Below, piece by piece: positions 1 to 64,000 of a DNA stretch of 64,000 nucleotides. The first letter of the stretch is position 1. Every line of letters starts with the position of its first letter. Source of the stretch: Arcuatula senhousia (Eukaryota; Mollusca; Bivalvia; Mytilida; Mytilidae); assembly GCA_963971305.1 (NCBI GenBank), contig OZ020307.1, forward strand, positions 14,707,501-14,771,500, read 5' to 3'. Below the pieces are notes generated by a model, which was given only the letters and a program-made list of their open reading frames with translations, did not search any database and had not been told where the DNA came from. Both the position numbers and the translations under genes were made by a program.

Positions 1-850
1 GAACAAAGGGAAAATTATTCGGATGACGATTATAGTTACTTCATTTTTTAAGTAAACAGATTTTATTCATTTTTTTTAACAATTCTTTTTTTTACGCTCA
101 TTCGCCCCACTGAACGTTCTAGAAAAACGAACTGATTAAAATAAAAATAACTTCGATCAAAACAGTTACTAGTAACAGTTGCATCAAAAGTGTCCACGTC
201 TTTTCGGGAATGGGGTCTTCTAGATCTTATATTCTGAATTCTAAACGATTTTATTCCTCAATTGAGACGTGGAACTCCGTCATATGAGGGCTTAAAAGAG
301 GTTCCATCTGTGATGTTTAATGGTTAAGAGGGGGGGGGGCTTCTTCAACTCAAAAGATATAAATACAATTTAAATATAGCTGTTCATTGACATCTTATAA
401 TTTTGCGGTGCTCGCATATAGGCAATGCCTATCTCATTTTACATTTATATGACAAAGTAAGCAGAGAGTGGTCAGTCCTCTCTTGAATATGGGATACAAT
501 GAAAATTTCATTGGCTCACAAAGTTGGAAATATTGAATCGAAAGAGGAGCACACATTGCTGTTTAACATAATATATAGTTCATAAGTAAGGGTTTTTTTT
601 TTCTATCCACCCGTGCGAATTTCAGATGATAAAGAAATATGCCTTCAGCATGACTATACTTCAACTAAATGACGCGTTATTCTTCAGCCTTCATGCTGGG
701 CCACTATGCTCCTAAAGCTGCTAGGTTGATGCCCAAGGTAACCCTGTCATCCTGCATTTCGGAATTTCTAGTGTACAACAGCAAGTTCTTGCATTGCAGT
801 GTTGAAATACAAGCCACATTTCAACGCGCAAATTATTTATCACGTTACTT
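1..850. other. AT-rich spacer, no gene seen
   Basis: No ORF with protein-like composition, splice-flanked exon or clear repeat is visible. The stretch holds homopolymer runs (poly-T near 70-90, a G9 run near 332) and short spurious frames only. Confidence 0.5.
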
Positions 851-852
851 CC

Positions 853-915
853 AAGTATCACAAATTCAGCTATATCAAAAAGATTAACATGAAAGGGTGA
901 TAAAATGAAAAAGAA
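853..915 (-). repeat. SINE A tail fragment (minus)
   Basis: The stretch resembles, in reverse orientation, the 3' tail of the SINE A family (the CATGTTCAT...ATATAGC...GAAATCGTGCTG region seen whole at 10040-10120). It is strongly diverged and has no head. Confidence 0.45.
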
Positions 916-1069
916 ACACAACACAACTGCATGTTTCGATACCATTACTGGTCTTGAATTCGCTGTAGGAGGCTAAAATGCCCGACTTTACACACAAATT
1001 GTCCAGCGACCTATAAGTATTACTCATTTCGTCACTTTCTTATGTTCATCTCCAAAATGAAGCCTTTGT

Positions 1070-1155
1070 TTTGAGAGATGCGGGGTCGTTAGGCGATAAT
1101 GCGGAAAACCGGTATGGAAAAACCATAGTGGTGGACCGTGTTGGCATATGGCAAA
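1070..1155 (+). repeat. SINE A internal fragment
   Basis: The stretch GAGAGATGCGGGGTCGT..AGGCGATAATGCGGAAAACC and the following CCATAGTGGTG..CCGTGTTGG match the middle of the SINE A copies at 9640-9710 and 22390-22460. Both flanks lack the rest of the element. Confidence 0.75.
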
Positions 1156-2725
1156 ATGAAGGCCAGTTTGCTCATTTGCATATATCCGCCATTTTGTTTC
1201 AGAATGGCCGCCATTACTTGCATTGAATAGCATCACTTCGCTGATTAATTTACAAATTACAAGCAAATTATATTGGGTGGTCAATTTCTCTTCCCTTTAA
1301 TTTCACCCTACACCGGTTTTGGGATCGTCGGCAAATTTTTGTGGAAATTCTATTATTATTGGAGGTTCCTGAAAGATTTGCAAAATTGAGGCATTTTTTT
1401 CTATTATTTCAACCAAAAAGGCTAAAATCACGAACTTTGGGATGAGTTTTTAGAGAAACTAGACTATGCAAGTCAACCTTCTTCTCTTCAAATGAAACTT
1501 CCGGACAAAATGTTCCGGCTAATATTTTTCATTTCTAATTTAAAGCTAGTATGCAGGTTCCTGAGAAGGAGCAATTTGGGTGATTTAAGTACTTTGCCAA
1601 CGCTCTTACCATTAAACAGTCGCCCAAAGTGATAAAAACAAAAAAACAAAAACTACATTCATTTTCCATCGCTGCCTTCGTCTGCTTCACCGGTGACATT
1701 CACTTCCAAAACAATATGTCACGTGATGTAAAAGGAATTTCTAAATTCTATGGGCTCACCAAAGGGAATTAACATTCTGACAAAATATATTTTAGTGTGT
1801 TTTCGTTCCATTAATTAAAATTCGACCGAATTTTTAATTACTGCATCTATGTTTTAATTTGTAGTATTTTATTAGCTAATTGGTCAAATGCTGGATGTAG
1901 AGTTTTTAGGGACCAAGCATTTATCTTGAAAAAAAAAGGGGGGGCGTCAATGAATAAAAAAAATCCGTAATAGAGGATTTCTTCCGGGGGAATTCTATAC
2001 AATGTACGTAAGTTATTTTTTTAAAGAAAAAATATCCCAGCAATTAAAAATCATGACTTTCCTTCGGAAAAGCCATCCCTTGAAGTTAGGCCCTAGCTCT
2101 ATTCATCATTTTAACTTTATGCTCTAAATTAAGGCATCAATGGGCGAGCTGACTATTCGGGTTTATAACAGGAGCATGGAAGATTTTTCTTTCGGGCCAG
2201 ATTGTTGATTAGCACATGCTTTGCCAGGCTTGAAAGTTTATTTTGTAATAGAGATCACTGATATATAATTTTGTATGCTAGATTATTTTAATATGTTAAT
2301 TTTTTTGCTGGACAAATATCACTTCCAGAATCCAGCTAACCCTTAATAGTTTTCCCGGCCTCTTACGGAATGGTCCGACGTGTCTATGACTGGGTGGTCT
2401 CCCCCCCCCCGCTCTTTTTATCCCCTTCCCCGCCCCCTTCGCATCCCGTTCACGCGGCACCATATACCATCGCCACCAGCCTTATTCACACCCGCAACCT
2501 CGGGAACATCCCGCCCTTTCAACCCTCGTTACCTCGTCCCCGTTCCCCGCCCCTCTCCACTTCCCTATTACTATTCTATCAGTAATTCGTTGAGAAGATT
2601 GTATTATTTCTTTTCTTACCGTCAATGTTTCCAGTTTCATGCTACCGAAGTGATGATATTCACGGAAACAGAAATATTCCGGTCTCAGGTGACATAACAA
2701 ATTGATATAATAGTACATGAATAAA
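1156..2725. other. Spacer, no gene seen
   Basis: The stretch holds an inverted GGCGGCCAT-type motif near 1185-1215 (CCGCCATTTTG then AATGGCCGCCATT), poly-A/G runs near 1930-1950, and a C-rich patch at 2400-2560 that opens long but low-complexity frames. I see no gene. Confidence 0.5.
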
Positions 2726-2728
2726 CTA

Positions 2729-3039
2729 GGGTTCACATCCTTTTTTGGTCGCAGAAATCCATGACTTTTCAAGGGTATTTTGATCGTTTTTCGTGACCCT
2801 TTTTTACGTAATTAGTATATGCCGAGCAAAGCGAGACCGAAAAATTTATAGAAGCTTTTACAGTCGCGACAAAAGCACTAAATGATAAATTTATGACAGG
2901 ATTTTTCTTCCAAATTGAATGGCTTTCAATGACTTTTACAGACTGTTGATATTTCATGACTTTTCAAGGGCCTGGAATTTTATTTTTCAAATTCCATGAC
3001 TCAAGTTTTCCAGGATTACATGACCAGTGTGAACCCTGA
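2729..3039. mobile_element. Small foldback/MITE with TIR AGGGTTCACA
   Basis: AGGGTTCACA at the left end and TGTGAACCCT at the right end form a perfect 10-bp terminal inverted repeat around about 310 bp. CATGACTTTTCAAGGG occurs twice inside. The flanks share ATAAAC, which may be part of a target duplication. The length and TIR style suggest a non-autonomous hAT-like MITE; the superfamily is a guess. Confidence 0.6.
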
Positions 3040-3319
3040 TAAACGCTCCATCATCAGATTTAGTGATTCTATGCCTTGTGTACCCGCTTTTTGGTCACAT
3101 GCACATTTACTTCATTTCTTTTTTTTTTTCTATATTCAGCATATCTATTTTTCAGTCGTTTTTTACTGGTATTATGTGTTTTTTATCCTTTTTAATTGTT
3201 GTTTTTGTTTGTATGTTTGATGTTTGTATTTGTCAAATTTCTATGTTAATTGTTTTTTGTCAAGGAGGGGGTCTTTCATTGACACTTTAGGATTTGGCTT
3301 GAATCATATGTATTTTCAA

Positions 3320-3540
3320 TCCAGGGCCAATTGCTAAACAGCGAGCAGCGACCGTTGGTCACATTGAAGGCTGCTGGCCGTTTTACGTTGTGGATTTTGA
3401 AATTGTTGTCAATGATGTAGGTTGTGTCGCGTACACCTATTCCACATCTCATTATCTTGTATTTTAACATTCTTGTCAATGTTGTAGGCTGTGTCGCGTA
3501 CACTTATTCCACATCTAATTATTTTATATTGATTATTCCT
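3320..3540 (+). repeat. Dispersed repeat R5 with internal duplication
   Basis: GGGCCAATTGC..AGCGAGCAGCGACC..GGTCA..TTGAAG and GTGTCGCGTACAC..TATTCCACATCT recur at 63610-63775 (+), 35215-35375 (-) and 24545-24640 (-). In this copy the GTGTCGCGTACAC block is tandemly duplicated (about 3400-3460 and 3470-3530). No coding content is seen. Confidence 0.7.
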
Positions 3541-3704
3541 CTTATTTTTTACCTTCTATGCTGCTGAAGTAATGTTACTAACCAAAATATTCATATCCCA
3601 GTCTCAGCTGACATTTTATGTCCTACCCAACTGTTTGTTTAACGCAAATTTGATTGGAAAACCCAAATTTGATTCAATCAATTAGAAGCTATAAACAAAA
3701 CATG

Positions 3705-3888
3705 AAAAAAACTTTCAAAATTTTATTTCAAAACAGAGATTTACTTAATATATGATTACAGAAATTGAAAAGTCTCCGCTAAAAGTGCATGTGATACCTA
3801 ACCAGTAAATTTTACAATTTTTAAAAACATTTTAGTATCCACAGTGACATATACCCACAGAGTCACTCACCTTTACTTTCAGATAGGT
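3705..3888 (-). other. 3' UTR region of the DDE-like gene
   Basis: A strong splice donor (AAAG|GTGAGT, last exon base 3871) lies 18 nt after the TAA at 3891-3889. An acceptor-like TTTTAG occurs near 3783, and AATAAA lies on the minus strand at 3727-3722. This fits a final intron in the 3' UTR and a poly(A) site near 3700. A stop only 18 nt before an exon junction would normally escape nonsense-mediated decay. Alternatively the stop is a degenerative mutation and the frame once continued. Confidence 0.45.
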
Positions 3889-6252
3889 TTAAACCTTAGG
3901 ATTTATTTGTTTTGCTCTTAATGTTTGAGTGACTCTAATTTTACCACCACCTATCCAGAATTTATTGTCTTTTTTACTATATTTCCTTTTGATCCTGCTA
4001 CATTTCAATGCTAATAATCTCTTTCTGTATCTTACTCTAATTGCTTCAACTGTGGCGTCATGTTTATTCGATTTTCTATGATATATCATTTTTATATCAT
4101 CGTTGAGTTTCTCAACCCCTTGCCCAGAAAATATCTTAAGACTTTTATACTTCTTTAAAATGAAGGGTACATGGTACACCATTATATGCATATATGGAGT
4201 TATATTTTTTCTGTCATAACCCTCTAGTTCGCTACCCAGGGAGATGAACTCATTGACAAATGATTTAGCTTCTTGGTGAAAATTAGAAATTTTTTCTTCA
4301 GAAGGATACATGTCATTCATGGTTTCATATAATTTGCCAAAAGTTTGCCAAAGACCAATTACTTTTAACTTGTTTCTTACACAGTTCACTGACATAAGAC
4401 TATCAGGCATGAGTTTTAGAAGTTTCTTCATGTCCGATCCCGTGAGGCTTGTCCATTCAAGATTTTTAAATGAGTCCCCAAAACCGTCTTTATTACGCGA
4501 TTCCCAAATTTGAAAATGTACTCCACAGTTATTAAAACACTGTACTAGATCATTCCTATTTTTGTTTTTACACTGGGCATTTTTTCTTCCTAAATTGGTC
4601 TTCTGGTCAAGCCTCACAGAATCTTCGATGAGATTTCTTATTAAAACATCAAGGATTCTCATTAAGAGATGTAACTCATCCACAACAACATGTTGTAAAT
4701 CGATGTCAACAAGAGGTAAATGTAGGCAACCAAAATTATTGGTTTTCTTTCGACAAAGCAATTTCATTTCCGACAAAGATCTTTTCAGATTTTCAGAATA
4801 GAAATTTTCTTCCTTTGACATGTCTCCTCTGTTTGATTTTTCTATTTTACAATAAAGACATGAATATTTGGCATTCGCAGCGTTTAGGCCCAGAGCTGTA
4901 AGCAGAAATTTCATGTCCCCACCTAGAAAAAATTCTAATAGGAAACGTTTTCCATTTGTACATTCAAATTCTATTTCTCCGTTCGTACCGGTGCCTAAAA
5001 TATCATTCATTTCTGAAAATATGTCTGCAAATGATTCCGAAATACAAATGTAATTTTCCGAAGCGTTCACAATACCTATTGTGTGTTGTTCATGACATGA
5101 AAAAATAGGATTGTCACCTAACAAAGCTAACGAAAATACCAAGAAACTTGAAACTCTCGACATTTTGGCGCCATCAGCTGCAAACTTCAATTTTACAACC
5201 CCGTTTTCGTCCACATCTTTGAGATTTAAAAGTAAATGATTAATAGTGTCACGTACACTCAACTGAGCTTCAGGAGATTCACCAGGGGTTTTAGAAATAG
5301 TACAAAAACTATTTATCTCATCCCTACACTGTTTGATTAAGTATGATTTAATCATATTTTCATTTTGCAGTGTTAATTCATGGTACGCACCGTCCGAGAT
5401 ACCAAATGAATCGAGTATGAATAAAAGCTTTTTTACTTTTTCTTTCTCTTCGTCTGGTAATTTCTCGAAACCAGAATTTTGTTTCGAAATCAGATCATAA
5501 GTTTTACCGTTTTCGTCCTGTGCGGTAATAGCAGTAAATTTGACACCAAATGATTTGGCAAACCAAAGTGCCTTTTCAACCCGTTCCGTCAGCATACACA
5601 CCTTTTTCTTAGATTGTGTTTTTTTACATTTCCCTATCTGTTTACCACGATTAATAAATCGTCCTGTCAAAAACTCTATTTTACTATTAAGCTCTTCGTT
5701 TGTTTTTGTATAGATAGAAAGTAGATTTTCAAAATTTTGTTTTTCTTTCTGAACTTTATTAATACGTGTTTGTAAATTTGTTATTTCTTGGTAAAGTTCG
5801 TAGATACGAGTATTTAGCTCTCGCTCTAAGCGGGTTCTCTCTTGAATTTCTATATCCCTTACAGTGCACACTTCATCTGTCAAGAGAATAACTTTTACGT
5901 TTTCCCTAAGATAGTTATATTTTTTTCTACCTTTTAGCTTTTTGAACTTTGCAACTGTTTCTGAACTAATCTTTGATAAGTGATTTTCTAATCGCACTGC
6001 ATTTGACTTTAAAGGCAGCGCATTAATTGGCATCAAGTCATTAATGAAAGTAATATAATTGAAATGGAACTTTTGATGCATCTCGTGCAATATTTTAATT
6101 AATTCTCTACTTAAAGTAAGCTGACCAACAAGTTTACTTGTGTTGTTTGGATTCAGATTTCCTAAATTTAAACCATGTTGACTTAAACCTGTTTCAACAC
6201 CAATGTATTGTTCTAATTTAATCTCACCAATTTGGGAAAGATAGTCACTCAT
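3889..6252 (-). CDS. RAG1/Transib-like DDE nuclease-type protein, 787 aa
   Basis: This is the longest ORF in the window, uninterrupted and protein-like. Residues about 134-200 are a coiled coil, followed by a basic stretch (202-218). The C-terminal two thirds has the order expected of an RNase H-fold DDE nuclease with a zinc insertion: KFAADGAKMSR with D360, FLGGDMKFLL (D446), YSCLYCK with C465 and C468, DIDLQHVVVDELHLL (516-530), YHVPFI (H694, P696), and GQGVEKLNDD with E714 as the likely last acid. RAG1 and Transib show a similar order (DG, CxxC, H-x-P, terminal E), so this is a resemblance of layout, not a proven homology. I recall similar multi-copy proteins from cnidarians and other invertebrates but cannot name the family. 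The exon opens at 6260 behind TTTCTTTTCAG; the ATG at 6252 has A at -3. No TIRs were found around it, so transposon versus domesticated host gene is open. Confidence 0.7.
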   Translation of the reverse strand: MSDYLSQIGEIKLEQYIGVETGLSQHGLNLGNLNPNNTSKLVGQLTLSRELIKILHEMHQKFHFNYITFINDLMPINALPLKSNAVRLENHLSKISSETVAKFKKLKGRKKYNYLRENVKVILLTDEVCTVRDIEIQERTRLERELNTRIYELYQEITNLQTRINKVQKEKQNFENLLSIYTKTNEELNSKIEFLTGRFINRGKQIGKCKKTQSKKKVCMLTERVEKALWFAKSFGVKFTAITAQDENGKTYDLISKQNSGFEKLPDEEKEKVKKLLFILDSFGISDGAYHELTLQNENMIKSYLIKQCRDEINSFCTISKTPGESPEAQLSVRDTINHLLLNLKDVDENGVVKLKFAADGAKMSRVSSFLVFSLALLGDNPIFSCHEQHTIGIVNASENYICISESFADIFSEMNDILGTGTNGEIEFECTNGKRFLLEFFLGGDMKFLLTALGLNAANAKYSCLYCKIEKSNRGDMSKEENFYSENLKRSLSEMKLLCRKKTNNFGCLHLPLVDIDLQHVVVDELHLLMRILDVLIRNLIEDSVRLDQKTNLGRKNAQCKNKNRNDLVQCFNNCGVHFQIWESRNKDGFGDSFKNLEWTSLTGSDMKKLLKLMPDSLMSVNCVRNKLKVIGLWQTFGKLYETMNDMYPSEEKISNFHQEAKSFVNEFISLGSELEGYDRKNITPYMHIMVYHVPFILKKYKSLKIFSGQGVEKLNDDIKMIYHRKSNKHDATVEAIRVRYRKRLLALKCSRIKRKYSKKDNKFWIGGGKIRVTQTLRAKQINPKV

Positions 6253-6260
6253 GCTTCTTC

Positions 6261-6417
6261 CTGAAAAGAAATTAAATCAAAAATAGATAATCAAAGTGCA
6301 TATTAAATATACATAACAGTTTCTAACAAGTAAAATGTACATAATTCAGTTAGTAGATAATGTGAAAGTAACAAATTGAACAAGTAATTAATTGTTAATA
6401 GTGACGTTACATCTCAC
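6261..6417 (-). other. Short intron 2 of the chromodomain/DDE locus
   Basis: A 157-bp AT-rich intron lies between donor ACA|GTGAGA (exon end 6418) and acceptor TTTCTTTTCAG|GAAG (exon start 6260). Splicing exon 2 (phase 0) to this acceptor reads GAA GAA GCA TGA, so the chromodomain frame ends after three codons. That TGA overlaps the ATG of the 787-aa ORF. All nearby AG alternatives (after GAAG, after GAAGAAG) also hit a stop. Confidence 0.55.
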
Positions 6418-6903
6418 TGTGCAAATTTCCACCCTCCAAACTTCAATGGGTTTGCGTTTCCCCTTCACAAGTTTGTTGTTTTCTTCTCTAAAATACTTCT
6501 TCGACCACCTAAGAACAGGTTTAATTGAGATAGGGAAGTCAATTTTTCTTCCCTCTCCTGACTCTGTATAAATGAAGGTATACCAGTCTTTAGGCAAGAG
6601 CAAATTATCAAAATCATTCAAGTCTAACTTTCTTGCTCCATTTGGGAACGTTTCACCATGATATCCAAATACGGCTCTGAACAAGGTATGTGTCTCGTTA
6701 ATGTAAAACTGTTGGTCTAGTCTTTTAGACAATCTTCGGTGAATGTGCTCCAGGAACAAGTCACCCAACGACTGTAGGTCCTTTTCTGAAGGCAAAGACG
6801 GCTCGAAAAACTCATCGAGAACTGCACATGGGAGATGTGTTGCCGGTTCCCACGTGCAGTCAAAGGAGGAGTATGCTTCCCATTTCACTAAATACTCTGA
6901 AAC
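6418..6903 (-). CDS. Chromodomain protein, exon 2
   Basis: The exon encodes 162 codons and starts behind TTTTTTTCAG. It opens with VSEYLVKWEAYSSFDCTWEP, the second half of a chromodomain (beta-strands 2-3 and the C-terminal helix up to LDEFFEP). The N-terminal strand is missing here and is supplied by the exon at 9124-8969, in phase 0. The tryptophan and tyrosine of the methyl-lysine cage (W60 and Y63 of the joined protein) are present. After the chromodomain the exon continues about 125 residues with no domain I recognise, including DLFLEHIHRRLSKRLDQQF and a basic NNKLVKGKRKP. If intron 2 were retained the frame would stop at 6388. It probably acts in the nucleus by reading methylated histone H3; that is inference from the fold. 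Confidence 0.85.
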
Positions 6904-6980
6904 CTGAAAAAAAGAAAAAAAACCCATTGAAAATGAAAGATACTCCATTTTTAAAACTTTAATATATACATAATACATTA

Positions 6981-7322
6981 TTTAGGTCTAAATTAAAATA
7001 TTGTTTGTTTGTTGTTTAATAGCCGACCCTGATTTTTCAAGGTGGGTAGTAGGTCGGTCGGTCAAAATATTTTATTTTATTTGTTCCAAAAAAAATTACT
7101 GGTCATTTTTGAGTACATGTATTGTGAGTAATGACATGACATGTACATGAAAGATTTTATTTTGATGTAACAACAAACAGGGTATATGGTTGAACCTTTG
7201 ACAAAAAATAATAAAATAATTTTTTTCTAGATTTTCCCAATAAATTTTTTTCAAGTAGGGTGCATTTTTGTAGGGTCGGTAGGCTGACGGCAAACAAACA
7301 ATTATACTTAAATTTAGGCCTT
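6981..7322. mobile_element. Foldback element, TTAGGCC...TTGTTTGTTTG arms
   Basis: The left arm (6981-7030: TTAGGTCTAAATT.. ATTGTTTGTTTG.. GACCCT) is complementary, with gaps, to the right arm (7271-7322: AGGGTCGG.. CAAACAAACAA.. AATTTAGGCCTTA). The arms are about 50 bp around a roughly 240-bp AT-rich centre. The arm layout (GGCC, TGTTTGTTT, CCTACC) resembles the element at 7806-8043, so both probably belong to one family. Confidence 0.65.
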
Positions 7323-7510
7323 ACAAAACAATTTCATATATTGCTCAGTTGACAAGTGTGTGTAACAGCTTAACAATGGTTTTCTAGGGTTTTTTATTAT
7401 CACGGTTCGCTCCATCATTATTTTTTATTCAATTCGTCAAAAATTCTATTATTTTTCTATCTTTTCGTTTTTCTAAAGCTTTCTCATTGAAAAAAAAACA
7501 TTTTAGAATG

Positions 7511-7785
7511 TTAGGGAGTAACCATTTAACTTTAAAGGGGGGCTTGGATTTAAAAAAAACTGAGTTTGATTTTTTGAGAAAAAAAAAATTTCCAGATGGA
7601 GGGTGGTGTTGAAAAAAAAATATTCTGAAAGGGGCTTTCTGCCATACAAACTACATGTATTGCTCTTGTTGAAAAAGAATATTTGTCGCAACGCAGAAAA
7701 ACACTAAAAAAAATTCTGATCAAACTGATTAAAAAAAAAACCAAGCCTCCCCTTTCAAATTAAATGGTCGTTCCCTTATCATAAA
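7511..7785. mobile_element. P-family foldback MITE, copy 1
   Basis: The left arm AGGGAGTAACCATTTAAC..GGGGGGCTTGG pairs with the right arm CCAAGCC..CCCCTTTCAAATTAAATGG..CGTTCCCT. The arms are about 35 bp with some mismatches. The centre is almost pure A/T with repeated AATATTTTT-type blocks. The same arm consensus (GACCATTTAACTT.AAAGGGGGG) recurs at 8348, 11922, 26427, 44758 and 51569/52328. Confidence 0.75.
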
Positions 7786-7805
7786 ACTGTTTGTTCCATG
7801 AAATT

Positions 7806-8043
7806 TATAAGGCCAAAAAAATATATGTCTGTTTCCTGCTTCCCTACCTACCCTATTTTTTTTGCCCTACCCTAAAGTTTTTATTGGCATTTTGGAACAA
7901 GCACCGTTAAAGCTGGGATTGCTTCCCCATTGACTCAATGTAAAATAATTTTGTAAAAAAAATAATTTTCCTACCTACGGTACCTACCCTAATTTTCAAG
8001 AGTAGGAAGCAGGAAACAAACATATATTTTGTTTTGGCCTAAG
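7806..8043. mobile_element. Foldback element, GGCC...TGTTTCCTGCTTCC arms
   Basis: The left arm (AAGGCCAAAA..TATATGTCTGTTTCCTGCTTCC) and the right arm (GGAAGCAGGAAACAAACATATATTTTG..TTGGCCTAA) are inverted copies of about 35 bp, and CCTACCTACC/GGTAGG-type stretches extend the pairing. No ORF is present. Confidence 0.7.
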
Positions 8044-8347
8044 AAACAAACTTTAAACAATTTTTGTTCCAAGAAAGTAATTAATGAAACAATCTTGATT
8101 TTTGTTCGTTTCATTTAAAATCCCCTTGAAGAACCCCAACTTCTGATATCGATTTTGAGGCCTTCTTTCACGTCCGCGTTCATAACGTTGATTGTCAATA
8201 TAGCTTTATTTTGACACATCTAGGTCAGATTTTTTGGCAAAATAGGACGATACTTTTTTTTTAAATTTCAAAAAAAAAAAAAAAATAAAACAAAATACAT
8301 CATTGGAAACTGAAATATTAGGAAATATTGAATTTGGAATAGAGGAA

Positions 8348-8769
8348 GACCATTCGATTTTGAGGGGGTGGGGGTTGGAAGATTTTGGAAATAAATGTTA
8401 CAGCTCGAAATGTGACATAGCATCTCTCGGGTTTGTTTTTCGCATATGGCTGGGAAGGGGTATGCAAAGCGACCGAAAGTTTGTCTGTAAAGGAGCAGGG
8501 TTCGGAACCTCTAGAAGAAAACACCCGTAATTTTTAGGACTAGGTGCCACCCCCCCCCGGGGGGGGGGGGAGGTGCAAAGCTATAAAAGGTAAGATATTT
8601 TTTAATAGGGGACGTTTTATTTTGTGTATATCTTTTGTTTTTTTTATTTGTTTTGTTTCGTCTGAAAGCGGCGAAAAATAAATCTGACCCGAAAAATCAG
8701 TTTTGAAGTTAAATCTGTCCCGACAAAATCTTCCAAGCCACCCCCTCCCCCCTAAAAATCGAATGGTAC
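8348..8769. mobile_element. P-related foldback MITE in intron 1
   Basis: The left arm (8348-8390: GACCATTCGATTTTGAGGGGG..TTGGAAGATTTT) and the right arm (8722-8769: AAAATCTTCCAAGCC..CCCC..AAAATCGAATGGTAC) form imperfect arms of 40 bp or more. A C9-G10 palindrome sits near the centre (about 8551-8571). Arm order (ACCATT, GATTTT, G-run, TTGGA) follows the P family, with a longer centre. Confidence 0.7.
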
Positions 8770-8968
8770 TTTAAAAAGGGGGGTACATGGGGGGTCATGT
8801 AATGCCACTGATTTGCCGTGTAAAACAACAATTTAATCTCATAGACAAATCACTGTTATAACATTCTATAGCCTATAATAGAAATATGACATATAATGCA
8901 TTGGACTGCGGCATTCCTTTAAACTTTAGAATGCCATGTGCTGGCCGATTTGTATCGATCAAACTTAC

Positions 8969-9124
8969 CCCGGACATCTTTCGTTCTGCAATAATTCTCT
9001 CCACTTGATATAAATCCTCATAAACTTCACGAACACTGGTACTCCTCTTTGTTATGTGCCGCAGCTCTGGGCCCCGAATCATAGATTTATAACTGATGCT
9101 TGGTCTTTTTCTAAGACTATACAT
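8969..9124 (-). CDS. Chromodomain protein, exon 1 (start)
   Basis: Exon 1 has 52 codons, from ATG at 9124-9122 (context AAGAAAATGT) to donor GGG|GTAAGT. It begins MYSLRKRPSISYK, a basic lead, and ends LYQVERIIAERKMSG, the first strand of a chromodomain. Joined in phase 0 to exon 2, it gives YQVERIIAERKMSG then VSEYLVKW, which aligns gap-free with HP1-type chromodomains. The first aromatic-cage residue is Y39, matching W60 and Y63 from exon 2, so methyl-lysine binding is plausible. An upstream frame could extend to a TTG at 9154, but the ATG is the better start. The region just upstream holds CRE and ETS sites. Predicted protein: about 217 aa if splicing to 6260 is right. Confidence 0.82.
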
Positions 9125-9159
9125 TTTCTTGCTACTTACAAATGTGTGTTTCAACGTCG

Positions 9160-9299
9160 AATGATTCCGGAAGTCAATTTGACTGTAAATTTATCTACTG
9201 TGACGTCATTAACGTCATGTATAATTCATTACCTCATGAATAAAAATCTACTGTGACGTCATTAACGTCATGAATAATTCATTACCTCATGAATAAAAA
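9160..9299 (-). promoter_or_regulatory. Putative promoter: ETS site and duplicated CRE unit
   Basis: Reading upstream of the chromodomain ATG (9124) there is an ETS-type CCGGAAGT at 9167-9174. Then come two tandem copies of a 53-bp unit (9194-9246, 9247-9299), each with a perfect CRE palindrome TGACGTCA (9201-9208, 9254-9261) plus a second ACGTCA (9212-9217, 9265-9270). No TATA box is obvious. The sites lie about 45-150 nt from the start codon, where TATA-less promoters usually carry ETS and CREB/ATF sites. The function is inferred from position. Confidence 0.6.
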
Positions 9300-9320
9300 A
9301 GTGACCCTGATTTTGCCATA

Positions 9321-9476
9321 TGGGAAAAATGTCACGTTCCTCACACGTTTAAGAACCCTGCTGCAGGTCTCGGTAAGAGTAGGACCCGTAGGATCCCCAT
9401 GCAGGAGGCTAAATGTCCCGTCCCTACCCATCACTTCTTTCTCCAGTGGCAGTCTAAACTCTCCTACCCGATTGGC
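9321..9476 (+). mobile_element. SINE A outer copy, left part (5' truncated)
   Basis: This matches the SINE A centre (TGGGAAAAATGTCACGTTCCTC.. to CTACCCGATTGG). It is interrupted by a younger full-length SINE A at 9477-9992. The 14-bp CCTACCCGATTGGC at 9463-9476 is repeated at 9993-10006, as expected of a target-site duplication. Confidence 0.88.
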
Positions 9477-9992
9477 ACCCGTGCGGGTTCCGGGTGGCAA
9501 ATAGGCCCGCAGCAGCGCTAAGCTTGTCGGTAAAAGTCCACTAAAGAGCGCCCAGAAACCACACATCGGGTCAGGCCGCTTTGCCCAAAAAGCGACTGGG
9601 ATGTGTGCCCCAGGTGGTTGAATGGGGTGGCCCTGACATCGAGAGATGCGGGGTCGTCAGGCGATAATGCGGAAAACCGGACCGCAAACCATAGTGGTGC
9701 ACCGTGTTGGGAAAAATGTCACGTTCCTCGCACGTTAAAGAACCCTGCTGCAGGTCTCGGTAAGAGTAGGACCCGTAGGATCCCCATGCAGGAGGCTAAA
9801 TTTCCCGTCCCTGCCCATCACTCCTTTTTCCAGTGGCAGTCAAAACTCTTCTACCCGATTGGCCTTGTGTCCCCATTTCCTCCACTTCATCATCATTTTA
9901 TGTTCATTGTATCATCAATTTCATGTTCATCTCCCGGATATAGCCGAAATCGTGCTGCTTGGGAGTAAAGCAATAACTAACTAACTAACTAA
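9477..9992 (+). mobile_element. SINE A, full-length copy nested in another SINE A
   Basis: It starts ACCCGTGCGGGTTCCGGGTGG and ends GGGAGTAAAGCAATAACTAACTAAC, with a short (TAAC)n tail. It is about 516 bp, flanked by a perfect 14-bp duplication. The open frame beginning MCPRWLNG is conserved between copies only because the copies are similar; it has no sign of being a gene. No RT is encoded, so mobilisation must have been in trans. Confidence 0.88.
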
Positions 9993-10135
9993 CCTACCCG
10001 ATTGGCCTTGTGTCCCCATTTCCTCCACTTCATCATCATTTCATGTTCATTGTATCACAACTTTCATGTTCATCTCCCGGATATAGCCGAAATCGTGCTG
10101 CTTGGGAGTAAAGCAATATTTAGCTAACTAACTTT
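9993..10135 (+). mobile_element. SINE A outer copy, right part
   Basis: This continues the interrupted copy from CCTACCCGATTGGCCTTGTG through the CATGTTCATCTCCCGG.. tail to GCAATATTTAGCTAACTAAC. Confidence 0.85.
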
Positions 10136-10139
10136 CTAA

Positions 10140-10235
10140 GTATGGTGTGTTCTCATCATCGTGATGCAGATTAGGGAAGGAAAGTTCTGACTGCTCCTGG
10201 AAAAAGGAGTGGTGGGTATGAACGATGTTAACTGG
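10140..10235 (-). repeat. SINE A fragment (minus)
   Basis: GGGAAGGAAAGTTCTGACTGC..CTGGAAAAAGGAGTGGTGGGTA is the reverse of the CCCAT..CACTCC..TTTTTCCAGTGGCAG block of SINE A. Only this fragment is present. Confidence 0.55.
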
Positions 10236-10587
10236 TGAATCCTAATCGCCGAGTTACAGAAATGTGTTTTAATGTACTAGTAATTTATGTTGTTATACAA
10301 AAACCCAAACCCCAGACAATTGTGGGTAACATTAATTGAGATTTAAAGTATGTCATTAATAAATATAATGGTGAAAGCAGGCCTAGTTGTTGATCGATTG
10401 TAAGTATTTGTAAATTCCTTATACATGTTATAGACCCTCCTTGGGAGTTTGGTTTATAAGACAAGACACGAAAATTTAATGTAGTCTTGATTTTAGGAAT
10501 TACAACGCAAAATAGAAAACTATTGCGATAATTGTTTTGCTTACATGTACTGGATGTCACAGGTTAGAATATCAACATAACTCCCGA

Positions 10588-10655
10588 TATTATACCCCCG
10601 CTCGTACGAGAGGGGCTATATTGCAATCATCTTGTCCGTCCGTCAAATATGAATG
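10588..10655 (+). repeat. F3 element terminus
   Basis: TATACCCCCGCTCGTACGAGAGGGGCTATATTGCAATCA then TGTCCGTCCGTC is the reverse complement of the end of the F3 element at 19420-19468. It holds the palindrome CTCGTACGAG (10601-10610) and a (GTCC)n stretch. The rest of the element is missing. Confidence 0.6.
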
Positions 10656-10949
10656 ATCGCAATAGATAAGTGATCAAACAAATTTAAAACAAGAGTAAAA
10701 TTAATCTAGATTCTGTTTGAAGATATCAGACGGGGAGTGTACAAGGATATATACATTTCTAGCTAATCGGAGTAAAATTGTGTTTAGATGTGAGAATTGT
10801 CATGTCATATATTCAGCCTGCTGCAGACCACCTTGATAAAGACTGTCCAGTGCCATCTTTAAATAAAAATATCAAAGACATAAATATCATGAAAACTGAC
10901 CAACGCCAGACTCAGAATTTATGTCACCATTAAAATTGAATCCTTAAAA

Positions 10950-12365
10950 ACAGGAAAAATTCTCAAACCTATGACACAGTAGAACTTCCACAAGATTGGA
11001 AAAAAGAATGCATAATTTAACTTGTTAAAAAGGGAGGCTTTATCGAATGTAAAAACTATAGAACATTATATTTATTAAATCCTTAACAGATTATTATCAT
11101 GTCGTATTAAAACAACTTCAGACATAAAACTGCGATACCACTAAGCAGGTTGAAAAAAAATCTTGCACTGAACAGATAGTCAACCTGCTCATCGAGCAGC
11201 CAATTCAATGAAACAGTTCTCTTTATATCTTACATAGACTCCGAGGAAGCTTTTGGTATCCTTGATAAAGAAATTCTGTGGAAACTTCTTGGGATCTATT
11301 GAATTCCAAACAGATTTGTTTCAAATATGTACAGCTCTAGGAATGATATGTCAGTTAATACACGCAATAGATATAAGTAAAGAGTTTGAAATACGGCCAG
11401 TTTTTAGACATGGTTGTTTCCTTTTTCCTTGGCCATGCATTGATTGGATCATTGGAGAATCACACCAGAGAAGAGGAAATGGAATCTGCCTTATGTAAGA
11501 AAACATCATTAAATTGGTTGAAAATGCTTCAAAACAGGAGAACGTATAGAAAGAGGAGACCATAATAAGGATTAACAAGAGCAACATCAATATGAGTGAA
11601 ATAGATGCACCCATCATGCTTACGTTAAGAGAATATGAACAACTTTGGTAAAACAGATGATGAAACGGCCCCTGAAATGGCTTGAAACGTATGGGAATCA
11701 AGGCAAGTATTTATAAAGACCAAGCTTAGTTTATTGAACAGCAACTTTAAATCATAGAAAACATGGAGCCTCACAACGGCCATCATGCAGAAACTTCAGG
11801 TATTCATGTACAAATGTATGTAATCCATCCAAAAGATCTCCTAACAAAATTACTAACAAAAACAAGCAAAAAAGCAAAAAACACCTATTGTTCTCGAAAT
11901 AAGGGGAAAGTGGAAGTGGTTAGGGAGTAACCATTTGATTTTTATTGGGATGGGGGAGGGGCTATGGAGATTTTTTTTGTTCTGCCTTTTTATTTTCGAA
12001 AAAGTCAAAGCCTGGATTTTTTTTCTCAACTACAATATTTTTCAGCCAAAAACGCAATCCTGTCTTTTTTTTAATTCAAAGTACTGTTATGTCTTTTTAA
12101 TTCTGGATTTTCCCATCCAGGTTTCATAGCCATCCCAAATTGCTCCGTTAAGTAGCACATTACGCAGAGGAAAAACCAGGCCCTGCAAAGGAAATTACAA
12201 GGGAAATGAAAAAGGGATGACTTAGAATGACATGGAGGACATACAAGAAAAAATGATAGAGAATGGTTACATGTAGAGCAGTTTCCACCAACTTTCAAAG
12301 GACAGGAAGATTGAGAAGAATTGCCAGAAGCCTTAGCTCCATTGGGGAGTAAAATGACTCAAGTC
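10950..12365 (+). pseudogene. Decayed LINE reverse transcriptase (pol)
   Basis: Frames interrupted by many stops read, in order, DWKKECII, LVKKGG, NYRTLYLL, then FISYIDSEEAFGILDKEILW (RT palm region around motif A), FEIRPVFRHGCF (R-x-G-C region before the catalytic box), IDWIIGESHQRRGNGI. Further on are fragments like LLNSNFKS and TTAIMQKLQVF, and NFQRTGRLRRIARS near 12290-12330. This order follows the pol of LINEs with an endonuclease and RT; CR1/RTE/other clade is not resolved. The YxDD box is not recognisable. It is interrupted by a P-family MITE at 11922-12160. It is inactive and old. Confidence 0.7.
11922..12160. mobile_element. P-family foldback MITE, copy 2 (inside LINE relic)
   Basis: Left end AGGGAGTAACCATTTGATTT..GGGATGG..GGGGCTATGG; right end CATAGCCATCCCAAATTGCTCCGTTAAG. 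The arms pair imperfectly and the centre is T-rich. LINE pol fragments continue on both sides, so it was inserted into the relic. Confidence 0.6.
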
Positions 12366-12492
12366 TACTCATAATTAATAGGGTCCATAAATGAAGCACT
12401 CCTATTGCAGGCTGGACAAATTGATAGACATATGGATAGACAGGGTGACACCGCTAATATTGCATATATAATTCTTCCAAAGGTAGGCTTTA

Positions 12493-12846
12493 GTTTAAAC
12501 ATATTTATTTATCCTGGATTGGGAAACAAGCTTGATGCTTATATAAATCCCTCTCCAGCTAGCAGATTGCGAGTGTGGCCTTTGTAGCGGCCCCCATTGA
12601 GCCTACTCTTATCGAAATCTACAAAGGGGTCTTTAACGTGCATGGGGTATTGCTCTCCGCATACACGGGACAACCTTTTTTTGTCCCTTCCGAAGGACTA
12701 GCATCGTTCCTTGAGACCATCCTCGCAAATGGTGTCAAGAGAGAGTCGGAAAATTGGTTCATGAAATTTTCACCCCGGACGAGGATCGAACCACGAACCT
12801 CGGTGTTAGTAGCCCGACGCGTTAACCACTACACCACCGGCTCTCT
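12493..12846 (-). mobile_element. Full-length tRNA-derived SINE (SINE C)
   Basis: On the minus strand the element starts GAGAGCCGGTGGTGTAGTGG. The head (12846-12773) has a perfect A box TGGTGTAGTGG and B box GGTTCGATCC, spaced as in a tRNA, but its acceptor ends do not pair, so it is not a working tRNA gene. The body contains CACGTTAAAGACCCCTTTGT and GATAAGAGTAGG, the same core as SINE A and B. A 14-bp duplication AAAGGTAGGCTTTA flanks it exactly (12479-12492 and 12847-12860). Intact TSDs suggest a recent insertion. Confidence 0.88.
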
Positions 12847-13129
12847 AAAGGTAGGCTTTAAAAACACCATTTCGAGTTGATAGTTCCAATGTCAATATAA
12901 AATTAGTTCTGCCATGCTATATAAAACAACGTTAACATCTAAACACAATTTTACTACAACAGATAGATATTATGAGATATGCAGTATATTCCTGAACACT
13001 CCCCGCCTGAAATCTTCAAACGGAATCAAGATTATAATTATACATCTTATCAATTCTATTCAGCGCATATCAATTGCTGTTTGTGCCTATTTGGGCAATA
13101 AATAACCTTTAATAAAAGATGATTCGATT

Positions 13130-13400
13130 TTGTAGGTATGTATGCTATTTTGAGGCGGCTATCTTTAAAATGGCAGCTATTTTGAATTTAAAGCAAACCA
13201 TCTTCTAATATATTGTTAAAAATAATTTGCACTGCAATTATACATGATTTGGTGCTTTTATCTTCATAGCATAATTTTTAATGAATTTTTATTTGATATA
13301 TTTCTAAATTTTATATTTCATCTGGCGGCCATCTTGAAAATGGCCGCCATTTTGACTTTTTGAATTGGGTCCATAGCTAATATTGTTAAGTAAGCTTTGT
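13130..13400. repeat. GGCGGCCAT-type repeat region
   Basis: GGCGGCTATCTTTAAAATGGCAGCTATTTTGA (13155-13186) and GGCGGCCATCTTGAAAATGGCCGCCATTTTGA (13325-13356) are two diverged copies of one self-complementary block about 170 bp apart. No gene is seen. Confidence 0.55.
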
Positions 13401-13439
13401 TCTACCACTATGCTAAGTTGTATGCTTTTACCATCCTTT

Positions 13440-13830
13440 GAGCATTGTTCCCAAATCGACTGGACTATATTTTAAGGGTTAAAAATTGAAATTTTTTCGT
13501 AACAGATTTCTCAGTTTCTGCTGAAGGGATTGATTTTTAATTTGGTACACAGCTTAACCATGACTAGTTGTACCGTGCATCTCCATTTCAGGTCAGTCGG
13601 TCATCTACTTCCTGTTTTCTGAGCCCACTAATGCTATTTTAAGGGTCAAAAATAGAAAAAATTTCGTAACAGATTTAGCGGCTTCTACTAAAGGGATTAA
13701 TTTTTAACTTGGTACACAGCTTTACCATGATGAATTGTCCTGTGTCTTCCCTTCCTAGGTCAGTCAGTCTTCTACTTTCTGTTTTCTGAATGGTCGAGTG
13801 GGGTATGCTTAGCACGACATAGAGCAACTC
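13440..13830 (-). mobile_element. F3 core-repeat element (minus)
   Basis: Two copies of a roughly 170-bp unit (TTTTTCGTAACAGATTT.. AAGGGATT.ATTTTTAA.TTGGTACACAGCTT.. GGTCAGTC.GTC.TCTAC) lie at about 13485-13630 and 13655-13790. They are followed by GGGGTATGCTTAGCACGACAT, the inverse of the left end of the F3 copy at 19238. Non-coding. Confidence 0.65.
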
Positions 13831-13999
13831 CTTCTTTTGTAACAAATAATGCCATGACATGTATATTCATATTTATATTATTTTCAATTTTCTCATCCTG
13901 TCAAAGGGAATTTAAGAAATTATAGTCTGATAAATTGATAGTCAGAATGAGAAAGTTCTATTGAGTTCTGTCGATCAATCATACTGTATTCCCAGACTA

Positions 14000-14790
14000 A
14001 CTTTGAAAGGTATTACTTATTTTCGAAACATGATAGGACAACTTGTGCAAATATATATTGAGTTAGGGTAAAGGTTTAGAACGACTCGGTCATTGTCTTT
14101 AAATAGACTATATAATATATCATAGCCTTTATCAAAATTCAATTAAGAACTAATCAATGAAACCAATTATTTCTGAAGATCTGTTTGTGCTGGGGTAATT
14201 TGTTGTCAGAATCGCTATGAACAGCTTTTTAATCCAGAAAACTGCGTATAATTGTATTTGCATTCGGGTTTTTATGTATGTGATTTGTAGTTTTATGCCA
14301 GGTTATATATCATTGTTTGCTTTCTGACAATATTAAAATTAATAGACAACAAAGATTGTAGTAAAGCTACAGAGAAATGTCATTGAAAATTGATTGCAGA
14401 CCAATATCTGATTAATCAATCCACATAAAACATTATAGGATGGGTCAATAGTATTGCCCCTTTTGGTGACCTAGACCAATGTAGACAAAACTCCACCGTA
14501 ATGGTCTTATGTTAATTAAGCGTTTGTTTTTACGAGATATATAGTTTTATTTATCCCTAACCTAGAAAGTAACATGTTTCACCTGCTTAGCTGTTTATAT
14601 TTTGCAGCTTATTCGATATGCCATGGCTTGTACAAATTCAGTTTCTTTTTTTTTTCGACTCCGCTGTATCCGTAACCGACTGTAAGAGCAGGGTTTTAAA
14701 AAAATCGTCTCATAAGATCTCTAAAAAAACTCTTCTTTCGTTATCGGCCACTGATGGTAACATTCAAATTTTGTTAAACGTAATGGTTAG
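14000..14790. other. AT-rich spacer
   Basis: No gene, exon or named repeat is recognised. Confidence 0.4.
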
Positions 14791-14794
14791 TGAA

Positions 14795-15065
14795 AGAAGC
14801 GATACCAATGGGGCATCCAAATGTCAAAGGTATATAAAAAAAAAACAGACAGCCAATAAAATTCTGAAACATAAAAACTAAAAAATATCAATCAAAAAGG
14901 CAAACTCTAATCGCAACGAGAGTGAACTCAAGTGCTCCGGAAGAGGAACAGTTCCTGCTTGCCATAGCACACCCGTCGCGTTGCCAAAAAAAATCCAATA
15001 AAGAAAACCAAAACAAAACCCTATGACAAACCAACACCTTCACTCATCTAAGACAACAACCGAGG
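14795..15065 (-). repeat. 3' end of the RT element (5'-truncated, minus)
   Basis: Reading plus, ACCAATGGGGCATCC.., GAGAGTGAACTCAAGTGCTCCGGAAGAG and CCCTATGACAAACCAACA are the antisense of the tail of the Penelope-like element at 56300-56590. Only the 3' end is present, as expected of truncated reverse transcription. Confidence 0.65.
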
Positions 15066-15235
15066 AGCAATGTTTTAATTAGTGTTGGCTATTTGTTTTA
15101 CTGATCACCTAAATATCCTTATTATGTCTTTACAACCGTGTTGTGTTTTGTGTTCCTACCTTTAGATCATAATGAAAGATAAAGGTTTGACTCGCAATAA
15201 AATCTTTCTTTCGAAATGTCGGGGTACCAAGTCAG

Positions 15236-15345
15236 GACAATGCGGTCTTCAATTTCTCTGGTTTGTCTTCCTTGTTTTGTCTTTTTTCTTGGACGTTTAA
15301 AGTTGATCCGCCAAGTTCGACAATTTTATTATTACCTTTATTTCC
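15236..15345 (+). repeat. Dispersed repeat R7
   Basis: AATTTCTCTGGTTTGTCTTCC..TTGATCCGCCAAGTTCG recurs at 21995-22085 and 30650-30735 (AATTTCTCTGGTAGGTCTTCC..GATTCTCCAAGTTCGG). Non-coding; the parent element is unknown. Confidence 0.55.
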
Positions 15346-15633
15346 TTTAAATTGACAAAGAGATAAGTGCGTAGGTTTAGCTTTAAAATAATTTAAAGTT
15401 TTTAGTCTTTGTAATAAAAAATAGAGAAAAGGTACACTCACTTGACCATAACCGCTCTGTAAATAGATATTTTTTTTTCTGATAAGTCTCATACTTTGCT
15501 GACATATTTACAAATAAAGGGAAATTAAAAACTGCAATTACTGAGAAAAGTGATTTTAAAATAAATGGCTTGTTGATAAAGACCTAGGATGAATAAGATG
15601 TGAATCCTTCACAGAATAAAAGCCACATGGTGG

Positions 15634-15847
15634 TTATGTCGCCTGTAACGTGTTGCAAAGCGAGATATAGGGGTTACTTTGACACTATCCGTCGTGTCGT
15701 CCTGCGGCGTCATAATATTTTTCGTTGCTTCTTAATATTTGGCATGTAGCTCCCTTTTTTAATGCGATTTATGCCCGTTATACATATACTTCCTGTTTAC
15801 CGAATATTTTAAGACACAGGCGACATGATACGTCTTCCATGGAAGAC
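15634..15847 (+). mobile_element. F2 element (short copy) with hairpin ends
   Basis: The 5' end is TTATGTCGCCTGTAACGTGT with stem TGTAAC/GTTGCA; the 3' end is GGCGACATGATAC plus the perfect 16-nt palindrome GTCTTCCATGGAAGAC. The middle has the CCGTCGTGTCGTCCTGCGGCGTC stretch and one core unit (TTTGGCATGTAGCT.. ACTTCCTGTTTACCG). Same family as 58655-59484. Confidence 0.75.
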
Positions 15848-15849
15848 CG

Positions 15850-16202
15850 CCATTCTAGTTATTGTAGTATTTTATTATGGTCTTTTTGTAATGTATATTT
15901 TTTAATCAGAACCCTACAATGAATTTCTGTTTGCCCTATTTTATTCTGCCTTTTACCATAAAAGTTCAGATATAGTTAATTGCTCATTCTATTTACTAAC
16001 AGCCATGATGCTAATTTTCTTCAATATACATTCCTCCTACATTCTATTGGTTTTATGTAAATGAATTGTATATATTTTTCACAATCCTTCAAAACTCATT
16101 TAGTTTTACCTGTTACTGTAAAAGGCAATGAAAAGAGGTAGTGATCATTTATATGTATTGTATGTTTTTTTCTGTTTAAAAAATTAAGATAGTTATTGTT
16201 TT
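15850..16202. other. AT-rich spacer
   Basis: Nothing recognised apart from T-rich runs. Confidence 0.4.
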
Positions 16203-16215
16203 ACTCTTTAAATAA

Positions 16216-16695
16216 AACCCGTGCGGGTTCCGGGTGGCAAATATGCCCGTAGCAGCGCTAAGCTTGTCGGTAAAAATCCACTAAAGAGCGCCCAGGCCGC
16301 TTAACCCACAAAGCGACTGGGGTGTGTGCCCCAGGTGGTTGAATGGGGCAGCCCTGACATCGAAAGATGCGGGGTCGTCAGGCGATAATGCGGAAAACCT
16401 GACCGCAAACCATAGTGGTGCACCGTGTTGGGAAAAATGTCACGTTCCTCGCACGTTAAAGAACACTGCTGCAGGTCTCGGTAAGAGAAGGACCCGTAGG
16501 ATCCTCATGCAGGAAGCTAAATTTCTCGTCCTTACCCATCACTCCTTTTTCCAGTGGCAGTCAAAACTCTCCTACCCGATTGGCCTTGTGTCCCCATTTC
16601 CTCCACTTCATCATCATTTCATGTTCATTGTTTCACCACTTTCATGTTCATCTCCCGGATATAACCGAAATCGTGCTTGGGAGTAAAGCAAACTA
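16216..16695 (+). mobile_element. SINE A, near full-length, with TSD
   Basis: It runs from AACCCGTGCGGGTTCC to GGGAGTAAAGCAAACT. A 13-bp duplication ACTCTTTAAATAA (16203-16215 and 16696-16708) flanks it. There are small deletions relative to the other copies (the CAGAAACCTGACATCGGGT stretch is missing). Confidence 0.9.
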
Positions 16696-16709
16696 ACTCT
16701 TTAAATAAG

Positions 16710-17725
16710 CAGCAGGAATTCAGATATATTAGGCAAACGTTAATGAAATGAACAGTGGACGGGGGCACGTCAAAGCCTATAGCGTAAGATGGGAATGGAG
16801 GGATAAGTAAAGTCCCTGGCCAACGTGTAATAAACGTGGCAGTTTGTTTCTCGTACGATGACTACTACAGTTTTGTGATAAGTTTTATCGTTGTTAATTG
16901 ACTTTTCGACAAGTTAATCGTTTTTGTTGGTCTATTCTTTTGCAATCCAGGACATACACTTAGTTGTATGATTTAAATTTTATGTGTATTGTGTAGAGTA
17001 TTTATTCATTTACACTAAAAAGATTGCAAATATTAAAGTTTGTTTTTGCACAAAAGTGGGGGAAGACATAATTTGTCATACTCGCGATTTATACCTTGTA
17101 GTCTTATTGTTATAAATTAATTATGCTGTTGATATAAACGATTTGTTTGTTTGCAAAGCTGAATGTGTTGAAAACATGGACAAACGTGATCAAATTCTAA
17201 ACAGCGAATTACTAGCATTTTTTCCTTCAAAAAGTGTTGGAATATACATGTTGAAATTATAACGAATAAAAAAAAAAGATCTCTACTATAAAGATAGTTT
17301 AAAAGTGCTGTGTTTGGAAAAAAATATTGAGGAGAAAGTCACATAACATGAGACGTCTAATGAACCAATCTTGACCTACGTCATCTGTTCGATAAAGTTT
17401 TCAAAATCTTCAAAAACCACGGTCAAATTGGAATGATTTTTGTTTAGCATGTCTTTTTCAAAACTATCGTTTTGATTTTTTGATCGTAGGAAAAAGTGAC
17501 AGTCGTATCTTAAAACAGATCTTTTAAGGCCTTGGATAAAATCAAGGCTGAAGTCTTAAAACAGTAAAAATATAACAGTTAGTACAAATCTGATAGTCTA
17601 AAAAAGCTATTTTAAATGACAAGTTTTACAAAAGTATATTGAGTCTAAGTTGTCAGATGACCCCTTGTATTAAGTAGCCCTTTTTTGTGTTTTTGCCTTG
17701 CACAATTACAACAAATATAGGTAGA
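16710..17725. other. AT-rich spacer
   Basis: No gene or named repeat is recognised; weak similarity to core-repeat remnants begins near 17520. Confidence 0.4.
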
Positions 17726-17730
17726 AACGA

Positions 17731-18365
17731 GAGATTTCCAGGAGCCTGAATCGCTCACCTAATCTCCAAGGCTTCTAAACTAGTGCACAACATGGCGTGG
17801 TAGGTAAATATAACATTAACTGCATGTAGTTCAGCTAGAAAACACTCTAATGGTCAAGTACACAAAGTTATAAAGCTTTCAGAAAAGATTTTCAAACAGT
17901 TAAAATTGACAAAATATAGTACAAGAGAGAAAGTGAAAAGTCTTTAACGATTTATCTGACAATAGATCTCAATGAGTGCAACAATTCCTCAATGCTAACT
18001 TTTTCTTTAGCACCTACGGTTTTCGAAATAAAAGTCCAAAAAGTGTGAAAATGGTCAATTTTGACGATTCAGAATTTAAAAAAATCTACTATAAGGAGTC
18101 GTCCAACAACTTCAGCTGGTAAGAGGTTTGTGGAATTTTATATGATGAAGAGAGGGTTGCATCGGATTTTCTTTATCTCTTATTGATTTACATATATGGC
18201 AATAACTATATGGTCTGACCTCATACTGTTCTATTTTATCAACGGCGGCCATGTTGGTTGGTCGGTGGGCATAATTTTCCCAAAGTTGGTAGAGGACGTC
18301 CTAACATTTTAGTATACATAAATTAAAAGTAATCACTTCAGTAGGTGTAGAGAAAAAATTATTAA
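17731..18365 (+). repeat. F1 element 5' part and core remnant
   Basis: CCAGGAGCCTGAATCGCTCACCT is the F1 5' end. Diverged core sequence follows, with CTATAAGGAGTCGTCCAACAACTTC near 18089 and GGCGGCCATGTTGG near 18244. The 3' hairpin is absent; the R3 repeat follows directly. Confidence 0.6.
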
Positions 18366-18680
18366 CAATAAAGGTAATAACAAAACTACCGAACTTGAAT
18401 GATCAATCTCATTGTCTAGAGAAAATGACAAATAACGAATCAGTTATACCGGAGATTTGGTGGATCGCAATTGTCCTGACTTGGTTCAAGCATTTCAAGC
18501 GAAATGGTGGGTTAAACCAGGTTTTATGACGCCAAACATCCCTCTTCCATTGCGATCTTAGGATCCGGTAATGACCATAGAACACAACATAGTTGTAAGA
18601 CACAATAGGGATATTGAGGTGATCACCTCAGTACAGCAGACCAGTCAAACACTAATTAAAACAATTCATCACCATATCTT
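18366..18680 (+). repeat. Dispersed repeat R3, copy 1
   Basis: The stretch from AATAAAGGTAATAACAAAAC to CACCATATCTTTTAACTC is nearly identical to 53370-53665. Short frames read like PDLVQAF but carry stops. In both copies R3 follows the end of an F1-type core, so it may be an insertion or part of a composite element. Confidence 0.75.
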
Positions 18681-19237
18681 TTAACTCAATTTTGAACTTT
18701 TCTACTGGTGGCTGATAACAAAGAAAGATTTTTTTTGAGATCGTATGAGACGAATCAAATCAGTTAAAATTGATACCAAAAAAAAACAGTTGAAGGGGAC
18801 AAGTCTCAAACCGTTGATCTGACAGTTTTGACCTTGAAATCACATTTTTTGTTTATCTCAATAATACGACTACCAATGTCCTAAATCACAACAGTCCATC
18901 TTATGCGAGGAAATTCGTATGGAGAACTTCCGGTAAATGTTAAATGTGCTTGATAGTTTCATCTTTATTGTCATTTCAAGCCTTATTTAAAAATAGGAGA
19001 ATGTGGCCAGCTGATAGAATGTCTAGAGTTATTAATTAAAGAAAACGAAACTCATTGTAATCTGTTGCTGAGTGTCCAATGGTGTAAATTTCAGACTTGT
19101 CGAAGAAAAAACATTGTAAGGATCTGCAGAGACATATTGTCATGAAATAAATTGTTTCAAAAATTCTAGCCGCAGCTACAGCTGACTACATTCGTCGATT
19201 TTCATGAGAAGGTGAGGAATGACAATAAACATAAACA

Positions 19238-19468
19238 AGGGGTTCCACTTTGTCGTGCTAAGCAAACCCCTTTTCGGCGTCTCAGAAAACAGGAAGAAGA
19301 TGCACGACTGACCTGGAAAGGAGATGCACGATACAACTCATCATGCTAAAGCTGTATACCAAATTTGAAATCATTCGCTTCAGTGGATGCCGAAAAATCT
19401 GTTACGAAAGGAAAGATGGACGGACGGACAGGGTGATTGCAATATAGCCCCTGTCTTACGAGTGGGTT
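19238..19468 (+). mobile_element. F3 core-repeat element (plus)
   Basis: Left end GGTTCCACTTTGTCGTGCTAAGC; one core unit (CAGAAAACAGGAAGA.. AAGCTGTATACCAAATT.. GAAAAATCTGTTACGAAA); then GGACGGACGGACAGGGTGATTGCAATATAG; ends near CTTACGAGTGGGTTAT. The order of ends, core and (GGAC)n tract resembles pearl-type bivalve elements. Confidence 0.65.
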
Positions 19469-19474
19469 ATGAAA

Positions 19475-20755
19475 AATAAAAGCACACTTTTAAATAAACA
19501 TCTATCCAAAATTATAACCGGTAATAACTCCACATGGAATTTTATTGCATAACCTGCAGTTGTGATTCGGGACACTGGTGGCCATGAATGAGCTTAACAA
19601 TTCTGCAATACTTACGTTTCTTCCAGTACTAACAGTTTTCAAGATAAGTTGTAAAGCTGCGAAAATTATCAATTTTGACGATAAAGGGGAAATATATCCT
19701 ATAAGAAGTCGTCAAACAACTTCGACTGAGTGGAAATATTTTAGAGCTTTTGATAAAAAAAAGTTGGTGAGCTTAAAATTGCATTTTCTTTACGTTTTTT
19801 GTTTTATACAATGTAAACAATAGCAGATAGAAAAAAAAACTTAAGCGTACTTAAATGTACAGCTCAAGAAGGTCTACAAAAGTCGTCATGGTAAATTGCT
19901 ATTTTTTGTCATGAATGTTAGAAGTTTATAACATTGTTTTGCATATGTAAAAGACGTTTCATGTATATAAGGTTTAATCGTCGTCTTAAAGACATTACCA
20001 TGATTACGTCAATCAGTTACTTATGTCTTGAAAACATCTATATAAATCACAGGTTCTCAGAACATCAAATTTTTAAGTTTAGTGATTCAGACTTTCATCT
20101 AAGCATTTTTTAATGTGACAAACAGTTTCAAAATGTAATTCAGGAAGATATGCCTAATTTGAGTTTATAAGAATGGGACAGACACTCGTGGGTTTTAATG
20201 ACCTATAAATCTCTGTGAGCTTTACATTTATTTGAATATAAATCCGTTTTCAATCTCTATTTTAAGTGCTAAAAGATAGATGTTTAAAGCTGAATATGAA
20301 GCACATTCAATTAACTTAAATCTTGATTTAAATTGATTGTACATGGCGGTTTAATTTAGGTTTTAAACACGATATATTGTTAGGTTTCGAAATTTCACAG
20401 TATGCGATTGTATTATATGGTAATTGTTTTGTGTGAAGTATTAAGTTCATTCCTTTCTTTGGTATGTTCGATTCATTGATTCCAAATGTAACATTTCATT
20501 AATTTGAACTCTACACGTTTTGCATCTGCGAAAAGCTGTTTAGTGTCGAAAAAGCAAATCATCAGAATAACTAAAGTCGGAAATAGTTGAAGATCCAGTT
20601 GACTTTTTAGGTCATACATGGCCAATATTAGGAACGAATATACATGGTTCTTAATCACAATTTTAGCTGGCAAATTGATCAAAGTTCAAACATCAATGTC
20701 AAATAATAAAATTCTATAATAATACTAACATGTTAATTTAAAAATGCTGTTGATT
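19475..20755. other. AT-rich spacer
   Basis: No gene is recognised. Weak F1-core-like text occurs near 19630-19740 (GTTTTCAAGATAAG.., AAGAAGTCGTCAAACAACTTCGAC). Confidence 0.4.
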
Positions 20756-20759
20756 AATG

Positions 20760-21080
20760 TAAGAGTAAGACCTGTAGGAATGGATCCCTACATTTCCCGA
20801 CGGCATTGTTAACTCGATTTTCTCTAACAGCATTGTGTGCCCATCCGCTTGAAAAGAAGCAAACGTGTATCAAAGGGGCAATCAAATATCGTTAATCCGT
20901 ACAGACAGAGACAAAATAGGTACAAACCACAAATCAAACCAACAAACAAAAATAGAACACACACATGACAACCAAACCACAACCAGCAATGTGAACTCAA
21001 GTCGAAACGTTTAACTTGTAATAATGCATTTCGTGTACATTCTATCACCCTTTCATGTTAATCTCCATGCAATAAATAAT
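20760..21080. repeat. SINE fragments around an RT 3'-end fragment
   Basis: GTAAGAGTAAGACCTGTAGGA..GATCCCTACATTTCCCG (20760-20800) and ATTCTATCACCCTTTCATGTTAATCTCC (about 21038-21066) are SINE A pieces. Between them (20840-21025) lies text like the antisense RT-element tail, ending AATGTGAACTCAAGTCG. This is consistent with one element inserted in the other. Confidence 0.45.
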
Positions 21081-21796
21081 TTCTTTTCTTTCTTGTACCT
21101 GATACAATCAGTTATTTTGGAAATATTTTTCTGTGTTCGAGCTTACTTTTTGTACTTAATCATAATATAATTGAATCTTTCGTGAGATATTAAATATTGA
21201 CAGTTTAAAAAGCATTTTGAACATACAGCTCAAACTCAGACGAAATTGTGCAATACTATGTTACCCAAAATTCAACTTCTACCCCAAATACTATTCGGTA
21301 TTACTGTTCTTCTCTTTTATTGGAAGTATTTATTCCGTTAACCTTGATTCAGGCAAGAACTTTACTGCTAGTATTTTTAACGCCGTCTGCTAGAAATCGT
21401 ATCCGCTTCTCTTTGCAATTGCCTTATTTCTATTGAAAAGAATAGCTTTTATTGGTATTGTTCGTGTCGCTTTATGATATTATGTGATTGCTCTCGACAT
21501 TGTAATGACCTATAAAGGTTTTATTGGCTCCTCTATCAAAAGCAATATAGAAAACAACACAACTACCGAACGAGGATGACCCATCTGAAATGTCCTTAAA
21601 GGGAAGAAATAAGAAGACTTAGTACTGTTTCCAAATGATGCACAGAAAACATAAGGATTTTACTTATCCTTACATTGATTTGCAAAAAAGCTTTTATTTA
21701 ATACCCTTTTTGCACAACTTCCTCCAAATACTAAGATTAAAGATGATAGCATAGATTTTTACTCTCAAGAAATTATGTTGGAAGTACATTCGGTTT

Positions 21797-21990
21797 TTGT
21801 TTGTTGGTTTGTTGTTTGTTTAATGTCCAGTCGTCAGTATTTCAGTAATAATCAGGACAAACACTTAACTGAAACAACAAATTGAATTATGTAAACCAGC
21901 CAGGACACAGCACTCATAACACAGACCCATGTTGGCCATGCAAAAGTTGGCGCTACAAAACGTGGTTTATCCAACCTATATCAAGAGAGG
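21797..21990 (+). repeat. Dispersed repeat R4, copy 1
   Basis: TTGTTTAATGTCCAGTCGTCAGTATTTCAGTAATAATCAGGACAA..CTGAAACAACAAATTGAATTATGTA..CAGCCAGGACACAG..ACAGACCCATG recurs at 48275-48425 (+) and 25255-25400 (-). Non-coding. Confidence 0.7.
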
Positions 21991-22172
21991 ATAATTGCGA
22001 ACTGCGATTTCTCCGGAAAGTCTTTCGTGTCTATTCTCATTGACATTCGAGATTGTTCCTCAATGTTCGGTAGAATTCTACGTTTACACAAGAACCATGG
22101 TGAGAAACAGTTGCTGATTGCTTGCAAGAAGTTTTTAACTATTAATAGAAACCTTAATATTTGTTTTATTTC

Positions 22173-22227
22173 AGCAAGCGCATGTATTCTGAAAAAAAGC
22201 AAGCGCATGTATTCTGAAAAAAAGCGA
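22173..22227 (+). repeat. 25-bp tandem duplication beside SINE A
   Basis: GCAAGCGCATGTATTCTGAAAAAA occurs twice back to back. The second copy runs into the SINE A target duplication CTGAAAAAAAGCGA. Confidence 0.85.
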
Positions 22228-22735
22228 ACCCGTGCGGGTTCCGGGTGGCGAAAAGGCCCGCAGCAGCGCTAAGCTTGTCGGTAAAAGTCCACTAAAGAGC
22301 GCTCAGAAACCTGACATTGGGTCAGGCCGCTTTGCCCACAAAGCGACTGGGATGTGTGCCCCAGGTGGTTGAATGGGGCAGCCCTGACATCGAGAGATGC
22401 GGGGTCGTCAGGCGATAATGCGGAAAACCTGACCGCAAACCATAGTGGTGCACCGTGTTGGGAAAAATGTCACGTTCCTCGCACGTTAAAGAACCCTGCT
22501 GCAGGTCTCGGTAAGAGTAGGACCCGTAGGATCCCCATGCAGGAGGCTAAATTTTCCGTCCCTACCCATCACCCCTTTTTCCTGTGACAGTCAAAACTCT
22601 CCTACCCGATTGGCCTTGTGTCCCCATTTCCTCCACTTCATCATCATTTCATGTTCATTGTATCACCACTTTCATGTTCATCTCCCGGATATAGCCGAAA
22701 TCGTGCTGCTTGGGAGTAAAGCAATAACTAACTAA
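22228..22735 (+). mobile_element. SINE A, full-length, with 14-bp TSD
   Basis: It runs from ACCCGTGCGGGTTCCGGGTGG to GCAATAACTAACTAA and is flanked exactly by CTGAAAAAAAGCGA at 22214-22227 and 22736-22749. It is among the least diverged copies and so is a good consensus source. Confidence 0.92.
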
Positions 22736-23429
22736 CTGAAAAAAAGCGAGGTGTTCAAAGGGGTACTCAACATCATTATACCAAAAAAAAACACACAAAG
22801 ACAAAATCGAAACAAACCACATAACAAACATGATTCATGATCAATCAACAAACAAATGATGTATACATGTAACAAAGCGGTTTTATTACCATGAACCATC
22901 TGACATAAACATAAAATCTTAAGTAAAGCATTTTATTGATGCTATTTTGCAAGAGACCACAAATACTAAAAACAAGGAAGCACGTCTTACATATCATAAT
23001 TATGCGTACGGTAAGCAAGGTAATGTTCAGATCGGATTTTGCGATTTTCGCAAGAACTGAAGGTGAAGTGATTATGTTGTGGTTTTTGTCTCGTCGATTG
23101 ATGTTTGAAAAATAAGACACTAGCAAAATTCAGTGCTGTTCACTTACGAAGTAGGAGTCGAAACACCTTATACAATTACAAAATACTTTGTTCGTAGTCA
23201 AACTTTCTGTAAACATGTACACTATATAAAGAAACATGAAACTCTGTCATAGATTAGAAATTAGATATTTCATTCCCTATCACGTTTTTTGTTTACACCT
23301 TGTAAGGAAGTAGTAGCAATTTTGCTTTATAACTTTGATGCAATAAAAATTGAAGAACAAAACAAAAAAAAACCTGCGTTTTTGTACATTTATATAGCTT
23401 AAAGTTGAGTGAATAAACTGAAATTAATA

Positions 23430-24545
23430 AAGGTAATAACAAAACTCTCCTCCGAAGGTGACAAATATGTTGTCAATGAGGAAATTGAGCATACTGCAAA
23501 CTTGTTCCAGTGTGTAACAAATTCTATCTTTGAAAGATGTTTTGGAAACGAATGTAGAGTTATTACCCAAAACAACAAAATTCCTAGAGTTTGAAAAGGC
23601 TTTTTCGAGAAGTTTTTTCAGGTGACATTTCAGTTTCTCGTGTAGCAATGTAGTGTATAAAGTTGAAAAATCGAACGTTTTCAAAGAATGAACCTCAGAA
23701 AATGATCTAGATTTAAAATGATCTAACAAATCTTTTGAGTTCTTCAAAATCCACACATATGGTTGATTCCACTACGATTATAAATAATGTGGCAGTATGC
23801 TTGTTGACCTTCTTTGACATCAGAAAAGATTTTAGTTAAATGAATGGACAGCTCTGTAGTTGAACATGATGAAGATCCAGCTATTTACCTTTCTTTGTAC
23901 GGATTTTTGTGAAGTTTAGGTATCCAGTACAAACATGGTAACTCTTTATGTTCCTCTTTCATTTGAATATTGAAAGAGGACACAAAAGAGCTATGGTTGA
24001 CTATGATTTCATCTTTGTTAAATGTAGTCCGTTTGTATGTAGCACTAGCGGAAGTACTACCATCAATGCCTAGTTCTTTTATTAGACAATTGTAATAATG
24101 TGCTTTACATACAAAACTACCGTATAAGTTGTTTTTTTCGCGGGTATCTAATTTTCGCTTTTTTCGCGATAGTTTACAACTCGCGAAAATAAGATTTCGT
24201 ATATAGTATATGTACAGTATATACTCGTATATTGGATTTCGCTAAAATTGAATTCCGCGAAAAAAAAGATCTTCCAGTTTTTTAGAAATCCGCGAAATTT
24301 AGCTCCCGCGAAAAAAACAACTTATACGGTATATTATTGGATGCCTTGTCTGCTGGCGTGACAACACACCTGTCATGTAAAGAAGAGAGACAATTGAGAG
24401 CTTCACGATCAAGTTTGTCTATTCGGCTTCGTACAAGAGATCGGATAGTCCTTACTATCGGAAAGTGATAGAAAAAGTTTAAGTGTATTTCTACGTATTT
24501 GGTTTCTTTTTTAAAAGGCTTAGCATAGACGACAATTAGATCTGG
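23430..24545 (-). pseudogene. Broken reverse transcriptase of a Penelope-like element
   Basis: Read on the minus strand from about 24545: an N-terminal region with CVVTPADKAS, then (after a MITE insertion) LPCLYWIPKLHKNPYKER, SSSCSTTELS, MWILKNSKDLLDHF, SLKTFDFSTLYTTLLHEKLK (RT motif A, D-F-S-T-L-Y) and MLNFLIDNIFVTFGG. The copy ends there, before the catalytic box. There is at least one stop (after NPYKER) and the MITE at 24120-24329 splits the frame. I assign it tentatively to Penelope-like RTs from the P-K-x-H-K and FDFSTLYT motifs. A related copy is at 55340-56595. Confidence 0.8.
24120..24329. mobile_element. MITE, perfect 25-bp TIRs, TA target duplication
   Basis: The left end CCGTATAAGTTGTTTTTTTC (then GCGGG) is exactly mirrored at the right end (24305-24329). 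TA flanks both ends (24118-24119, 24330-24331), the Tc1/mariner signature. Inside, TTTCGCG-type blocks recur in both orientations at least six times. It sits inside the broken RT gene. Perfect arms point to a young insertion. Confidence 0.92.
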
Positions 24546-24640
24546 AATAAGTGTGCGCTACATAAAAAAGCGGCAATCTAAAAATCCACAATGGAAGACT
24601 GTCAGTGCAGCCTGTCGTCTTGCATTGGCTGTAAATTAAA
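24545..24640 (-). repeat. Dispersed repeat R5 fragment
   Basis: AAGTGTGCGCTACATAAAAAAGC..CACAATGGAAGACTG..GCAGCCTGTCG..TTGCATTGGC is a diverged reverse copy of R5 (compare 63610-63775). Confidence 0.5.
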
Positions 24641-24659
24641 ATATAATACTTGAGAATCA

Positions 24660-25250
24660 ATATACCGGTACTTGAATTAAAATATGGAAATCAAGGTACA
24701 AACGGCGGGGATTTCTCTATACCTACTATTAGAAAATATTCATTTTACTAGTCACTTGATGAATTAAAGCCCCTTGAGAGAACCCTTCTTCAAAGAAGTG
24801 TCTTCTCATATTGATTAACATGTCTTTTCCATATAAAAATCTATTTACTCTGCATCTCGTTTGTTTACATTAGTCTTAATGAAACGGGAAAGATGTTTTC
24901 TTTTCCATTTGTAAACACAGACTAAAAGACGGTTGTAAACGCTGGTGATCACTGCTTATAATGACACCAGCTGATTATATTTAGAATACATCTAAAATGT
25001 AATTCTGTACGTAAACAATAGGCTGGTTTTGTCTCGCACAATTTTGGTCATCTACTTTTCAGTCCGCGGGTGGCATTGGTTATATGTTATGCTTTTCTTC
25101 AATCTTGTGTTCTACCAAATGCACCTTTATTTCTACACATTGAAAGATGCAGATTGTGTTAGGTTTTTGGGGAGGGGTTTTGTCACTTTCTGGGTGCGTT
25201 GAGGGTACATTGGCCTGTCTTGTGAGTTGGTTCGTATTCCTTCTGGTTTG
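24660..25250. other. AT-rich spacer
   Basis: Nothing recognised. Confidence 0.4.
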
Positions 25251-25254
25251 TGGT

Positions 25255-25400
25255 CGTACATTAGCCCTTTTTTTCATCACAAAACATGGGTCTGTGTTAT
25301 GGGTGCTGTTTCCTGGGTGGGTCTACACAATTTAATTTGTTCTTTCAATTAGTTCTTGTCCTGATTATGACTGAAGTATTGTTGAGGGGACATAAAACAA
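25255..25400 (-). repeat. Dispersed repeat R4 (minus)
   Basis: CATGGGTCTGTGTTATGGGTGCTGTTTCCTGG..CAATTTAATTTG..TTGTCCTGATTATGACTGAAGTATTG is the inverse of 21797-21990. The open frame across it is a by-product. Confidence 0.7.
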
Positions 25401-25616
25401 ACAAAAAACAAAATCATTGAAAGACGCATAGAATTATCAAAAGAACCATTCAAATCTAAAGCTATTAAGATAAATACATAAGCTGTAGTTTCTGAAGAGA
25501 TAAACAGTATGGTATCGGATCGTCTGTACAGCCGGTTTTCGTTTTCAGAATTTAAACATTTCTAACATTTAGAAACGACAATTATCGTACACCTTTACGT
25601 CGTATTTACAATGATG

Positions 25617-25830
25617 GTCAATCAATCAATCAATCAAAGCTTTATTTATAGTCGAAGCATACATAAAAACATTTTTACATAACCTCTGTTGGTAAATACA
25701 TTTATAATTTAAAATACGAAAATTTATTTTAAAGGCTAATTTAAAATAGGTGTTGAATTTGCTATATCTTTTGTATTTACAGGTCGTAGTTGAATGCCAA
25801 TAAGCATAACAAAGATGCATAGTCTTCAAA
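25617..25830 (-). repeat. LINE-like 3' end with (TTGA)n tail
   Basis: On the minus strand the segment ends AATAAAGCTTTGATTGATTG, a poly(A) signal followed directly by a four-base microsatellite, as at the 3' ends of CR1-like LINEs. A similar GATTGATTGATTGATT tract is at 48249. No RT is recognisable in the remaining sequence. Confidence 0.45.
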
Positions 25831-25834
25831 AACG

Positions 25835-26420
25835 AACAGACACAAACTCAGTTAAAAATGAGAAGAACCAGTCATGTGAGTGTCAAAGTTTTAGCTGTTT
25901 TGTCTCTTACGCTATACTGAAAAACCCAACTAACAAAAGATCACTACTCAATCCAATTTAAATGATCATAAATCCGACATCAAAGGATCAAAATTTTCTG
26001 TCACATGCACTAAAACGTTATGTGGTACAACATATTCTAGTATATTTAGAGTTTTTTAAATTTGACGAAGAAGTTGCAAGGAAGTTTTTAGCGAAAACGA
26101 TGTCTGATAAGAACTTTCTGGAAAAATGTTCAAAGGGCTATAACTTTCACATTATTTAACATTTTTAACACTTTATGATGGACAGGCGGAGAGGTAGGAA
26201 AGACATCATTTTTATCTTTCATTCTGTAGAATTTCAACCTTTTACAGGTAAATTACGCTACATGTGTAAACATAATTTTCCTAGAAAGAAACTCATCTTC
26301 TAAAGTTATAGATCTTATTTTGAAATTTTATAATAAAAATGTAATATATAAAAAAATATGAGCTAGGATGATCAATCTCAAATGTACGAGAAGAAATGAT
26401 AAAACAAGGCAAATACATAA
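25835..26420. other. AT-rich spacer
   Basis: A 65-codon frame at 25962-26159 has no recognisable domain and no good splice or UTR context, so I do not call it a gene. Confidence 0.4.
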
Positions 26421-26426
26421 GTGACG

Positions 26427-26674
26427 AACCATTTAACTTGTAAGAGGGGCCTTTGTTTTTTTTGTTTTGGTCAGAAAGTTTTGAAAGGCATTGCGACAGA
26501 ATATTTTTTTTATTACTAGCATTATTATATATGAAAAAAAAATCCTTCTTCAGAATATCTTTTTTCTTACCCTAAGTTGCCAAAATATTTTTTTCATCAA
26601 AAATGATTTTCAGAATATTTTTTTAGAAAAAAACCAAGCCCCCCCCCCTTTCAAGTTAAATGGTCGGTCCCTAA
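26427..26674. mobile_element. P-family foldback MITE, copy 3
   Basis: Left arm ACCATTTAACTTGTAAGAGGGG; right arm CCCCCCCCCCTTTCAAGTTAAATGG then TCGGTCCCT. The centre carries repeated CAGAATATTTTTT blocks (about 26497, 26550, 26611). Confidence 0.75.
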
Positions 26675-27004
26675 TGATAATATTGACGATATCAATGGTT
26701 GTGACTTTTAATGAGGCATTATAAAAAGAATATTGAATTGAATCAGGTTTAATGGTCCCAAACCTACGTCAGTTTTAATGTGATCTCAATTTTTTGAGAG
26801 GCAGTTCTTTATTCATTTTTTGTCTAAAATTTAAGAATAACATTGCTTACCCAACAAGAATGTTATTTGCAAGAATAGTACCCTTAAAACAATATATCTA
26901 TATGAAATAAAAACCATGACCTAAGAGAGATAACCTATGTGTCTATGAATAGTTTGTGTGTGTTGCTAAACATGTTCATAACCTGGGGTTGTTGCTTTTG
27001 TAAG

Positions 27005-27290
27005 GAGTGAGTGAGTTTGCGTTTTACGCCTTTGCAACGCTGTAAAGGTTAGAGGCGATGAACATGAAAAAGATGATGAAATGATAATGACAAATGAAAT
27101 ATGGGGAAGGGATCGGAAACAAAGGAACAGTAAATTTTGAAGACCACAGGAAAGTGGGAGAGGTGGATAGGGGCGGAGCATTTAGCCTATATGGTTAACT
27201 ACTTTCCGGTCCACAAAGGAGTCTTTTACGTGCATGAATCGTGGGCTTCTCCACACCTGGAGACGGGACGGTTTTGTAAGGAAGGCCTTT
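27005..27290 (-). mobile_element. SINE B copy (minus)
   Basis: GAGTGAGTGAG..GCGTTTTACGCC..CAACGCTGTA..GGCGATGAACATGAAAAAG is the inverse of the SINE B tail at 46730-46810. Upstream lies GGTCCACAAAGGAGTCTTTTACGTGCATG, the inverse of its core. It is nearly complete, lacking a clear head. Confidence 0.75.
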
Positions 27291-27299
27291 GAAAAAGTT

Positions 27300-27940
27300 C
27301 TGAAATTATGCCCCAGAAACTTGAAGAAAGATTTCATACCTTACATTTTGTGGTCTTGAAATAGAAATAAAATGGTACATTAAGATTGACATGTCCCATG
27401 CGTCCACATTTAGAACACAGATGATCTTTTTAGAGTTAAGAATCAAAATCATAAGCATTAAATATTTGACAAGCAGCTTCCGGAAATCAGGTTCCTTTCG
27501 ATTAGTTGTTGCTGAGAAATCTGTTACAAAAATTTTCAACCCTGAAAATTTAATGGATAAAATATAAGTCGGCTAATTTAAGATAACGTGAATGATCGAC
27601 AGACCTGAAAACGCATCCTAGTTCACCATATGGGACCCCTACCTGAATCTAGATACCAAATATCAAAAGCCTATTTTCATAATAAATTACTGAGAAATCA
27701 GTTATGGAAATTTTGATCAAAGACAAACCAGTTAAAGAATTGTTGTTTAAGGCCTGTTTTTGTGGTCACACACACTTTGCTCATTGTTTTTTAATGTAGA
27801 TTAATCTTGAAATCTCTTGTCAATATGCTGGTTGACTTTACTAATATCTTATTTCGCTGTATTAATGTGGTGATAGTGGAAAATAAAACCATAAAATAGG
27901 TACAGTTGCGGTCAGTTCCAATATCTCTTTGGAATGGTCA
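27300..27940. other. AT-rich spacer
   Basis: Nothing clearly recognised; one GAGAAATC(T/A)GTTA.. phrase (27513, 27690) resembles the F3 core. Confidence 0.35.
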
Positions 27941-27944
27941 GAAA

Positions 27945-28505
27945 TCTGGTCTAATTCTGTTTTATTGACAGTTCAAAGACAGTTAATGACAAGCCGTGTC
28001 CTCTCATAGAACAGTTCTGGACAGTTCTACCCCGTGACAGATATAGAACTGCTCTAAACCCTGACAGTTCTAAGCTGCCTTACGCCTTGACGGATCTAAC
28101 CTGTTTGTTCTAAGTTCTGACAGTTCTAAGCCCTGACAGGTTTAGAACTATTCTGGTTCAATGTCCAAAGAAATAAAAGTTGCATTGCTACATGTATTGA
28201 GAATACAATTTTAACAGAATTCTAATAGTTTTAGAGACATTTTGACTAACACTAAAATTTTAACATAGCAAACAAAATATTACAATAAACAGTACATGAC
28301 GTCATTTAGGCCTTGTCAAAGCCAAGAACTGAATTCTAAGCTGTTAGGGCCTAGAACAGTTCTAGAAGTGTCAGGACCTGGTACAGTGCTGTTTATGAAA
28401 TCTCTGCCCCAGAACAAGTTATGAAAGTTGATGTTTTGGGATAAAACAATTCTAGAACTGCAAGGAGAGCCTGACAGAGATGTAAGAACATGCCCCTGCG
28501 CCACA
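27945..28505. repeat. GACAGTTCTA-rich inverted repeat cluster
   Basis: Short units of the type CCCTGACAGTTCTAAG recur at least eight times in 27965-28150. The inverse (TTCTAAGCTGTTAGGGCC, GAACAGTTCTAGAAGTGTCAGG) recurs in 28330-28480, so the cluster can fold back on itself. No coding sequence. Confidence 0.65.
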
Positions 28506-28509
28506 AAAC

Positions 28510-29460
28510 AAAAAAAATACTCTTAAGTGTGCGCTAGAATACTCTAAACTCTCATATGTAGTTAATACATTGAGTTGATAATATTCTCAGATTTTGTATT
28601 TTTTAGGCGTTATTCGAAGTGTATATAGTGGATTCACATGTACGAAATGTCTGTTGATTTTTTTTTTCATTTTATAAGAAGGGCTATGCAGAAGGTCTAT
28701 TGTACTTTTAATGGATAGACTACAACAGGATATAAAAAGATAAATGTCCGACCGACTGCATGTTAATCCCTTCTTATACAATTTTTTTTATATCTTGGGT
28801 AAAACATTTCGTAAAATCACCAAAAAAAAATGAAAGATAAATGACGAATTTTCTACTATAAAAGCATTGAGCTTTTGTTTAAAAAAAAACCTTACGATTT
28901 TATTCCGTTGATGTAACAATATTATATCAATATCTTACATTCACGATATGAACACATTTTAGCAGGTGTGAAATGTCATTATAATTCCTTCAAATACAAA
29001 ATTCAATTATTATTTGATAAAGCCTGCAGTTTCTGGAGCTTCTTTGCTTGAATAATGCTTTTGTAATATCCGACGAGTTATATTTTCACAGTAGGACATT
29101 TCTGAAGTTTGTCTTTTAAGAAGGAAGTTACATGGAACCATGATCTTTTATACCATCTTTCTAATTAAAAAAAATATCAAAATTATTTCATAAGGTGCTG
29201 TGACTAATATAAATATAGTTGTGTTAATGCTAAAAAAGTTTAATTTTATTCAAAACAACATGGAACTTTTCAAAAACTAATTTATGTGTATTTATTCTTG
29301 GAATAAAAGCTTGTGATAAGCGAAGAACGATTGAAAATCACTATTTTACATTAAATAAACAATTGTTTTTATTTCTTATTTCTACTTATCCTTGTATAAT
29401 ATTATTTTTAGTAGTCTTTAATATATCTACTACAAAGCAGCACGAATATTGAAAGAAAAT
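28510..29460. other. AT-rich spacer
   Basis: No gene or repeat is recognised. Confidence 0.4.
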
Positions 29461-29467
29461 GAAAAGA

Positions 29468-29593
29468 TGAAGTTAAGGAAAGGGGGACACAAGGCCAATC
29501 GGGGAGGAGCGTTTTGACTGCCACTAAAAAGTAGTGATGGGTAGGGACCCTCGTTTTAAGGGTATTTTTTTTTCTTTGTTTATTTTGTTGGGT

Positions 29594-29624
<31 letters not shown>

Positions 29625-30060
29625 GATATAACAATGTAATTGAATTACCTAAATACTTCTGTACCTGAGAAGGTACCCTATTCCCAAAATACGACTTGAA
29701 TTAAAACGCAAGACTTGTGTACTATGTCATAAGATATGATATGATCTGGACAATTAGCGTTTCATTCACACCGAGTATGATTAAAATGTTCCGTTTTTAT
29801 CGTTTCATGCATAAATTATTAAACAAATTTAAAACCATTTTTTAGTTACTCAAACATCGCTTTACTCCTAGTTTGGGTGTATCAGAACAATTAGGTATCG
29901 AGTTTTTGACTGCTACCAGAAAGAAGGAGCAATGGATGATCGGGAATCCTACGGATCCTACTCATAACAGCGGTATTTTACGTGCGATGAACGTGACATT
30001 ATTCCAAACATGGTGTTTCATTATGGTTTTTGGTCAGTTATTCTGCATCATAGTCTGACA
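29468..30060 (-). repeat. Diverged SINE A (minus), interrupted
   Basis: CAAGGCCAATCGGGGAGGAGCGTTTTGACTGCCACT (29490-29525) and later ATCCTACGGATCCTACTC..GTGCGATGAACGTGACATTATTCC (29944-30005) are SINE A parts in reverse. About 320 bp of T- and G-run sequence lies between them. Confidence 0.55.
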
Positions 30061-30224
30061 TTCCGGCATGCAAGACGACAGGGCTTATTCAATTTATTCA
30101 CTTGAGACACACAGCCCAATCATCCCTGTGACCCGACGTCAGGTTGTGGGTGCTTTTTGGTGAAAACAAAAACAAATAGTACATTCTTCGTTTTTCGTAC
30201 TTATATTCCATGTGCCTAATTTAA

Positions 30225-30370
30225 TTAACAGTTCCTTTGTTTACCACCCTCCCACATTTTTTGTCATTATCAATTCGTGTTAATTTTATCACCCTTTTCA
30301 TATTCACCACCCTTATATAATCTATAAGGTGTTTGGTAGTGCTTAATTACCAACTTCACCCACTCACATT
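30225..30370 (+). repeat. SINE B tail fragment
   Basis: TTCCTTTGTTTACCACCC..CCACATTTTTTGTCATTATCA..TTATCACCC..CACCCACTCAC follows the SINE B 3' half at 46660-46810. Confidence 0.55.
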
Positions 30371-30649
30371 CGAAAATATGCCTCATACGAATTCCATCCA
30401 TTTTATCAGCAACTGGTGGAAAATTCAAAATTATGTAGACGAAATGACTAGTGATTGTTTTGATTAGTGTTTGGCATGTTGTGGTACTGAGGTAATATCA
30501 CAAAGTTCCCAATTACAATAATACGTCTCACAACCACGCTGTGATTTTTGCTGCTTCCTGATCCCTAGGAGCGCAATTGAAAGGGGGTTTGGCACCAAAC
30601 AACCTGCTTTTAGCCGATCTTTTGAAATGCCCATACAAAGGTAGGACCA

Positions 30650-30730
30650 TTGTAATCTTTAATTTCTCTGGTAGGTCTTCCCTGTTTTGCCTTTTTGGCA
30701 TTTGAGATTGATTCTCCAAGTTCGGTAGTT
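30650..30730 (+). repeat. Dispersed repeat R7
   Basis: AATTTCTCTGGTAGGTCTTCC..TTTTGGCATTTGAGATTGATTCTCCAAGTTCGG; see 15236-15345 and 21995-22085. Confidence 0.55.
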
Positions 30731-30731
30731 T

Positions 30732-30977
30732 TTTATACCCCGCCACACGAAGTGGCGAAGTATTATATAATAAAAATGACAACAAAGTTCCAGACAATAA
30801 ATTTTGCTACGCCTGACGCGCGTTTCATCTATTCAAGACTCATCAGAGGCGCTCTCTCAAAAATATTGAAAATTCAATTTCCAGGATGATCTGAAAAATA
30901 GTTCTTGAGATTGGCCACCGTATACTTTGAAAAATCAAATTTTATGAACTACTGCTATTATATCGTGGCGGGGTATC
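30732..30977. mobile_element. F4 MITE with ATACCCCGCCAC TIRs
   Basis: ATACCCCGCCAC at the left and GTGGCGGGGTAT at the right form perfect 12-bp TIRs. The left end also folds locally (CGCCAC..GTGGCG). The interior AAAGTTCCAGACAATAAATT..CGCCTGAC..CGTTT..CATCAG..GCGCTCT recurs alone at 42940-43025. About 246 bp, non-coding. Confidence 0.82.
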
Positions 30978-30999
30978 GTTTAATATCCCATTAAATTCC

Positions 31000-32560
31000 C
31001 ATTTTTTTCTTTTATTTGAACCGCTTTTCTAGCCATTCATATTTTTCATTGACCATGGCCGTTTTACGCTTTCAATCCAAATTTGTGCTTTATCTACTAA
31101 AACATTGACAAGTGTTTGTCCTGCGTCATCTTACCATACGTCTACTAGTTAACCGCAAGTAAAGACAAATATGGAGTTCCAATTTTATTTATGTTTCCTG
31201 TGAAAGTAAGCATTGGATATTAATTGTTAAATGATGTACTTAACTATTTGGCAATCGATTCATTTGTCTACTAAGGGTTGTCAAGACAGTATTTTCCGCT
31301 TGTCCTCTTAATTTACGATTATTATTTTTTCAAAAGAAAATTGTATATATAATGATTGTAAATTCGGCTCTACATCTTTATGTCGATGGTTTATTTCGTG
31401 TTTTTTTGTACTTTAATCTCCGTCCTTATTCCAACTGATTTGACGTCAAAAATATAAAAAGGTGTGCAAAATTAATTATGTTTTCTCGACTTAATGATGA
31501 AAGGCATCAAATTAGATATTAATTAATTATACATAAATACAAGTATGATATAGGCAACTGAACTACAAAAGAAGGATGGGTTGCGATTAGTCTCTAATTT
31601 GGTTTATCTTTAGTCAATTATAAAATCGTCGTAAAGCCTGTTACATTATTTTGTAGACAAATTGTGTGGCTCATGAAAAACTATCTTTGGTAATTCTACA
31701 TAACAAAATGGGAATGGACCAAATTTTTATTAAAAAAATTGCATCTATTATATCAAGGAAGACCTTTTTCAAGGTGAATTTTGGTGCTAATAATTATCAA
31801 AAGATAAAGTTTGACAGTTTAAATTAAATTATTCATTTATTTATTTATTTATTAATAAATTTTATATGATTATTTTATACTAAGTTTGGGTACTTTTGTA
31901 TGGATGGTAATGTACTAACAATTGGTAACTCTTTGGCTGAGTATATCTGATGTTTTCTTAAATGTAAACGGGGAATCTCACAGGTAGAGCTGAGTGTAAC
32001 TGAGTGTATGAGACAATGTGTTAAGTAGAATAATTCTTTGATGACAGATGTTTTGGCCGCACAACAGAAACGACACAAGGTCTTTGGTTGTTGGCACTGT
32101 AAAATATATAAATAAAGTTTGAAAGAAACTTTTTTTTATGACTCTGGATCCACATGTATAATATGCGTGATCCAGGCCGACATGCCGTTTTATAGGAGAT
32201 TAACGAATTTAATTTATTAACCAATGAAAAATAAAAATCAATCAATTTTGCGGAATAATTTACCTTTTAGAACTTATTTTCTTGGGGGACTGATTTGTGT
32301 AAAAGGTCTATAATCCAAAACCCTTAACATACGGCTTAAGTGATAGATAAAAGAATTTAATACAATAGCCAAATTAGCATGTCATAGATTGAGACATTTT
32401 TCACAGGAAGGATTAATTGAATTATTACAGTCACTTTTATAAGAATTGCCGAAACATGTCCCCAGATAACATTTGACACTAATTACTTATACAACTTAAA
32501 AAGGAATTTAGACAAAAATAAAGAACATGAACAAATAAGAGAATGAAAATCAATATTATA
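31000..32560. other. AT-rich spacer
   Basis: The stretch contains an (ATTT)n run near 31833-31855. No gene is recognised; minus frames near 31875-32245 have no known domain. Confidence 0.4.
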
Positions 32561-32565
32561 TACAA

Positions 32566-33168
32566 CAGTCAGGGATCACCCTTGTAGCAGTGAATTTAAT
32601 TCACCTTTTCCAGTGATACAAATTCACTTCCTCAAGTAGATATGATTTCTAAACAATCTAAAATCACTTAAACAAGTGATTTTAGGCAAAATGTTAAATC
32701 TTTGATCATCTGTAATGATGGTATACAATTTTTTCATGTGGTCAGCAGAATTTTTCTTCTTAAGATCTAAATTGAAACTTTATGTATCAATCAAAATCAT
32801 CTGGGCGCAGAAGATTTTGAGAGGGCGCAGAAGCTTTGAAAATAGGTCCCTTGAGAAATCAAATGGCTATTAATTCGTACTTATTGTGTCTTTGAAGAAA
32901 AGAAATTTAATCAGACAAGCTATATCTATAATGATACCAATGAAGTGAAGAAATTGTAAATTTGTTCTTAAATAAACCAAATTAAAAGAAATTTCATTTA
33001 GTGGCTTTAATAATTTGATCATAGACATATAACCATGATTTGATAAATTAAAAGTTCACTGGAACAAGTTAAATTTATTCACTCAAAACTGTGTTCACCT
33101 ATATCAATGATTTGATTTTACTTGTTCAAATGAAACAAATTCACTTATATAAGAATGATCCCTGACTG
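32566..33168. mobile_element. MITE-like element, CAGTCAGGGATCA TIRs, 5-bp TSD
   Basis: CAGTCAGGGATCA (left) and TGATCCCTGACTG (right) are perfect 13-bp TIRs. TACAA flanks both ends (32561-32565, 33169-33173). The interior is packed with small palindromes on one theme: GTGAATTTAATTCAC near 32590, AAAATCACTT..AAGTGATTTT near 32662-32685, and AAGTGA/TCACTT boxes elsewhere. No ORF, so it is non-autonomous. Confidence 0.85.
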
Positions 33169-33179
33169 TACAAAAAACT

Positions 33180-34030
33180 TAAAAATGAGAAAACATGTTA
33201 ACTGAAATAAGAATGTTACAACGTCACAAAACTTTTACCAGAAAAGACATTTTATCATTAAAAAGGTTTAATAAATGTTTAATTATTAAACTGAATCAAA
33301 AGTAAGGTTGAAACATTAAAATAACTATTTACAAAATTTTAAAGAAAAACACACTATAAAAAAAATTCCATCGTATATATTACTAATTAAAACAACAATT
33401 TTGGATCTTAAAATGCGTCAATCTTAAGAAAACATGAGGTTAACGAAGTAATTTCAAATATCATTAAGCTATTGACTACCAGGTTAAATGATCTAATTAT
33501 TTTTTTGTTCAAAATGTCTTGTGCACGAAACAGGCTTGAAACTTAGACACGAAAATAAGTTCAGGAAAACAATATGGAGGAGGTTCTGCGTGCAAGACTT
33601 TACTTCTTGATCAGATAGTATTTCATCATTTTTCGTCACTTCCCCATAGGCAAAAAGATAAAAATATTTACGGTTGTTCATTTCAAGCATGAATCATGAT
33701 TTTCTATCAAAAATATGGATAAACTTGTATCCTTTATATTTACAGAAGTTTATTTTCAAAAAAATACAAACATTTATTCAAACGAGACACACTGTGACGA
33801 GACATTTTGTGGATTGCTTTAATCTCCGCTGGTTTATGCAGTCTGTACATTTATTCAATATCTCACTCGTCTATTTTGAGACACAGATTACAATGTAGCT
33901 TTGTCACAAAGGTAAAACATGATATTAATCCATCTCTAAAAGTCTCAACAACACCGACAATAAATAAACAGACAAGCACAAATAGACATAAAAATAGCCA
34001 ACGTCTTGTTAAGGAAATTAGTAAGAAAAG
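33180..34030. other. AT-rich spacer
   Basis: No gene or named repeat is recognised. Confidence 0.4.
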
Positions 34031-34035
34031 TCGGA

Positions 34036-34485
34036 TTAATAGATATTACTAGGAAAAACCCGCACCGATTCGCGGGAAAATCTCAATATCGTTGTGTTGC
34101 TTTAAAAAATAGACCACATTTGTATACATTTTTAAATAAACTTACCAATATAATCTATTATATATATAAACAAATCTTTTAAATATATAACATAATTAAT
34201 GGAAAAGTTTTGTGGGATTATTTTGCAATTGTCTGAAAACAGGGGAGATAATTTCAAACATTTCTAAAAGCGGAGGTAATTCCGGAACGATGACGGCCAT
34301 AGCGTTTCCGGATCAATTAATTAGCAAACTGCAGACATAATTGCATATGTGCTAATGAACTTTTCAAAGGGCACAACCATCCCCTATTTTTGATATATGA
34401 AGCTTAGTCTTAGCATTTATTGTTTAGGCTGCAACCCGGCTAACAACAAAAAAAACGCTTCGTTATTTTAGTAGTATAGATGGTA
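34036..34485. mobile_element. Possible MITE, ATAGATATTACTA...TAGTAGTATAGAT
   Basis: The two ends are inverted at 10 of 13 positions. CCCGCACCGATTCGCGGG just inside the left end forms a hairpin. The extent is uncertain. Confidence 0.35.
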
Positions 34486-34746
34486 TAAAACCTTAGACTT
34501 CTATTCTGATGTAAGTGTCCAGTAATAATTTACCTTTATAATTTTGCAATACATTGTACACGGTGAATAATGTGTCAATTTGCTGTGTCACAACATAACA
34601 ACATGCGTATATTGCAAAATTTCACGTATCACTTGCAAATTTGAAAATTGCTACCAAAATAAGACAAGTTCTAGTCAACTAAATGCTGTGAAAATTCATG
34701 ATTTTATTTTTATCATAGAATGGATTAATTTGACTGGTTTTTATTA

Positions 34747-36060
34747 TAGCTCACCTGCACCGAAGGTCCATGTGCATGAATTATTGCAATCACTTGGCAT
34801 CAGTCGTCGTTGTCGTCGTTTGTTCATAATTTGTTCAAAAATCTTCTCCTATGAAACCACTGAACAAAATTTAATGAAACTTGGTATGATTGATCCTTAG
34901 TGTGTCCTGTTGAGTTTCGATTTTTGATCCGTCGTATAAACATGACCTTTCCTAAAAAAAACTCCTGTTTTTGGCTTGTAATCAAAATAATAAGAGATAG
35001 AGAAAATCTGATGCAACCTTCTTTCTTCGATCAGCATCATGAGCTCTAAAAAGTCTCCACTGGGTTGAAGTTGTCAGATGACTCCTTATAGGGGATGATG
35101 GTCATTTAACGGTAAAAAAATAGCGTTTTTTCGTGTTTTTTTGGCCTATAGAATGAAAACTACTGCTGACAGAGAAAAGCTGTTGCTTACTTAATCTTTT
35201 AGCTGATTTGGACTCTACAATAGAAAATAATAAGATATGGACTAAGTGTACGCGACACAGCTCACATAACAAGCGGTACTTAAGAAAAACCACAATGGGA
35301 AACCGCCAGCAGCCTTCAACGAAGCCAGTAGGCGCTGCTCATGGTTCTGCAATTGGCCTTTGGTCTAAATAAAATGCATATAGACAAGTACAAACAAAAC
35401 ATTTGTCAAAGAGACCTGGCTAAGGACAGGTACATATAAAATGTGTCGGGATTAAACTAGTTTTTTTGGCCCCCTATCAATATTCCCAGACAATTAAAGC
35501 ACAAGAACTAAACATACAATAAGAATCAAATAAATCAAAGTTCAATTCCACTAGAGAGAACCTTAGACCCACATGGTCGAAGTTGTCAGATGACTTCTTA
35601 TAGGTGTTATGGCCCTGTAAGTTAAAACTGTGTTTTTACATGTTTTTGGTCTAAGCAAATAAAGAAAAACCGTTGCTTGCTAAAACCTTCAGCTGTTGAA
35701 GCTCTACAAAAGTCTCCATTAGGTTGAAGATGTTAGATGCCCTTTAAAGGTAAAAATGGCGTTTTTTCATGTTTGTGGCCAATAGAATGAAAACTATTGC
35801 AGATAGAAAAAAGATGTTGCTTGCTCAAACCTTCAGCTTGGTGTGAGCTCTTCAAAAGTCTCCTTTTGGTCGATGTTGTCAGATGGCCCCTCATAGGAAT
35901 TTTGGCCCTTTACAGGTCAAATTAGCGTTTTTTTTTCTAATGTTTTTGGTCTACAGAATAAAAACTATTACAGATAGAGAAAATCTGTAACTTGTTTAAA
36001 CCTTCAGCTTATGTTAAGCTTTAGACAGGTCTCTTTTGGATTAAAATTGTCACGTGATCC
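34747..36060 (-). mobile_element. F1 core-repeat element, minus copy
   Basis: Reading plus, it opens TAGCTCACCTGCACCGAAGG and (GTCGTC)n: the F1 3' hairpin and (GAC)n tract in reverse. Diverged core units follow (AAAGTCTCC..TTGTCAGATG.CCC.TATAGG.. CAGATAG.GAAAA.CTGTTGCTTG) at about 35050, 35560, 35710, 35860 and 36010. The R5 repeat is inserted at 35215-35375. The 5' hairpin end is missing. Confidence 0.75.
35215..35375 (-). repeat. Dispersed repeat R5 inside F1
   Basis: AAGTGTACGCGACACAGC..CACAATGGGAAACCGCCAGCAGCC..TTGGCC matches 3320-3540 in reverse. Confidence 0.65.
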
Positions 36061-36454
36061 CATATACACGTAGAAGAGTACCTAATGGCCCTAAGGACCA
36101 TAGAGGGCCCAACATGAGTCGAGAGTGTTGCGTTTCATGCCTGTAAAAGATGTGGACAGCAAAGTAGTGAACCACATAGTCTATATTTTCAGTCCCTACC
36201 GCACCTTCACCATTTTCCTTTAATTTTCTAAATTATTTAAATGTGTTTGTGTATTTTATTTTGTGTAATTTAAACCAGGGTCAATATTTATGTATTTTAT
36301 ATTCAACAAATACTCTTCATCTTGACTATGGTGTCCTCGGGGATGAAGAATAATGTAATTACGGGGAACCTCAAGATATGCTTTCCCTGGGCATCTTGAG
36401 GAAATTGTAACAGGATGTAATACAATAAATTAGTATTAATGGAAAAAAAAATCT

Positions 36455-36550
36455 AAATTATCTAGGGTGGCCCTCCTCCACGGGGGTTGTCAGGTCTAAT
36501 ACGGAAACCCTGACCGTCGACCATAGTGGGTCAACGTGTGTGGAGAATGC
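36455..36550 (+). repeat. SINE B/A internal fragment
   Basis: GGTTGTCAGGTCTAATACGG..CCTGACCGTCGACCATAGTGGG..CAACGTGTGTGGAGA matches the middle of the SINE at 45440-45500. Confidence 0.6.
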
Positions 36551-36573
36551 AATCAATGATTGGATTTTAAACA

Positions 36574-37917
36574 AGAGGCTCCCAGGACCCTGAATCGCTC
36601 ACCTGGTCTTGATGTTGACCCTATAGTTTTGTAGAGCTAAATGAGCTGAACATTAAAGCAAGCAACAGCTTTTCTCTACCTGCAATAGTTTTCATTCTAT
36701 AGGCCAAAAACACCATTTTTCACCTATAACCCCTATAAGGAGTCATCTGACAACTTCGACCCTATGAAGACTTTTGTAGAGCTAAATGAGCTGAACATTT
36801 AAGCAAGCAACAGCTAATCTCTATCTGCAATAGTTTTCATTCTGTAGGCCAAAAACATGAAAAATGGCTATTTTTCAGGGGCCGTAACCCCTATAAATGG
36901 TCATCTGACAACTTCAACCCTATGGAGAATTTTGTAAAGCTAAATGAGCTGAACATTTAAGCAAGCAACAGCTAATCTCTATCTGCAATAGTTTTCATTC
37001 TGTAGGACAAAAACATGAAAAATCGCTATTTTTCAGGGGCCGTAACCCCTATAAGGGGTCATCTGACAACTTCGACCCTATGGAGAATTTTGTAGAGCTC
37101 AATGAGCTGAACATTTAAGCAAGCAACAGCTAATCTCAATGTGCAATAGTTTTCATTCTGTAGGCCAAAAACATAAAAAAAATGCCATTTTTCAGGGGCC
37201 GTAACCCCTATAAGGGGTTATCTGACAACTTCGATCCTATGGAGACTTTTGTAGAGTTAAATGAGCTGAACATTTAAGCAAGCAACAGCTAATCTCTATC
37301 TGCAATAGTTTTCATTCTGTAGGCCAAAAACATGAAAAATGGCTATTTTTCACCTTTAAGGGGCTGTAACCCCTATAAGGGGTCATCTGACAACTTCGAC
37401 CCTATGGAGACTTTTGTAGAGTTAAATGAGCTGAACATTTAAGCAAGCAACAGCTAATCTCTATCTGCAATAGTTTTCATTCTGTAGGCCAAAAACATGA
37501 AAAAATGCTATTTTTCACCTTTAAGGGGCCGTAACCCCTATAAGGGGTCATCTGACAACTTTGACCAAATGGAGACTTTTGTAGAGCTTTTGATGCTGAA
37601 TCAGGAGCGTGGCCTCAGATTTCCTCTATCTCTTATACTTTTTGATTTATAAGCCAAAAACAGTAGTCTGACCCCCCTAGTCTATTTTTAGTAACGGCAG
37701 CCATGTTTTTTAACGGATTAAAAATCAAAACACAAGTTTGGTGCAGGACACCCTAAGGATCATTCATACCAAGTTTCATTAAATTCTGTTTGGTAGTTTC
37801 AGAGGAGAAGATTTTTGAAAATTGTTAACAGACGACGACAGACGACGACGACAGACGACGACGACGGACGCCAAGTGATGGTAATAGCTCACATGGACCT
37901 TTGGTCCAGGTGAGCTA
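36574..37917 (+). mobile_element. F1 core-repeat element, complete copy
   Basis: The 5' end is AGAGGCTCCCAGGACCCTG then AATCGCTCACCTGG. Six core units follow (see next entry), then a unique part with GGCAGCCATGTTTTTTAAC, (GAC)n at 37829-37868 and CCAAGTGATGG. The 3' end is a hairpin: TAGCTCAC A TGGACC TTT GGTCCA G GTGAGCTA (37885-37917). There is no ORF. Palindromic ends, core tandem repeats and a short microsatellite are the layout I recall for bivalve pearl/Helitron-like non-autonomous elements; the assignment is inference. Confidence 0.82.
36636..37586 (+). repeat. Core tandem array of F1, six units of 145-165 bp
   Basis: Unit starts (GAGCTAAATGAGCTGAAC) fall at about 36636, 36781, 36939, 37097, 37256 and 37421, with the last unit ending near 37586. 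Spacings are 145, 158, 158, 159, 165 and 165. Each unit holds AAGCAAGCAACAGCTAATCT, GCAATAGTTTTCATTCTGTA, CCGTAACCCCTATAAGGGG and ATCTGACAACTTCGACCC. Homogeneity suggests recent unit turnover. Confidence 0.9.
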
Positions 37918-37919
37918 AA

Positions 37920-38535
37920 AATAGGTAACAGACCGACGCAAAGACAGCCATCGTTTAATCAAATATACAATTTTGATACTAAATATTTTCAATGATGGAA
38001 GCTTTTATTTCACATTTGAGTATTTTTTTTATATATTCATAATATTATTTTTTTCTAATAACTATTTCCAATTCATATAAAGTAGGATTAAATCGCTTTT
38101 GCTAAAATTCTCACTAAAATTCAATTTAATATACAAACAAAAAGACATGAAAAATGAGCTTCAACTTCTTTAATGATACAAGTGACATTGTGTTTTCCCC
38201 CGTTTTTCTATATTCCTTATCAAATTTAATAAAACATATATTTAATTTTTCGCTTTTATTCGTTTTTACGCGAGATCACAAAGCATTATTAAACATTTAA
38301 TTGTTTAAGTCATTGTATCTCAGAATTGTTATATTGTATTTTTTCGGTTTTTAAAATGCAATATTCTCAGTTCTTTGAATAAAGTTTAAATTGCTTATTT
38401 TAGGAGTGAAAATTATTAAGTAATGAAAATAAAAGGGATGTCTTATTGATGTATGCATTGTAACAGTTACAAGTCATCATGAAAAAATCATATTAGTTCA
38501 GAAGTATTGTACCTAAACTAATAAGTTTAATAAGA
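37920..38535. other. AT-rich spacer
   Basis: Nothing recognised. Confidence 0.4.
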
Positions 38536-38539
38536 AACA

Positions 38540-39375
38540 AAGAGGCACCAATGGGGCATTCGAATACCGGTAAACACGAACAAGAAAAGCACGGAGAAAC
38601 ACATTCAACCGAACGGAAATTAGCAAAGCGTATCAAGTCGTATCAAGAGTGCAATCAGGTACTCCCGAAGAGTAAGCGGTTCTTATCTGCTATTTTGCTA
38701 ATTTCTATTCCAGTGTGTCCGGGTTCCGGGTGGCGAATAGGCCCGCAGCAGCGCTAAGCTTGTCGGTAAAAGTCCACTAAAGAGCGCTAAGAAACCTGAC
38801 ATCGGGTCAGACCGCTTTGCCCACAAAGCGACTGGGATGTGTGCCCCAGGTGGTTGAATGGGGCAGCCGTGACATCGAGAGATGCGGGGTCGTCAGGCGA
38901 TAATGCGGAAAACCTGACCGCAAACCATAGTGGTGCACCGTGTTGGGAAAAATGTCACGTTCCTCGCACGTTAAAGAACCCTGCTGCAGGTCTCGGTAAG
39001 AGTAGGACCCGTAGGATCCCTATGCATGAGGCTAACTTTCCTGTCCCTACCCATCATTCCTATTTCCAGTGGCAAACTCTCCTACCCGATTGGCCGTGTG
39101 TCCCCATTTCCTCCACTTCATCATCATTTCATGTTCATTGTATCACCACTTTCATGTTCATCTCCCGGATAAAACCGAAATCGTGCTGCTTGGGAGTAAA
39201 GCAATAACTAACTAACCAGTGTGTCGCATCCGATAAAGGAAGACAATACAAAAGTCTACGACAAACTAACATCTGCACTCATCTGAGAGACAGAAATCCC
39301 ATATTTGTTCACGAGTGCACGGTGTCTACCGTAAAATTAATTGAGTGGAGACAGAATAACCCTGTGTTAGCAATA
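38540..39375 (-). repeat. RT-element 3' end (minus), split by a SINE A
   Basis: AGAGGCACCAATGGGGCATTCG..ACACGAACAAGAAAAGCACG (38540-38719) continues after the SINE as GTGTGTCGCATCCGATAAAGG..GACAAACTAACATCTGCACTC..CACGGTGTCTACCGTAAAATT (39217-39375). It is the antisense of 56240-56590, where the same text encodes the RT C-terminus and tail. Confidence 0.8.
38720..39216 (+). mobile_element. SINE A inserted in RT-element tail, 9-bp TSD
   Basis: It starts at GGGTTCCGGGTGGCGAATAGG (a few head bases are missing or masked by the target) and ends GCAATAACTAACTAAC. CAGTGTGTC occurs at 38711-38719 and 39217-39225. The insertion point is defined to the base by the uninterrupted sister copy at 56355 (minus). 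Confidence 0.9.
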
Positions 39376-39574
39376 ACGTTAACACAAAAAAAAAATGTTT
39401 ATGTAACTTAGTACTTGAGCTGTTTTCAATATGATAGTTGCAAGTTCTTCACAGACTGTAAATGCCATTCTTATTGGTATAGATGCTAGACGTCTGTTCT
39501 TGTAGATTAGTTAGCCGCTAGCATTAGTTTTAAATTACTAAGTCATACTGGAAGTTAGCTAGTAATTGCTTTAT

Positions 39575-39925
39575 CTCCAGCCAGGCGGCACCCACTGGTG
39601 TACCAATTTAGTTACCGGTCAGGTTTTCGAATTATATTCCGATGACCTCTGCATCTATTATGACCCTATTAAACCTTCCGGGGCACACATCACAATTGCT
39701 CCGTTAGCAAAGCAGCCTGACAAAACGAAACGTCAGGTTCTGGACACTCTCATCCTCGGAAACCCAGGGGTTCTTCTCTCGCTCACTCATTCATCATTCA
39801 TTTAGCGAGAGAAGAACCCCTGGGTTTCCGAGGATTGGTCACTCTTTGTGGACTTTTTTACCGAAAAGCTAACCCTTCTGTGGGTCTATTCGCGAGCCGT
39901 TACCCACACGGGCATAGAAAATAGG
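39575..39925 (-). mobile_element. Diverged SINE A (minus) with a foldback insertion
   Basis: On the minus strand it reads GGTAACGGCTCGCGAATAGACCC..AAAGTCCACAAAGAGTGACC, then (after the insert at 39752-39835) AACCTGACG..TTTTGTCAGGCTGC, GATGTGTGCCCCGGAAGG and GAAAACCTGACCGG..TTGGTACACC, which is the SINE A order. The plus-strand frame beginning MLYLQPGG is a by-product. Confidence 0.7.
39752..39835. repeat. Perfect 32-bp inverted repeat, 20-nt loop
   Basis: Arms 39752-39783 and 39804-39835 are complementary at all 32 positions (core CCCAGGGGTTCTTCTCTCGC). CACTCT lies just outside both ends (39745-39750, 39840-39845), perhaps a target duplication. It interrupts the SINE A order, so it is an insert or an inverted duplication. 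Perfect pairing means it is young or under repair by conversion. Confidence 0.95.
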
Positions 39926-39974
39926 ACGTACTTATTGGGAATTCTATTTTCAAAAGTAAAAAAAGGCAAAGACA

Positions 39975-40130
39975 TAATCCGTCAAAACAGAATAAAAAGG
40001 CAAACACGAAGAAAAAGAATTTAATATTAAAAAAAACACACCCACAAAACCAAAATGCAACCAGCACAGCGATCTCTAACCGTAACGATAATGTACTCAG
40101 ATGTTTCGGAAAGGTAAGTTTGAGAAGACA
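39975..40130 (-). repeat. RT-element tail fragment (minus)
   Basis: GACATAATCCGTCAAAACAG..GGCAAACACGAAGAAAAAG..AACCGTAACGATAATGTACTCAG.TG resembles the tail copies at 49985 and 60240. Strongly diverged. Confidence 0.4.
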
Positions 40131-40199
40131 GCAACATGTTATACATATACTATAGTATATGTAATTTGTATCTGCTTTGCAAGGTTGTTTTTAAACGCG

Positions 40200-40375
40200 A
40201 CCATGCATGATTGAGCTTAGTCTTGTCGAAATCTACACTGGGTTAATTTTTGACATTTATAAACGTTAGCTAGATATTGCGTTCTATATACATGGGAACA
40301 CCTTGTTGTTTGTCCCTTCGGAAAGTCACAAAGGATTCTCGAGAGTCGAAAATTGTTTTTAGTGCCCTAGCCTTT
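40200..40375 (-). repeat. SINE C fragment (minus)
   Basis: TGAGCTTAGTCTTGTCGAAATCTACACTGGG..CATGGGAACACCTTGTTGTTTGTCCCTTCGGAAAG..TCGAGAGTCGAAAATTG follows the SINE C body at 12598-12770. No tRNA head remains. Confidence 0.6.
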
Positions 40376-40379
40376 TTAA

Positions 40380-41435
40380 AAAAATGATAACATAAATATT
40401 CTTCCCTACTCTTAGTAACATAACATTGCTAAATTTTTCGAGAGAATTTCTTGGTACCCAAATTATTATGTACATTGAACCATCCTTATATGTTAAAACT
40501 GACATCTAAAAAATTTAGTTTTATTAAAATATTGTTTACAAACTATATTTGGAGACAAATTAATCAGAATGTGTCAGTTATCTTAAAGATAACTGGTGTT
40601 TGCAGAATATTAAACGTAAATTAATTATTCAAATAATATTTCAATTTTAAGAAACGAAATTGAAGAAAAGAATAAATAATAGAATTAGAAATGTTCGTCA
40701 TTAAAAAGATGTTATTTTTTAAGTTCTGTTTAAATTGTCAGTTTTCTGTCATCTAAAATTTTGCTATACATCCCTATCAGATGAATAAAAATATTTTTAC
40801 CATCAAGTGCCTTGGCGTGAGGAAAATAATTTATTTTATTGATTTGAAGAATTCTGATCAAGAAACTTTAACTTTAAAACTAAACACTTAAGATGGTAAA
40901 TGACGACCCAAACAAGGCTCTCGAAATTTTTTCTTTTCCATATAAATTTAGTCCTTGCGAATGTAGATTAGAAATCCTAAATTTATGTCAACGATTTTGA
41001 TTTCTGATAATTACCCACCAATGTTTAATGCAGCATGAAACATTTACATCTACATGATAAAGGGATAGTAAGTAAGAATTAATACACCCTGAGAAAATAT
41101 GTCATATCTCATACAGTATTTCACAACCTTTTAATACATATATGTAAAGTTTAAAAAGGTAAAATGTGAAAATAGCTAACTACGGACTGCTAATATACTA
41201 GAAAATATCTTCCACTTTGAAAATGGTAGAAAAAGATATGTCTGCACCCCCTTCTAAAAAGGCTATTCATTTTTAGACAGATTTCAATATTTCCCTAGAC
41301 AGGTGACAATTCTGTTTTGGGAGTATCTTGTATGTCCAATTTTTCTCTTAATAATCACCTGTTCCTGAATAAAGAAAGATACGCCAAAATCATAAACTAG
41401 AAAAATATACTGATGGGTAAGTCCTGATTTTTCTA
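40380..41435. other. AT-rich spacer
   Basis: No gene or named repeat is recognised. Confidence 0.4.
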
Positions 41436-41439
41436 CTTC

Positions 41440-41745
41440 CAGGTGTACGGTACTGTAAGTTACAATTTAACAAAAAAAAAGTCCCTGTATAGTCCAAGAT
41501 ATGCCCGCAAAAGCACCGAGCTTGTCAATAAAAGCTCACTATCAAACGGACGGGTCAGACAGTTGTCCACAGAGCGACTGGGGTGTGGGTGGTTGTATGG
41601 GGGTAACCCCTGTCCCTTGCATACTTGTTTGAAAGGCAAAAATTCGAAGTCTTTCCTGAAACCCCTGCTGCAGGACTTGATTTCATGTTAATCTCACTGA
41701 TATAGTCGAATTCGCGTTACTTGGGGGTAAAGTACTAACAAACGT
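41440..41745 (+). repeat. Diverged SINE A
   Basis: GCCCGCAAAAGCACCGAGCTTGTCAATAAAAGC.., CCACAGAGCGACTGGGGTGTG.., CCCCTGCTGCAGG and TTACTTGGGGGTAAAGTACTAAC keep the SINE A order with large deletions. Confidence 0.7.
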
Positions 41746-41749
41746 TCCA

Positions 41750-42935
41750 AAGAAAGCGTCTTTGAAAATTTTTCTTTTGTGGCAAATAAGGCGATTGAGT
41801 AAAAGTAATAGTTCATAGTAATATTTTAATAGTCTTGAATATAAGAGTAACACTAGCAGTCACAATTCATTCATTTTCCCTCATAAACAATATACGTGAT
41901 CTGAAGTGACAAATAAACATGCCCACTCTAACCAGTAAGATTTAGATCCTTAAAGTAGCTGTCGTATTATTGGATTGCCATCAAACCAGGTCTGACACCA
42001 TCACATAAGTAGTAAGATATAAAGCAGCATGACTTTATGAATGCTCTATTTAAACACCAATATGGCCATATCAATTTCATATCTTGATTGAATCGATTTA
42101 CTAATACACAAGGGGTGTAAAAGTAGTTTTTAAAACAAGGATGAAAGTGCGTTGAGAAAATGTCATCTGGTTTATGGAACATTTATTAATTATATTGACT
42201 TTTTACTAAAATGCTGCCGCCTTTTAAACGTTGATGAGTATCTTTCTGTATCAGCTTTGATGTAAACAGTGGGGAATTAAGTCAATTTGTTATAACTCTT
42301 TCGTCAGAAATTATGCTTATTTCATTATGTCAGGTAAGTAAAACTTTTCTTGCTATAGTCTACCTTTGTAAAGATTATTGGAGTTTGATGTTACATTTAT
42401 GTTTAATATGACTTTTGAATATGTTTTAAACAATGAAAGGACTACTAAGGGTTTGAATCAACACTATGTAAAAATTAAATGAAAAAAACTGGTTCAACTG
42501 TTCCAAGAAAATTACAATAAATTATATTCCAATCTTTACACTGTACGACAAAACATGACCATTGCCCTGCATGAACCAGCAGCTAGGAGAAGCTTTTAAC
42601 TACATATCGGGGGATGAAAATTAACGCATTTGGGAATAACCAAAGGTTTTACTTGATTTACATGATAAGTGCTGATTCTTTTAAGTTGAATCAAGTATAC
42701 AATGGAATCTCTAAGATTTGTGGAGAAATGTAATTCAATATTAATCTAAAGGTTTTTGAAAATAGTATCCAGTAGATTAACTTAATATACAGAAATACTT
42801 TTACTACATCGGGTATATTAAAAGTAATGTACAAACATGTACTTGTATTTTGTAAACTTATCTGTTTTAATATTTTTAGTTCGTCAGATCAGCTTTTGAA
42901 AGTACTTAACTTTCATAAATCGTTTACCAATTAAA
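41750..42935. other. AT-rich spacer with one strong splice donor
   Basis: ATGCTTATTTCATTATGTCAG|GTAAGT at 42312-42338 could be the end of a 5' exon (MLISLCQ). Without further exons this is only a candidate. Nothing else is seen. Confidence 0.3.
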
Positions 42936-42939
42936 ATTA

Positions 42940-43030
42940 CAAAGTTCCAGACAATAAATTGCTGCGCCTGACTCTCGTTTGGTCTATTAAAGATTCACCA
43001 GTAGCGCTCTACCCAAGAATTAAAAATGTC
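42940..43030 (+). repeat. F4 interior fragment
   Basis: AAAGTTCCAGACAATAAATTG..GCGCCTGACTCTCGTTT..GATTCACCAGTAGCGCTCTACC matches the interior of 30732-30977 without its TIRs. Confidence 0.65.
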
Positions 43031-43189
43031 AAACATTACATATGTACATGAATGTGAAGCATAAAACAATAAAACCGAAACGCCGAATTGGAAACCAAAA
43101 ATGAATAAGGTTAACCTATGTCTAGGGTATGAAGAACCTTAAGGTTTTGATAATTTTGCAATTTAAAAGCATAATTTCTAGCTTTGATG

Positions 43190-43600
43190 TTTTTCAACAC
43201 ATAAGTTTTGACGCCGGAGTTGAAGTTGTCCGACGACTGCTAAAAGGAGTTGATTGTCAAACTGTTTTATTTTGCATATTTTTCATATCATAATCATAAA
43301 AACCGTAATTGCTTAAGAAAATTTATCATAGCAAAAATGTTTAGGTACGTAAACATAAATCTACATAAGTTTTTAGTATCAAAATTGTGTGATCAGTTGT
43401 GGACGAGTAATCCCCTTTTCATATTTTGATTAATTTCAACTGATTTTTATAAAACATTCATTCTTCTCTAAATTCTCTGAAAACCTAATTATACACTTTG
43501 AGTCTTCTACCAACTTAGTGAAACATGCCAACATGGTTGCCATTGCTAAATAGATCGGGGAATGTCAGGCTACAGTTTTTGGCTTAAAGCTCAAAAACGT
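43190..43600 (-). repeat. F1-core remnant
   Basis: GAAGTTGTCCGACGACTGCTAAAAGG and the later AACATGCCAACATGGTTGCC..GGCTTAAAGCTCAAAAA phrases follow F1 order loosely. Strongly decayed. Confidence 0.35.
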
Positions 43601-43744
43601 ATAATCCATGGAGAAAAAAAGGAAACACTATCATCAAAAGATGCAAAACTCGTCAAGTTGTGACATCTTATAGGAATTATTTTCTTTTATATGAAATTTG
43701 AACCGTTTTGGCAGCTTCCTCCATTTTATTTTGAAAGCCGTACG

Positions 43745-44750
43745 TTTGTTAAAGAGCATTGTTCAGATCGTTGAGATCTTCGTCAATGAGATAGGACCAA
43801 AATTATCTGGTAAATAACCGTCTTTTTATTCTCATTTTACTGCGTTGATAACTGCTGCTAATGCACCAGAAGTCCCAGAGTGTTAGAATATGCCTAGTTG
43901 ACAGACTATAGTGTGACACGAATTGGAATTTTACCAATATATTTTGATATTTTTTTATTATTGAAATCTTTGATTGTCTAATATATCAAATTTGTGTTTA
44001 ACACCAGGTTACTTTCATTGTACTGCACATGGGCGATATCCTTTCTGTTGAACTTGGCTTCCTTGCTCACGGTTTCCGATTGTCTGAATTTTAAATTGTT
44101 TAAAACACAAGGTTCTTTCCCTTGTACCGCATATTTTCGATATTCTTGATGCTAAGGTTCGTACTTTTATTTCAATATAATATTTTGCTTTTGTTTTTCG
44201 ACCTTCCAATGTTTTAATTCAATTGCTGCTGGTGAGAGGTTATTCTTTGGAATATACATATACAGCAGATACAGCATGATCAAATTACAAACGATTCTGT
44301 TTTACTTGAAATAGATCGGTTCTTCATATTCTAAAGTCAATGTCGAAGAATATTTGGTAATAAATACTAAAAAATACTCTTCAGCTGCTTAATTTTATCC
44401 AAAGGAATAGGAAGATAAAAAAACGTCTGAAACCTTAAACAAGTATTTTCATACTCCTAGACAATGACAGTTATATCCATGGTTTTTAATTAGATCGCAT
44501 TATAATTTGATCTTGGGTCACTTCTATCCAAAGAAGAAGCGACCTATTGAATACTGCTAAATTAGTTTTAATCTCAAGGTTTCACAAACGTTGTGCGAGC
44601 ATCTAAGTTCCAAATTAACGAATGAAGACGTGGAGAGAGATTTGCTGCAAATTAATTAGAATGATAACATTTTTTAAGTGAAATCATTAAATGGCGTAGC
44701 TAACTTTTTTTGGTATGAACAATAAACTTACATTATAGTCTTAATTAAAA
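43745..44750. other. AT-rich spacer
   Basis: A diverged local duplication (about 44000-44055 and 44100-44155, AGGTT.CTTTC.TTGTAC.GCA) is visible. No gene. Confidence 0.4.
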
Positions 44751-44757
44751 TTGAACT

Positions 44758-44889
44758 AAGGGAGCGATCATTTGCTTTTTAGGGGGTGGGCGAAAATTAA
44801 ATCCAGGCTCGGTTTTTTCCGAAAATAAAAAGTCAGGTCTAAGAAAATATCCATAGCCCCCCATTTAAGTCAAATGGTTGCTCCCTAAG
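44758..44889. mobile_element. P-family foldback MITE, short copy
   Basis: Left AGGGAGCGATCATTTGCTTTTTAGGGGG; right CCCCCCATTTAAGTCAAATGG..TGCTCCCT. 132 bp, the shortest member. Confidence 0.75.
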
Positions 44890-45320
44890 ATGACAATCAA
44901 ACGAAATGATGATACATATTAAAAACGAAAATCCAACTCGAGAATATCAACCTTGTGCAATATAAGTAAAGAACTTTTTTTTAATCAAAAGCAATATTAG
45001 TAATGTTAATTTAACCTTTAAAATCCTTTTACAAAAATCCATAATTTTAAAAAATCTATTAAATTGAGATATTCACGGGTGTGACTAGTTTTTATTTACT
45101 TTTAATAAAATGTAAAATACGTTATAAATAAATTAGTTAGCTCAAACGAACAGTCACTCCAGGACATGCCTCTAAAATCAAACGACAGGTTAAAAGTACA
45201 TGTCAAGTGTGTTATATAGATATAAATTATAAATTGATTTTTAAAATACATTAGTATAGATATAAGGAAGAAAAAAAGAAATGTTAATATTGCTTTTGCT
45301 AATATTTTCGTTTCGTGTAG

Positions 45321-45850
45321 CACCCGGGTGGCGAATAGCCCCATAGAAGAGCCTAACTTGTCGTAAGAGGCGACATCGGGTTAGAGATCAGCAAAGAGAG
45401 ACCAAGGTGTGTACCCTAATCGATCCTTGTGTGTATTGTTGTCAGGTCATAAAACAAAAAGCCTGACCACTGAATGTAGTGAGCAAAACGTGTGTAGAGA
45501 GTGCTTCCTTTGTTTCCCCATCTCATCCCCCACATTTCTCATCATCAACGAATTCATTCATTCTATCAGTCTTTTCGTGTTATTCGCCATTTTGAAACAG
45601 TGATTAATGTTGGATTTTTTTTTCTCGTGATTAAAGAGGAATGTCCCTTTGCAACTAGTGTTTGCCATGTGTCGAACAGCCCATTAAACACAACCGCAAG
45701 TGTAAAATGTTCCAGAGAACTCCTAACTAAAATCTACGTTTTCGCTGGAAGAGTGTCCGTCTGGTACTGTTCGGAATTCTGCAATACCCTTTGAAAAGTA
45801 TATAGTGTTGCTTTAAGTAGCTATAGGGCGTTAAACACGAACTTACTCAT
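45321..45850 (+). mobile_element. SINE B-type element, near complete
   Basis: It opens ACCCGGGTGGCGAATAGCCCC..GAGCCTAACTTGTCGTAAGAGGCGACATCGGG, continues GTCAGGTCATAAAACAAAAAGCCTGACC..CACATTTCTCATCATC, and ends GGGCGTTAAACACGAACTTACTC. The head is like SINE A and the tail like SINE B. About 200 bp (45600-45800) is not seen in other copies. Confidence 0.65.
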
Positions 45851-46529
45851 TATTGTGTTCTGTTGCAGTTTTTTATATACACGTGGTATACTTCAAAGTG
45901 TTCTCAAACTTATTCGACAAGAACGACACCCCAAAAAATCCCCAAAATCCAATTCGAAAAATCAATTAAATTCCTCAAAGCTAATTGCTTGCAGTCATAA
46001 AATTAAACATTAGATGTGTATCAAATATTTTTAAGTGCAAGCATAATAAACAATTATGTTAAAAGGCCTAATACAGATATTTCGCTCTCTTAATATGATA
46101 TGTATTCATAATAATAATTGTTCAACAGAAAGTATATCACTCACGGAAACCCCCTTGAAAATATTCTTTACAAGTTAATCAGTATTAGGTTTACTTTCAA
46201 TTAAGGAGTGGCAATTCGGCTACATCCGGATACATACTATTTCATGAAATACTTACGATAGACGGAGTCATAGGGCAATCGAGTATAGCTTGTCGTTGAA
46301 AAAATAAGGGTTTGATTTCTAGTAGATGTATGGGCCATTGTACCCGGATGCAGTTGTTTTGAAAAATTTAGATAATTTGATCTCTCGATATTCAAACTGC
46401 TTAACGGCTGTGATTGTTAAAAGTTGTATAGGGATAGGATAGACAATTTGAAGCGTTCGCGTTAGAGTAACAAAAAATAAAGTGTTGGACCAAAACGTAT
46501 CGCTTGATCACAATAAAATTTTAGTTCAG

Positions 46530-46815
46530 AACTGGTCTCGAGCAATGCCATGCTTCATTCACGTAAAAGACCCCTTTGTGGACCGCCAAGTAGTGCACCA
46601 CATATGCTAAATTGTCCGCCCTTACCCACCTCTCCCATTTTGTGGTTCTTTAAAATTTAGTTCCTTTGTTTCCCACCCCATCCCCATATTTCATTTATTA
46701 TCATCATTTCATGTTCATTTTATCATCCTTTTTTCATGTTCATCGCCTGAAAATAACCTATACAGCGTTAACGTTGCACGGGCGTAAAACACCAACTCAC
46801 TCACTCACAGATTTC
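46530..46815 (+). mobile_element. SINE B, 3' two thirds
   Basis: CACGTAAAAGACCCCTTTGTGGACCGCC, CCCTTACCCACCTC, CATGTTCATTTTATCATCC and CATCGCCTGAAAATAACC, ending GGGCGTAAAACACCAACTCACTCACTCAC. The (ACTC)n tail marks the 3' end. Confidence 0.75.
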
Positions 46816-46872
46816 TTAATTGTCATCCTTTTCATGTTCATCGCTTTTATAGTGTTACTTTAGCAGTAAAGC

Positions 46873-47375
46873 TTAATTAGTTAGTAAGTTATTGGTTTAC
46901 TCCCAAGCAGTACGAATCGGCTATATCAGGGAGATGAACAGTCAAGGGATGATTCATTGAACATGTGGAGGGTAAACATGTAATGACACAATGCAAATCG
47001 GGGAGGAGAGTAATGACTGCCACTGGAAAAGGGAGTAATGGTAGGAACAATTAAGCCTACTTCATGGGGATCTTACGGGTCCTACTCTTACCGAGACCTA
47101 CAGCATAGTTCTTTTAGGTGCGAGGAACGTGATATTTCCCCAACACGATGCACCACAATGGTTTGGGTTAAGGTTGTTCGCATTTTTAATGTATTCACCG
47201 GTAATCATTATGATAGGGCATACCCATTTAACCACCTGGGGCATACATCCCGGTCGCTTTGTGGGCAAGGTATCCTCACTCGATATCAGGATTTGGAGCA
47301 CCCTTTAGTGGACTTTTATCGATAAGCTTAGTGAGCGCTGCTGTTTTGCAAATCCGCCACCAGGAACCCGCCAGG
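46873..47375 (-). mobile_element. SINE A, near full-length (minus)
   Basis: Reading plus: TTAGTTAGTAAGTTATTGG..ACTCCCAAGCAGTACG.., GGGGATCTTACGGGTCCTACTCTTACCGAGACC.., GGGGCATACATCCCGGTCGCTTTGTGGG.., ending near CCACCAGGAACCCGCCAGGG. Complete order, moderate divergence. Confidence 0.85.
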
Positions 47376-47739
47376 GTTGCACATAAAAAAAATGGTCTTT
47401 AATATTTTTTAATATTTTTAACTGCTCTGTTTGTAAATCATGGTAGTTTGTATCAAATCGCGTTTTAATTACTTTATTGGTTTAAATGTTAAACATGATA
47501 AAATATTTTCTATAAGGTATCGAGTCAAACACTGTTTAATTAAATTAATCCGCTCTAAAGTTGATAATTACACCCTAGATAATTACTTTTAGTTTAATTA
47601 AAAGCCTTACCATGATTAATTATAATCTTTACAAATGTACTTTTACTTCATCCACGATTGCATAATTTTGTTTTAATATAAATTGCTAGAATAAATAAAT
47701 TTCTAATATTCTTTCGAACATCGTTCATGTTTCGGTAGC

Positions 47740-48170
47740 AATATAGGTCTGTCAGCACAGCAGCGCTTACCTTGTCGGTAAAATCCACTAATTAGAGCCC
47801 AGCACTCATCATGAGGGTCGGGGCGCTCTACATACAAAGCGACTGAAATTTAGGGGTAACTTTGTCGTTTGCATGTTGTTGTCATCGGTCCAGGAAACAT
47901 TTAACCTTATCACTAATCATAGATAGGGGTGTACTTTGTGGGGGTAGGGGAATTTTCACGTACGCTTAGGAACACTGCTACAGGTTTCGGAAGGGTAAGA
48001 CCCGTAGGATTCCCTTCGGTAAATTGCAACTTTCACGTCTTTTTTAGTTTGCAATCAACACTCGTCCCGTCCTTATCCAGATGATCATATTATTTCATGT
48101 TCATTTTATCACACCTTTCATGTTAGGTTCATCTCTCAGTTATATCCGAAATATTGCATCTTGAAACTTG
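47740..48170 (+). repeat. Diverged SINE A
   Basis: CAGCAGCGCTTACCTTGTCGGTAAAATCCACT.., AAAGCGACTGAAAT.., CACTGCTACAGGTTTCGGAAGGGTAAGACCCGTAGGATTCCC, CATGTTAGGTTCATCTC. The tail is lost. Confidence 0.75.
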
Positions 48171-48274
48171 AAATAAATCAAAGCTTTTATTGGGGGAGGG
48201 GGATGTAGTGAAAGAAGACAAATTAAGTTAGGGTAAAAAAAGTCTGGGCGGATTGATTGATTGATTACTGTTTG

Positions 48275-48425
48275 TTAAATTTTAGACGTCCATTCGACAG
48301 TATTATACTATTTGAGTAATAATTAGGAACAGAACAAACTGAAACAACAAACTGAATCGTGTAGATCTATCCAGGATACAGTACTAGTACTTACAACAAA
48401 GACCCATGTATGTCATTTGATAAGG
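48275..48425 (+). repeat. Dispersed repeat R4, copy 2
   Basis: See 21797-21990: GAACAAACTGAAACAACAAACTGAATCGTGTA..ATCCAGGATACAG..CAAAGACCCATG. It is preceded by a (GATT)n tract at 48249-48264. Confidence 0.65.
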
Positions 48426-48739
48426 GCCAATGTATGACCATGCAAAGATGAGAAAAAATGATCAAATCTCATGAGAAAGGCCTCATGTTCCCGAAACGAA
48501 CCATAGGCCAATGTTCTCAGAAAGTGGCGAAACACTTGGTAAATATTTTGCAAAATCTGAAAACCTTTCATTATGGTGACTGATAAAGAAGAACCCTTAC
48601 TTGAAATGACAGAATGGGATATAGCCAACCCTTACCCAGTTTCACATAAAAAAAACCCTTATCTTTCAAAGAAAAATGGCGAAATCTTGTTAAACCGACG
48701 CACAAAAAGAAAGAAAGCGGTTAATCTGAAGAGAAGTAA

Positions 48740-48850
48740 AATATGGTCAACGGGGGTGGCACGATGTAAAAGACCCCCTGTGATAATTTAGCTTTCTCCT
48801 CTACCTATGGGATCTTTTAATATTGCACAAACGTGACTTTATAAGCACAA
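48740..48850. repeat. SINE core fragment
   Basis: GGTGGCACGATGTAAAAGACCCCCTGTG and TATGGGATCTTTTAATATTGCACAAACGTGAC resemble SINE B core phrases. Confidence 0.4.
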
Positions 48851-49149
48851 TCTTCGTTTTGAGATGGTGTATCTTTCAAACGGATATACAAGGCCATTAT
48901 TCTAAACCCCTGAATTCATCTGATGCAAGTCATGAGGGAAAATAGAAAATAGGTAGAATGCTAAAAATAAGTAACAGACCCAACTACAATTAAAAACCTG
49001 AAACCAAAACGTTGTCCCCTAATCGTTACTAATGAATGAAATGAATTTGAGAGATATTTCACGTGTATGTTTAAGTTTTGTACTAAACCGTTATTCAAAT
49101 ATCGTGCGTGCTGGTTTTCTATCCTCGACCATGACGTTACAACTACACG

Positions 49150-49425
49150 TAGGGCTACACCACCCACTAGAAATTAGGTTAATGTGACCTATATTTTATG
49201 CATGAACGACTTTGGTAAAGTTCTTGGTTAAGGTCCATTACTTGGATACTAGATGTGCGGGGTCAATGATATTTCACCACTAGATGTGTCTTGGGTAAGA
49301 TGACACCACCCACTAGAAATTAGGTCACTGTGACCTATACTTTATCCATGAACAACTTTGGTTAAGTTCTTGGTTAAGATCCATAACCCAAGGGGGTCAA
49401 TGATATTTCAATAACGGGAGGGCCA
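49150..49425 (+). repeat. Tandem duplication with a perfect AGGTCAnnnTGACCT
   Basis: CACCACCCACTAGAAATTAGGT..GTGACCTATA.TTTAT.CATGAAC.ACTTTGGT..AAGTTCTTGGTTAAG occurs at 49159-49235 and 49301-49380. The second copy holds AGGTCACTGTGACCT (49322-49336), a perfect inverted nuclear-receptor site with 3-nt spacing. The first has AGGTTAATGTGACCT. Confidence 0.8.
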
Positions 49426-49429
49426 TCCT

Positions 49430-49980
49430 GTGGCTCATAGGCACATTTTCTAGTTTTCCTTTTGTCACAATTGTCTATCATTTCCACCAGAAATCATAAA
49501 ATCTTTGGTATAAAAAAGTTGAGTAGTGACCATCCTTAATTATGGATCCCAACTGTCTTTGCTTTATCATTTTGTTTAACTTGTGTATATTTCTTACTTT
49601 CATTTATTTTTTACTAGAATATATAACAAATCTGTAAACACTTGATGTATGCAAGAAAGACTTTTTCTGACGCAGTGGTCAAAATGTCAATTCGTTTGTG
49701 AATAAGCGAAGGAATTAATTGATCATAAACCTTCCGTTAGGGTCATAGTTTCGTTTTACCAGTTAATTAAAAGGAAATGAGATGGTGGAAATAACGGTCG
49801 TTGATTTTTTTTATTGGACAAACAAGTTTAGTTTAGCCCAAAACACTAGTTTTTAGATCGGTGTAATACTGGACAAGGATGAATCTTTTGTTCAAAAACA
49901 TGTATTCCATTTTTTTTAATTCTATATCAGCATTTATAAATCGATTGTTGCATTAGTATCATATACAAGGTTGACGCAAA
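49430..49980. other. AT-rich spacer
   Basis: Nothing recognised. Confidence 0.4.
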
Positions 49981-49984
49981 TAAG

Positions 49985-50345
49985 CAGAGGTACCAATGGA
50001 GCATCCGAAAGGACAGAGACAAAACCAGTTAACACCTATGAGAACAGGACAAAAAAAAACAGACAACATAATACACAGAAATTTGAAAACAACTAAATAG
50101 CAATCAACAACGAGAACTCAAGTCGTTACGAGAGTGAACTCGGGTGCTCACAAAGAGTTAGCAGTTGCTGCTTGCTAGTGCACGCCAGTCGCGCTGCCAA
50201 CCTTCAACTCATTGTGTCAAATCCGGTAAAGGAAGACAAAACAAAACTCCTACATGTATGACAAACCAGAATCATCACTCTTTTGAGATATTGAAATCCA
50301 AATTTTGTGTCAGACATACGCTCTGCTAAGGAAATTGATGCAAGT
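49985..50345 (-). repeat. RT-element 3' end (minus)
   Basis: AGAGGTACCAATGGAGCATCCG.., GAGAGTGAACTCGGGTGCTCACAAAGAGTTAGC.., GTGTCAAATCCGGTAAAGGAAGACAAAAC.., GACAAACCAGAATCATCACTC. Same subfamily as 60240-60495. Confidence 0.7.
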
Positions 50346-50379
50346 CCCAGTCCCACAAGCTCAATAATAACGAATCAAT

Positions 50380-51560
50380 TGTGATACGTAAACTCCATAA
50401 CCTAGAGCGGACGGAATGTTGCTACATAAGAAGGCCATGTTGACGATTAGAAAGATAGAGTCATTACGCTTGTCAAAGAGTTTCGATGAAAGTTTTTTCT
50501 TAGGAGTCTATTTCGAGATGAAGATACCAATATTTGATTTATGCTTTATTGATATAAAAGTAATTCTTTATAAGCAATCTCAATGATCCACGCTTCCGAG
50601 GGCGGTTTGAAAAGACAATTAAGGCCACATTATCGAGCATGGTATATGAGCTATTATGTATAATAGGACATTTTCTGCACTTATATTTTAATTTTCCATT
50701 AAGCAACCCATAGCGGGGATGTAACCCCATTTTAATATAGTCTTAACATAGAATGAAACCCGATGGCATTACTTCTCCCTTAAGTTGGCAAATAAGTGAA
50801 TAGCTATTGTTTGATTTTTTTGACTTTTTTTGGGGGGGGGGGGTGATCAGTTTTCAAGGACCTCTTATATATTGTTTTAATTCGATGTGGCTTCTTTTGT
50901 TTCCAGAACTTTGAAGACTTTTAACACATATATATAATCAAAGAAATATTCTAGAAACCGGTTCTTTTTTAGTCCAGTACGGTTACAGTTATGCTTAAAT
51001 GGTGAGAAACAGCACGCTCATAATATTTATGTCCCGCAATGTCGTGCGGTAGGTAATAACTAAATTGAATTCTAAGAAATGTTAATAAACATGCAGAAAG
51101 TGTATCCTTCCTTGTCCTTTCGGACCGCCCCCGAAAGTATGGATCATTAAGATTACTTATATTTCTTAAAACACAAATCCAATATTTGTATCAAGCTGAT
51201 ACGATACTAGTAAGTTATTATTGAAATTTATTCAAAAAGCCTCAAAGATATAATATTAACATCCAACTAACAAATTGTCTAAAAATAAATTTTGGATTCA
51301 CGATTGGTTTATTTACAAAAAATGCATGCAAAAGTAAGTCTTTCATTTTTTTTTAATTTGTGTAAACTTTCAAATTGTGTTGTAAGTGTTTTATACAGTC
51401 AAATTAAAATATTTATGCAACAAAAATAAACAAACCGCCACAAAAGACATATTTAGGTATAAATGTACACAAAAATGTCTCGTATAACGGTGTAAAAGAG
51501 GACGATCTCGAGTAATCGGTGGTGTCCTCCAACATTAAAACTGACCTTAAAGCCAATATA
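50380..51560. other. AT-rich spacer
   Basis: The stretch contains a G10 run near 50833. No gene is recognised. Confidence 0.4.
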
Positions 51561-51568
51561 ACGTGTGT

Positions 51569-52328
51569 TAGGGACCGACCATTTAACTGGAAGGGTGCTC
51601 TTTGTTTTTTCCTTAAAAAATGATTTAGTCCATAAAAATATTTTGAAAATGATCTAGTCCAAAAACATATTTTGAAAGCGATATTTGACGAAAAAAACAT
51701 TTTGGCAGCAGAGGATAAGAAAGAAAAAATCTGAAGAAGGATTTCTGCTATAATATGGAGTAGGTATTGCCTAAATGCGAGCATAGCTAAATTTTTTGTT
51801 CTAAATGTCGACATTCAGGGCCATCGCTATCATTTAATTTCCAATATTTCCATTTGCTTATTTTGGGGCGAAATGGTATGGGGCGATTAAGCTTCGAGAC
51901 ACGTTAGTTTCGTACGTGCATATAACCAGGACGAAACGAGCAGCTTTTGTGTATTTATTATTTTAAGAATATTAATTTCTTGTAAAAAGCGCAATTTATT
52001 ATTTTTTAAGCATTATTTCTTTTCTTATAAATTTATTTTAACATTCGGTCCGGTCCTGTAAAAATAATAACCCTTTCCGGACCATAAAAAATCTAAATCA
52101 TCATTAGCAAATTTCTCGCGGAAACAAATACCGTAGAGCTCTCCGCTCTGCCCGCTTGCGAGCTATGCTCGCTATAAAATAATGTCACTTAAATGCTTAT
52201 AATGAAAAAAAATATTCTGTCGCGATACCTTCAATAAATAAAAAGTCTGTCGAGACGCATTCAAATCATTTTTCTGGCAAAAAAAAACCAAAAAAACAAG
52301 CCCCCTCTTTCAAGTTAAATGGTCCGTC
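51569..52328. mobile_element. P-family foldback MITE, long copy with internal insert
   Basis: Left AGGGACCGACCATTTAACTGG; right CCCCCTCTTTCAAGTTAAATGGTCCGTCCC. The AAATATTTTG-rich centre appears on both sides of about 390 bp of other sequence (about 51800-52190), suggesting a nested insertion of unknown type. Confidence 0.6.
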
Positions 52329-52477
52329 CCATAGACACGAACACAGACAACATGGTCACTCGAGTTTTACATGCATACATGTCTGTGTACCAACATTCTA
52401 CCAAAAACAGTACAAGTCTATTGACGCTTTCTTTTTTTCTACAAAGTTCTACCATGATTAGTTCTAATTGTCATAAT

Positions 52478-52660
52478 AAGAGGCTCCCAGGGGCCTGCAT
52501 TGCTCACCTGACTTAATTGCTTGCATTCTTAGACTCAAAGGTTTAAAGAGCCACAAGGTAAATAAGTGGTCACCAGACAACATTAATTAACTTTAAAAAA
52601 AAACTAACCCTTTTAGCAAACGAAAGTTTGTTGTTATTGTCTACAGTTTGCCAGCTATAA
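52478..52660 (+). repeat. F1 5' end
   Basis: AAGAGGCTCCCAGGGGCCTGC then ATTGCTCACCTGAC is the F1 5' end. The element is interrupted by SINE A (52668) and later by R3 (53370), with core text in between (53040-53365). Confidence 0.65.
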
Positions 52661-52667
52661 GGCATAA

Positions 52668-53025
52668 ACTACCCGTACGGTTTCCGAGTGGCGAATAGGC
52701 CAGCAGCAGCACTAATCTCGTCAATAAAAGTCCACCAAAGGGCGATTAGAAACCTGACATCGAATTAGGCCGCCTTGTCCACAAAACGACTTGGATGTTT
52801 ACCCCAGGTGGTTGAAATGGACAGCCCTGCCATAATGAATGCCTGGTTCGTCAGACAAGTATGCGGTAAACTTGACCACAAACCCCAGTTGTACACCATA
52901 GTGGGAAAATTGTAAAGTAACAACCCTGCTGCGGGTCTCGGTAAGAGGACCCATAGGATCCCATGCAGGAGGCTATTCACTGTCCCTACCCACCACTCCT
53001 TTTTCAATTGGCACACAAAACCCTA
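52668..53025 (+). mobile_element. SINE A, 3' truncated
   Basis: ACCCGTACGGTTTCCGAGTGGCG to CACCACTCCTTTTTCAATTGGCA in SINE A order; the last third is missing. Confidence 0.8.
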
Positions 53026-53369
53026 TGATCAATTTTGATACTAAAAGACATTGAGCTTTGTAAACGCTTATTTCGGAAATCAAGAAAAGGGCAACAACGC
53101 CTTGATGGGTCGTTGGATCTTTTTTTTCAAATTTTTAGGGCAAGTAGATCTAAAAGGGCTTACACTTGGTCCTAGTCATAACTTTAATATCAGTGACCAG
53201 ATTAAAATTATTTGCATAAAACTACTATTTACCCCCTAGGTTCTATTGTAGCAACAGCAGCTATGTCATTCAACAAATAAAAAGTCAGAACATTAGTTTT
53301 GTACAACCCATGCTATACGAATAACTAACTACACCAAGTTTTATTGCAATTAAACGTATGGTATATAAT

Positions 53370-53665
53370 AAAGGTAATAACAAAACTACCGAACTTGAAT
53401 GATCAATCTCATACTCCAGAGAAAATGACAAAAACGAATCAGTCATACCGGAGAATTGGTGGATCGCAATGGTCCTGACTTGGTACAGGCATTTCAAACG
53501 AAATGGTGGGTTAAACCAGGTTTTATGGCGCCAAACCTCCCTCTTCCATTTCGACCTTGGGATCCGGTAATGACCATAGATAGGGATATTGAGGTGATCA
53601 TCTCAGTACAGCAGACCAGTCAAACACTAATTAAAACAATTAACCACCATATCTTTTAACTCAAT
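53370..53665 (+). repeat. Dispersed repeat R3, copy 2
   Basis: Near-identical to 18366-18680, with a short deletion after GTAATGACCATAGA. Confidence 0.75.
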
Positions 53666-53669
53666 TTTG

Positions 53670-54060
53670 AACTTTTCTACTAGTGGATGTTAACGAAAAA
53701 AGAATGGTGTCAGATAAGTGAACGATTTTCATTTTAACAAGGAATGGCCATTAAAATGCAGCTCAATGTTGATATTCTAAGGGGAATAACTCTTAGAAGA
53801 AATGGTCCTCTCACTTTGACACTGTTACATATTTTGTATATCTTGACGTGCTTTTAAAACAATATAAATTTCCTTGCTCAAATATCTTTTATAGTAAAAG
53901 ATATTGAAATTAAAAAGTGCAAATTTTCGAAAATATCAGGAAAAGGCTGGTAGTTGGACCTTCTTCACATTGTCCGACCAGGAAAATCTTGAAGCTAATA
54001 ACTGGAGTCCATTATTTTTTTAAATTGTCAAATGACGCCTTATAGGGGTTATTACCCCTT
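53670..54060 (+). repeat. F1-core remnants
   Basis: AAGGGGAATAACTCTTAGAAG.AATGG, TTTTATAGTAAAAGATATTG and AAATTGTCAAATGACGCCTTATAGGGG are F1-type phrases also found at 61930-62120. No ORF. Confidence 0.45.
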
Positions 54061-54414
54061 GAACGCCAAATATATTGGTTATGGCTTTATAGTTTGTGCA
54101 CGATAGGAGAATTACATCAATTTGTAATAGACAAGTAGATAAATTTATTAGCGAAAGGGAAAGTGTTTTCATAAGCACCATGACTATAGAGCATTTTACG
54201 ATGAGAAAACTCCAGGACTTGTGTACTTTCGTACTTATCAGAAGTTTTGTTCTTAAATAATTTTCTTTGAACAATTCTTTGTCATAGTGTAAAAGTAGAC
54301 ATGCAATTTAGGTTAATAAATGCATAATATTTTTGGATTTTGGTTTTGCATTGATTTATTTTGAACACATTACGGTTTAGAGTTATCGTTCTTTATCTTG
54401 TTTTTATTTTTCAG

Positions 54415-54604
54415 TGCCTCTTGTAATACCAATAGCTGGAGCAATATGTGGAACGTTGATAGCAGCTTTCATAGCTTTTGTTGTTTGGAAACGATGTACT
54501 ACAATGCGACGGAAGAATTCAACATACGAAAAAATACAGTCGGACCACAAATCAAGAATTCAAATAGAAAATGGACCTAATATGCCCATGTCAGCGTCAG
54601 TCAG
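54415..54604 (+). CDS. Exon of a single-pass membrane protein
   Basis: The exon is bounded by TTTTTATTTTTCAG and CAG|GTATGT. It enters in phase 1 and leaves in phase 2. It encodes PLVIPIAGAICGTLIAAFIA then FVVWKRCTTMRRK: a roughly 23-residue hydrophobic helix with small residues, then a positive stop-transfer cluster, so the N-terminal side is probably outside. The tail that follows contains TYEKI (a YxxI-type sorting or phosphorylation motif), is polar, and runs to SASVR at the donor. No domain identifies the family, and neighbouring exons were not found in the window; they may lie outside or be too short to see. Confidence 0.72.
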
Positions 54605-54609
54605 GTATG

Positions 54610-55330
54610 TATACTTATTATTAAACCTATATTGTTTCGGTAATCAATATAAGTACATGTAGTTGATCAAAATTAAAACAAATGGCACGATTCATTAAGG
54701 CATCGTAAGTTTAACGTCTACGTTTTTGCATTGTAAAGGCAATGGAGATGAAAATTATGTTACCATGAAATGATAAAAATGGAAAAAGCGCAAAGAACAA
54801 TAAAAGTTAAAGCGCTAAAGCGTTTAAAGGCAAGCGAAATATATAAGATTAAAGTACTGTATTCGATTTATTCTTTGTTAAAGTAAAGTTTGTTTTTCAA
54901 AATGTTTGCGAAATAATTTTGATGAGCGAAGAAAGGATGGACATGCAGATGCAGAAGTATATGAACACAAGAGCACATGCAAGACAGGTATCGTGAACAA
55001 ACGGTATCGATTGAAACACCCCTTCGATTAAAATGAACACGTCCCATTGATGTGTATTGTATGTTGAATTTTATGAATAAATCAGACAGAATCTTTGCAT
55101 TGACCAATCAAATAAGAGAAATATTTATACTAACCAATCAAGAAATAGATGAATACATAATGTATATTCTATCTCCTCTAACTGAATAGTTCGTCATTTT
55201 AAATGCAAAGGAATAAATAAAACTTGTGTCGGTCATATAAAATGCCAATGAAAATGGAGATTTATAACCAAACCTCTTTCAGTTCTCTTGATTTCAATAC
55301 TAACGGCAATAAAATCCGGCCTCCAGAAAT
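54610..55330. other. AT-rich spacer (presumed intron)
   Basis: No exon or repeat is recognised downstream of the TM exon before the RT pseudogene. Confidence 0.4.
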
Positions 55331-55339
55331 ATTACGATT

Positions 55340-56595
55340 GTTGTTATTCTAGAAAAGGAGTCGATTAAATGTGGATCCTGAAGAATTCGAAAGAACTATT
55401 GGAGATTCTTAGCTCGAAATCAGTTTTATCTTGCAACAGCATCAACATTTTCGATTTCTCAACTCTTAACGCTTCTATTCCGCTTGAAAAACTCAAATCA
55501 CAATTGGCACAGCTGATTAAACGCAGTTGTTTTTCAAAAAGAATGGAAAACACGGGTACTAATATCTGGTAGTCGATTACAGTAAGACTTACTTTGTCAT
55601 CAATGTGTCTTAAGAAAAAAGAACAATTATACAGAAGACCAAATAGTCGACATGCTCAATTTTCTTATCGACAACAAATTTGTTCAGTTTGGTTGATGTG
55701 TTTTTCAGCAAACAATAGGGATTCCAATGGTCACTAATTGTGCACCTTTACTTGCTGATTTGTTTCAACATTCATATGAAGCAGACTTTTTACAATCTCT
55801 TCAGGACAAAAAAGATCGTAGACTAGCTCTCTCTTTTAACCTCACGTTACGTTATATTGGTGATGTCCTTTCACTAAACAATTCTCGATTTGGTGACTTT
55901 CTCCATCTCCTATATCCTCAGGAACTTGAGATAAAGGACACCACGGATTCTAGGAAGTCTGCTTCATATTTAGATCTACATCTCGAAATTGACTTTCAAG
56001 GAAAACTTTCAACAAAGCTCTATGACAAACGTGATGACTTCAACTTTCCAATCGTCAACTTTTCCTTTTTGTGAAGCAACATTCCGCCCGCTCCTGCTTA
56101 TGGAGTCTACGTATCACAGTTTATTCGTTACTCCAGAGCTAGCGGGAATTACAACGATTTCCTTGGCAGAGCGTCGTGTTTGACACAGTAATTGCTGACA
56201 CAGGGTTATGTTGCTCTGCGGTTGCTGTCTTCACTCAAGAAATTTTACGGTAGACACCGCGCTTTCGTAGACAAATATGGGATTGATATCTGTCAAATGA
56301 GTGCAGATGTTGGTTTGTCGTAGAAGTTTGTTTTGTCTTCCTTTACCGGATATGACACACTGAATTGGAAATAACCAACACAACGGGTGTGCGATAGCAA
56401 GCACGAACCGTTTACTCTTCCGGAGCACCTGAGTTCAAACTTATAACTTTGAGTTCGTGTTGTTGATTTTCCTTTGGTTGATTTTGTCTTTATGTGTTTC
56501 TTTGTGCTGTTCTTGTTCGTGTTTGCCGGTTTTGTCATTGCCCATTCGGACTTTTGACACTCGAATGCCCCATTGATGCCTCTTTGCCTCCTTAG
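55340..56595 (+). pseudogene. Broken Penelope-like RT with its 3' end
   Basis: In order across frameshifts: MWILKNSKELLEIL, INIFDFSTLNASIPLEKLK (motif A, Y lost), MLNFLID region, then PMVTNCAPLLADLFQHSYEA, SFNLTLRYIGDVLSLNN (the catalytic Y-x-D-D box has G for the first D), ELEIKDTTDSRKSASYLDLH, DKRDDFNFPIVNF, then after another shift PAYGVYVSQ-like text, KKFYGRHRAFVDKYGIDICQ and a stop. About 270 bp of 3' UTR follow, ending TGACACTCGAATGCCCCATT. The loss of the catalytic Asp and the frameshifts make it dead. Its tail defines the truncated copies at 38540, 49985, 60240 and 61520. Confidence 0.85.
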
Positions 56596-56904
56596 AAAAG
56601 TGTGATATTGAAAAGTAATATAGAAAATAAAGCATTTTTTTCCAGGCTGGATACAGAAAGATCACTCCGACTAGACTGAAAAAAAAAACGTGAAAACCGT
56701 CACTTCTCTATACACTACACAAGGCTTCGCTGCGTTTGCCCAAAAAGTCAACTGAAAATTAGGTGAAAAATTGGAATCGTCAAAAAATATTAAAGTTTTT
56801 TCATTGCCTTCATGGCGGACACAATGGAATTCTTTAAAGCACATGAAGCGTACACAAAATTTCTATACATGTTTGCCCATAATGGTCAGCGGCCAGGCTT
56901 ATTA

Positions 56905-57240
56905 TGTTAGTTAGTTAGTTATGCATATACTCCAAAGCAGCACAATTTCAGCTACATCCAGGAGAAAAACATGAAATGGGTGATACAATGAACATGATAT
57001 GATGATAAGGTGGAAAAGGGAGATTCATGGCAAATCGGGAAGGGGAGTTTTGACTACCACCTGAAAGAAAGTGATGGGTAAGGACGGGGATTTTAGCCTC
57101 CTGCATGGGAATTCTGCGGGTCATACTCTTAGCGAGACAGGGAGTAGATTCTTTAAGGTTCAAGTAACGTGATATTTTTCCCAACACGGTACACCACTGT
57201 GGTTTGCGGTGATGTTTTCCGCATTAAAGCTTGACGACCG
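56905..57240 (-). mobile_element. SINE A (minus), 5' truncated
   Basis: Reading plus: GTTAGTTAGTTAGTTATGC..ACTCCAAAGCAGCAC.., GGGGATTTTAGCCTCCTGCATGGGA.., CCCAACACGGTACACCACTG, ending in TTTTCCGCATTAAAGC.TGACGAC. The head is missing. Confidence 0.85.
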
Positions 57241-57634
57241 TAATGTTATATTGCCATTTTCCTCCTATGCCAGTTCCCCCCGGAAAAACTGGATCATTAC
57301 CATTTTCCCCATAGGAAAAATGACAACACCAGAACATACTGTAGATTTTCCTCCATGTCAGTTCCCCCTGATGTTTAGCATATTTTTTGCTTTTCAGTGG
57401 ATATATGCTTACCAATTTGTGACTTTCATAAAAAATGTAGCTATGATTGATACGCTTTGTCTTATATGAAAATAAAATATTTAAAGCCATTGTATAACAT
57501 TAACGGTCTGGTTTTTTTTTAAATTTCATCTAGCAGCGTCCTGTGGACCTGCAATTGAAAAATAGAATAAGTTCAAAACAAAAAAAAAACTTTAAGTTGT
57601 TAATGTATTTTAATTTCATATTTAGTAAGTTATC

Positions 57635-57790
57635 TATCGTTGTATTCCAAAGCAGCACGAATTCGGCTATATCAGAGAAATGGACATAAAAGAGGTGATA
57701 CAATGAACATGAAATGATGGAGTGGAGAAAACGGGGATACAAAGCCTATCGGGGATAAGAGTAGACTGCCACTAGAACAAAATTGCTACA
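57635..57790 (-). repeat. SINE A tail (minus), cut by F5
   Basis: GTATTCCAAAGCAGCACGAATTCGGCTATATC..GATACAATGAACATGAAATG..AAGCCTATCGGGGATAAGAGTAGACTGCCACT. It stops where the F5 element starts (57800). Confidence 0.7.
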
Positions 57791-57799
57791 CATATCCAA

Positions 57800-58510
57800 T
57801 GTCCCTCGCCGCCGCATTAAAGTTGAAAATTTACTAAACTTTGAAGAATTAAAATGGCACTGTAATATGATTACCTACATATCATGCCAAACAATCCTAC
57901 AAAATTTCATTAAAATATGCGCTCACAAAGTGTTCCTATGACCTAAAATGAACAAAGTCGATAAAGCCCCATAATTCCTATAAAATTTGATGAATCCAAA
58001 TGGCGGTGCGATATGATCAACTACATATCATGACAAACAATCCTACAAAGTTTCATCAAAATCCGTTGAGCAGTTTCAAAGGAGTTGTGCTCACAAAGTG
58101 TTCCTATGACCTAAAATGAACAAAGTCGATAAAGTCCCATAACCCCTATAAAATTTGTCGAATCGCAGTGGCGGTGCGATATGATCAACTTCATATCATG
58201 AAAAACAATCCTACAAAGTTTTATCAAAATCCGTTGAGCGGTCTCAGAGGACTTGCGCTCACAATGTGTTTAACTTCCTATGACCTAAAATGAACAAAGT
58301 CGATAAAGTCCCATACCTCATATAAAATTTGTCCAATCCAAATGGCCGTGCGATATGATCAACTACATATCATGACAAGCAATCCTATAAAATTTCATCA
58401 AAATCCGTTGAGCGGTCTCGGGGGAATTGCGCTCATTAAAGTGTGACGGACACACGGACGGACGGACGAAGACCATTACTAGGTCCATCCGTCGCATTAC
58501 GCCGGGGACA
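57800..58510 (+). mobile_element. F5 core-repeat element with (GGAC)n
   Basis: TGTCCC at the left and GGGGACA at the right bound it, with GCCGCATTA / GCATTACGCC just inside. Four core units of about 120-125 bp (ATATGATCAACTACATATCATG..AACAATCCTACAAA.TTTCATCAAAATCCGTTGAGC..CCTATGACCTAAAATGAACAAAGTCGATAAAG) lie at about 57860-58440. Then come GACGGACACACGGACGGACGGACG (58446-58469) and ACTAGGTCC.TCCGTCG. No ORF. Confidence 0.78.
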
Positions 58511-58534
58511 AAAAGGGAGAATCAGTAAGACCTG

Positions 58535-58630
58535 TCGACTGAATTATCCGTTTCATGTTCATCGCCCTTATATAACCTACTAGTATATAAATAGTATTTC
58601 TAGGGCGTAAAATACCAACTCACTATGAAT
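58535..58630 (+). repeat. SINE B tail
   Basis: TCCGTTTCATGTTCATCGCCCTTATATAACC..GGGCGTAAAATACCAACTCAC is the SINE B 3' end; its front is cut off by F5. Confidence 0.65.
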
Positions 58631-58654
58631 TATTAGAAAACTAAAAAAAAGTTA

Positions 58655-59215
58655 TTATGTCGCCTGCAACGTGTTGCAGACGCGACATATAGGGGTTACT
58701 TTGGCACTATCTGTCGTCTTGCGTCGTCCTGCGTCCTGCGGCGTCACAAAAATTTCCGTCGCAGTTTTCCAGGCAACTAGTCTCAGTCTCTTTATATTTG
58801 GTATGTAGCTTCATCGCATACTACTATAAGGTGTAAAGCGATTTTATGCCCGAAAAAAAACCCACTGACTTCCTGTTTAACGGATACCTAACGTTTTATA
58901 TATAATGGACATAGATGCCAAATTTTCGTCGCAGTTTTCCAGGCAACTACATGCCCCAGCCTCTTGATATTTGATATGTAGCTTAATCGCATAGTACTAT
59001 AAGGTGTAAAGCGATTTTATGCCCGAAAATATCTACTTCCTGTTTGACGACTTCTTAACGTTTTGTATATAATGGACATAGATGCAAAATTTTCGTCGCA
59101 GTTTTCCAGGCAACTGCATGCCACAGCCTCTTGATATTTGGTATGTTGCTTCATCCCTTGTAGTATAAGGTGTAAAACGATTTACAGGACAAGTAAATGC
59201 TTAACACTTTTTATT
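58655..59215 (+). mobile_element. F2 element, three core units, right end missing
   Basis: 5' end TTATGTCGCC then the perfect hairpin TGCAACGTGTTGCA (58665-58678). It continues GACGCGACATATAGGGG and GTCGTCTTGCGTCGTCCTGCG, then three units starting at CGTCGCAGTTTTCCAGGCAAC (about 58758, 58927, 59093; spacing about 168), each ending ACTTCCTGTTT.ACG.. TAACGTTTTGTATATAATGG. The next F2 copy begins at 59218. Confidence 0.8.
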
Positions 59216-59217
59216 TT

Positions 59218-59484
59218 TATGTCGCCTGTAACGTGTTGCAGAAGCGACATACATGTATAAGGGTCACTTTGACACTATCCGTCGTCTTGCGTCCTGCGGC
59301 GTCACATAAAATTTCCGTCGCATTTTCCGGGCAACTACATGCAGCAGGCTCTTGAAACTTGGCAGGCAGCTTTATCCTATAGTACTATATGGTGTAAAGC
59401 TATTTTATGCCCGAAAATAAAATACTTCCTGTTTGGCAAACAAACATACATAGGTAGGCGACATATGCCTTCCGGGGAAGGCTC
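59218..59484 (+). mobile_element. F2 element, complete one-unit copy
   Basis: 5' TTATGTCGCCTGTAACGTGT, one core unit, and 3' GGCGACATATGCCTTCCGGGGAAGGC, whose last 16 nt form the hairpin GCCTTCC/GGAAGGC (59467-59482). The equivalent hairpin at 15832-15847 is GTCTTCC/GGAAGAC. Confidence 0.82.
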
Positions 59485-59489
59485 AATCA

Positions 59490-60235
59490 AGTTAAATATA
59501 TTTCTGTTTATTTTTTTAAATTTCGACTTGCTCTAAAATTTCTGGTTAACCGCTTAACAAAAACAAAAATTCATTTTAAAATAATTTATAAGAAGTAGTT
59601 CTAGAGGGAGACAACTCTTGTTTAAAGTTGTCACAGCTACAAAATCGTTGCCAGGGGCATTCCTAAAGAACTTTCCTGTAAAAATGATCACCAATTCGTT
59701 CTAGCTAGTACAGATTCTTTCAGCTTGAAATTGCGTTCGTCCCATTCCACATCGTCATTTAATGCTCATTTTATCACTATTTTAATGTTCGCTTTGTAGC
59801 CGTGAGCAAAAACTATACAGGTACACATACAGCACGAGCACAACAGCACTGTTTACATTTAGTTTTTTCATAACTCAAATGACCCTAGCAAACATTCCCT
59901 TAGATTTTTATTTTATTTGAATAAGCAAGCACCCCTGTTACTTGTAATTGCCGATCAAGTTGTAGAAATAAATTGTCCTTGTATTGAGAACATTTCAATG
60001 TTATTGTCAAATAGCAAGCTTTAGAACGGGAATAATCATGAATAATTATATTTCAGTCATTTTATTGTATTTCAATGCATTGACATGTTGGGGTGTGTTG
60101 TACTAGAATTATACTACAGTTCTCAGTATGTTTTAAACAAAATGTAAATTTATTTACTTAATTAATCTAATTGGTTTTGTTATCAAAATATGGAAAATAT
60201 GGAATATTCTGGCACATATTCCGTATTCTTTCGTA
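59490..60235. other. AT-rich spacer with a faint SINE B tail
   Basis: CCCATTCCACATCGTCATTTAATGCTCATTTTATCAC near 59740 looks like a decayed SINE B tail. Nothing else. Confidence 0.4.
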
Positions 60236-60239
60236 TTTG

Positions 60240-60495
60240 ATATCAATGGGGCATCCGAATGTTAGTCCGAAAGTCATAGATAAAACCAGCACACACAAAC
60301 AAGGACAGGACGAAAAAACAGACAACAAATAAAACACGGAAACACAAAACCACTGAATATCATTTATTAACGCGAACTCTAGTCGTTATGAGAGTGAACT
60401 CAGGTGCTCCGGAAGAGTAAGACTTTCCTACCTGCTATAGCACACCCATCATAGTATTCAGTACAAATGAATGTCAAATCCGGTAAAGGGAGAAA
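60240..60495 (-). repeat. RT-element 3' end (minus)
   Basis: ATCAATGGGGCATCCGAATG.., GAGAGTGAACTCAGGTGCTCCGGAAGAGTAAG.., GTCAAATCCGGTAAAGG. Close to 49985-50345. Confidence 0.75.
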
Positions 60496-60844
60496 AAATT
60501 GAGTTTGTGGTTTACGCCCGAGTAACATTATAAATGTTATATAAGGGCAATTAACATAAAAGGATAACGAGAAAATCTGTCATAGTAAAAAATGGCCGGA
60601 TATCGTTAAACAGCAAGTATATAAGCGACAGACCTTAAGTTGAATCTCACGTTATAAGACCCCCCCCTCAAGCTGTCTACAAAATATCAAGTGACTGTGA
60701 TTAGTAGATGCCGAACGGTTACTACAATTTCTTCCCCGAACAACCACCCGCCCGACATTCACTATTTTATAACCCGGATTTATCACTCCGTGAAATCCGA
60801 CCAAAAATTTGAAAGGGATGAAAAACAAATTGGTATCGATTAAA

Positions 60845-60950
60845 AGGGGAAACGTGGGTAGGGTTGGAAATTGTACTTATAACGGTCCACAAAGGTGGCT
60901 TCAATGTAAAGAGCGGTATTTTCCACATTGGGCTGAGCATGTACTGGCCC
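60845..60950 (-). repeat. SINE B core fragment (minus)
   Basis: GGTCCACAAAGGTGGCTTCAATGTAAAGAGCGG with flanks follows 27210-27240. Confidence 0.5.
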
Positions 60951-60954
60951 ACCA

Positions 60955-61515
60955 ACTAATCAAAGGGTACTTGTCTATGTATTACAAAATGTGTGTTTGA
61001 CATACATTTTATTACGACTTTTTAGCCTTTTATTGATCACAGTATCAACTCATCAATTATCTAATAAAACCCACATCTGACAGTAAGCATTTGTTTCGTA
61101 CAATTTATTCGAAATTAGATCAGTAATGATGAATTTATAACAAATGATTCATTGTTTTAATAGGGAAAGAAAGCAAAATTTGACTTAATGATGAAGCACG
61201 AATATAATTGATGTAGATATTCCTTGAAGGCTTTTTAATTATTTGAAATACATCATTTGTATATAAAGTGAATTAACATTTTAGTTGATGAAATGACAGT
61301 CATGTCATCACAATTATATCAGCGCATAGACTATCAAAATAACAAAGTAAGCTTAACTTATACATCTTTTGTTATTTAGCTGTTCCATATAACGAAGTAA
61401 ACTAAACTAATACATGTTTTGTTAGTTAGCTGTGGACTTAACAAATACATCTTTTTTTAAGTTAGCTGATCCATATAAAGAAGTAAACTTAACTAATACA
61501 TCTTGTGTAAGAAGC
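60955..61515. other. AT-rich spacer
   Basis: A short phrase TTAACTAATACAT.TTTTGTTA.TTAGCTG..CCATATAA.GAAGTAAAC is repeated three times at 61350-61500 with a spacing of about 60 bp. No gene. Confidence 0.5.
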
Positions 61516-61519
61516 AAAA

Positions 61520-61740
61520 GAGGCACCAATGGGGCATTCGAGTGTCAAAAGTCCGAAAGGGCAACGACGAAACCGGTAAACACGAAGAAGAACAGCACGA
61601 AGAAACACAAAAGTAAGCAGTTCCTGCTTGATATGTCACACCTGTCGTGCTCTGCCAATGGTCAGTTCAGCGTGTCAAATCTGACAAAGGAAGACAATAC
61701 AAAATCCTATGACAAACCAACATCTGCATTCATCTGATAG
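61520..61740 (-). repeat. RT-element 3' end (minus), internally deleted
   Basis: AGAGGCACCAATGGGGCATTCG..CGAAACCGGTAAACACGAAG..AGTAAGCAGTTCCTGCTTG.., CTATGACAAACCAACATCTGCATTCATCTGA. It matches the tail of 55340-56595 with the middle missing. Confidence 0.8.
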
Positions 61741-61828
61741 TTTATGTTAAAATCTAGCTCATGTTTGTCTTAGATGTCAATATCATGAGCTAACCTTGAA
61801 AAAATATTAATGGATGTTTTAATAAACT

Positions 61829-62961
61829 AGAGGCTCCCAGGAGCCTGAATCGCTCACCTTGTATTCGATGATACTTATATGCTGGATATTTTAACAAAGG
61901 ACTGCTACTCTGTGGAATAATCAATTTTAATGTTCTAAGGGAAACAACTCCTATCAAGAAAGGTCTTACAACTTTGACCCCAATAACATAATTTTTAGAT
62001 CTTTATGTGCTTAACCATATGCAATTTAAATTTTTCAAATATCTTGTATTGTTTTCAAGATATAAGTCTTAAAAGAGCAAAATTTGAAAAAAAAAGAAAA
62101 AGGACAATAACTCCTACAACCATTGTCAGATCTTCTTCAAAACTTCAGGGCAGGTAGATCTTTACGTGCTGATCATTATTATCCAAATAGAATTTAAATA
62201 TCTGTTACCATTTTTGAGTAATTTGCAAAAAACTGCTATTTACCCTTATGTTCTATTTTTAGCCATGGCGGCCAAGTTTTTTGTCGAATCAAAATTTCGA
62301 ACGATAATTTTGTAGACCACATACTACTGAACCACCCTACCAAGTTTCATTTCATTTGACTAAGCAGTTTCAGAGAAGAAGATTTTTGAAAAGTTGAACA
62401 AAAAACTGTGAAAATGGTCATTTTTTTCAATCCAATGGGTATAACTCCTAAAGGAACCATCCTTCAACTTTAACTCTGTTACGACTTTCGTAGATCTTGA
62501 TGTGCTTAGTCATATGCAATTTAAATTTTTGAAATATCTTGTATAGTTTTCAAGATATAGGGCTAAATAAGTATATTTTTTGAAAAAAAATCCAGAAAAA
62601 GGGCAATAACTCCTACATCGGTTGTTGGGTCTTCTCAAAAATTTCTGGGCAGGTAGATCTTGAGGTGCTGATCACTTTTACCCTATGCCAGAATTTTGAA
62701 ATCTGTTACGGTTTTTGAGTAATTTGCAAAAAAATGCAATTTACCCCTATGTTCTATATTTAGCCATGGCGGCCATGTTTTTTGTCGAATCGATAATTTT
62801 GTAGAGGACATACTACAGAACAACCCTACTAAGTTTCATTACATTTGGCCGAGCGGTTTCAGAGAAGAAGATTTTTGAAAAGTTGAACGACGGACGACAG
62901 ACGACGGACGACGGATGCCAAGTGATGGCAAAACCTCACATTGCCTTCGGCAAGGTGAGCT
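61829..62961 (+). mobile_element. F1-family element with two 495-bp core units
   Basis: 5' AGAGGCTCCCAGGAGCCTG then AATCGCTCACCTT; 3' hairpin CTCAC A TTGCC TTC GGCAA G GTGAG (62935-62959). The core (GATCTT.ATGTGCTTA.. CAATTTAAATTTTT.AAATATCTTG.. GGGCAATAACTCCTAC.. GCCATGGCGGCC) is duplicated with an offset of about 495 bp (61925-62405, 62425-62890). A (GACGGAC)n tract follows. It shares its ends but not its core with 36574-37917. Confidence 0.8.
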
Positions 62962-62964
62962 AAA

Positions 62965-63600
62965 AAGGAGTAAAGTACTATTAAAAGGCAGTTTGGAAGT
63001 AGAGAAGCTGCGTGTTTGTCTTCCTTGCAATCTTGATAAGAAAACCTTCCCAAGTTACATCTGTTTTTTCTTAAACGTCTTTAAATTTCATTTGGAATCA
63101 TTAACAAAACGGCGAATGTTCTATCAAGTTTAACTATGAAGGAAAATAACGAAATTTGACCATTCATATCTGACAGAAAGCTGGCGTGGGAATAAGCTTA
63201 TTCAATTGATCTGAAAACATATGTTTTGGGCAGACGTATTATTGTGCCTAATTCGACGAAAAAGGCCTCAAGTGACTTATACAGACAGAACTTGTAAATT
63301 TCATTGATGGAATGAAGTTAATACTTGACTTATGGGTTGTTAATTTAAAACCAATACTTCTCTTTATGAAATGTAGAAGAAACACCAGAAAAACTTTAAG
63401 CCGCAGCTCACATATGAATATAATCCCTCATGTTCCATAATTATCATGCAGTTAGAAGAAATTCACAAAATGAGGTGCAGATCTATAATATTTCGGTAAG
63501 AACGTAACAAAAACCATCAAAATTAATTGAGTTGTTTAGGGGGAATCGGGGATAAGATATCGGTACCATGAGCAGTTACGGACGTATATTATGTTCACTA
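62965..63600. other. AT-rich spacer
   Basis: Nothing recognised. Confidence 0.4.
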
Positions 63601-63609
63601 CCTACCTGG

Positions 63610-63775
63610 GTGGGTGTTTAGTCTTGGGCCAATGCAAGACGGCGAGCAGTGACCTCTGGTCATGTTGAAGAATGCTAACTGTTTTCCATTGTGATTTTTT
63701 AAATTGCCGTTTCTTTATGTTGGTTGTGTCTCGCGTACACTTATTCAACATCTCTTTATCGTCTATCAGATATGG
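63610..63775 (+). repeat. Dispersed repeat R5
   Basis: TTGGGCCAATGCAAGACGGCGAGCAGTGACCTCTGGTCA..GTGTCTCGCGTACACTTATTCAACATCTC; see 3320-3540. The last 220 bases of the window are unremarkable. Confidence 0.7.
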
Positions 63776-64000
63776 TGATGTATTATACAATGAATATCAA
63801 TGGTGTTATTAAACAATGAATATCTAAATAAGAAAAAAGGAAGATGGTCAGATTGATTTAAAGGTGTTCATGAATGTGGTTTAGTCGTACTTCCAAGCCT
63901 TTGAAGTAGCAAAAAGTATAATTAGGTTTCCGCAATATGAATTCAATTTTAAACGTAAGTTCGATTCATGTAGAAATCCAGCCTGCATGGGTTATTCGTA

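Follow-up and report, generated by a model that had tools for sequence, protein, structure and literature searches.

Chromodomain and RAG1-fold transposase genes paired in a young-looking DNA transposon of Arcuatula senhousia

Results

Two genes lie in tandem on one strand. We analyzed a 64,000-nucleotide stretch of Arcuatula senhousia contig OZ020307.1, called the window here. Its minus strand carries a chromodomain gene and, downstream, a gene for a RAG1-like DDE transposase. Exon 1 of the chromodomain gene (8969 to 9124, 156 nt, 52 codons) holds the cage residue Y39 and ends at the donor GGG/GTAAGT. Intron 1 (6904 to 8968) has a donor score of 6.42 and an acceptor score of 10.74. Exon 2 (6388 to 6903) follows the acceptor TTTTTTTCAG/GTT, encodes the cage residues W60 and Y63 together with a conserved C-terminal region, and ends at its own TAA. 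A preliminary description of this DNA had joined the two exons in phase 0 into a full chromodomain with all three aromatics. The splice sites agree with that joint, and the product matches Pfam PF00385 at 53.0 bits (cut-off, 25.1). For each of five families (A, B, D, E, and F; the window copy belongs to A), the one representative compared has a phase-0 GT at most one residue from the aligned exon-1 end, which was chosen by eye in the four relatives. In relatives where both exon matches were found, they are separated. The cage aromatics are conserved in the chromodomain alignment and, judged from sequence, the cage should bind a methylated histone lysine. A model of the C-terminal half of the protein, built from three sequences, had a pLDDT of 38.6 and was useless for its fold.

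Splicing out of exon 2 at 6418 was not confirmed. The donor there (ACA/GTGAGA) has a score of 1.07, whereas the two best donors of the region reach 8.06 and 6.42, and the exon-2 frame stays open for nine further codons to the TAA at 6390-6388. The Mytilus edulis homologue P0020 runs beyond this site and finishes at a similar place, and the frames of families B, D, and E likewise end at their own stops a few residues away.

The transposase gene (3889 to 6252, minus strand) has 787 codons plus a stop, and the intact open reading frame reported before (6252-3892) was confirmed. The proposed first catalytic aspartate, D360 (ADG; 5173 to 5175), lies at the end of strand 352-363 and is D in all 19 rows of alignment A1 that have a residue there; it would correspond to RAG1 D600. 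The proposed second, D446 (GGDMKF; 4915 to 4917), is D in 19 of 20 rows and was aligned with RAG1 GYDEK by HMMER, in a stretch of only 2.7 bits. The proposed catalytic glutamate, E714 (GQGVEKLND; 4111 to 4113), is E in 14 of 14 rows and aligns with RAG1 EGNESGN. Two zinc motifs fall between D446 and E714. One is C(2)C, formed by C465-x2-C468 (4849 to 4860; C in 19/19 and 19/20 rows) and aligned with CTLC of RAG1L and RAG1. The other is H(4)H, formed by H689-x4-H694 (TPYMHIMVYHVP; 4171 to 4188; H in 14/14 rows at both positions) and aligned with RAG1 TNYLHKTLAHVP. Single aligned stretches in the PDB profile matches were weak (best i-Evalue, 0.016), so it is the fold that supports the assignment to RAG1; identity to RAG-like and RAG1 proteins is about 13% in the aligned structure. 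The protein has a RAG1-fold DDE core with C2 and H2 zinc residues, and D360, D446, and E714 would form its catalytic site. Its N-terminal part contains a long helix (131-195) and only three cysteines in residues 1-240. Relatives of the transposase occur in cnidarians, molluscs, and hemichordates.

A donor-like site, AAG/GTGAGT (3871 to 3872, minus strand; score 8.06, the best of the region), lies 18 nt past the transposase stop and marks a possible intron in the 3' untranslated region. It is also where the interval of the preliminary description (3871 to 9124) begins.

The genes are part of a DNA transposon. The locus is a terminal-inverted-repeat DNA transposon of 8,178 bp that spans 1145 to 9322 and reads on the minus strand, which the preliminary description had overlooked. 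The 5' repeat, CATATGGCAAAAT (9310 to 9322, minus strand), pairs with the 3' repeat, CATATGGCAAAAT (1145 to 1157, plus strand), at 13 of 13 bases; the other four family A copies end in CAAATGG at the 3' side, with one mismatch. The window copy is 99.63-99.69% identical to these four loci over about 8.1 kb. Similarity among the copies stops at both element ends, and the flanks are unrelated. Offset self-matches revealed a subterminal tandem direct repeat of about 53 bp (9193 to 9299, minus strand) with TGACGTCA, which is presumably CRE-like. The termini of three families are CATATGG/CAAATGG (A), CATAGCC/CATATCC (D), and CATGTGC/CATACGC (E).

The family A target duplication is 1 bp. At the window copy it is a C, at 9323 (left) and 1144 (right), and, of the uninterrupted copies of the host repeat in the window, the four most similar lack one C. 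The flanking bases match in five of five copies, and empty sites were found for three. Among the alignments listed for the window copy, four of seven (89.5-93.6% identity) lack a base at the junction; in two more diverged ones the gap precedes the junction by one base, and the remaining one (85%) shows no gap of this kind there. For C14, six of the seven listed alignments place the gap at the junction and one places it two bases on. For C12, the corresponding counts are three of seven at the junction and two within two bases, with two too diverged to read. Family D has a duplication of 0 bp, according to three apparent empty sites, one of them from only 28 aligned nt. Both ends are known for six copies, four of family D and two of family E, and their flanks show no longer duplication. 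In three of those six, CAT lies just beyond the 3' end. No alignment spanned the junction among the matches listed for C5b, C6, D11b, and E13, and the sole listed row for E14 was an end of that element itself.

The mobile unit, its termini, and empty sites are established. Intact reading frames would also suit a domesticated host gene pair, but the element exists as five near-identical copies at dispersed loci, bounded by inverted termini, and empty sites were found. This refutes a domesticated pair for the window copy, and we give it practically no weight. The elements look young: copies are more than 99.6% identical, and the transposase frame is intact in four of five, with a 1-nt deletion in the fifth. 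Eight of the nine coding differences among the five copies change an amino acid, a pattern that resembles neutral decay of copies once inserted rather than selection acting on them.

The 3' 2.7 kb (1145-3870) has no open reading frame above 115 amino acids, and eight of its shorter frames, scanned against Pfam for a third gene or a convergent RAG2L (kelch plus PHD), gave no credible match, although a finely split gene could escape such a search. Translated comparison between families revealed no convincing conserved block beyond the two genes. It gave one weak 23-residue match between families A and D in the 3' part. The nearest named matches are from bivalves (Mytilus edulis P0020 and Pinctada imbricata P0005).

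The pairing is conserved. The preliminary description had drawn attention to a histone-reader-type protein paired with a RAG1-like DDE nuclease, and the PF00385 and fold matches establish both halves of that pair. The two genes occur together in at least five diverged families of this one genome (A, B, D, E, and F). Searches of the genome gave 34 chromodomain matches and 45 merged transposase loci, both lower bounds. Five of the 34 chromodomain matches have no transposase match within 5 kb, and two of these five have one on the same strand 9-10 kb downstream. Seventeen of the 45 transposase loci have no chromodomain match within 5 kb; 15 of the 17 span less than 900 nt, and the two longer ones are C1574 and C2:20571204. 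The pairing is conserved and not accidental.

The genes encode two separate proteins. The gap between them (6253 to 6387, minus strand) is 135 nt long and contains three ATGs and an acceptor-like TTTTCAG before 6260. As described before, entry at 6260 in phase 0 reads GAA GAA GCA TGA, and this TGA overlaps the transposase ATG. The overlap exists because the second transposase codon is the serine codon AGT, as in families A and B. It cannot form in families D, E, and F, where the transposase starts with ATGTCN, and the comparison does not support it as a conserved device.

The preliminary description had offered either two cistrons or an ancestral chromodomain-DDE fusion broken by a one-base frameshift; two separate proteins proved to be the right reading. 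The fusion has in its favor that the frames are close together in the same orientation. However, the offset between the frames is not constant: it is 0 for families A and F and 1 for B, D, and E. In addition, the chromodomain frames have their own stops, and the five transposase frames have their own MSD methionine. A protein search in which chromodomain and transposase were joined into one query, limited to residues 1-223, gave 364 candidates and no fused protein at E ≤ 1. Among 19 homologous transposases, none showed a chromodomain in front; 5 start with MSD, and the others start with another methionine or are N-terminally incomplete. A fusion is therefore very improbable.

A single mRNA of exon 1, exon 2, and the transposase, with the second protein made by termination-reinitiation, concerns expression only and is compatible with a targeting role for the chromodomain protein. 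The shared strand, constant order, and short gaps (135, 97, 22, 43, and 63 nt in A, B, D, E, and F) would suit it, as would the lack of any ATG in the D and E gaps. However, the gaps of A, B, and F contain 3, 3, and 2 ATGs, exon 2 alone contributes 171 codons to the family A chromodomain frame, which is long for an upstream frame in reinitiation, and the ATGA overlap requires an unsupported splice and is impossible in D, E, and F. We consider a dicistronic mRNA unlikely. Separately spliced mRNAs are probably used; we tentatively suggest that the reader is made from exon 1-exon 2 and the transposase from an mRNA whose leader joins at 6260. By eye, each of the five families seemed to have a convincing acceptor ahead of the transposase ATG. 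A control gave it no support: the fractions of random stretches that scored as well were 0.15, 0.38, 0.18, 0.65, and 0.30.

Discussion

The element resembles RAGL/ProtoRAG/TransibSU transposons and vertebrate RAG1-RAG2 in three respects: the DDE protein has the RAG1 fold and C2/H2 zinc motifs, a histone-reader-type domain is carried by a second protein, and the inverted termini start with CA. It differs in that its reader is a chromodomain and theirs is kelch plus PHD, and its genes are in tandem on one strand whereas theirs are convergent. Its termini are CATATGG, CATAGCC, or CATGTGC, in contrast to the CACWRTG-like termini of RAG-like elements; no RSS-heptamer-like terminus of that type was found in families A, D, and E. 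Transib is a single-gene transposon with 5-bp duplications, unlike the two genes and 0-1 bp here. Duplications of 5 bp are characteristic of RAG-like and Transib transposons in the available sections of PMC7204232, and none was found here (1 bp in A, 0 bp in D).

The CMCT clade (EnSpm/CACTA, Mirage, Chapaev, Transib, Plavaka, ESTA, and Lanisha) is described in excerpts of PMC12730594 with target duplications of 2 to 5 bp. Its members share with our element the C(2)C and H(3-4)H motifs between the second D and the last E, as well as 5'-CA..TG-3' termini. The 0-1 bp duplication sets our element apart, as does its chromodomain gene, a kind of gene that those excerpts do not mention for the clade. 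The same source gives EnSpm/CACTA CAC..GTG termini and a 3-bp duplication, and neither occurs here. Chapaev is defined, in the part of PMC4411706 available, with an N-terminal Chapa zinc finger, and we found none in residues 1-240, with their three cysteines. Harbinger-related transposons with 0-bp duplications exist, such as Spy (PMC12730594, in excerpt). Spy (PHIS) resembles family D in this respect but belongs to another transposase group, and no Harbinger-type structure was recognized among the Foldseek and VIA matches listed. Chromoviruses, which are LTR retrotransposons, are likewise mobile elements with a chromodomain for finding chromatin; theirs is fused to the integrase, whereas the DNA transposon described here encodes it as a protein of its own.

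We think it probable that these are young two-gene cut-and-paste transposons with a RAG1-fold transposase and a separate chromodomain protein as a targeting or regulatory subunit. The product of gene 2 would recognize the CAWATGGCAAAAT inverted repeats, excise the element, and join it to a target, with a stagger that is one base pair in family A and zero in family D. The chromodomain protein, with a cage predicted to bind methylated histone lysine, would come from gene 1, which lies upstream on the same strand. By analogy, this protein most likely acts with the transposase and may steer integration toward methylated chromatin, much as the RAG2 PHD finger serves RAG1, through another domain. 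Alternatively, the chromodomain protein might be a regulator with no targeting role, which could counter host silencing of the element's promoter or compete with HP1. The conserved cage and the association of the genes require only chromatin binding, not contact with the transposase. However, the accessory proteins of other transposons, such as RAG2 and Harbinger Myb/SANT, usually work with their transposase, and we regard a pure regulator as somewhat unlikely. No observation here separates the two roles.

A chromodomain methyl-lysine reader as the second subunit, almost no target duplication, and relatives in cnidarians, molluscs, and hemichordates might together mark an undescribed and old RAG1-fold lineage at superfamily level. 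We hold this tentatively, at slightly less than even confidence. Among the open-access papers listed in our literature searches, judged by title and the opening of the abstract, no report of a chromodomain gene in a RAG1-like DNA transposon was found. If the lineage is real, RAG1-like nucleases and histone readers would have come to be paired more than once, and the stagger of a RAG1-fold transposase could shrink to 0-1 bp. Because related enzymes leave duplications of 2-5 bp, strand transfer must have a different geometry here.

The arrangement echoes the RAG1/RAG2 pair of the human immune system, in which the RAG2 PHD finger links V(D)J recombination to marked chromatin. In the element studied here, the gene that accompanies the RAG1-fold transposase encodes another type of histone reader, a chromodomain. 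If this reader guides or licenses the enzyme, coupling of the nuclease fold to chromatin would have evolved more than once, and it would be open to study in elements that look young.

Family A is a mobile two-gene unit

We searched the 1.04-Gb host genome for the window transposase, with match counts taken as lower bounds, and found at least four further loci encoding it. Three of the four are full length with a protein identity of 100% (rounded), and the fourth matches at 99% over transposase residues 1 to 664, with its C-terminal match lying separately. The aligned family A loci share a unit corresponding to 1145-9322 in the window copy (about 8.1 kb at 99.63 to 99.69% identity) and have unrelated flanks. 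The leader of one copy, C12, holds 722 additional bases. The window copy has CATATGGCAAAAT at both ends, inverted; the 3' end is CAAATGG in the other four copies.

The transposase ORF is unbroken in four of the five family A copies, as are the chromodomain exons in all five. With indels left out, 30 sites vary among these copies (intron, 12; exon 2, 3; intercistronic gap, 1; transposase ORF, 6; and 3' part, 8). Nine differences fall in coding sequence, and eight of them alter an amino acid, which is what neutral decay following recent insertion would be expected to give. A search with 133 bp of 5'-end sequence gave at least eight genome matches, three beyond the five copies. At locus L037 (C6:44711800-44713500; 5'-end match at C6:44713217), the 5' end is intact and at least 1.5 kb of the element is present at 99.3%, with no transposase match at that place among the matches listed. 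This copy would be truncated or internally deleted.

Beside the 5' end, a unit of about 53 bp containing TGACGTCA is repeated head to tail (9193-9299), and these units could serve as promoter or transposase-binding sites. The non-coding 3' part has a direct repeat of about 67 bp (3394-3530; 87% alike), also found in all four other copies compared.

Insertion sites and target duplication

The window copy is inserted within one copy of an interspersed host repeat (9335-9840, 16285-16686, 22392-22560, and 38800-39207). Three of these four places have ORFs of 124 to 144 amino acids, which look spurious. In the window, the four uninterrupted repeat copies that most resemble the interrupted one have one C fewer at the junction. 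Therefore, the insertion duplicated one base pair. Copies C14 and C12 gave the same 1-bp outcome, and the flanking single bases agree in all five family A copies. A tandem array in the window (36727-37588) has the same unit as the array that hosts the C14 insertion elsewhere in the genome.

We also examined diverged families from the same genome. Family D ends are well defined (CATAGCCAAGAAT / CATATCCAAGAAT), and a flanking repeat was absent in the four copies with both ends known. Contiguous apparent empty sites were found for the family D copies D11a (about 120 nt at 88%), D7a (about 155 nt at 79%), and D7b (only 28 nt). In family E (CATGTGCAAGAAT / CATACGCAAGAAT), the flanks show no duplication either, and no empty site turned up among the alignments listed. 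CAT lies just outside the terminal ATG in three of six D and E copies (3' flanks of D7b, D11a, and the family E copy E14), so that the junction reads as the palindrome ATGCAT. Because CAT is also at the junction position in the apparent empty sites of D7b and D11a, it may be a target preference.

The two genes encode separate proteins

Joined in phase 0, exon 1 (9124-8969) and exon 2 (starting at 6903) encode a chromodomain (Pfam Chromo, 53.0 bits), and the 787-codon ORF (6252-3892) is free of breaks, both as the preliminary description had it. An overlapping stop/start (ATGA) between them, also proposed there, needs a splice from 6418 in exon 2 to 6260 and is otherwise absent. The 6418 donor is weak (1.07, versus 8.06 and 6.42 for the region's top donors), the exon-2 frame continues past it and closes at its own TAA (6388), and the Mytilus edulis homologue spans the stretch beyond this point too. 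Together, these observations argue that the chromodomain mRNA probably does not use the 6418-to-6260 splice. ATGA is present in families A and B only, because their transposase codon 2 is AGT; it is TCN in D, E, and F. The region's strongest donor-like site, AAG/GTGAGT at 3871, is 18 nt past the transposase stop and suggests a 3' UTR intron.

A single chromodomain-DDE fusion protein had been the other reading. The distance from the chromodomain stop to the transposase ATG is 135, 97, 22, 43, and 63 nt in A, B, D, E, and F, respectively, and the frame offset between the ORFs varies (0, 1, 1, 1, and 0). A joined query found no fused protein at E<=1 among 364 candidates. This comparison indicates two proteins, not one. 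The family A acceptor at 6260 is 8 nt upstream of the transposase ATG, and alternative splicing would be an attractive route to transposase expression in A. The cross-family test of an acceptor at this place came out negative: random equal-length stretches had one as good in fractions of 0.15, 0.38, 0.18, 0.65, and 0.30 (A, B, D, E, and F).

The pairing is conserved

The exon-2 protein had at least 34 genome matches, and 29 of the 34 listed have a same-strand transposase match 0 to 5 kb downstream. Among the matches listed, 17 of 45 merged transposase loci have no chromodomain partner within 5 kb, and 15 of these span less than 900 nt. Two longer loci make up the rest: C1574, and C2:20571204, where a chromodomain match lies 9.9 kb upstream. 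We examined 10 further loci closely, all from this one genome (one copy of B, six of D, two of E, and one of F), with transposases 33 to 50% identical to that of A. Exon 2 is upstream of the transposase in all 10. In family F, the C-terminal part of the chromodomain protein is in an additional exon.

Exon 1 was read in one representative each of B, D, E, and F; one search had missed it in family B and in the C9 copy of D. In all five families it can end at a phase-0 GT no more than one residue from the aligned place (end chosen by eye). The cage tyrosine and tryptophan are retained in all five; the third cage position holds Y in each family, and the two database relatives have F there. The chromodomain and transposase trees share the topology ((A,B),E,(D,F)), 1 of 15 possible, with one split modestly supported. 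This match speaks for long co-inheritance of the two genes. The transposases of D, E, and F and the proteins P0007, P0009, and P0011 have a longer C-terminal tail, which A and B lack. Weak Pfam SAP matches occur in 2 of the 20 members of the transposase alignment (A1).

Comparison with known systems and a proposed mechanism

Passages of one source give 5-bp target duplications for RAG and Transib (PMC7204232), and passages of another give 2 to 5 bp for the CMCT clade (EnSpm/CACTA, Mirage, Chapaev, Transib, Plavaka, ESTA, and Lanisha) (PMC12730594). The element resembles that clade, as those passages describe it, in its motifs and CA..TG termini but differs in a target duplication outside the 2- to 5-bp range. 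The RAG2 PHD reads H3K4 methylation, according to passages covering the PHD of sea urchin RAG2L and that of mouse RAG2 (PMC7204232).

We propose that the transposase would synapse both element ends, excise the element, and integrate it with almost no stagger. This half of the most likely mechanism draws on the fold, the residues, and the footprints left at insertion sites. The chromodomain protein would bind methylated histone and either position the transposase or keep the element's own chromatin permissive. This is the most likely role for it, given the domain, its cage, the conserved pairing, and the analogy with the RAG2 PHD.
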